A DNA stretch of 32,582 bases from a virus. The translations under genes were made by a program, and so were the position numbers. This document shows, piece by piece, positions 1-32,582 of the stretch (the stretch's first letter is position 1; every line of letters begins with the position of its first letter). The notes beneath the pieces are model-generated. The model was not told where the DNA came from, ran no database searches, and worked only from the letters and a program-made list of their open reading frames with translations. The stretch spans positions 1 to 32,582 of the IMG/VR virus record IMGVR_UViG_3300048925_000646. One strand, given 5' to 3'.

Positions 1-285
1 ATGGCGGTTGCTTTGGAATCAGGTTTTTCTAAAGAAAGTTCATTAGGTTTTGTTCTCATTAAAATCAATAACAATTTTGCTCAGATGAAAACAACGTCGA
101 CCTCTTTAAATGGCGATAAGCCTGGTTTTCTTGTTAACCATAGTTTTTCTCGGGCAACGGCCTTTAAAACCTCTGCCTTTTCCCCTACGGGTGCCCAGAT
201 GCCTGCTCAATGGCGGAATGCACTGGTTATGTATCTGAAAAATGGTGCTTTTGGGATAAAAAATATCGCGGTATCTAATGATTAA
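1..285 (+). CDS. Small hypothetical protein upstream of hpt
   Basis: An open frame of 94 codons begins with ATG at the first base and ends with TAA before the hpt promoter. I do not recognise the protein. It has no clear membrane segment, signal peptide or metal-binding motif, and it is rich in Ser, Thr, Asn and Phe. The ribosome binding site would lie outside the window, so the start cannot be judged. An internal ATG at codon 29 is an alternative start. In E. coli the neighbour of hpt on this side is gcd, read the other way; this frame does not resemble it. It could be a chance frame. Confidence 0.3.
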   Translation: MAVALESGFSKESSLGFVLIKINNNFAQMKTTSTSLNGDKPGFLVNHSFSRATAFKTSAFSPTGAQMPAQWRNALVMYLKNGAFGIKNIAVSND

Positions 286-324
286 GTTTAGCTGACCCGG
301 TTACACAGGAAGCTGACACCAGCG

Positions 325-353
325 TTACTCATCGGCGGGTTCTTTGATATAAT
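325..353 (+). promoter_or_regulatory. Putative sigma-70 promoter of hpt
   Basis: A perfect -10 box TATAAT lies at 348-353. A weak -35 (TTACTC) lies at 325-330, with a 17-bp spacer. The start of hpt is about 75 bp downstream, which leaves a leader containing the palindrome at 370-394. Confidence 0.6.
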
Positions 354-369
354 CCTTTCCACTATATGG

Positions 370-394
370 TCGCTGTTTTTCTGAAAAACAGCGA
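370..394. promoter_or_regulatory. 25-bp perfect palindrome in the hpt leader
   Basis: The arms TCGCTGTTTTTC (370-381) and GAAAAACAGCGA (383-394) are exact reverse complements around a single T. The element lies between the predicted transcription start and the ribosome binding site (AGGTGG, 411-416) of hpt. In DNA it could be an operator; in RNA it would form a strong hairpin. It does not resemble the PurR box. Confidence 0.5.
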
Positions 395-427
395 TAAGTA
401 TTCTTAAATCAGGTGGTTAGTCTTTAT

Positions 428-964
428 ATGAAACATCGTGTTGACGTCATGATTTCCGAAGAGGAAGTCAAAACCCGAATTGCCGAGTTGGGCCGTGAAA
501 TCACCGAACACTACCGCGACAGCGGCAGCGAAATGGTGCTGGTTGGATTGCTGCGCGGTTCTTTCATGTTTATGGCTGACCTGTGTCGCGCCGTGGACGT
601 GCCGCACGAAGTGGATTTCATGACTGCCTCCAGTTATGGCAACGGCATGTCTACCACCCGTGACGTTAAGATTCTCAAAGATCTCGACGAAGACATTCGC
701 GGTAAAGATGTGTTGATCGTCGAAGACATTATCGACTCCGGCAATACGCTGAGCAAAGTGCGTGAAATCCTGCAACTGCGTGGCCCGAAATCTCTGGCCA
801 TTTGTACCCTGCTGGATAAACCCGAGCGCCGCGAAGTGGACGTAAAAGTTGAATACGTCGGCTTCCCAATCCCAGATGAATTCGTTGTCGGCTACGGCAT
901 CGACTACGCCCAGCGTTATCGCCATCTGCCGTATGTTGGTAAGGTTGTGATGCTGGACGAGTAA
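428..964 (+). CDS. hpt: Hypoxanthine phosphoribosyltransferase
   Basis: This cytosolic purine-salvage enzyme transfers phosphoribosyl from PRPP to hypoxanthine (and less well guanine) to make IMP or GMP. The 178-residue product matches the enterobacterial Hpt length. It shows the PRPP-binding loop [14 protein letters not shown] (about residues 95-108), the flexible-loop region around [16 protein letters not shown], and the C-terminal [18 protein letters not shown] block. I chose the ATG at 428 because the protein then begins [10 protein letters not shown] like E. coli Hpt, with AGGTGG 11 nt upstream. A GTG at 413 would add five residues over that ribosome binding site. A promoter and palindrome precede the gene and a terminator follows it, so it appears monocistronic. 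In E. coli can follows hpt; here it is replaced by AT-rich unknown sequence and then the prophage. Confidence 0.97.
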
Positions 965-996
965 AGTTCGGCTGCGCCCCGCACAGCAGTTAATTA

Positions 997-1029
997 AAAA
1001 CGGCCTTCAGATTTGGAGGCCGTTTTTTT
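997..1029 (+). terminator. Rho-independent terminator of hpt
   Basis: The stem ACGGCCT (1000-1006) pairs with AGGCCGT (1017-1023). A T-run follows, and A-residues before the stem extend the pairing. It lies 33 nt after the hpt stop codon. Confidence 0.9.
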
Positions 1030-1285
1030 ATATTCATTTCAAATAATAAATAATCTATTCAACTTATCTGCTTTATATCCGGTAAAATTGAAACTTCTGC
1101 TTTTTAGGTATAGGTTATTTTTAATGTTTACATGGATTATTATAGTTTCATATAACGCATGTCAGTTAATGGAGTAAATAAGTTAATGAAAATAATCAGG
1201 AATGAAAATATAAAAACTAGATACAGTTGAGGAACTTAACGGTACTTATTTCTATGCAGGAAAATCGAACCTGACTGCAGGAGAA

Positions 1286-1420
1286 TTATTTTTCATGATT
1301 TGCTGTGAAAATGTCATTAATAAAAAATCCTTGCGGGTACTGCATGCCGTTCTCCTCCATAAAGCCGGGGTTGGAATACAGTGGTTTTCCCAGGAAAATA
1401 ACTTCAAGTAACCTCCTCAT
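1286..1420 (-). pseudogene. 44-codon fragment, probable gene remnant
   Basis: On the minus strand an ATG at 1420 opens 44 codons ending at a TAA at 1286-1288. The composition is protein-like (LEVIFLGKPLYSNPGF, then MEENGMQYPQGFFINDIF). An in-frame internal ATG at 1375 is also possible. Just upstream on the same strand, another frame (about 1500-1408) reads RGRFEPGIVTTVNEE before a stop, as if one older gene had been split by a frameshift. I do not recognise the family. Nothing else in 1030-1560 looks coding; the plus-strand frame in this region looks like chance. Confidence 0.3.
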
Positions 1421-1566
1421 TTACCGTCGTTACGATTCCAGGCTCAAAGCGACCTCTGTGTCTGCAAAATGTTGCCTGGGTGAATAAAGTAAGAGGGTAG
1501 ACAGAGGAGGTAACTAAATCATAGTGCTATAACCTCAGTGCCTTATATAACAAAAAATATTTTACA

Positions 1567-1899
1567 CTAAATCAGCGGGTTCTTTTTCCTCCAAATATAG
1601 TTATCCCTGTTTTTTATTCTGAAAAATAACCATGGCATAACCCAGGCAAGTAAGAATAAAGGTATCGCTAAAATGACAGATAGATTAACAAAGTTATAGT
1701 TTTGGTAGAGTAACAGGATTAAAAGAGCTGAAATAAAAATCAAGATGATCCGCAAATATAAAATTAACTTCCTCGTAGGTCTGTCAATATAGGCCATGAT
1801 GATTTCAGCACCACAATAAGGACATAGGGTGCTGTTTTCCTTTAATTTACTATCACAGAATCCGCATGTAGCATGCTCATCAACATGATTACTTTTCAC
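1567..1899 (-). CDS. Zinc-ribbon small membrane protein
   Basis: This 110-residue protein has an N-terminal zinc ribbon built from two CxxC knuckles (C12/C15 and C26/C29). Two hydrophobic segments follow (about residues 46-66 and 72-93), then a short basic tail (RIKNRDNYIWRKK). The likely topology is an inner-membrane hairpin with the zinc ribbon in the cytoplasm. The start is a GTG at 1899 with GAGAGG about six bases upstream, which is a good ribosome binding site. The gene stands alone in an AT-rich stretch. Such ribbon-plus-two-TM proteins are common and mostly of unknown function; I assign none. Confidence 0.7.
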   Translation of the reverse strand: MKSNHVDEHATCGFCDSKLKENSTLCPYCGAEIIMAYIDRPTRKLILYLRIILIFISALLILLLYQNYNFVNLSVILAIPLFLLAWVMPWLFFRIKNRDNYIWRKKNPLI

Positions 1900-2720
1900 G
1901 TAAACCTCTCGGACTGACTTTTGCTGTGTATGAATTTTTGCTAAATGTTATTTATTTGATTTTATTATCTTAATTAGTACTCTTTATCTCGAGTGTACTT
2001 TACATAATTTCTTTTGAAATTAGCAAGGGGATTTTTCTTGCAAACCGTAAGGGAATATGTGGGGGTTCTGTTAGTTTTTAGTAATGACTTCTTTTACCAA
2101 GATTGTTCTTATTTTGAATTTCTATATACAACCCTTATCTGAACAGGGGATAGGTTTTGTAATATAAATTATGGCTAAGACATTTCCTAGTAAGCTTGCC
2201 ATGTGAATTTTTATTGAATACCTTGCTGACTACTTCTTAATGCGGCTGAAATAAAAATCGGCAGGGGTAGCGAAAAGAACAGGCCAGGAATTGTAAAAAG
2301 CTCATACGCTAATGTTTCTGACTATCCATGCGCTGAGAGAACAAGACATTGTTCTTATTTACACGTTATTTGCTCGCTTGTCTGGCATCCGGTGTCATTT
2401 AAACTCATTTTTGTTTCGTAATACTTACTCAGGGCTTTGTTTATGATTAGATTTTCTGGACAGATACAAGTGATACTAATCTCCTCTCCCTGTGTTGAAC
2501 CCCGACAGGCGTCGATTCTCCGTGATTGAGCTTTTAGTCAACCCGCAGTTATTGACAGAACGCCGGGGCGCGCCGGAGACGCTTTTTGCGGTCAAAACCT
2601 CCGGATCAGGGGCAGAAGCAACGATGCGCTATTCTGGTGCGTGCTTATATCTCCGTCGACAATTGAGAACATCAGACTGACAGGTTCAGATACTGTTGAA
2701 CGGCGCTGAGTAATAAAAAG
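1900..2720. other. AT-rich stretch without convincing genes
   Basis: Positions 1900-2470 are AT-rich with no coding signal. A small hairpin (GAACAA/TTGTTC) lies near 2340-2355. Positions 2490-2700 are more GC-rich, and all plus frames are short there. Two frames give protein-like pieces (for example IELLVNPQLLTERRGAPETL at about 2525-2585), which looks like decayed coding sequence. The junction between host and prophage should lie between here and ogr. I cannot identify an att core because the other end of the prophage is not in the window. Confidence 0.4.
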
Positions 2721-2724
2721 GCAC

Positions 2725-2750
2725 TAAAAAAGGCACATTTTTGCGCCTTA
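2725..2750 (-). terminator. Leftward terminator beyond ogr
   Basis: Read on the minus strand, AAGGCGCA pairs with TGTGCCTT (one mismatch) around an AAAA loop, followed by TTTTTAG. This would end leftward transcription of the FI-to-ogr late operon. Confidence 0.6.
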
Positions 2751-2825
2751 GAAAACGATGTTAAATATATGAATTAAATGGATTTATTCATTTCAGTGTC
2801 CACGCATTGACCACATCGACAAATG

Positions 2826-2849
2826 AAGCCCCGTTTTCGGGGCTTTTTC
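2826..2849. terminator. Hairpin terminator directly after ogr
   Basis: The stem AAGCCCC (2826-2832) pairs with GGGGCTT (2839-2845) around GTTTTC. The T-run follows on the plus strand, so it best stops rightward transcription from the host flank into the prophage. It may also slow leftward transcription after ogr. Confidence 0.65.
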
Positions 2850-2850
2850 A

Positions 2851-3072
2851 TTAGTGCATCTGTAGGGATTGCTGACTGTGTTTGTCTGGATGCAACTGAA
2901 CAGCATGAACAGTTCCTGGCTCAACGATGATGTCAGCAATCGACTCATGTGTTTTGAATGTACAGCTGCAATTAATATTCTGGCACTGGTGATAGCGTTC
3001 TTTGGTGTTGATGCTCAGATAACGGCTGGAGCGTGCGTGTGCTGCGTGTTGGCATTTCGGGCAGTGCATCAT
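2851..3072 (-). CDS. ogr: Ogr/Delta-type late transcription activator
   Basis: This 73-residue protein is the P2 Ogr-family zinc-finger activator. It recruits RNA polymerase (through the alpha C-terminal domain in P2) to the late promoters. The family signature is clear: MMHCPKCQHAAHARSSRY, then ERYHQCQNINCS, with zinc ligands C4, C7, C30 and C35. I chose the ATG at 3072, one of two adjacent ATGs, because it aligns with P2 Ogr MFHCPKC. Two further upstream codon choices are unlikely. It is the last gene of the leftward FI-FII-E-T-U-D-ogr unit, as in P2. Its expected targets are the sites at 9756-9780, 15157-15181 and 23230-23254. Confidence 0.93.
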   Translation of the reverse strand: MMHCPKCQHAAHARSSRYLSINTKERYHQCQNINCSCTFKTHESIADIIVEPGTVHAVQLHPDKHSQQSLQMH

Positions 3073-3190
3073 AATAATCACCATGTAATCATTCTAATCA
3101 TATTCAATCATTATATGTTATTGCTCAAAACATACATCGGGGATTACAGTGTTTTACATAACAGGTGACAAATTCCCCAAGGCAGACGAG

Positions 3191-3349
3191 ATGACAAATC
3201 AGGACGATATACAAAGCGCTATTCGTGACGCTAACGAAAGGGAACGCTATATCTGGCGTCGTGCCCGTTGGTTTATGAAGGCCGTGTGTGTTGGCCTTCT
3301 TGTATACGCACTCTTCCCAGTGGTGTTTTGGATATACTACTGTTTTTAG
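3191..3349 (+). CDS. Small single-pass membrane protein between ogr and D
   Basis: A plus-strand frame sits in the gap between two minus-strand phage genes. From ATG 3191 it encodes 52 residues: a polar charged N-terminus (NQDDIQSAIRDANERER), then one hydrophobic segment near the C-terminus (about residues 28-50, VCVGLLVYALFPVVFWIYYC). AAGG lies about eight bases before the ATG. A GTG at 3149 with GGGGA upstream would add 14 residues. The charged helix plus a single TM looks like a real small membrane protein, possibly a moron expressed from the prophage. P2 itself has no gene here. Function unknown. Confidence 0.5.
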   Translation: MTNQDDIQSAIRDANERERYIWRRARWFMKAVCVGLLVYALFPVVFWIYYCF

Positions 3350-3390
3350 GCATGTTTTATGCGCTAATCATGAAGCTTGGCATCAATCAT

Positions 3391-4551
3391 TCACAAGCTA
3401 TCGTCCCCGCTCGCCTCATAACTCACATCCGACAGCAATACCTCCAGATTCAACGTCGTCACAAATCCGCTGCCGCCCAGGCTGTGCGTTACCTTGCTGA
3501 TTATCCAGGGCTGCGCGTCGATCACGGATTTAAAGCCGGATACAGTCACCGGCGTCTCAGGGAATAAGTCAGCCCGCCCGCGAGCCAGGGAGATCGAGAA
3601 CTCCGCGACACCGCGCTGGAGTTTGTCCCACTTCGCCTGGGCTGCCCGCATCGCGGCCTTTTGCGTGGCATAGATGGTGGTGAGGGCAAACACGTTTTCA
3701 TCGCTGCCCGCCAGGTAATCCCCCTCCTTCGCCTCCGGCGTTTTCTGCACCTTCACGCTGACCTTTTTCGCCTTCGGGTGTTGCAGGGCGCGCAGGTACT
3801 GCACTTTCGGTTTCCGCTGCACCTTCACTTTTTTAGGCTTCGGGTCTTTGGTATGCAGCCAGCTTGCCGAAACGCCGGTGTATGCCCCACGGTCAGCAAT
3901 ATTGAACGTGTGCCCGTCGCCGTCGCTGCGCACAATCGTCATTTGCGGAATGGGCTTCCCGCTGGCGGTCTTTGCCGCACCGGGTTTGATAAACAGCAGG
4001 CTGCCCGCCTTGATAGCGACAACCGCGCCGTTCAGCTCGGCCAGGCGCGTGATAAATTTCGCGTCCGTTTCCTGGGTCTGGTCAATGTGTGAGACCTTTA
4101 CGCCCCTGAACGGCTCGGCAACGGCGGGCCTGAGGTTGTTACGTGCCGCCACGGCGGACACCACCGCCTCCAGCGTCGTGTCGTGATACGAGTTGTCGCG
4201 GCGGGAATTCAGGCTGCCGCGATAGTCCGCACTGCGGGCGCGGATGGTCAGCGTGTCCGGCGTGCCGCGATGCTCCACCTCATCCACGGTAAAGTCGCCT
4301 TTGTTCGTCAGTGCCTGACCTTTCCAGCCGAGCGCGATATTTATCACCGCACCGCGTGGCGGCATCTCCAGCAGGCCGTCGGTGTCGCTTAGCGCGATGT
4401 CGAGCTGGTCAGCCTCAAAGCCACGGTTATCCGTCAGCGTCAGCGAAATCAGCCGGTTGCTGACGTCCTGCGTGATGTCTTTGCCGCCAACGGTCACCGT
4501 AAAATCCGGCGCAAACTGCGCACCAGCACCAATGGTCATATCCGTAATCAC
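3391..4551 (-). CDS. D: Tail protein gpD (tail hub, 'late control' D)
   Basis: This 386-residue protein belongs to the P2 gpD / phage late control D family, a tail-hub component related to T4 gp27. It begins by binding the end of the tail tube and connects to the gpV spike. Recognisable stretches are DFTVTVGGKDITQDVSNRL near the N-terminus, the GWKGQAL and DYRGSLNSRRDNSYHD region, and AQPWIISKVTHSLGGSGF near the C-terminus. A Lys/Pro-rich linker (DPKPKKVKVQRKPKVQ) lies at about residues 236-251. Its ATG overlaps the stop of U by four bases, so the two are translationally coupled. Confidence 0.95.
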   Translation of the reverse strand: MITDMTIGAGAQFAPDFTVTVGGKDITQDVSNRLISLTLTDNRGFEADQLDIALSDTDGLLEMPPRGAVINIALGWKGQALTNKGDFTVDEVEHRGTPDTLTIRARSADYRGSLNSRRDNSYHDTTLEAVVSAVAARNNLRPAVAEPFRGVKVSHIDQTQETDAKFITRLAELNGAVVAIKAGSLLFIKPGAAKTASGKPIPQMTIVRSDGDGHTFNIADRGAYTGVSASWLHTKDPKPKKVKVQRKPKVQYLRALQHPKAKKVSVKVQKTPEAKEGDYLAGSDENVFALTTIYATQKAAMRAAQAKWDKLQRGVAEFSISLARGRADLFPETPVTVSGFKSVIDAQPWIISKVTHSLGGSGFVTTLNLEVLLSDVSYEASGDDSL

Positions 4552-5018
4552 AACAAGCCTCCCGGTTGGCCGGTTAAACCTCCGGCCTGATTCAGCAGCC
4601 CGTCGGCCTGGGCTTTCATGTCGCCGAACATGGCCGCCAGGGATTCATCCACGCGGGTCAGCGTCAGCGTAAACTCTATCTTTCGCGGCGCGCCGTTGGA
4701 GAAGAATTCCGTGTGGGTTTCGCTGACGCTGTTGACCACGAACATCCCGTAAATGGTGCCGCTGCCCTGCAGCAACGGCCACGCCTTGCCCTCGTCGGCC
4801 ATCAGGTTCAATGCCATCAGTGACAACTTTCCGCCGGTGATTTCCGGCATCAGCACGCCGGACAGGGTAATTTTCTCCTCATTCACGCCGAGGAACTGCG
4901 GCAGCGGACGCAGGCCGACGCGGTTATTCGCAGGCCAGCGGTAATCGACGTCGCGCTGCAAGCTTTGATAGGGGACGGTCTGCAACTGAAACACAAACAG
5001 TCCGAGGGTTAACATCAT
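4548..5018 (-). CDS. U: Tail completion protein gpU
   Basis: This 156-residue P2 gpU family protein is needed to finish the tail. The opening LGLFVFQLQTVPYQSLQRD, the central LMADEGKAWPLLQGSGTIYGM and RKIEFTLTLTRVDESLAAM closely follow P2 U. A Gly-rich tail (QAGGLTGQPGGLL) ends the protein. A double ATG opens it. The gene follows T by 12 bases and overlaps D by four bases. Confidence 0.95.
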   Translation of the reverse strand: MMLTLGLFVFQLQTVPYQSLQRDVDYRWPANNRVGLRPLPQFLGVNEEKITLSGVLMPEITGGKLSLMALNLMADEGKAWPLLQGSGTIYGMFVVNSVSETHTEFFSNGAPRKIEFTLTLTRVDESLAAMFGDMKAQADGLLNQAGGLTGQPGGLL

Positions 5019-5030
5019 GCAGACATCTCC

Positions 5031-7505
5031 TTAATCATTATCCATGCGGGAACGTTGCTGGGCGGCGCGGGCGCGGTCACGGGCTTCCAGCTCAGCGCGG
5101 ATCTGGCGGCTGGTGTCCTGGACGCCTAAACCGGCACCGGCGGCAATGGTGTAATTGTGCGTGCTGCGGTCGATATAGCTGCGCCCGCCGCCGACAGACA
5201 CCGGCGTGTAACCGCCGCCCAGCAGGCCGCCCGGCGGCGGGACAATGGGGGCGGGGTTGTCCAGCGGATGCGCTTGCGGATCCCCCTCGCCGGATTGCTT
5301 CGAACGCCGGTCAGCCTTATCCGCCGTTTTATCAATGTCTGCCGATTCATCCTTGATGATGCCGAGTTTCTCCAGCAGCCAGACCACGCTGCTACGCAGC
5401 TTATTAGCCACCTGCAGCGGTGCGGTCAGTGCGTTAGCGACCAGGCGACCAAACGACACCCCCGCATCTTTACAACTATTCAGCGTTTCCTGCGTGGATT
5501 TCACCGGTTGGATCAGGTCTTTGAACCACTGCCACAAGACCTTGAGCCTGTCCCCAAGCCAGTCAAACACCGGTTTAAGCGGCGCAAACATCTCTTTTAC
5601 CGGTTCGAATGCCACCCCCAGCCCTTCAATGACGCCCGCAAAGAAGGCGCTGATCGGCTCCCAGTATTTACGGATGAGCAGCGCACCGGCGACAATGGCG
5701 ACACCGACGGCAACAATCGGCCATGTCAGGCCGCCGATCACCGTTGCAATCGCGCCGCCCACCGTGCCGAGAATTGTCCAGAGCATCCCCGCAGCGGCGA
5801 CAATCAGATTAATCCCGCTGATAACCGGCCCCGCCACCAGGCCAAACACGCCGAGCGCACCGATAATCAGCAGCGCACCGCCCGCAATTTTACCGAGCGT
5901 GGCCGCCAGGGCTTTATTGTTAACCACCCACTTATCCAGTTTCAGCACGTAGCCGGTGGCGGTTTGCACCAGTTTGCGCAGTGACGAATCCTGCTGATCA
6001 AACAGGTCTGTGCCGACCGCCTCGTAGGCTGACTGAAATTCCTTAAAGTCGCCGCCGAGGTTGTCCTGCATGATCGCCACCAGCGCTTCGGTTTTCCCGT
6101 CCGAGGTTTTGAACGCCTGGGTAAGCGTGTCGAGCTTGCCCGACGTAGCCCCGTCCATCAGCACCATCGCCGACGAGCTGGCCTCTTCACCAAAGATGGC
6201 TTTCATGTACTGCGCACGCTGCGAATCGCCGAGCTTGTTTTTCGCAAAGCTCTTTTGCATCTCTTTCAGGATGGCAAACAGCGGGCGCATGTTGCCTTTG
6301 CTGTCCGCCGTTTTCACCTTCAGCTCACCGAGCGCGGCCGCAGCGGTGCCCGTCGGTGCCTGCAGGCGGGTAATGACCGCCCGTGCACCGGTGCCCGCCA
6401 TCGAGCCGGTGATTTTGGCATCCGCCAGGGCAGCGGCCATCGCCGCCGTCTCTTCGACGCTGATACCGGCCTGCTTTGCCACCGGCGCGGCATAGGTCAT
6501 GGTGTCTGACAGCCCCTCAAAGGTGGCGGCAGATTTATTCATGGCTGTAGAAAGCACGTCGCCGATGTGCGCCACAGTGTCATTAGTCATGCCAAACGCA
6601 GACTTCACGCCCATCAGCAGCGTGGCGTTTTCCTCCATGGTGCGCTTGTTCGCCAGGGACAGATTCAGAATGGTCGGCGTCGCCGCCAGAATGCCGTCCT
6701 TGTCCGCGCCGGATTTGGCGACGATGATTTGCGCGGCGGCGGCATCATCAGCAGAGGCGGCGGTGTTGTCGCCGAGCTGCCGCGCCTGGGTGCGCAGGGC
6801 GGTCATATCGGCGGAGTCTTTTTCCAGGCCGAGCGTTGCCTGCAATTCTGAGTTTTTCTGCGCAAAGTTAAATCCGGGCATCAGCAGCCCGACACCCGCC
6901 GCCGTGCCCGCCGTCGCAATCCCGACACCTGCCGCTCCTGCGCCGGTGACGCTGCCGGCCAGTTGTTTACCGGCCTGATACCGGCCTTTCACCGCGTTGA
7001 GCTTGGCCTGCTGCGCGCTCACCCGTGCCAGAGATTCGCGCTGCCGGTTGAGCTGCGCGGTGGTTTCGCTGATGGAGGCTTTCAGGCGGCGCTCAGAGTC
7101 AGACAGGGTGCGCGTGCTGATGCCCGCCTGGCTGAGTTCCGTGCGCTGACGCTGCACCGACTGGCGCAGCCCGTTGAACTGGGTCTGCAACTGCGCGGCG
7201 GTACGCTTCGCGGATTCCATGGCCTGCGCCTGGGCGCGGGTCGGGCTGGCGGTGTTTTTGAACTGAATCGCCAGCGCCGCCGCTTCCGCTTTGGCGGCGT
7301 TGAGCTTTTGACCGGTGACGGCGAGCTGCGCGCTGGTTTTGCGGAAGCCGTCAATCTTTCCGGCCTGGGCATTCAGGTCTTTGAGGGTGGTCTGCGAATG
7401 TTTAATCTCTCCGGCCAGCGCCTTACTGGCGTTCTGCACCGATTTAAACGGGCGGGTTGCCTGGTCAACCGCCTTTAACAGCACCTCTACTTTTAAGTTA
7501 CTCAC
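5031..7505 (-). CDS. T: Tail tape measure protein gpT
   Basis: At 824 residues this is the expected size for a P2 gpT tape measure, which sets tail length and helps DNA ejection. The N-terminal third (about residues 15-190) is Ala/Gln-rich coiled coil. A TP901-type core follows (ADMTALRTQARQLGDNTAASADD, then KSAATFEGLSDTMTYAAPVA). Hydrophobic segments run through about residues 540-640, and a Gly/Pro-rich C-terminus closes the protein. It starts with GTG at 7505, which overlaps the stop of the E' reading frame at 7498, as expected for the P2 E/E'/T arrangement. Confidence 0.95.
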   Translation of the reverse strand: MSNLKVEVLLKAVDQATRPFKSVQNASKALAGEIKHSQTTLKDLNAQAGKIDGFRKTSAQLAVTGQKLNAAKAEAAALAIQFKNTASPTRAQAQAMESAKRTAAQLQTQFNGLRQSVQRQRTELSQAGISTRTLSDSERRLKASISETTAQLNRQRESLARVSAQQAKLNAVKGRYQAGKQLAGSVTGAGAAGVGIATAGTAAGVGLLMPGFNFAQKNSELQATLGLEKDSADMTALRTQARQLGDNTAASADDAAAAQIIVAKSGADKDGILAATPTILNLSLANKRTMEENATLLMGVKSAFGMTNDTVAHIGDVLSTAMNKSAATFEGLSDTMTYAAPVAKQAGISVEETAAMAAALADAKITGSMAGTGARAVITRLQAPTGTAAAALGELKVKTADSKGNMRPLFAILKEMQKSFAKNKLGDSQRAQYMKAIFGEEASSSAMVLMDGATSGKLDTLTQAFKTSDGKTEALVAIMQDNLGGDFKEFQSAYEAVGTDLFDQQDSSLRKLVQTATGYVLKLDKWVVNNKALAATLGKIAGGALLIIGALGVFGLVAGPVISGINLIVAAAGMLWTILGTVGGAIATVIGGLTWPIVAVGVAIVAGALLIRKYWEPISAFFAGVIEGLGVAFEPVKEMFAPLKPVFDWLGDRLKVLWQWFKDLIQPVKSTQETLNSCKDAGVSFGRLVANALTAPLQVANKLRSSVVWLLEKLGIIKDESADIDKTADKADRRSKQSGEGDPQAHPLDNPAPIVPPPGGLLGGGYTPVSVGGGRSYIDRSTHNYTIAAGAGLGVQDTSRQIRAELEARDRARAAQQRSRMDND

Positions 7506-7931
7506 TCTCGGCTCCGCTGCGCTGCATGGCCTTATGACGCCACACCAGCAGCTCGGTCAGCGTCATCGGGTTCAGTTCTGACGGCGGCCAGTGAAAAATA
7601 ACTGCAACGTCCGCCATCAGGTCATCAACGGTCAGGGTAGGGGGAAGCTTTACTGTTCCGACTTCGGCGATAAAAAACCAATCACCTTGCCCGCCAGCGC
7701 AATCAGGTCGGGCAGGTTCAGGCTCTTGCAGTCCTGCGCGGTCAGGTTCGGCACGGTAATGCGCGGCAGAATGACGGTCAGCGCGTCAACGTCGGCATTC
7801 GCCAGCGCCGCCAGGCCAATCCCGCGCAGGTGTCCGGCGTTCGGTTTGATGATTTCGACCTGGTCGATCAGCGTGTCGCCGCGTTTGATCGGTTCTTCCA
7901 GGATTACGATGTTTTCATTGTGTTCTGACAT
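7498..7931 (-). CDS. E': E+E' frameshift product (tail assembly chaperone)
   Basis: The E frame carries the slippery heptamer T TTT TTA at 7677-7671 (minus strand), in the phase needed for a -1 shift. After the shift, translation continues as IAEVGTVKLPPTLTVDDLMA, includes FHWPPSELNPMTLTELLVWR, and ends ...SGAESE at a TAA at 7498-7500. That tail resembles the P2 E' C-terminus. In P2 and other tailed phages the long form is made in minor amounts and chaperones the tape measure during tail assembly. A tiny inverted repeat (CCGA/TCGG) follows the slip site, but I see no convincing pseudoknot. Confidence 0.88.
7650..7931 (-). CDS. E: Tail protein gpE (short form of tail chaperone)
   Basis: This 93-residue P2 gpE-type protein is the unshifted product of the E/E' pair and is made in excess over the frameshifted form. 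The features are PIKRGDTLIDQVEIIKPNAG and LRGIGLAALANADVDALTVI, then GKVIGFLSPKSEQ at the end. The slip site falls in the codons for Gly-Phe-Leu near the C-terminus. It lies between the tube gene FII and the tape measure T. Confidence 0.93.
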   Translation of the reverse strand: MSEHNENIVILEEPIKRGDTLIDQVEIIKPNAGHLRGIGLAALANADVDALTVILPRITVPNLTAQDCKSLNLPDLIALAGKVIGFLSPKSEQ

Positions 7932-7990
7932 AGCGGTGTCTCTTCTTCAAAAGGGGATGTTTCGCGCCGCTATCCGGCGCGGGTTACGGG

Positions 7991-8500
7991 TTACAGGCCG
8001 ATGTTTTTGCGGTGCTGTGCCACGCGGTCAACGCCGCCGACGATTTCCACCATGTTCACGGTATCGACTTCAATCACGTCTCTGCCGTCAATCGTGAGCT
8101 TGAAATAGGTGCACTGGGTGGTGATTTTGGTTTCGGTGTCTTCACCCTGTTTGTACTCACCAAAATCCATTTCCTTGTGACGTCCGCGCAGGGTGACTTC
8201 CACGGCGGAGGTGTCGCCGGTGTCGTCGCGCTGGAAGGAACCGGCAAAGCGCAGCGGCACGGCATCGACTGCGCCCCATTGTTTCAGCACCAGTTCATCC
8301 ATCCCGCCCACCGTCCACTCAAAGCTCAGCGCGTCGTCGTCCAGCCCGAAATCAATCGAGGCCGATCCGGTCATGCCGCCGCCGCGATAATTCTCCAGCT
8401 TGCGGGTCAGTTTCGGCAGCGTCAGCGCGCTGACCGTGCCGAGGTAGCTGTTCCCGTCGTTAAACAGGTTCAGGTATTTCAGTTTCTTAGGCAGTGCCAT
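7991..8500 (-). CDS. FII: Major tail tube protein gpFII
   Basis: This 169-residue P2 FII family protein forms the inner tail tube inside the sheath. Family stretches include ALPKKLKYLNLFNDGNSYLG at the N-terminus, MTGSASIDFGLDDDALSFEW, and VTLRGRHKEMDFGEYKQGED. It is cotranscribed with the sheath gene FI, 14 bases after the FI stop. Confidence 0.95.
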   Translation of the reverse strand: MALPKKLKYLNLFNDGNSYLGTVSALTLPKLTRKLENYRGGGMTGSASIDFGLDDDALSFEWTVGGMDELVLKQWGAVDAVPLRFAGSFQRDDTGDTSAVEVTLRGRHKEMDFGEYKQGEDTETKITTQCTYFKLTIDGRDVIEVDTVNMVEIVGGVDRVAQHRKNIGL

Positions 8501-8514
8501 GTTTTAGCGCCTCT

Positions 8515-9684
8515 TTAGCTGTTAACGGAGGTGGCGAATGTCGCCAGGTATTGGTCGGTGATGCGCTGACGCAGGGTTAAATCTTCCAGCGGCGGCACCG
8601 GCGTGTAGTCGTAATCGATGAACAGCTTGCCCGCCTTCAGGGTGTCGACGGTGTTGGCGTCGGGGTCATACCAGCAGTTGCCATCAATGATCAGACCGGC
8701 GGTTTTCATTTCGCGCAGCTTGGCGTTAATGCCCGCAATCATGTCTTTGATAAGCGTCGGGGTCATTGGCCGGTCCATCGCCCACAGGTGCGCTTCCGCC
8801 ATCGTATCCGCCAGCACCTGCGCGGTGCGGGTGTAGTTCTCAAACAGGAACAGCGGATCGTCAGAGCAGGTGCGTTGCCCCCAGAACTTAAAGCCATCCT
8901 TGCGGATAAGGGTGGTGACGCAAGCCTGGTTCAGCAGGTCGGCATCGGTGCCGGGGGTCTGCAAATCCCAGTAGACGCTGGCAGACAGGCCGGTGACGCC
9001 GTTGATGCCGACGTTAGAAAGGGTTTTATGCCAGCCGGTTTCGGCGTCGATTTTGGCACGCAGGCCGAGCGCGTAAGCCGTCGCGGGGGCGATGTCGCTG
9101 GCGTTGGTGGTGGTGTTCCAGGCCACGAAATCCGGCCAGATCACCATCAGCTCACGCTGGCTGAAATTGTCGCGGTACTTAATAGCATCGGACACGGTTT
9201 TGCAGCCGTACGCGCTGACGTAGCCGAATGCACGCAATTGGTGACAGACGGCGGCAAGCGCGGCGGCGACCTCCTGGTTATCCAGACCCGGCACGCCGAG
9301 AATGCGCGGCTTTACGCCGAGTTCAGTTTGCGCAGACAGCAAGGCTTTCATGCCGGTATACATGCCGGTTTCATCTGATCCGCCGATGATGTTGGAGGTG
9401 GTTTCCGCTTCGGTTTCACCTTCTGCGACGCGCACAACGACGACCACCGGCTTAGCCTGGTTGGCAATTGCCATCAGGGAGGCGCGCAGCGTGCCGGTTT
9501 TACCGGCCTTGCCGGCGGCGGTCAGCACGTTAGTAATGAGCACCGGCGTATCCAGCGGGAAGGTCGCCGCGTCGGCATCCTCTGCAGTGCAGACCATCCC
9601 GATGATGGCGGTGGAAACGGTGGAGATAACGCGGGTGCCGTCATTGATTTCAACAACGCGCACACCGTGATGATAATCAGCCAT
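8515..9684 (-). CDS. FI: Contractile tail sheath protein gpFI
   Basis: This 389-residue tail sheath protein of the Myoviridae/T4 gp18 family has a length close to P2 FI (396). The N-terminus HHGVRVVEINDGTRVISTVS matches P2 FI very well, so I place the start at ATG 9684. The open frame extends further upstream without homology, across the putative Ogr site. Conserved later stretches are FSQREL-type and KFWGQRTCSDDPLFLFENY. It is the first gene of the third late operon. Confidence 0.96.
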   Translation of the reverse strand: MADYHHGVRVVEINDGTRVISTVSTAIIGMVCTAEDADAATFPLDTPVLITNVLTAAGKAGKTGTLRASLMAIANQAKPVVVVVRVAEGETEAETTSNIIGGSDETGMYTGMKALLSAQTELGVKPRILGVPGLDNQEVAAALAAVCHQLRAFGYVSAYGCKTVSDAIKYRDNFSQRELMVIWPDFVAWNTTTNASDIAPATAYALGLRAKIDAETGWHKTLSNVGINGVTGLSASVYWDLQTPGTDADLLNQACVTTLIRKDGFKFWGQRTCSDDPLFLFENYTRTAQVLADTMAEAHLWAMDRPMTPTLIKDMIAGINAKLREMKTAGLIIDGNCWYDPDANTVDTLKAGKLFIDYDYTPVPPLEDLTLRQRITDQYLATFATSVNS

Positions 9685-9755
9685 GGTGTTTTTCCTGTGA
9701 TTAATAAGCCAATCAATCATCGCGTGTTGTATCGGCGCAGGCACGGCGGGCGCGG

Positions 9756-9780
9756 TGTGTGGGGAATAGCACAACGTGGG
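9756..9780 (-). promoter_or_regulatory. Putative Ogr site of the FI late promoter
   Basis: On the minus strand CCCACGTTGT (9780-9771) leads into TGT-N12-ACA (9773-9756). This is the dyad form reported for P2 Ogr sites centred near -55. The centre is about 80 bp before the FI ATG, so transcription would start about 25 bp before it. The same 10-mer precedes V and O. Confidence 0.7.
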
Positions 9781-9782
9781 AG

Positions 9783-9812
9783 GAAAAAAACAAAGCCCCT
9801 CTTCGGGGCTTC
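9783..9812 (-). terminator. Terminator of the V-to-G operon
   Basis: On the minus strand AAGCCCC pairs with GGGGCTT around GAAGA, followed by TGTTTTTTT. It lies immediately after the stop codon of the tail fibre assembly gene and before the FI promoter. Confidence 0.85.
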
Positions 9813-9814
9813 GG

Positions 9815-10270
9815 TTAGGCGGGGGTTTCAGGCCAGGTAACATCCGGCGCGGCAGACAAATCCAGCCGGTTAAGGGCGACGCGGTATTTTTTCCAGGCGG
9901 TCAGGCTTGCCCGTTCCGCCTCCGTGGCATCGTCAATATCGACGGCATCCTGCAAAGGCGCAATGGCGGCGTTTGCCTTTGCCATCAGCGCGGACAAGGC
10001 CGTGACGGCTTCGGCCTTGCGTTCTTCAACCGTCGGCGGCGGAATATCCCCCCAGGCGGGCAGACCGTCCGTGCCTGCGATCCGCATTTTACCCTCTGGC
10101 GGAGGGAGGGTTTGATATTCACGGTAAACCACATCACTGACTGCAATGCCATCATCCGGCCAGCTCCCGGCATCGTCGTACACGTCCCGCAACGCACGCG
10201 GATAAAAACCGTTGGTGAGCGGGCTGTAAACATAAAGACTTGAGGTGACTGCGCTGTAATAGTTGCTCAT
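9815..10270 (-). CDS. G: Tail fibre assembly protein (gpG/Tfa type)
   Basis: This 151-residue Caudo_TAP/Tfa-type chaperone helps the tail fibre H fold or trimerise. The N-terminus describes a short fibre-like segment (YYSAVTSSLYVYSPLTNGFY). The C-terminal half has the family helix LTAWKKYRVALNRLDLS followed by a Pro-rich end (WPETPA). It follows H by nine bases. In P2 the fun/Z moron lies between G and FI; here that gap holds only a terminator and a promoter. Confidence 0.92.
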   Translation of the reverse strand: MSNYYSAVTSSLYVYSPLTNGFYPRALRDVYDDAGSWPDDGIAVSDVVYREYQTLPPPEGKMRIAGTDGLPAWGDIPPPTVEERKAEAVTALSALMAKANAAIAPLQDAVDIDDATEAERASLTAWKKYRVALNRLDLSAAPDVTWPETPA

Positions 10271-10279
10271 TATTTTCCC

Positions 10280-12679
10280 TTACCAGCCGGTGGCTTCCCA
10301 GTAGCTGCCGCCGCTGTCCTGGCCGCAGGTGAAACCGATGTTATTGATAATTTGCGCCGTACCAAAGTTGTCGCTGAACGTCCCGCCGCCGCCATTGATG
10401 GCGGTCACCTGAACGTTGACGCAGGTGCTGGGGAAAGGAATCGGGAAATTCACCGTTGACCAGCCGCGACTCCCTTTGTTGACGACGCCCCACTGCTTAA
10501 TCATTCCCGTGTCACCGCATCGCCACCAGCCGCCGCCGAGATTGGCGGTATTGGAATTGACCGGCTGCCGGTTATTGGGGCTGAAAACGCGCTGCCCCAT
10601 CTCATAAATCCCGCCGCCTTCGGCGGAAATACTCCCCTGTGTTGCCAGGTCACCGGTGCCGGTAAATCTGACAAAGCCCGTTTGTACGGAATTCGCCTGA
10701 TTAACGGTGCGGAAAAGAAAGCCCCCCACGCCGCCGCCCCGGTTGTTCACAAAGTCGGATTCGCCCTGGCCGCCGCTTTCGTTCCAGCCTAAATAGGTCC
10801 CTTGCCCGTCGCCAGGGTGCGGGATGGTTATCGCCCGGAGATAATTCGCCGTGACGCGACCGTTCACATCACCGCCCACGCGGGGAAATGCGCCCACATT
10901 ATCGGCATTCAGCCCGATATCCTGGGTGCCATCAAACGCCACACCGGCAATCTTGCGGGCAGTGGCGAGTTTGGACGCGGCGACGGCTGTCCCGCCCGCC
11001 GGTAACGCGCCGACGTCTGCCGGTGTCGGTTTGTTGGCCTGGCAGTAAATTTCATTCCAGTTAGTCCAGGGACCATCGACGCCGTTCCATGCCCCCGACG
11101 CGCCACGGGTAAACTGTCGTCCGTTGTTGTTAAAGGCAATCTGCTGCGTCGCATTCGGTCCCCAGGTCACGAAAATCACGCCGACGAAACCGTTCATCGG
11201 GTAGCCTTTGTCCGTGGTCGCGGCGGCGGCACCGGGCACGCCGTAATGCCCGAGCATGGCCGTGCCATGCAGCGCGTTGGGCGAGTCCGTCGCGGTTAAA
11301 TTGGCACGGATTTTAAAGGCCGTCGCCACCTCATCCGCCAGCGCCTTTTCACTGGCGGCGCTTTGCGCGGCCGTCCACGCGCCCACGTCGGCGGCGGTGG
11401 GTTTGTTATTCGCGCTGTACGTTGGCACCCACTCTTTCCAGGGACCATCGACGCCGTTCCAGTCAGCGGACAATCCGCGATTCCAGATATTGCCGGTGAA
11501 CGTGACGTACATCTGCTGACAGCCGTAGGCGCTCGGCGTGACGTACAGCGTGCCTGCGATGCCTTGCGGATAGTGCAACGCCGCCGTGGCGTTGGCATTT
11601 TTAGGCTGCGCGTACAGGGCGGCACTTCCGGCTCCGCTGGCAAAGCCCAGGGTATTAATATCCGTGGTGGTCAGGATGGCCGACGGCACCGTGACGGAAT
11701 TCACCGCGCTGGCCTGCACCCAGTCACGCCAGGGTCCATCTGTGCCATTCCAGGACGCATTCAGCGCACGCGTCCACACCATGCCGGTATTTTGCACGGT
11801 GTAACGCTGCAGCATGCCGCCCGTCCAGGACGCGGGGATAACCTCCAGCACGCCCGCCGCCTGTGAACCGGCGGGATAGCCATTGGCGACCGTGGCATTC
11901 GCGCCGGTGCTCTGCACGTAAATCCCGATTTTTGCCAGATTAAACGTATTGATGTTCGCGGTGCCGAGCACGGCGGACGCGACAGGCAGCGCCCCCACGT
12001 CCGCCGCCTCCAGCGTAATGTCAGCGCTCAGGGCTTTATTATTCACCTTGCGGGTGGACGGTACGCGGGTGTTGGCATTGTCGTTGGCGGTCTTGACCGC
12101 TTTGGGCGTGGCGGCCAGCGCTTCGCTGGTACTGCTGACCGAGCTGTTAAGCTGCACAAAACCCTTTGCCGTCAGTGTGCCGTCGGGGTGGTTGCGGGAT
12201 TTTTCATGTGCGGCCAGCAGGTCATTCACATACTGCTCGGTGGCCATAATCACCGAGTCGTCGATCAGCAGGCTGATGGCTTCGGTGTTGCTGACCGCAA
12301 TCACCATACGTAAAGTCTGCGTGCGCCCTGAACCTTCCGCCAGGGTAGGCTTGTAAGTGTCCGCCATATTGCAGACGGCAATCAGCGTGCCGTCGTCGGC
12401 AAACAGCCCCATTTCGCGCATCCAGAAACCGCCGACGCTCGCAGAAATCACCGCCTCAGCAATGACCCAGTTGCCGTGAGTCGGATCCAGCTTTAAGGAA
12501 TTGAGCGGCGTGCGGTACACCTCTTTAACCAGTTTTGTCTGCGTGGCAACCGGCGTTGTTGCCTTGCCGTTGCCGTCACCGACGGCAAGCTGCGTAATGT
12601 TGATGTCAGTTCCCGCCGCAATGGCCGCCGCGATGCGCGCCTGGCCGAGCGTGGTGACAACGGATTTAAATGTGCTCAT
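10280..12679 (-). CDS. H: Tail fibre protein gpH with three pyocin-knob repeats
   Basis: This 799-residue side tail fibre is the receptor-binding protein. The N-terminal 150 residues are the P2-type tail-collar fibre domain (TLGQARIAAAIAAGTDINIT, DGTLTAKGFVQLNSS) that attaches to the baseplate. Three repeats each end in a knob motif: WNGTDGPWRDW (about residue 310), WNGVDGPWKEW (about 406) and WNGVDGPWTNW (about 531). ADVGALP-like linkers join them. The C-terminus (about 690-799) is a gp53-like fibre tip ending NNIGFTCGQ...GSYWEATGW. Host range should be set by the tip and its partner, the downstream assembly protein. Confidence 0.95.
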   Translation of the reverse strand: MSTFKSVVTTLGQARIAAAIAAGTDINITQLAVGDGNGKATTPVATQTKLVKEVYRTPLNSLKLDPTHGNWVIAEAVISASVGGFWMREMGLFADDGTLIAVCNMADTYKPTLAEGSGRTQTLRMVIAVSNTEAISLLIDDSVIMATEQYVNDLLAAHEKSRNHPDGTLTAKGFVQLNSSVSSTSEALAATPKAVKTANDNANTRVPSTRKVNNKALSADITLEAADVGALPVASAVLGTANINTFNLAKIGIYVQSTGANATVANGYPAGSQAAGVLEVIPASWTGGMLQRYTVQNTGMVWTRALNASWNGTDGPWRDWVQASAVNSVTVPSAILTTTDINTLGFASGAGSAALYAQPKNANATAALHYPQGIAGTLYVTPSAYGCQQMYVTFTGNIWNRGLSADWNGVDGPWKEWVPTYSANNKPTAADVGAWTAAQSAASEKALADEVATAFKIRANLTATDSPNALHGTAMLGHYGVPGAAAATTDKGYPMNGFVGVIFVTWGPNATQQIAFNNNGRQFTRGASGAWNGVDGPWTNWNEIYCQANKPTPADVGALPAGGTAVAASKLATARKIAGVAFDGTQDIGLNADNVGAFPRVGGDVNGRVTANYLRAITIPHPGDGQGTYLGWNESGGQGESDFVNNRGGGVGGFLFRTVNQANSVQTGFVRFTGTGDLATQGSISAEGGGIYEMGQRVFSPNNRQPVNSNTANLGGGWWRCGDTGMIKQWGVVNKGSRGWSTVNFPIPFPSTCVNVQVTAINGGGGTFSDNFGTAQIINNIGFTCGQDSGGSYWEATGW

Positions 12680-12688
12680 AACGTCCTC

Positions 12689-13216
12689 TTATGCGGGGTA
12701 AACGGTCAGCAGTTCGCCCAGGTAGTGCGCCGCGCCGGTGTAAACGTCGCCTTTAATGTCCTGGGTGATGGTCAGGCCAATCAGATGGCGGCTGGCCGGT
12801 TTGGCGTCGGCAATCAGCCGCTCCATCTCCAAATACATGTCTTCGGTGATGCCGGTTTCCAGCACGCCGATATCCAGGCGAAACGTGCCGGGTTCGTCAT
12901 TCGTTTCCCACCACTCGGTCACGTTAATCAGGTAGCCGAGCGGCTCCACCACGCGCCGGATGGCACCGATAGTTCCCTTATGGCAGTGAATGAACCAGGC
13001 CGACTGAATCACGCGGCGCTTAGTCGCGACAGGCCAGTTTTCATCCCAGCGGTCAACCGACAGCGCCCACGCCAGGTAAGGTAAAAACCTGGCCGGACAG
13101 GTCAGCGGATCCCAGAGCTGCCGCAGCGGCACCGGCACGTTTTCAAGCGCGGCGCAGGCCTCGGCGGCGGCAACCTCAAGAGCCGAGGAACCGGCGGGCA
13201 GCAGGCGATCACTCAT
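12689..13216 (-). CDS. I: Baseplate/tail protein gpI
   Basis: This 175-residue P2_I family protein links the baseplate wedge and the tail fibres. Diagnostic stretches are LRQLWDPLTCPARFLPYLAW near the N-terminus and IQSAWFIHCHKGTIGAIRRV in the middle. It overlaps J by eight bases and precedes H by nine. Confidence 0.95.
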   Translation of the reverse strand: MSDRLLPAGSSALEVAAAEACAALENVPVPLRQLWDPLTCPARFLPYLAWALSVDRWDENWPVATKRRVIQSAWFIHCHKGTIGAIRRVVEPLGYLINVTEWWETNDEPGTFRLDIGVLETGITEDMYLEMERLIADAKPASRHLIGLTITQDIKGDVYTGAAHYLGELLTVYPA

Positions 13217-14117
13217 CGTAGCCGCCCACTTTCAGGGTGTACGCGGTGCAGAATGACGCCTGGGTTTTATCCAGCTCGATGTCAGCGGCGGGGTTTTTCA
13301 GCTCCACCCGCTGCACGCCTTCAACGTGCAGCGCGGCATAAATGGCGGACAGCCGGATGTCGCGGCCTAACCGGTGCTGCGCGGTGGTGTAGGCGATAAG
13401 CTTGGCTTCGGCGGCTTCTCGGATGGGTTCCGCTTCCGGACCCGGAAACAGATACAGCACGGCGTCAATGGTGTAATTCACGACGGTGGCAGACTGGACG
13501 GTCACGCGGTCAGCCACGGGGCGCACGTTTTCGTCATTGAGCGCGGCCTGAACCACCGCCAGCAGGTCAGCGGGGGCGCTGCCGTTGCCGGTCTGTGCCA
13601 GCACGGAAATCGTCACGCAGGCAGGCGACGGACTGATGACCGAAATGTCCGCCACCCGCCCGTCAGCCGAGCGCCCGTGATACTCATAGGAACCCACCGG
13701 ACCGGCGACGCTCAGCCCTTCAAACGCCTGCTGCGCACGGATGCGCAAATCCGCATCGCTTTCCATCACTGCTGCGACAGTAGGTACGCTGACCGTATCC
13801 GCAGGGGTGATGGTCAGGCGTGCCACGCTGAACGTCGCGGCGATATTGTCGAGGTCTGTGCCGCTGGCATAGGCCAGCATCACCGCCTGCGCCGCTTCGT
13901 TAACCCGCTGACGCAGGATCACTTCGCGGTAAGCGTTCTCCTCCAGCAATTTCACAATGGGTTCAGACTCCAGGGTCAGCGTGCGGGCGATGGCGGCCTG
14001 CTGGTCTTCGGGGTACAGCGATACCAGCGTGGCTTTGCGCTCCGCCAGGAGGATTTCGTAATCCAGCACCTCCACCACATCGGGGGCGGGTAACTGGCTC
14101 AGGTCGATAGTTGCCAT
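13209..14117 (-). CDS. J: Baseplate wedge protein gpJ
   Basis: This 302-residue Baseplate_J family protein is a wedge subunit. The N-terminus IDLSQLPAPDVVEVLDYEIL and the central LLEENAYREVILRQRVNEAA and QQAFEGLSVAGPVGSYEYHG are typical of P2 J. It lies between W and I with almost no spacing. Confidence 0.95.
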   Translation of the reverse strand: MATIDLSQLPAPDVVEVLDYEILLAERKATLVSLYPEDQQAAIARTLTLESEPIVKLLEENAYREVILRQRVNEAAQAVMLAYASGTDLDNIAATFSVARLTITPADTVSVPTVAAVMESDADLRIRAQQAFEGLSVAGPVGSYEYHGRSADGRVADISVISPSPACVTISVLAQTGNGSAPADLLAVVQAALNDENVRPVADRVTVQSATVVNYTIDAVLYLFPGPEAEPIREAAEAKLIAYTTAQHRLGRDIRLSAIYAALHVEGVQRVELKNPAADIELDKTQASFCTAYTLKVGGYDE

Positions 14118-14120
14118 AAT

Positions 14121-14471
14121 TCAGCTCACTGGAAGGGTTAAGGAGATGGCGGCGGACGTGTCTTTGCGGGTGCCGGTGAGTTCCACCACGCCTTTTCCGT
14201 CGAACGTCGTTTCAAAGGTGATGCCGGTCAGTCTGACGCGTGGCTCCCACTTGAGGATCGCGCTGTAACAGGCCGCCATGATTTGCAGGCGCAGCGCCGC
14301 ATTCTGCGGGCGGTCAGTCAGCATCGATAGCAGTGAACCATAGTCACGGCGCATGACGCGGGAACCAACGGGCGTGCGCAGAATGTCGCTGACCGACTGC
14401 TGAATGTGCGCCAGGTCTTCGACGCTGCGCCCCGTGTCGCGAGCCAGGCCGATGTATTTTGCATGGGTCAT
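14121..14471 (-). CDS. W: Baseplate protein gpW (GP25-like)
   Basis: This 116-residue GPW/gp25 family wedge protein is part of the baseplate and nucleates the sheath. Typical features are LAHIQQSVSDILRTPVGSRV, RRDYGSLLSMLTDRPQ, and a C-terminal WEPRVRLTGITFE. The ATG overlaps the V stop by four bases. Confidence 0.95.
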   Translation of the reverse strand: MTHAKYIGLARDTGRSVEDLAHIQQSVSDILRTPVGSRVMRRDYGSLLSMLTDRPQNAALRLQIMAACYSAILKWEPRVRLTGITFETTFDGKGVVELTGTRKDTSAAISLTLPVS

Positions 14472-15109
14472 GACGGCACCTGCGTCTGACCGCCGCCCGT
14501 CTGGACGCCGCCGTGTTTATGGGTATGCACAACCACGCCGTTTGACGTGAGGCTGCCGCCGGAATGGGTGAGGTTCCCGGTCATCGTGCCGCCCTGTTTC
14601 ACCTCCAGGCTGCCCGTGGTGAGCTTTTTGGTGCAGACCACCTCCGGCGTGTCGAGCGTGATGCGGGTCGATGCCGTGCAGGTAATCAGCGGAGCAGACA
14701 CCGTCACCTTGTCCGCAGCATTCACCGTGGCGGACTTGATACCGGTTGCCAGCAGTGCGCCGGTTTTGGGTTCGTACTCGATCACCGCGCCGTCAGGGAA
14801 AGTGACATGTACGGCATCGGCTGACACAGACGGCGCAGGATAGTCATCAGAGAAAATGCCAGGCATCACAAAAGCGGTATCAAGCTCGCCGCCCAGGCAG
14901 AACAGCACAACCTGTTCACCTTCAGACGGTGCCCACCAGGAACGGGAACGCCCAGCGCGGGACGTCAGCCAATGCAGCCAGTCGGTGACGTTACCGCCGG
15001 TATTTACGCGACAGGTGCCCGCCTCTAAATCCACCTCGGCAACGGTGCCAATGCGGATCAGATTGCGCAGCAGGCGCGGAATGTCGTTGTTGGGAATGGA
15101 TGTATTCAT
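14468..15109 (-). CDS. V: Baseplate spike protein gpV
   Basis: This 213-residue P2 gpV is the membrane-piercing spike under the baseplate. The OB-fold part contains DWLHWLTSRAGRSRSWWAPS and ADAVHVTFPDGAVIEYEP. The C-terminal beta-helix ends in HTHKH, the HxH iron-binding motif at the tip of P2 spikes. I kept the ATG at 15109 because the protein then matches P2 V throughout; the ribosome binding site in front is weak. It is the first gene of the second late operon and directly follows the AT-rich S-V island. Confidence 0.95.
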   Translation of the reverse strand: MNTSIPNNDIPRLLRNLIRIGTVAEVDLEAGTCRVNTGGNVTDWLHWLTSRAGRSRSWWAPSEGEQVVLFCLGGELDTAFVMPGIFSDDYPAPSVSADAVHVTFPDGAVIEYEPKTGALLATGIKSATVNAADKVTVSAPLITCTASTRITLDTPEVVCTKKLTTGSLEVKQGGTMTGNLTHSGGSLTSNGVVVHTHKHGGVQTGGGQTQVPS

Positions 15110-15110
15110 G

Positions 15111-15140
15111 CATAAAAGAATGCCGTCCTGTCAGGCGGCA
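15111..15140 (-). terminator. Hairpin between the S-V island and gene V
   Basis: On the minus strand TGCCG-CCT pairs with AGG-(A)-CGGCA (15140-15121), with one bulged A, followed by TTCTTTT. It would stop leftward transcripts from the island before V. It lies between the Ogr site and the V start codon, so the late transcription start would have to be just downstream of it. Confidence 0.5.
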
Positions 15141-15156
15141 TACAATTTAAGGCTGA

Positions 15157-15181
15157 TTGATGACGGGTGGTACAACGTGGG
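15157..15181 (-). promoter_or_regulatory. Putative Ogr site of the V late promoter
   Basis: The minus-strand sequence CCCACGTTGT (15181-15172) is identical to the FI and O sites. The dyad reads TGT-N12-CAA, so one half-site is imperfect, as at the O site. The centre lies about 56 bp before the V ATG, which would place the transcription start almost at the start codon. Confidence 0.6.
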
Positions 15182-15202
15182 GATCACTGATTGAGGAGTA
15201 CT

Positions 15203-15286
15203 AGCTCAAACTTGAGCTGACACATTCCGTAGGTAGAACATCATCAAGTCTTACAGCCTAGTTTGAGTGAGGAGCGGACCTTGAGT
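15203..15286 (+). repeat. Cassette-edge repeat, copy 1 (left end of S-V island)
   Basis: It begins AGCTCAAACTTGAGCTGACA and aligns without gaps over about 84 bp to the copies at 17541-17624 (inverted) and 29472. Both ends are best conserved: AGCTCARACTTGASCTGACAC at the start and AGGAGCGGA near the end. The first 16 bases form their own inverted repeat (AGCTCAA/TTGAGCT). Confidence 0.6.
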
Positions 15287-15347
15287 GATTAATAATTTAA
15301 ATACAAATACACCATGAGTCCTGTTAACAAAAACTATTCACAGCAAG

Positions 15348-16163
15348 TTAATTATATTTTTCTGATAATTCCCTCATATATGGCTCTACTTCTGGGCGTA
15401 GCATATGATTCTTCATCGAGTCAAGAAATGTTATGGGGGTTTGAATTACATTTACTTTGGATTCATTTTTCCTAATAAGAGTCATCCCTTTGCAGATTTT
15501 TAAATATTCCTTGATTAATATTTTCTTGCGACCTCTAAGTAAATCACCATTGAAAGCTATAATATGAAAAATTGCAGCTCCAATGACTATTTGTTTCACC
15601 GAGTATTCTGATGATTCGAAATCGCCCCATGAAATCCTACCAAAAAATGGGTTTGCGTAACCAGAAGGATCAACTTCAAGTTGATGACCATATTTTTCAA
15701 TTTCTAAGGCTGTCAATTTTAATGGTTTAAACAATCCAGCAGAGATAGCAAAACCAGAGAAATCAGAACTTTTCCCTAAAATAACATCTTTGTATTTATC
15801 AAAGAAGAATAATTTCTTCTCACTAGCCCTGGATGAATTGAATGCTACTTTGAGTAACCAGCGTGAAAGTAAACTATAATTGTAATTAATATTAACATGT
15901 TCTTTTAAGAAACACTGTGTAAAAAAACCAGATTGCTCGAGAATGTTTTTGGCATAACCATCCAGTTCGCATAAAACCACACTATTACAATGAGAGCAAA
16001 CATCTTTTATTTTTGCTTCGCCACTTATTATTTTTTGGGGTTTTTCTTGCCATCCGATAGTTTTTCCAGAACCGGTGCTATATTGATACTCATAGATAAA
16101 AGATGGGAGTATGTGTTCCCTAGTCATTTTCCCCTCTTGGCCACAATATATGCAAGTACTCAC
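15348..16163 (-). CDS. HNH-endonuclease-like protein of the S-V island
   Basis: This 271-residue protein has an N-terminal HNH-type zinc fold: C4-x2-C7, then REHILPSF with H17, and C56-x2-C59-N60. The remaining 200 residues (mixed, rich in Phe, Lys and Ile) are unknown to me. It may be a DNase acting on incoming DNA, but the final His of a classic HNH is not obvious, so activity is uncertain. The start is a GTG at 16163 with a strong AAGGAG five bases upstream. The gene is AT-rich, unlike the flanking P2 genes, and lies between S and V at the position of P2 orf30. It is downstream of, and on the same strand as, the HEPN-like gene, about 270 bp away. Confidence 0.75.
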   Translation of the reverse strand: MSTCIYCGQEGKMTREHILPSFIYEYQYSTGSGKTIGWQEKPQKIISGEAKIKDVCSHCNSVVLCELDGYAKNILEQSGFFTQCFLKEHVNINYNYSLLSRWLLKVAFNSSRASEKKLFFFDKYKDVILGKSSDFSGFAISAGLFKPLKLTALEIEKYGHQLEVDPSGYANPFFGRISWGDFESSEYSVKQIVIGAAIFHIIAFNGDLLRGRKKILIKEYLKICKGMTLIRKNESKVNVIQTPITFLDSMKNHMLRPEVEPYMRELSEKYN

Positions 16164-16289
16164 TTCATCTCCTTAACTAAGATATGATTACTAAAAAACG
16201 GTGTAATATTATAGCAGTTGATAAATCGCATTAGTAGTTATAGTTTAATGCATAAATTTTTCTACTAGCAGTAAATATCTTTAGAAGAA

Positions 16290-16333
16290 AGCATCATCCC
16301 TGATGAAAATTCAATAACATCCGCTCCTGACAC
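16290..16333 (-). repeat. Cassette-edge repeat, partial copy between the two island genes
   Basis: Read on the minus strand GTGTCAGGAGCGGATGTTATTG, followed by ATTTTCATC, lines up in register with the second half of the copies at 29472 and 32077. The first half of the repeat is not recognisable here. It ends about 130 bases before the HNH-like gene. Confidence 0.45.
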
Positions 16334-16430
16334 GTAACAGACCCTATGCAAAATCATCAAGCTCGCTTAAAGAGAGAAGAGGGTATTGGTTTTAAAGAGG
16401 ATGAATGGCTCAATTCATTAGTATGCATCT

Positions 16431-17429
16431 TCAATATTTTAAAGCAACTTTCTTAGGGCGCGTTACCTTTTTCTTTATTAAACTGCTTTCTCCTTTACGC
16501 CCATTAATAACATAATGCACTTCGCAAAAAACTCTATACTGCGAAAAAAAATCTGAAAGTGCTATATGCAGTTCACGGGCCCATGTAAGACGCTCAACTT
16601 CCTTATCAAAAAAATGATGTATAAACCCAGTATTTTCTCTAAGATGAAAAATATTATTTCTAAATATCCGGAGTGGATTCGAATGTTCTTTCATCAACTT
16701 TCCGATGCTATCTGAAATTGGTAATAGTTCTTTAAAATCTCTAGGACGTTCATTGTCGAGTAAGACTCGCATGTTTAAACTTTTAAATCCTTCGCAGACC
16801 ACACCTAAAAAACCTAACCATGTAGAAAGATAAATCCCCATGTCAAATTCTTCGCTCTGGCTCAAATGGCCATTCTTCGTCATTTTTTGGTTGAGCTTAT
16901 TATAATTTTTAAACATAAGATCAGCCGTTTCGAAATAATGAATTTGGAGTGTTAATACACGGTCGTGATTGCGAATTGGGAGCATATCCTCAGGGGTTCG
17001 ACAATCTGTATCTATAGCGTAAGTATGTGGGACATTAGCAAAATAATAAAGATCATGATCTGGAAAAATCAGCTCTCCATCATCTAGGGCTTTATTTAAA
17101 TGTTCAGCGACATCACCAATATTTCTGAAACCGTAATCTGTTAGATTCTTCCCTGCAAAGTTGGTTAACCACCAAGAATTAAACCCTCCGACCTCACCTC
17201 GCTCCCCAAAATCAAAATCAACGCTCCCGGAATTTAGAACTACCCTGCATCCAGCCCCATGTTTATAATATTTGACACCACCATCTAACTCACCAGTACT
17301 GGGCATATTAGATTTAATCCATCCATAACAACTTGATGGCATTTGAATGCCAGACCGATGCATTAGCTTTAAAGCAACTTGGACATTATCTTGAAAGTCA
17401 ACAATCAAACGATAAAGATTATCATTCAT
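16431..17429 (-). CDS. DUF6896-like / HEPN-like fusion protein of the S-V island
   Basis: This 332-residue protein has two apparent parts. Residues 1-125 resemble DUF6896 proteins (GELDGGVKYYKHGAGCRV, SVDFDFGERGEVGGFNSWWL). Residues 155-305 are predicted mostly helical and contain R257-N-N-I-F-H262, an RX4H motif of the kind found in HEPN ribonucleases. A basic tail follows (RKGESSLIKKKVTRPKK). HEPN RNases often act in toxin-antitoxin or abortive infection systems, so an RNase effector in phage competition is a reasonable inference, not proven. The gene is AT-rich, lies downstream of tail gene S and upstream of the HNH-like gene on the same strand, and is flanked by the cassette-edge repeats. 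The ribosome binding site is weak. Some other helical domain remains possible. Confidence 0.7.
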   Translation of the reverse strand: MNDNLYRLIVDFQDNVQVALKLMHRSGIQMPSSCYGWIKSNMPSTGELDGGVKYYKHGAGCRVVLNSGSVDFDFGERGEVGGFNSWWLTNFAGKNLTDYGFRNIGDVAEHLNKALDDGELIFPDHDLYYFANVPHTYAIDTDCRTPEDMLPIRNHDRVLTLQIHYFETADLMFKNYNKLNQKMTKNGHLSQSEEFDMGIYLSTWLGFLGVVCEGFKSLNMRVLLDNERPRDFKELLPISDSIGKLMKEHSNPLRIFRNNIFHLRENTGFIHHFFDKEVERLTWARELHIALSDFFSQYRVFCEVHYVINGRKGESSLIKKKVTRPKKVALKY

Positions 17430-17540
17430 ACCACAAGCTCACTTCATATTATTGAGAAAGGGATGCAATTCGTCACTCGGAACCAAAAAACGCCATTAAG
17501 GATAATACCTCCTTTCCCGAGAAATTAACACTTGCTATGC

Positions 17541-17624
17541 TATTAATACCCGCCCTTGGCACAGAGTTGTCTGTTAGATTAGGTTTGGTTCTGTGCCCCA
17601 GTTGTGTCAGGTCAAGTCTGAGCT
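17541..17624 (-). repeat. Cassette-edge repeat, copy 2 (right end of S-V island, overlaps S)
   Basis: The minus strand starts AGCTCAGACTTGACCTGACA. The first 24 bases (17624-17601) are identical to those of the copy at 29472, and the match continues ungapped for about 85 bp. An internal GGCACAGA...TCTGTGCC inverted repeat is present. The first 18 bases are also the last five codons and stop of gene S. It is inverted relative to the copy at 15203, so the island is bounded by inverted repeats. Confidence 0.65.
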
Positions 17625-18065
17625 AATCCATATAAGTAATTCATCTTCCACAATCTTCATATCCTCCGCATCCAACCCTAACAGCGGGCGCGCAGGATAC
17701 TGCATTTCTTGTGCACGGACAGACGGACGATCCCGCAGCCCGTACTGATGCACCTTCGCCATGCGCTGAACCTGCCCGGTGAATTCCACCACCGCGTCAT
17801 CAGCGGTGCCTTTGGCCTTCATGTATTTTGCCGTACGCAGTTTGGCGAACATTTCCCGCTTAATGCGGCCTTTCTTTGCCCGCAGAGGCTGCGGACGTCG
17901 CGGCGTGAAAGGCTGCCCTTCCGGCGTGACCTGCTGCTTAATGCGCTGCTGCTGATGTTTGCGCAGACGCTTCGCAATGGCCGCCGCCAACGCCTTCCGG
18001 CTTTGCGGTGAGAGCGCGGCAATCAATCCCGCCAGGCGTGTATCAAACGCTAACAACTCACTCAT
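17607..18065 (-). CDS. S: Tail completion protein gpS
   Basis: This 152-residue P2 gpS family protein acts in tail completion and head joining. Family stretches are RLRKHQQQRIKQQVTPEGQP, KKGRIKREMFAKLRTAKYMK and VVEFTGQVQRMAKVHQYGLR. The C-terminal residues ISSDLT lie within the repeat that recurs at 15203 and 29472. The native end of S may therefore have been replaced when the neighbouring island arrived. It overlaps R by eight bases. Confidence 0.94.
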   Translation of the reverse strand: MSELLAFDTRLAGLIAALSPQSRKALAAAIAKRLRKHQQQRIKQQVTPEGQPFTPRRPQPLRAKKGRIKREMFAKLRTAKYMKAKGTADDAVVEFTGQVQRMAKVHQYGLRDRPSVRAQEMQYPARPLLGLDAEDMKIVEDELLIWISSDLT

Positions 18066-18525
18066 GCCACTGACTCACTAATTCGCCGTGCAGGTACAGT
18101 TCACGCGGCCTTTCCACAGGCTCCGGCAGCGGCGGTTCCGGAAAATGCTCCACATACAGACCAGCATCAATCTGTTTCACAATCACGCGCTCGGTGAGCT
18201 GCACATCAATCGCGATATCGTAGGAACCATCATCGAGCATATCGGCCTTAAATTTAAAGCCGGTCTGCTGCTTTTCCGGCGTCGCCATGATGTCCGGCTG
18301 GTTCTCACGCAGCCACGCCAGGATCGGCACAATAATCAGATCGCAGTCCTGGGCAAAGTTAGTGATAAGCAACTCAGTCTGATATTGGTATTCAAACGAC
18401 AGCGAGCGGGCTAACGTGGAAACGATACGCCCGTTATCCACAAACATCCGCAGGGTATCGGGGCTGGTTTGCAGCACCGGCACGGCGTCAGTTAAGGCTT
18501 TTCGCAGCTGTGCGGGTTTTAACAC
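18058..18525 (-). CDS. R: Tail completion protein gpR
   Basis: This 155-residue P2 gpR family protein is required to complete the tail. The N-terminus KPAQLRKALTDAVPVLQTSP and the central FEYQYQTELLITNFAQDCDL are characteristic. The start overlaps the end of the outer spanin gene by 38 bases in a different frame, and the stop overlaps S by eight bases. Confidence 0.93.
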   Translation of the reverse strand: MLKPAQLRKALTDAVPVLQTSPDTLRMFVDNGRIVSTLARSLSFEYQYQTELLITNFAQDCDLIIVPILAWLRENQPDIMATPEKQQTGFKFKADMLDDGSYDIAIDVQLTERVIVKQIDAGLYVEHFPEPPLPEPVERPRELYLHGELVSQWHE

Positions 18526-18778
18526 GGTGTTCCTCCTGGCATTGTTTGACCGCTTCCACCTGGAGGCCGCAGGCGGTCAGCGCGGCCTCCAGGTTTCTGA
18601 CGTCACTGCTTAAATCGCCGTTAGTGAGCGGTGCGCTTGCCGGTATCGGGCAACTGGTTACCGCCGGACAGCCAACGTAAATAATCTGCGGCGCTGGCAA
18701 AGGTGGGGCGTGCGTGCATCCGGCCAATGCCGTCAGGCAGACGAGCGCTATACCAGTCGCGCATTTCCTGATTTTCAT
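18488..18778 (-). CDS. lysC: Outer-membrane spanin lipoprotein (LysC/Rz1-like)
   Basis: From ATG 18778 this is a 96-residue lipoprotein: MKIRKCATGIALVCLTALAGC with the lipobox LAGC. The mature part is Pro-rich at first (HAPPLPAPQ), then helical, with several cysteines. Together with the inner spanin it fuses the two membranes in the last step of lysis. It is embedded out of frame in the lysB gene, the usual Rz/Rz1 nesting. An upstream start at 18823 would bury the signal peptide and is less likely. Confidence 0.88.
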   Translation of the reverse strand: MKIRKCATGIALVCLTALAGCTHAPPLPAPQIIYVGCPAVTSCPIPASAPLTNGDLSSDVRNLEAALTACGLQVEAVKQCQEEHRVKTRTAAKSLN

Positions 18779-19046
18779 TAAGTAACCTTTGAATATGAAC
18801 TTCACGGACGCGTGCCTGCTCACCCGCCCGTGAGAGCTGGGTGCGCAGGCTTTGTTCCTGGCGTTCGCGCCTCAGTGCCTCATCGTTCAGGCGGTTAATG
18901 GCGTTGTCTCGGCTTTCAATACCAGCGGACAGCGTGCCGATAATGCGCTGCGCCTGGTCGGCTTCATCATGCAGGCCGCCGATACGCCAGGTTTGCAGCC
19001 CCGCCAGTGCGCAGGCTGCCAGCAATAAAATAATCACAATGCGCAT
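18621..19046 (-). CDS. lysB: Inner-membrane spanin LysB (Rz-like)
   Basis: This 141-residue protein has one N-terminal TM (IVIILLLAACALAGLQTW) and a long periplasmic coiled coil (about residues 24-98, rich in Glu, Arg, Leu and Gln). This is the inner spanin layout. It partners the nested lipoprotein LysC. A C-terminal DYLRWLSGGNQLPD stretch occurs in P2 LysB-type proteins. The ATG overlaps the stop of the endolysin gene by one base. Confidence 0.9.
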   Translation of the reverse strand: MRIVIILLLAACALAGLQTWRIGGLHDEADQAQRIIGTLSAGIESRDNAINRLNDEALRRERQEQSLRTQLSRAGEQARVREVHIQRLLNENQEMRDWYSARLPDGIGRMHARPTFASAADYLRWLSGGNQLPDTGKRTAH

Positions 19047-19555
19047 CAGACACCCCGCAGGCAGTAGGCCAGCTCATTCGCGCGGCGGCGCTCCAGGCCG
19101 GTATTGCGCTCGCCCTTCACAAACACCCAGCGCGGCAACTGCTCGCAGGCGTCCCGCCATTTTCCCTTGCTGATAAAAAACGCCAGCGTGGATTGACACG
19201 CCGCCGCCACGCCGACGTTAAACGCAAAGGACACCACGGCGTCATACACCGGCTGCGGCATGGCAACCGGCATGCAGCGCGCAATGCCTTTCTCCACCCG
19301 CATCACGTCTTCCACCAGGTTAACGGCGGCCTGCCGTTCGCTGATTTGCGTTTGCGGCTTCACGCCTGCGGTGTGCCCGATGCCGTTTGTCCAGACGCCC
19401 GCGCTGCACTGATAGGCAGACAGGCGGCAGCCTTCAAAATCGGCAATCAGTGCCAGACCGGCGGCGGAGGTTTTCAACGTTGGCGTTTGCGGCAGCAGCG
19501 CGGCAATCGCAAGTACAGCGGCGACGGCGCAGCGTCTAACGATTGATGGCTGCAT
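19046..19555 (-). CDS. K: SAR endolysin gpK (GH24 lysozyme)
   Basis: This 169-residue glycoside hydrolase family 24 muramidase cleaves peptidoglycan during lysis. The weakly hydrophobic N-terminus (AVAAVLAIAALLPQTP) fits a signal-arrest-release segment. The active site reads E-G-C-R-L-S-A-Y-Q-C...T, that is E-8-C-5-T, the accepted Cys variant of the E-8-D-5-T triad. Extra cysteines suit disulfide-controlled activation. FNVGVAAACQSTL and the terminal ERRRANELAYCLRG block are typical. The start overlaps the holin gene by 20 bases. Confidence 0.94.
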   Translation of the reverse strand: MQPSIVRRCAVAAVLAIAALLPQTPTLKTSAAGLALIADFEGCRLSAYQCSAGVWTNGIGHTAGVKPQTQISERQAAVNLVEDVMRVEKGIARCMPVAMPQPVYDAVVSFAFNVGVAAACQSTLAFFISKGKWRDACEQLPRWVFVKGERNTGLERRRANELAYCLRGV

Positions 19556-19745
19556 TAATGTCCCCTCTGATGCCCATTTCTTTCAGCAGGCGGTACGTTT
19601 TGCGCCGGTAGTACCAGTTCACCAGAAAGGTGGCGACGCCGACGGCGGCACCCACCAGAAAGGCGATATCCTGCGGTGACATTGCGCCGAGCCAGGCAAG
19701 AAAGGCCGCAACGCAGTAACAGATAAACGAGGTGATGCGCTCCAT
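19536..19745 (-). CDS. Holin (HP1/P2-like small membrane protein)
   Basis: From ATG 19745 the product has 69 residues: MERITSFICYCVAAFLAWLG, then PQDIAFLVGAAVGVATFLVN, then a basic cytoplasmic tail (YYRRKTYRLLKEMGIRGD). Two TM segments and a basic end fit a class II holin that times lysis. In-frame ATGs at 19760 and 19751 exist; I prefer the one matching the family start MERITS. The gene is sandwiched between tail gene X and endolysin K, as in P2. Confidence 0.88.
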   Translation of the reverse strand: MERITSFICYCVAAFLAWLGAMSPQDIAFLVGAAVGVATFLVNWYYRRKTYRLLKEMGIRGDINAAINR

Positions 19746-19750
19746 GGTCA

Positions 19751-19954
19751 TCAGTCCCAAAGTGAGACGGTTTCACTGACTGCGGCCTGAGTAATATCCG
19801 GCAGCTCCACCGCGTAGCCATGGGGCAGAATTGCCCCCTGTGCGGCTAAGCCAACGTTAGCCGCGTAAACCTGTTCAACTACCGATCCCGTGCGCCCGTA
19901 GTACCGCCAGCAAAGCGAATCTACGGTGTCGCCCTGTTCGGCAGTGACTTTCAT
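19751..19954 (-). CDS. X: Tail protein gpX (LysM-like)
   Basis: This 67-residue P2 gpX family protein consists of one LysM-like fold: QGDTVDSLCWRYYGRTGSVV, then LPHGYAVELPDI. It is a minor tail component. The start overlaps the stop of L by one base. Confidence 0.93.
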   Translation of the reverse strand: MKVTAEQGDTVDSLCWRYYGRTGSVVEQVYAANVGLAAQGAILPHGYAVELPDITQAAVSETVSLWD

Positions 19955-20424
19955 CAGAGCAGCCCGATGATGCAGTGAGACACACCGGCGACGTCGCTGA
20001 TCGCGTTGCGTCCGTCACGCCATAAATCATCCACCGTGCTTTCCACGATTTCGGCCTTTTTGCTGCCCTTATCGGTGGTGTCGTTGTTCGGGTAACGCTC
20101 CGCCAGAAAGGCCGCCGCGATAGACGCCACGGCGCGCTGATAGGCGCAGACCTTCACGCTTTCATCATCAATCTGATCGGCAGGAACATCCGCCAGGCGT
20201 GTAAAGCCCTGGGCAATCTGCGCATCACGAAAGCTGAACAGCTCGGCGTTCACTTCGGTCATGGCAAACTTGGCGGCGGTGCGCAGCCTTTTCGCGGTGA
20301 CGGTGCCCTCCAGGTGCAGCGTGTCGCGCAGCTCAAGCGGATCCACATCAGGCCAAAAGTGGGTATTTTTAATCGCGGGTTCCGTCGCGGCGTCCGGTTT
20401 CGGTGCAGGTACAACAAGAGACAT
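19954..20424 (-). CDS. L: Head completion protein gpL
   Basis: This 156-residue P2 gpL family protein closes the filled head after packaging. Family stretches are FWPDVDPLELRDTLHLEGTV, RLRTAAKFAMTEVNAELFSF and GFTRLADVPADQIDDESVKV. The 95-bp gap between M and L contains no gene. Confidence 0.94.
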   Translation of the reverse strand: MSLVVPAPKPDAATEPAIKNTHFWPDVDPLELRDTLHLEGTVTAKRLRTAAKFAMTEVNAELFSFRDAQIAQGFTRLADVPADQIDDESVKVCAYQRAVASIAAAFLAERYPNNDTTDKGSKKAEIVESTVDDLWRDGRNAISDVAGVSHCIIGLL

Positions 20425-20519
20425 AATGACCTCTGAATGGGGGGCGGTGGACGCCAGCGTCGAATAAGGTCAAAGACCCGTCTCGGCTGGCGTGCCGCCC
20501 TGCGCGGGGCGCATGCTTT

Positions 20520-21176
20520 TTAGCTGCCGGATGCCTTTTTAATGGCAGATTCCAGGCGCTCAATGTCTTTTTTTACGCCTGATTTACCATCGAGAATCAA
20601 GGCACTTTTCAGACGCTCCAGGGCTAACATGTCCTTGCCGCCGTCGCGGTAGAGATAGCCGATAATCTTGTGCAACTGCGCACGCACTTTATCGGGCATA
20701 TCCTCACTGTCAGTCAGTTCCAGCACCTCCAGCATCAGCTCAATGCTGACCGGCTCACCGGCGGCGCGGGCACGCGTGGCCTGGTCAATCACTTCCTCCG
20801 TGAAGGCACAGCCCGCCGTGCGGGTGCCGAACGGCATCGCGAGCCGGTGTTTAAAGGCGTAGCGGGCAATGTTCAGCGCACCGGCAATATCACCGGCGTC
20901 AATACGCCAGATCATCACGGTCATCAGGATGGCGTCCTGTGCGCCGTTCCCTTCGGCCAGCACGCCCGACACCCACGGGGCGTATTCAGGGAGCAGCTTG
21001 CGTTTTAATGCAGCCTTGTCCTGGAAGGACTGGATCTTATGCAGTGCCTGTTTATCCGCATTCAGCTTTTGCATTTGCAGTTCGTAGCCGGTGGCATGGG
21101 TCAACTGACCGGCGGCCTGCTGTGCGGCGATGATGGCGGACTGTCGCAACATGTGACGACGGCAAGGGCTAATCAT
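20520..21176 (-). CDS. M: Terminase small subunit gpM (endonuclease)
   Basis: This 218-residue P2 gpM family protein works with P in cutting cos and packaging DNA. Recognisable regions are YAPWVSGVLAEGNGAQDAIL, MIWRIDAGDIAGALNIARYA and RTAGCAFTEEVIDQA. It lies 11 bases after the capsid gene N. Confidence 0.94.
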   Translation of the reverse strand: MISPCRRHMLRQSAIIAAQQAAGQLTHATGYELQMQKLNADKQALHKIQSFQDKAALKRKLLPEYAPWVSGVLAEGNGAQDAILMTVMIWRIDAGDIAGALNIARYAFKHRLAMPFGTRTAGCAFTEEVIDQATRARAAGEPVSIELMLEVLELTDSEDMPDKVRAQLHKIIGYLYRDGGKDMLALERLKSALILDGKSGVKKDIERLESAIKKASGS

Positions 21177-21187
21177 GACGTCCCCCT

Positions 21188-22252
21188 TTATTCCGCTGAT
21201 TCAGGCGCGGTGGTTTTGAAGGTGCCGAGCTGGATGTTTTCGACCAGGCAGCCGCCGCGATAGTCTTCCACCACGAAATCCTCATTAATGGATTCGTAGT
21301 TTTCGATGCGGTCACGCTTTGGCACTTCTTCGATGTGACGGCGGTGCGTGCCGTCCTGCCAGTAAATGGACAGGTTATCCAGGCGGGTGATCATGAACGC
21401 ATTGGCGGGGAAGCCCGGCACGCGCACCGCCGGTAAGTTACCGATGCGTTTCTGGCTGATAATCATATCCGCCGCCAGGCTTTCAGAGTTCTCCTGAGCC
21501 TTGTTCACCAGCGGGAAATACTTGTCTGCCAGCAGCTGACGCCCGCAGATCACCACCAGTCCGGTATCATCCTGATAAATCGGGTCAACCATATTGTTGG
21601 TGGCATCCATCACCAGCGCGTCGAGGTTCTCAAAGTCGCCCCCGGCACCGACGCGGACGGTCTCGGAAATCACAGCATCATCATCTCCGAGAATTTTGCT
21701 CATCACGCGCTCCGGCGCATTGTTGCGGTACTTTTGCAGCCAGCCCACGTTCACGTCCTGCAACAGCGGGTTTTTGGTGCGGTTTGACGTTGCCGCACGC
21801 TCAACACCGTTAAAACCGATGGTGATGCGGTCCAGCGCCTGGCGTTTCACGATGGCGTCACGTAAACGCGCCTGGAAATCCTGATAGCGTGCCCAGAGAT
21901 CGAGCGTGGCGTAGCGGAAATGGAAATCGTAGTTCGTCTGGCGGCACTCATAACCCTCAGCGGTCAAGGTATTAAAATCAGCCGTCTGACGTTCGCCGGT
22001 GCCGCTGGTGTCTGCGGTGCTGGCAATGGAACCGGAAACGCCGACGCCGACCTTTTCACCCTTCATTTCATCCACCGGAATGATGTTAATCATCTGCAGG
22101 AAGGCGGAAGATTCCTGCACGCGGGTCATCAGCGTCTGCGTCACCGACGGCTCCACGCTGAATTTTTTATCCAGGTCGCCGGTGTCCACAGAGTTCAGTT
22201 CGGCAATGCGGGACAGGTAGGCGTTAAATTGAAAACGGGTTGTTTGTTTCAT
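21188..22252 (-). CDS. N: Major capsid protein precursor gpN
   Basis: This 354-residue P2 gpN family coat protein is cleaved to the mature form by the gpO protease. The match to P2 N runs end to end: RFQFNAYLSRIAELNSVDTG, TLDLWARYQDFQARLRDAIV, NPLLQDVNVGWLQKYRNNAP, RVGAGGDFENLDALVMDATN and VVICGRQLLADKYFPLVNKA. Confidence 0.97.
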   Translation of the reverse strand: MKQTTRFQFNAYLSRIAELNSVDTGDLDKKFSVEPSVTQTLMTRVQESSAFLQMINIIPVDEMKGEKVGVGVSGSIASTADTSGTGERQTADFNTLTAEGYECRQTNYDFHFRYATLDLWARYQDFQARLRDAIVKRQALDRITIGFNGVERAATSNRTKNPLLQDVNVGWLQKYRNNAPERVMSKILGDDDAVISETVRVGAGGDFENLDALVMDATNNMVDPIYQDDTGLVVICGRQLLADKYFPLVNKAQENSESLAADMIISQKRIGNLPAVRVPGFPANAFMITRLDNLSIYWQDGTHRRHIEEVPKRDRIENYESINEDFVVEDYRGGCLVENIQLGTFKTTAPESAE

Positions 22253-22298
22253 GCGTTTTTTTCCAAATGGGTTAACGGGTTAATCGCGAGCGCAGTGC

Positions 22299-23150
22299 TT
22301 AGCAGTCGGTGAAATGGGCTGCATCACCCTTGCCGCCGCCGCTGGAAACAGGGCGCTGCGTGTAGTTCTGCGGGGCGGATTTCTCCAGCTTGCCTTTCAG
22401 CGTGCTGAACTGTTCGCGGTCATCTTTCGCGGTTTGTTCCAGCGCGTTGAGGCGTTCCGTCAGTGAAGTTTGCAGCGCGGACAGCTTTTCATCAGTGGCT
22501 TGCAGGCCGGTTTCGACGTGTTCTACCACCACTTCCACGGCGTCATGGACGTCTTTGAACCGGGCATCATCCGAGGCCGATTTGATGGAAAGCAGTTGTT
22601 TCACGCGGGAGAACAGCGACGGCGCAGCCGGTTTCTCTTCTTCAAACTCAAACACCGTTTCTTCGGCGGCGGTAAAGAGGTTTCCGGCATCCTGTTTGCG
22701 GCTCGCCAGCGGGTTTTGCTGTGCCTTCGCGCTGAACTGCAGGTACTCGGTGCCGAGGCTGGCGGGGCTGTCGGTCACGGCCAGGCCGATCAGGTAGGCT
22801 TTGCCGGTGTCGGAAAACGAGGGGTTCACTTCGATTGAGGTGTAAACCTTCTGGCGGGCTTTCACCATTGAGACTAAATCCGGGGTCGGGTCGATATCGG
22901 CATACAGTGCCAGCTTGCCTTTCAGCGCACCGTCCGCCACTTCTTCGGCGTAAACGCCGGTGACATCGCCGTACATGCGGAACGCACTGTCAGGGAAATA
23001 GCCCTTGATGTGCTCCATGTTGATGCGTGCCCCGTAGACCTTCGGGTCATAGGTCGCCGCCATCTGTTCAATCCAGTCGCGGGTGATTTCGCGTCCGTCA
23101 GTGGTTGCCCCTTCGGTACAGATGCGAAAGCGCTTTGCTTTTGTTGCCAT
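22299..23150 (-). CDS. O: Capsid scaffold and maturation protease gpO
   Basis: The start at ATG 23150 gives 283 residues, with GGAG eight bases upstream and the P2-like N-terminus MATKAKRFRICTEGATTDGR. A longer open frame upstream has no homology. The N-terminal half is the serine protease. The P2 triad (D19, H48, S107) corresponds here to D18, H47 (INMEHI) and S105 (YTSIEV). The C-terminal half is the helical scaffold (EVVVEHVETGLQATDEKLSA). It is the first gene of the first leftward late operon. Confidence 0.95.
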   Translation of the reverse strand: MATKAKRFRICTEGATTDGREITRDWIEQMAATYDPKVYGARINMEHIKGYFPDSAFRMYGDVTGVYAEEVADGALKGKLALYADIDPTPDLVSMVKARQKVYTSIEVNPSFSDTGKAYLIGLAVTDSPASLGTEYLQFSAKAQQNPLASRKQDAGNLFTAAEETVFEFEEEKPAAPSLFSRVKQLLSIKSASDDARFKDVHDAVEVVVEHVETGLQATDEKLSALQTSLTERLNALEQTAKDDREQFSTLKGKLEKSAPQNYTQRPVSSGGGKGDAAHFTDC

Positions 23151-23229
23151 GTGTCGGACTCCGGTCGGTGTGTGCTTCTGAGGAGTCCCAGTTTCCCGAC
23201 AGACGCCCGACACCGCCAGCCGATGCGGG

Positions 23230-23254
23230 TTGATGCTCGATGGCACAACGTGGG
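23230..23254 (-). promoter_or_regulatory. Putative Ogr site of the O late promoter
   Basis: The minus-strand sequence CCCACGTTGT (23254-23245) is shared with the V and FI sites, in the dyad TGT-N12-CAA. The centre is about 88 bp before the O ATG, giving a leader of about 30 bases. It could also serve P on the plus strand, but the spacing there would put the start at the P ATG, so the site for the P promoter is unclear. Confidence 0.65.
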
Positions 23255-23294
23255 CAGCGCGAAAAGCCGCAGGCCAGCCGGTAACGTTGCAACC

Positions 23295-25055
23295 ATGAAA
23301 ACGACAAACTCAACCCTCATCAGCGACCCACGGCGACAGGCGGCTCTGCTTTACTGGCAGGGGTTTTCTGTCCGCCAGATTGCGGAGATGCTGACCCAAA
23401 AAATACCGACGGTGCAGAGCTGGAAAACCCGCAATGCCTGGGACAACGTCGCACCCATTGCCCGCGTGGAGTCCAGCCTGGAAGCGCGCCTGATTCAGCT
23501 CACCACCAAAGACGTCAAAGGGAATGCCGATTACAAGGAAATGGAGGCGTTAGGCCGGTTGATGGAGCGCCTGGCACGGGTGAACCGCTACGGTCAGAGC
23601 GGCAATGAGGTGGATTTAAACCCGAACGTTACCAACCGCAACAAAGGCGACCGCAAGAAGCCGACCAAGAACTATTTCAGCGACGAAGCCCTTGAGAAGC
23701 TGGAAGATATTTTTCTGGCTCAGTGCTTCCAGTATCAGCGCGTGTGGTATGACGCAGGGCTTAAACACCGCATCCGCGACATCCTGAAATCCCGCCAGAT
23801 TGGCGCGACGTTCTTCTTTGCACGGGAAGCGTTATTGCGTGCCCTGGCAACCGGGCATAACCAAATTTTCCTGTCAGCCAGTAAAACCCAGGCGTATGTG
23901 TTCCGGGAATACATCATTCAGTTTGCCCGCCAGGTTGATGTTGAGCTGACCGGCGACCCGATTGTGATCGGCAACAACGGCGCAAAGCTGATTTTCTTAG
24001 GCACCAACTCCAACACCGCCCAAAGCCATAACGGCGACCTGTACGTGGACGAAATCTTTTGGATCCCCAACTTCCAGAAGCTGCGCAAGGTCGCCAGCGG
24101 CATGGCCTCACAGGAGCATCTGCGCACCACCTATTTCTCCACGCCGTCGGCGCTGACGCACGGCGCGTATCCGTTCTGGTCAGGCGAACTGTTCAACAAG
24201 GGGCGGGAAGATCGCAACGACAGGATTGAACTGGATATCGGCCATCACACCCTGGCAAAGGGGCGGCTTTGTGAGGATGGACAGTGGCGGCAAATCGTCA
24301 CCATTGAGGATGCGTTAGCCGGGGGCTGCAACCTGTTTAACATCGACACGCTGAAACAGGAGAACAGCGCCGAGGATTTCCGCAACCTGTTCATGTGTGA
24401 GTTTGTTGACGATCAGGCGTCGGTATTTCCGTTCGCCGAGCTGCAGCGCTGCATGGTGGAAAGCGCGGAGGAATGGCAGGATTTCAGCCCGTTCGCCGTC
24501 CGTCCGTTTGGTTATCGCGCCGTCTGGATTGGTTACGACCCGTCGCACACCGGCGACAGCGCTGGCTGTGCCGTGGTGGCTCCGCCGCTGGTGGACGGGG
24601 GCAAGTTCCGCGTGCTGGAACGCCACCAGTGGAAGGGCATGGATTTTGCCGCCCAGGCGAAAAGCATTGAGGAGTTAACGAAACGCTACTGCGTGGAATA
24701 TATCGGCATTGATGCCACCGGCATCGGTCAGGGCGTGTTCCAGCTTGTCCGGCAGTTCTTCCCCGCTGCAATGGAAATCCGCTACAGCCCGGAAACGAAA
24801 ATGGTGTTGAAAGCGAAAGACACCATCACCTCCGGCCGCCTGGAGTACGACACCAACCATAAAGACATCACCTCGTCATTCATGGCGATCCGCAAAACCA
24901 TGACCGCCAGCGGAAGCCGTTCCACCTACGAGGCCAGCCGCAGCGAGGAAGCCAGCCACGCGGATGTCGCCTGGGCAATTATGCACGCATTGCTCAACGA
25001 ACCCCTGACCGCTGCCAGCGGCGGCCAAAGCCCTAACATTCTGGAGTTTTATTAA
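23295..25055 (+). CDS. P: Terminase large subunit gpP (ATPase)
   Basis: At 586 residues this is the P2 gpP family packaging motor, close to the P2 length of 590. An N-terminal helix-turn-helix region (RQIAEMLTQKIPTVQSWKTR) precedes the ATPase, which has a Walker A-like ILKSRQIGATFFFAREALL and a Walker B-like DLYVDEIFW. The nuclease-like C-terminal domain begins at WIGYDPSHTGDSAG and includes IGIDATGIGQGVF. I chose ATG 23295 because the protein then starts like P2 P; the frame is open further upstream, antisense to O. It runs divergently from O. Confidence 0.96.
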   Translation: MKTTNSTLISDPRRQAALLYWQGFSVRQIAEMLTQKIPTVQSWKTRNAWDNVAPIARVESSLEARLIQLTTKDVKGNADYKEMEALGRLMERLARVNRYGQSGNEVDLNPNVTNRNKGDRKKPTKNYFSDEALEKLEDIFLAQCFQYQRVWYDAGLKHRIRDILKSRQIGATFFFAREALLRALATGHNQIFLSASKTQAYVFREYIIQFARQVDVELTGDPIVIGNNGAKLIFLGTNSNTAQSHNGDLYVDEIFWIPNFQKLRKVASGMASQEHLRTTYFSTPSALTHGAYPFWSGELFNKGREDRNDRIELDIGHHTLAKGRLCEDGQWRQIVTIEDALAGGCNLFNIDTLKQENSAEDFRNLFMCEFVDDQASVFPFAELQRCMVESAEEWQDFSPFAVRPFGYRAVWIGYDPSHTGDSAGCAVVAPPLVDGGKFRVLERHQWKGMDFAAQAKSIEELTKRYCVEYIGIDATGIGQGVFQLVRQFFPAAMEIRYSPETKMVLKAKDTITSGRLEYDTNHKDITSSFMAIRKTMTASGSRSTYEASRSEEASHADVAWAIMHALLNEPLTAASGGQSPNILEFY

Positions 25056-25057
25056 CT

Positions 25058-26089
25058 ATGAGTAAGCGCAAATTCCGCAAGACGGCACAAACCATCGTCA
25101 CAGCAACGGCACAGCAGACCAGCGGCGCGGAGGCGTTCAGCTTTGGCGACCCGACGCCGGTATTAGACCGCCGTGAAATCCTGGATTACATCGAATGCAC
25201 GGGGAACGGTCAGTGGTATGAGCCGCCGGTCAGCTTTGACGGACTGGCTCGCACACTGCGGGCGGCGGTGCATCACAGTTCATCGCTGTATGTGAAACGT
25301 AATATTCTGGCCTCGACCTTCGTCCCGCACCCGTTGCTGTCACAGCAGGAATTCAGCCGGTTCGCCCTGGATTATCTGGTGTTCGGGAATGCGTTTTTAG
25401 AAGTGATCCGCAACCAGCTCGGCGACGCCGTGGTGATGAAAACCGTGCCTGCAAAATATGCCCGCCGAGGGGTTGAGCCAGATACTTACTGGTTTGTGCA
25501 GCAGTGGAAGGACGCGCATCAGTTCGAAGCCGGTAGCGTGTTTCATCTGATTGAACCGGACATTAATCAGGAGCTGTACGGCCTGCCGGAATACCTCAGC
25601 GCCCTGAACTCAGCCTGGCTGAATGAGGCCGCCACGCTGTTCCGCCGCAAGTACTACCAGAACGGCGCGCACGCCGGATATATCCTGTACATGACTGACG
25701 CGGCACAAAGCAGCAGTGATATTGACCAGATGCGTAAAGCGATGCGGGACACAAAAGGGCTGGGCAATTTCCGCAATCTGTTTATGTACGCGCCGAACGG
25801 TAAGCCAGACGGGATCAAGATTCTGCCGTTAAGTGAAGTCGCAACCAAAGACGATTTCTTTAACATCAAGAAAGCCAGCCAGAACGATTTGCTGTGCGCG
25901 CACCGCGTGCCGCCTCAGATGATGGGCATCATTCCGGAGAACAGCGGCGGATTTGGGGATTCAGTGAAGGCGTCGCAGGTGTTTGTCCGTAACGAACTGA
26001 CGCCGTTGCAGGAACGGTTCAAAGAGTTGAATGGCTGGTTTGGGGAGAAAGTGATCAGATTCACTTCTTATGAGCTAACGCCGGAGTAA
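25058..26089 (+). CDS. Q: Portal protein gpQ
   Basis: This 343-residue P2 gpQ family portal forms the dodecameric DNA entry vertex. Matches include FSFGDPTPVLDRREILDYIE, LDYLVFGNAFLEVIRNQLGD and HRVPPQMMGIIPENSGGFGD. It starts two bases after P with GGAG upstream. In P2 the cos site follows soon after Q; here about 3.1 kb of AT-rich foreign sequence intervenes. Confidence 0.96.
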   Translation: MSKRKFRKTAQTIVTATAQQTSGAEAFSFGDPTPVLDRREILDYIECTGNGQWYEPPVSFDGLARTLRAAVHHSSSLYVKRNILASTFVPHPLLSQQEFSRFALDYLVFGNAFLEVIRNQLGDAVVMKTVPAKYARRGVEPDTYWFVQQWKDAHQFEAGSVFHLIEPDINQELYGLPEYLSALNSAWLNEAATLFRRKYYQNGAHAGYILYMTDAAQSSSDIDQMRKAMRDTKGLGNFRNLFMYAPNGKPDGIKILPLSEVATKDDFFNIKKASQNDLLCAHRVPPQMMGIIPENSGGFGDSVKASQVFVRNELTPLQERFKELNGWFGEKVIRFTSYELTPE

Positions 26090-26334
26090 CTCTGAAAGTA
26101 ATGCGGTTTGAAACTTTAAGTACTCACTATTGGCGAATACTTAAACTGTGAAAATAATTGAAAAGTATTTTTGTTGGGGTAACTAACTATGACCGTCCAA
26201 TAAGAACTTTCAAAACTTACGGCTATATAAATTTTTAAGAGCCACTTTACTTTGTTTTCATTTACCTCTTTTCTTTTAAAAATGAAACTATCATTATAGT
26301 GTTATCCAAAATCAACAACCAAAGTGGTTAAATA
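26090..26334. other. AT-rich leader between Q and the OLD-like gene
   Basis: No gene is visible. The composition falls abruptly from the GC-rich Q gene to AT-rich sequence within a few bases of the Q stop, marking the edge of the insert. A promoter for the next gene must lie here; TTGAAA near 26158 and TATAGT near 26296 are possible boxes but are not correctly paired. Confidence 0.4.
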
Positions 26335-28164
26335 ATGAACGATTTCAAGCTCAATGAGAGGATAAGGACATTAAGAAAAGGTATGGAGAAGGGCGAGTTT
26401 GAACCTTGTATCCGTCATATACGTTTTCCTTATTTCAAAAATCTTGAATTGAATGCCCGGATAGATTTCGAGTTTCCTATCACGGCTTTAGTTGGGCAAA
26501 ATGGAACTAATAAAAGTTCAGTAATCAAAGCATTATTTGGTTGTCCAAATGGAAAAAGCATTACTCGTTATTGGTTCACAACTGATACTGATGATGTACC
26601 CGATTTAAAATTAGAAGACGGTTCCTCACTCAAGCCAAGATATATCTATGGTTATAAGAACTCTGAGGGACGGGTTGTTGAGATATTACAAACAAGAATT
26701 AACGCTACAAAGCAAACTTTAGACTATTGGGAAACTAGCAGGCCCTTGGTAAGCGACCAAATGGAAAATATTTCAGATGTGTCTGGTGCCGAGAGTAATG
26801 CAACGCGTTGGAGAAAGATTTCTAAAGGTCTAGTATTCTTAGATTTTAGGTCGGAAATTAGTGCTTTTGATCGATGTATGTACCATTCAGATTTTAAGAT
26901 CCGAAGAAAAAAAGATGGTAAAAGAATTACTAAGCAAGATTATATTAGAAGCAAAACTAAATATATTAAAAAAGCTTTCGACGAAAAACTCACGTCTCTT
27001 CCTTTATGGGGAGGGGAAACAATCGTTAAGAATATAACGCTAAAAAAAGATTTAGTGATGGCAGTTTCATATATACTAGGTCGCTCTTATAAAGATATTA
27101 AGTATTTAGAACATAGGCTATGGGGAGTTAGAGGGGGAACGGCTCAACTATCCACCGATAAACTGAATTATACTGAGGCATATGCAGGAAGCGGTGAATT
27201 TGCTGTAGTTTCTTTAGTTTTGCAGCTTTTTAATGCTAAAGAGCGCTCCCTTATTCTACTTGATGAGCCCGAGGTTTCATTACATCCAGGCGCTCAAAAA
27301 AGAATGATGGAGTTTCTTTATAATCTCGTTGAGAAAAATAAGTTTCAAGTTGTGTTGTCAACACATTCTCCAGTATTAGTTAGTTTTCTTCCTAAAGAAG
27401 CTGTGAAATTATTTTTATTCGAAAGTGATTCTGAGGGTGTGAAAATTGCTCAGAGTATATCCGCCGACGAAGCTTTCCTCGAGTTAGGCCACGATATATC
27501 TAAGAGAACCATTATAGTTGAGGACAGGCTTGCTAAGGAAATTATCGCCAAAGCAATTAGTTGTAATACTATGCTTGCAACATCTTTCAATATTGACTAT
27601 GTCCCTGGTGGCTCAGAAACAATCCTAAGCAAACATTTGCCGAGCCATGCAGCAGTAAATCGAGAAGATATAATATTCCTTTTGGATGGAGATAAAAATA
27701 AAGGCTTAAAACCCTTAAAAATAGATTCAATTGCAGATGCTGATTTAGTTAATAAAATGAAAGAGCATTTTGGATGTGAATTGGTAGTTAATGCTAGTGG
27801 TAGCAATGGAAGTGTAAATAGTGCTGAACTAATTAAAATGAGAAAGTCTGTTTTAGAATATGCACTAAAAAGAGTACTATATCTTTCTTTTAATACACCT
27901 GAAGAACTCTTGATTCAGCATTGCTGCTCAAATGAACAAACTCATATGATAAATTCTAAGAATTGGGAAGCAACCGATGTTGATAAATATAAAAAGCAGA
28001 TTAGATTATTAACCCAACACCATATGGGTAAAGAAAGTGTTGATGGTGAAGAAATATTTTTTATGCAGAAGCATTTAATATCTAAGCTAGATGTGAACTC
28101 AGAGGTTATGATTTCAATTAGAAAGGTAATTACTCAAGCAATAGATCGTGGTATCATAAGCTAA
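26335..28164 (+). CDS. OLD-like ATPase with TOPRIM nuclease domain
   Basis: This 609-residue protein is built like OLD-family nucleases. The ABC-type ATPase half has Walker A G54-Q-N-G-T-N-K60-S-S, signature GSGE at 285-288, Walker B LILLDEPEVSLHP (D310-E311) and the H-loop STHSP at 342-346. The TOPRIM half follows, with the acidic residues E396 (TIIVEDRLAK) and D451-x-D453 (FLLDGDKN), then a helical C-terminal region. OLD proteins are metal-dependent DNA nucleases used in phage exclusion (P2 Old) and in Gabija. The Walker A has Asn in place of the usual Gly before Lys. No helicase or reverse transcriptase partner is nearby. The next gene, 23 bases on, is a DNA methyltransferase, so the pair may form a restriction-modification-like unit. 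Confidence 0.85.
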   Translation: MNDFKLNERIRTLRKGMEKGEFEPCIRHIRFPYFKNLELNARIDFEFPITALVGQNGTNKSSVIKALFGCPNGKSITRYWFTTDTDDVPDLKLEDGSSLKPRYIYGYKNSEGRVVEILQTRINATKQTLDYWETSRPLVSDQMENISDVSGAESNATRWRKISKGLVFLDFRSEISAFDRCMYHSDFKIRRKKDGKRITKQDYIRSKTKYIKKAFDEKLTSLPLWGGETIVKNITLKKDLVMAVSYILGRSYKDIKYLEHRLWGVRGGTAQLSTDKLNYTEAYAGSGEFAVVSLVLQLFNAKERSLILLDEPEVSLHPGAQKRMMEFLYNLVEKNKFQVVLSTHSPVLVSFLPKEAVKLFLFESDSEGVKIAQSISADEAFLELGHDISKRTIIVEDRLAKEIIAKAISCNTMLATSFNIDYVPGGSETILSKHLPSHAAVNREDIIFLLDGDKNKGLKPLKIDSIADADLVNKMKEHFGCELVVNASGSNGSVNSAELIKMRKSVLEYALKRVLYLSFNTPEELLIQHCCSNEQTHMINSKNWEATDVDKYKKQIRLLTQHHMGKESVDGEEIFFMQKHLISKLDVNSEVMISIRKVITQAIDRGIIS

Positions 28165-28187
28165 TATTAAGTTGTATGGAGATGGGC

Positions 28188-29234
28188 ATGAATAAAATCA
28201 AAGTGTTCGATTTTTTCTCTGGGTGCGGTGGCACCAGTCAGGGCTTTAAACAAGCAGGGTTCGACGTAGCCTTTGGTTTGGATTTTGACCATGATGCAGC
28301 TTGCTCATTTAAACTTAATTTTCCTGATGCTGAGTTCATTAATGCTGATATCAGAACTCTTGAAAATAATGTTATTGAGCATTTATTTAATGTTAATGAT
28401 TCCTCATATACTCTTTTTTCAGGGTGTGCGCCGTGTCAGCCATATTCTAGGCAAAATTCTAATAAAAAGGAAGGCGATCCTAGATTAGATCTTTTAAATG
28501 AATTTGGCCGCTTTGTGCAGCATTATCTTCCTGATTTTGTTTTTGTTGAAAATGTACCTGGAATGCAAAAATTTAATGAAAACGAGGGTACGTTTAAGTC
28601 TTTTATTAGTATGCTTTCTCTGCATGGATATAATGTAGACTTTAAAGTACTCCCAGCTGCATGGTATGGTGTGCCACAAACTCGTGAAAGGTTGGTATTA
28701 CTTGCTGCTAAGAATCACCAAGTTACCTTACCCACTCAGACACATGGGCTCGAGAACTCACCATACTCTACAGTCAGGGATTGGATAGGTTTTTTGCCCC
28801 CTATCTCTGCTGGAGAAACCCATCCGACAGTTTCAGATCATGTTTCAGCAAAGCTGTCGGATGTAAATCTTCAACGTATAAAAGCTACAGCAGAAGGTGG
28901 CGGTCGAGAGTCTTGGCCAGATCATTTAATTCTGGAATGTCATCGAACGCACAAGGGGCATTCTGATGTTTATGGACGTTTATATTGGGATAAGCTGGCT
29001 AGTGGTTTAACTACACGATGCATTAGTTATTCTAACGGTAGGTTTGGTCACCCTGAACAGAATAGAGCAATATCTGTAAGAGAGGCTGCCTGCTTACAAA
29101 CATTCCCATTAGACTATAAGTTTACAGGTGCATTGAATTCAAAGGCGAAACAAATCGGTAATGCTGTCCCTCCCAAAATGGCTGAGGTTATTGGTAATCA
29201 GATACTTCATATTATGAGACAAGTGCCCCTCTAA
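28188..29234 (+). CDS. DNA (cytosine-5) methyltransferase
   Basis: This 348-residue C5-MTase has its motifs in order: I (FDFFSGCGGTSQGF), IV with the catalytic Cys (SGCAPCQPYSRQ), VI (FVFVENVPGM), VIII (QTRERLVLL), a short target-recognition region (about residues 185-280), IX-like (SVREAACLQTFP) and X (QIGNAVPPKM). It methylates cytosine in an unknown DNA site. I chose ATG 28188, preceded by GGAG with good spacing; two in-frame ATGs lie 6 and 12 bases upstream. It follows the OLD-like gene closely and has similar AT-rich codon use, so they probably form one operon. It may protect host and phage DNA from the OLD-like nuclease, or it may be an independent phage anti-restriction enzyme. Confidence 0.93.
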   Translation: MNKIKVFDFFSGCGGTSQGFKQAGFDVAFGLDFDHDAACSFKLNFPDAEFINADIRTLENNVIEHLFNVNDSSYTLFSGCAPCQPYSRQNSNKKEGDPRLDLLNEFGRFVQHYLPDFVFVENVPGMQKFNENEGTFKSFISMLSLHGYNVDFKVLPAAWYGVPQTRERLVLLAAKNHQVTLPTQTHGLENSPYSTVRDWIGFLPPISAGETHPTVSDHVSAKLSDVNLQRIKATAEGGGRESWPDHLILECHRTHKGHSDVYGRLYWDKLASGLTTRCISYSNGRFGHPEQNRAISVREAACLQTFPLDYKFTGALNSKAKQIGNAVPPKMAEVIGNQILHIMRQVPL

Positions 29235-29246
29235 AGGGGGCTTTAC
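29223..29246 (+). terminator. Hairpin terminator at the end of the methyltransferase gene
   Basis: GCCCCT pairs with AGGGGGC around the stop codon region, followed by TTTAC and, a little later, CCCTTTTT. It is moderately convincing as the operon end. Confidence 0.5.
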
Positions 29247-29251
29247 ATATC

Positions 29252-29270
29252 CCTTTTTCGTCGCCTCGTC
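29252..29270. other. P2-like cos site candidate
   Basis: The reverse complement (GACGAGGCGACGAAAAAGG) matches 12 of 19 positions of the P2 cohesive end as I recall it (GGCGAGGCGGGGAAAGCAC), including the run CGAGGCG. The orientation and the position beyond the 3' end of Q agree with P2. The P2 sequence is from memory, and binding elements for terminase were not checked. Confidence 0.5.
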
Positions 29271-29471
29271 TTGCCTCCTCGCGCGCAATGTTACCCGCCT
29301 GCCCGCTTCTGACTTAGCTCACCGTTTTTAATGCATGACCCAGATCGCCGCAAAGCACGGCTAGAATGGCGATAAGATGTTTTTTGATCCTTTCGGGATC
29401 ATGCAAAACCATGCGCACAATGCATGCATGGCTCATCCATATAACTGCGCTCGATACACATCACTTGTTTC

Positions 29472-29590
29472 AGCTCAGACTTGACCTGACACAACAACAG
29501 CACAAAGCCTAAGCAAAGCTGAGAGGCTGCTCTGTGCCAGGAGCGGATATTGTTAACTTCTATCTGCATCAATATGTGGGAGCAGGTCAC
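29472..29590 (+). repeat. Cassette-edge repeat, copy 4 (between cos and Septu)
   Basis: It starts AGCTCAGACTTGACCTGACA and has GCACAAAGCCT...AGGCTGCTCTGTGC pairing in the middle, then CCAGGAGCGGATATTG. It is identical to the inverted copy at the S end over the first 24 bases and roughly three-quarters identical over about 85 bp. Its last part (to AGCAGGTCAC, 29581-29590) also matches the copy at 32077-32196. Confidence 0.65.
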
Positions 29591-29667
29591 CAGTGATTCT
29601 TTAAAAAATAAGAATGTTTTTTATGGCGGCCACGTTTTACAGGCAATCCAGATAACCACTTTAATAA

Positions 29668-29700
29668 CAAAAAATTTAGAACCGCATATACTGCGGTTCC
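29668..29700 (-). terminator. Terminator of the Septu operon
   Basis: On the minus strand GAACCGCA pairs perfectly with TGCGGTTC around GTATA, followed by TAAATTTTTTG. It lies just after the PtuB stop codon. Confidence 0.9.
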
Positions 29701-29716
29701 ATATAATGCAAATACA

Positions 29717-30397
29717 TTAAATTTGATTGTTATTAATAGCTAATTCCTCAAGCTCAGTATCTATATTAAAATAAGAAGCTGCCATTATTTCAGCATCATC
29801 CTCTATGTCGTCGTCTTCAGGATTTCCTTCATAGAAATCATCATCTTCAACAGCTAGTCCTTGAGCTTTACTAAAACTATTGACAGATAGTTGCTCTAGT
29901 TTGAAGAATTCCATGCTGAAATTTCCTTTAGCACTATCATTAATTACACTATAATAAACTATAATATCCCTTCCGTTTTGATGATGTTCATACGCAATAT
30001 GGTCTTCAAAAACATCTCTATTAGGATGTACGAACAAATAATTTTCTTTAGCAAAAGGTTCGGGACTCAAATTAAAGTTTGCAGTAAGGAAATCTGTACG
30101 CCTTCCTTTCATCTTCATGTTGCATCTTTTGCAGGATGCAGCAAGGTTTTCGAGCTCAAACATATGCTTCACATACTGATGCTTAGGAAGAATATGTTCA
30201 ATATCGATAACAAAATTGAACTCCCCATGAAAACTTCGCAAGCAGTAGCAGCATACAAACCTTTGCCTTGATTTCAGATGCTCTTTAATTTTTGTTTTCA
30301 ACTCACTTAGGCAGTCATCTTTCCATGACTTGTGCCCCTTTTTGACACTTGTGCTTATCAAAGTAAGTTCATTTTCAGAAAATTGAAAATTAGCCAT
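29717..30397 (-). CDS. ptuB: PtuB-like HNH nuclease (Septu)
   Basis: This 226-residue HNH endonuclease has zinc knuckles C49-x2-C52 and C89-x2-C92. The catalytic stretch is D65-I-E-H68-ILPK, and N93 follows the second knuckle (CNMKMKG). The C-terminus is strongly acidic (EDDDFYEGNPEDDDIEDDAE). In Septu systems PtuB is the nuclease effector held in complex with the ATPase PtuA; infection triggers DNA degradation. The start overlaps the end of the ATPase gene by eight bases with AAAGGAAA upstream, so the two are coupled. The acidic tail could serve as a partner-binding or self-inhibiting element, which is inference. HNH nucleases of other two-gene defence systems look similar, so assignment rests on the pairing. 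Confidence 0.82.
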   Translation of the reverse strand: MANFQFSENELTLISTSVKKGHKSWKDDCLSELKTKIKEHLKSRQRFVCCYCLRSFHGEFNFVIDIEHILPKHQYVKHMFELENLAASCKRCNMKMKGRRTDFLTANFNLSPEPFAKENYLFVHPNRDVFEDHIAYEHHQNGRDIIVYYSVINDSAKGNFSMEFFKLEQLSVNSFSKAQGLAVEDDDFYEGNPEDDDIEDDAEIMAASYFNIDTELEELAINNNQI

Positions 30398-31655
30398 TGT
30401 GGTTTCCTTTCAATTTTTTCAAAATTTCAATAACACCACTTAGAAAATCTTTCTGATTGGAGTCGAATGATGCTTCACGCATGGCGAAAATTGCGTTATA
30501 AGCAACATGATAACTCACCTTTTTATCCGAAAACTGCTTGAGCAAACCATTACAATACTCTGAAAGATATCTATTTTTTGGTGTTAAAACACCAAACAAC
30601 TCATAGTAAATCTGCTCAATATTGTTATCGTTTTTCTTATGATTAATTGGAACTAATGTTGAGTTTTCAACACTTACAAGAGAAATGCTTTTATTATACG
30701 CTCCATCTTCCATGGCAATTAATGGCGAGTGTGTTGCTATTATAGTTTTGACTTCAGAATAACCTATGAAACCTCTCAAAAAACCAATGTAATCACGCTG
30801 CCATTTGGGATGTAAACTATTTTCTGGCTCATCAATTAATATCACCCTAGGGAGTCTATACCTTTCGCTTTCCTCAAGGAATCTATCAATAAATAAACCA
30901 AGCGATAAGATATGTAACTCTCCTGAGCTTGCATGATAAATAGGGAAGTATCTACCACCTTTTCTGAAGAAAAACTCGCTGCTAAATAGATCCGAAGACC
31001 TAAAGTCCCCCATCCCTTTGACCAAAGACTTTTCTTTTTTTAAATGGTCACTATATTCTTGATTTTCCCGATGGTGCGACTCGTAAGATAGATGAAAATC
31101 ATGTGATTCCTCAAGAAATAGCGAAATTTCCTGAGCAAATCCCGGGGTGATTTCTTTTCTTTGTATAGAATTATATCGAAAGTATTCATTAGCATAAGAA
31201 GAATTTACTAAAGTGTATTTGGTTTCTTTATCGTATGCATTGGAACTTTCCTCTACTTTATATAAAGGAATTCTTCTTACTAAAAAATCATTATCAAATC
31301 CGATATGACTTAAAATATAAAAAATCTTTCTAGGATTATGACTTTCAAGTAATCGAGAAAAATAGGAATTTATCACCCTTTCAAAGTAATTTCCAAAAGG
31401 ATGTTGTCTTGCTCTTAGTGAATAATAATCATGTTTACTTGTCCTACGAACTTGCGGGAAAGGATTAATCAAAGCATTTGAAATGAGTGCTATACAGTAT
31501 TCATGCTTGTGCTGTTCAAAAAAATTAAGTAGGTACCTTGTTTTCCCTTTACCATTCTCTCCAAGAATAACTGTTATATCTTCCATTTTAAGATCCTTAT
31601 CATAATAATTAGCCCATGACAGTTCAAATAAAATCAACTTGACTAATAAACACAT
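30390..31655 (-). CDS. ptuA: PtuA-like ATPase (Septu)
   Basis: This 421-residue ABC-type AAA ATPase has Walker A G32-E-N-G-K-G-K-T39, signature SSGE at 243-246, Walker B VILIDEPENSLHP (D275-E276) and the H-loop ATHSP at 307-311. A coiled insert of about 180 residues (rich in Glu, Lys, Ser and Tyr) lies between Walker A and the signature. This is the layout of PtuA in Septu. There is no TOPRIM domain, unlike the protein at 26335-28164. The gene is AT-rich and followed by ptuB and a strong terminator. No reverse transcriptase is present, so it is not the retron-linked form. Confidence 0.82.
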   Translation of the reverse strand: MCLLVKLILFELSWANYYDKDLKMEDITVILGENGKGKTRYLLNFFEQHKHEYCIALISNALINPFPQVRRTSKHDYYSLRARQHPFGNYFERVINSYFSRLLESHNPRKIFYILSHIGFDNDFLVRRIPLYKVEESSNAYDKETKYTLVNSSYANEYFRYNSIQRKEITPGFAQEISLFLEESHDFHLSYESHHRENQEYSDHLKKEKSLVKGMGDFRSSDLFSSEFFFRKGGRYFPIYHASSGELHILSLGLFIDRFLEESERYRLPRVILIDEPENSLHPKWQRDYIGFLRGFIGYSEVKTIIATHSPLIAMEDGAYNKSISLVSVENSTLVPINHKKNDNNIEQIYYELFGVLTPKNRYLSEYCNGLLKQFSDKKVSYHVAYNAIFAMREASFDSNQKDFLSGVIEILKKLKGNHNG

Positions 31656-31860
31656 ATAATCCGGTCACTTTCAAGTCAATTTCATATTATTGATTGTCGT
31701 TTAAAAAATCATAATTGCACATGATGTTATCGGCATCAACTGGATGATCTTTATTTTGGTGTTAAAGGTTACTATAAGAAAACAAATGATGTAAATAAGT
31801 TATTATTAACTTGTTTATTAAAACACAAAAATTCTATTTTAATGTGATCTCTAATGTGCT

Positions 31861-32030
31861 AAACCGGTTGTTAGGGACACATCAGTTTGTGGACAGCGAG
31901 CCCGCTGGCTCGAGCCGAGTACAGGTGGGGTCGTGACCATCAGACCCTAGCCGGAGGGCCCGGAACGCTACGCGGTCTGGCGGAGCTTAACGGCTGTTCC
32001 GGTTAGCGGAGTCGGAGGAGGGACAAAAAG
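31861..32030. ncRNA. GC-rich foldable block, possible structured RNA
   Basis: A sharply GC-rich segment of about 170 bp sits in AT-rich surroundings. Nested inverted repeats are visible: AACCGG (31862-31867) with CCGGTT (31999-32004); GAGCC/GGCTC (31898-31902/31907-31911); GGGTC/GACCC (31928-31932/31943-31947); CCGGAAC/GTTCCGG (31960-31966/31996-32002). Strand and function are unknown. It does not match group II intron domain V or any RNA family I know. Confidence 0.35.
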
Positions 32031-32076
32031 TAGGCAGAAGAAAGTTAAGACCACAATGACTGCTTTCTCCCTCACC

Positions 32077-32196
32077 GGATAAAACTTAAACCGGCGCAGT
32101 GAAGTACTGAAACCAATTCAGCACCATCTGGCTGATTAGTGACAAGAACGGATATTTCTAAGTTTTCATTGCATTAATCATTTGAGAGCAGGTCAC
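32077..32196 (+). repeat. Cassette-edge repeat, copy 5 (beyond Septu)
   Basis: This is a diverged copy in the same orientation as 29472-29590. GTGACAAGAACGGATATT lines up with GTGCCAGGAGCGGATATT, then GCATTAATCATTTGAGAGCA with GCATCAATATGTGGGAGCA, ending AGCAGGTCAC in both. The register is kept back to ACTTAAACC near the start, with one single-base indel late in the repeat. The two copies bracket the Septu operon as direct repeats. Confidence 0.55.
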
Positions 32197-32453
32197 ATCG
32201 GCAGGGATAAGAAACTATCTTTCTTGTTACTTGGCCACCGGTTCATTTCTACTTGCAGCATACACTGTTGGCAGGCTACATCATTTGGGATTTACCTCAC
32301 TTTCCCTCCTCCCCAGAGCATTTACTGAAGGATCAACCGGAAACGGTCGGTTTCGTACGTAAAATGTCCCTTGAAAGAAGAAAGTAATGAGCGTAAAAAT
32401 GTATATGAATTAGGCGGTGCAATTATCTCTTAAATTTGCAAAGGAGAACGATC

Positions 32454-32582
32454 ATGAGCCTTAAGCCAGGTCCGAAACGAATTGCCGACTCAACAGGGGA
32501 ACCTGATAAACGCCAGCGCGACAATAAAAAAACTCCGGGAAATACTGACAAACTGAAACCCAGTAAAAACCCAAAGAAATAA
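32454..32582 (+). CDS. 42-residue basic hydrophilic protein
   Basis: ATG 32454 follows AAAGGAGAACGATC, an excellent ribosome binding site, and the frame runs 42 codons to TAA at the last base of the window. The product (MSLKPGPKRIADSTGEPDKR and on) is rich in Lys, Pro, Asp and Asn, with no hydrophobic residues beyond a few, so it is probably disordered and strongly basic. I recognise no family. The good start signal supports a real small gene. Confidence 0.5.
   Translation: MSLKPGPKRIADSTGEPDKRQRDNKKTPGNTDKLKPSKNPKK

Follow-up and report, generated by a model that had tools for sequence, protein, structure and literature searches.

An OLD-type ATPase/TOPRIM gene lying next to a C5 cytosine methyltransferase (MTase) gene in a P2-like phage raises the question of whether the two genes form one functional module and, if so, what such a module might do. 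The whole stretch of DNA analysed, hereafter the window, comprises the 32,582 bases of virus record IMGVR_UViG_3300048925_000646. A preliminary description of its sequence had proposed a restriction-like pair, composed of a complete OLD-type protein and, 23 bases downstream on the same strand, a complete C5 MTase. The two genes and the adjacent phage region are placed as follows.

26335–28164, + strand: OLD-type ABC ATPase/TOPRIM nuclease gene, 609 amino acids, PHROG 3940 (open reading frame and domain matches)
28188–29234, + strand: C5 cytosine methyltransferase gene (domain match; start by homology, alternative ORF start at 28176)
29285–29440, no strand assigned: cos-like region (placed only by synteny with phage ENT90)

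The terminase (23010–25055) and portal (25058–26089) genes of the window are 74–76% identical at the DNA level to those of Erwinia phage ENT90 and its relatives. In ENT90, a cos-like region is located immediately 3′ of the portal gene, and the equivalent stretch in the window is found at 29285–29440; thus, the OLD–MTase cassette (26090–29240) is cargo inserted between portal and cos. The P2 cos 19-mer had no match in a search allowing three mismatches. The position is that of the P2 cos-proximal defence hotspot, where variable cargo lies between gpQ and gpA, next to cos (gpA falls outside the record), and the same site has been described as a P2 hotspot for antiviral genes (PMC9122126). The GC content is 35% in the OLD gene and 40% in the MTase gene versus 58–61% in the phage structural genes, which bears out the initial remark that both genes are AT-rich within a GC-rich phage. 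Across the cos-like region from the cassette, and convergent to it, lies a Septu-like pair (29717–31655, − strand) that comprises a PtuB-type HNH protein of 226 amino acids and a PtuA-type ATPase of 421 amino acids, whose genes overlap by 8 bases (PADLOC matches 1.6e-63 for PtuB and 9.8e-63 for PtuA).

The family of the OLD protein, PHROG 3940, is annotated as being of unknown function. In Pfam, the protein matches AAA_15 (4.7e-21) and AAA_21 (3.3e-20), and its active-site elements can be assigned by comparison of 39 related sequences.

26494–26520, + strand: Walker A GQNGTNKSS, residues 54–62 (G54, N56, G57, K60, and S62 invariant in 39 sequences)
27184–27198, + strand: ABC signature AGSGE, residues 284–288 (invariant in 39 sequences)
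27250–27288, + strand: Walker B and D-loop LILLDEPEVSLHP, residues 306–318 (D310, E311, P312, E313, H317, and P318 invariant)
27520–27525, + strand: TOPRIM E396 (metal A) and D397 (invariant in 39/39)
27685–27693, + strand: TOPRIM D451-G452-D453 (metal A; invariant in 39/39)
27895–27903, + strand: T521-P-E523, candidate metal B motif [T/S/D]-x-E (E523 in 38/39)
27991–27993, + strand: K553, candidate catalytic lysine (invariant in 39/39; counterpart of BpOLD K562 and P2 Old K550)

The protein bears DEPE..LHP at residues 310–318 and STHS at residues 342–345, so that the full set of ABC ATPase motifs (Walker A, signature, Walker B, and H-loop) is combined with the metal A glutamate and DxD of a TOPRIM domain, as in the OLD family. 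All ATPase and TOPRIM catalytic residues singled out at the outset, E396, D451, and D453 among them, proved to be invariant in the 39 relatives. The metal B motif [T/S/D]-x-E has been described for OLD nucleases (PMC6755086, PMC7049728). At the position +4 from the TOPRIM glutamate, where other OLDs have a metal B acid, 38 of the 39 relatives carry alanine (Ala400); together with the invariant D397 beside E396, this alanine marks the MTase-linked OLD subfamily, and replacement of the acid makes nuclease activity of the protein less than certain.

An AlphaFold2 model of the OLD protein (pLDDT 86) has its best PDB match in the Thermus scotoductus OLD structure 6P74 (E 5.4e-14), which is also the nearest solved sequence, with a TM-score of only 0.35–0.40 and an rmsd of 16, so that domain orientation is not comparable. 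Further structural matches are retron and Septu ATPases and GajA. According to PADLOC, the protein is nearest to HEC-04 and to the retron I-B ATPase-TOPRIM, in matches far from full-length, while the type II restriction endonuclease model REase_II is absent from its best 25 matches, so that no known restriction endonuclease family is matched among these. Judging from the fold and the active-site residues, the OLD protein is predicted to be an ATP-gated TOPRIM nuclease.

The MTase ORF (28176–29234) matches Pfam DNA_methylase at 9.6e-60 and scores over the cut-off of TIGR00675. Its homologues begin at the ATG of position 28188, which has GGAG upstream of it, and it is this start that leaves the 23-bp gap after the OLD gene noted in the preliminary description. 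The protein carries the full set of C5 MTase motifs, PCQ, ENV, and QxRxR among them, and the solved MTases nearest to it are DNMT1, HaeIII, and HhaI. With its motifs intact, it is probably an active DNA methyltransferase.

28431–28439, + strand: catalytic PCQ (motif IV; 65 of the 66 partner MTases have it, and the remaining one is truncated)
28698–29048, + strand: target-recognition region (TRD), signature TxEGGGRxxWPxxLxLxCHxxHKGHSDVYGRLxWD...SYSNGRFGHP

Whether the two genes belong together was addressed by a survey of OLD homologues in IMG/VR, GTDB genomes, and E. coli genomes, with a Pantoea genome used as the centre for the search of relatives. The survey yielded 67 loci, or 43 OLD clusters at 90% identity, reaching down to 30% identity with the window protein; a search with one divergent OLD as the query gave no matches. 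A C5 MTase is present in the locus in 42/42 clusters with readable flanks and is directly adjacent in 39 of them, including L040, in which the 3′ half of a frameshifted OLD gene abuts the MTase; the one cluster without a readable flank (L041) ends at a contig edge. In L072, a transposase separates the two genes, and in L051 and L062, the MTase lies 1.6 and 4.6 kb from the OLD gene, at the head of a GHKL/response-regulator operon. In 15 control OLD-like loci of the HEC-04 and P2 Old families, two of which are partial, no C5 MTase was found within some 1.5 kb (Fisher p = 3.7e-11 for 42/42 versus 0/15). Chance adjacency of the two genes is ruled out by the homologue survey and these controls, and the pairing would have been discredited had the homologues occurred mostly without an MTase, which is the reverse of what was found. 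The gene order is OLD then MTase in 26 clusters, convergent in 11, and MTase then OLD in five. In E. coli, the ATCC 8739 versions of the two genes occur in the identical 32 of 5426 genomes, within prophages that include Rac; a second clade is present as a pair in eight more genomes, and a third in about 10. OLD and C5 MTase genes thus constitute a conserved module, shared by dozens of prophages that are only distantly related, and the loci show the linkage of an MTase gene to a predicted nuclease gene that is expected of type II restriction-modification. As a separate observation, in two distant genomes (L050 and L051), the OLD–MTase locus was seen by eye to lie beside pheS or a few kb from pheS/pheT/ihfA, a neighbourhood that may be a recurrent chromosomal insertion site.

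The history of the pair points in the same direction. On the OLD tree, at least seven changes of gene order have occurred with the linkage retained, and the MTase-linked OLDs form one group versus eight non-MTase OLDs (support 95, with long branches). The partner MTases are divided over more than one region of the MTase tree, with at least three changes, two of which are forced by well-supported branches. Since the OLDs form one clade and the MTases do not, C5 MTases were exchanged or re-paired rather than lost, and the pairing itself endured. Identity between OLDs is correlated with identity between their MTases (Mantel r = 0.75, n = 40, 0/5000 permutations), and the MTases evolve more slowly: the window and L016 share 40% identity in OLD and 65% in MTase, and the window and L028 share 40% in OLD and 72% in the TRD. 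L051 and L052 have OLDs that are 84% identical and MTases that are only 54% identical. Finally, a broken OLD gene accompanies an intact MTase gene in L040, L079, and E. coli EC11, and no case of an intact OLD with a broken MTase was found among the surveyed loci; this asymmetry of decay comprises three loci, in any of which a sequencing error is possible.

MTases of the same kind are found with other partners. A profile search with the MTase gave 80 loci, of which 30 contain OLD, 30 contain HEPN_MAE_28990 together with GmrSD_N/DUF262, 16 contain GHKL ATPases, and four are partnerless. An orphan MTase is not a suitable reading of the last four because each lies near a contig end, and a partner would fall beyond the edge. 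The target-recognition signature is common to the OLD-, GHKL-, and HEPN-linked MTases. The GHKL partner matches the PADLOC model REase_II at 9.4e-91, and the combination of a GHKL ATPase and a cytosine methylase is accepted as a form of restriction-modification (PMC2292703); a response regulator was recognised in two of the 16 GHKL-linked loci. Moreover, the portal-side site of P2-like phages is occupied either by OLD (the window, L062) or by HEPN and DUF262 (L018, L180), each with a similar C5 MTase. It can tentatively be suggested, at somewhat less than even odds, that OLD–MTase is an OLD class not recognised before and, at the same time, part of a broader scheme. In this scheme, C5 MTases of a single kind, which share a recognition signature, would provide the self-mark, and effectors unrelated to one another (OLD/TOPRIM, HEPN and GmrS, or GHKL, accompanied or not by a response regulator) would be swapped in and out beside them at shared hotspots in prophages.

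Two further gene combinations were encountered in these loci. The C5 MTase with HEPN_MAE_28990 and GmrSD_N/DUF262 (L135–L180, 30 loci, and L018) makes up another MTase-anchored candidate defence cassette. In L017, L051, L062, and L132–L134, operons combine a C5 MTase, a large GHKL ATPase, and a response-regulator protein; in L051 and L062, such an operon is adjoined by an OLD gene of the MTase-linked family.

As to what the module does, the preferred reading, to which we assign a probability of about 0.6, is that the cassette is a mobile antiviral system resembling restriction-modification, where the MTase marks self DNA and the OLD protein attacks, or is set off by, unmarked DNA. The MTase would methylate a particular site that contains cytosine, in the DNA of host and prophage alike, and the OLD protein would cut or degrade DNA without the mark, such as that of an incoming competing phage; methylation would thereby protect, and OLD, alone or with the MTase, would be the effector. 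This reading draws on the retention of the marker gene when the effector decays, the interchangeable effectors, and the persistent linkage, as well as on insertion into the hotspot between portal and cos and the REase_II match of the GHKL partner. The restriction-like role put forward in the preliminary description is therefore favoured, and that description is borne out in part; in it, the OLD protein would cut unmethylated DNA or sense the loss of methylation. OLD nucleases studied to date are mostly nonspecific, which is a point against an OLD protein that itself reads unmethylated sites. The alanine at +4 and the more distant MTases of L051 and L062 count against the preferred reading as well.

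The sequence could instead be read by the MTase, acting as a DNA-reading subunit that scans for its site and calls in or licenses a nonspecific OLD when the invading DNA is unmethylated or hemimethylated, as in Type I or BREX systems. The much stronger conservation of the target-recognition region than of OLD between the window and L028 would fit such an arrangement, and the service of one MTase type to three unrelated effectors is simplest if sequence reading resides in the MTase; the strongly diverged MTases that accompany the closely similar OLDs of L051 and L052 speak against a tight co-evolved interface, and we regard this version as unlikely. Somewhat less probable still is that OLD is an abortive-infection effector guarded by the MTase, directly or via host methylation, so that a toxic nuclease would be freed when the MTase fails or the mark is lost during infection, for example through phage anti-restriction proteins. 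Toxicity of P2 Old is seen in recBC cells (PMC7049728), an anti-restriction protein sets off PARIS (PMC9122126), and retention of the MTase while OLD decays suits a guard as well as it suits restriction-modification, but the variety of MTases that is tolerated speaks against restraint by direct protein–protein contact. That the genes are independent neighbours, a stand-alone OLD beside a prophage anti-restriction or orphan MTase, is highly improbable: defence hotspots do gather unrelated systems, as the Septu-like pair just past the cos region illustrates, but linkage in every readable cluster, across varied genomic settings and three gene orders, and in none of the controls is hard to reconcile with mere cohabitation.

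Among known systems, reviews list OLD classes 1–4 (alone, Gabija, retron, and PARIS), class 5 in archaea, and 10 further unnamed clades. The window protein shares with class 1 (P2 Old, T. scotoductus OLD) a single-chain ABC ATPase and TOPRIM architecture, the metal A residues E and DxD, and the best fold match 6P74, and P2 old occupies the same phage hotspot; unlike class 1, it does not stand alone, being always accompanied by a C5 MTase in the 42 readable clusters, it has alanine at the +4 metal B position, and its metal B glutamate and lysine are separated by 30 residues versus seven in T. scotoductus OLD and P2 Old. With class 2 (Gabija, GajA–GajB), it shares an obligate partner of an OLD effector and a C-terminal helical region between the metal B glutamate and the catalytic lysine, but the partner is a methyltransferase and not a UvrD-like helicase. 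Gabija itself was rejected, as no UvrD/PcrA/Rep-like helicase is found in the window, where the genes nearby are those of the portal, the MTase, and the Septu-like pair; nor is there a reverse transcriptase among these neighbours, as a class 3 retron would require, and class 4 (PARIS) does not apply because ATPase and TOPRIM are joined in a single 609-residue chain rather than encoded by separate genes. Classes 3 and 4 resemble the module in using an OLD-type effector in multi-gene phage defence. The GHKL (MORC/paraMORC) restriction-modification systems (PMC2292703) likewise link a C5 MTase, of the same type and with the same TRD signature, to an ATPase effector, which there is GHKL and not OLD/TOPRIM. 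The systems of Krishnan et al. 2020, as far as they are cited in PMC12839542, also place OLD-type ABC ATPases with nucleases in restriction-like operons. No description of an OLD paired with a C5 MTase was found in the literature searched, outside of which Krishnan et al. 2020 lies. An adenine MTase and an unlinked OLD of P. aeruginosa PAO1161 did not act together (PMC6945700).

What switches OLD nucleases is a standing question, and a form tied to methylation gives a defined, testable input. If the restriction-modification-like reading is true, restriction-like systems gain a member whose effector is an ATP-gated TOPRIM protein and which occurs in laboratory strains, E. coli ATCC 8739 being an example.

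Two other regions of the window deserve mention. AT-rich cargo (34–37% GC) at 15348–17429 (− strand), within the tail gene block, encodes a 271-residue protein that weakly matches HNH_5 as well as a 332-residue DUF6896 protein and is possibly a second accessory site. At 413–964 (+ strand), the sequence resembles by eye a bacterial hypoxanthine phosphoribosyltransferase gene, which suggests a host flank at the left end of the record.
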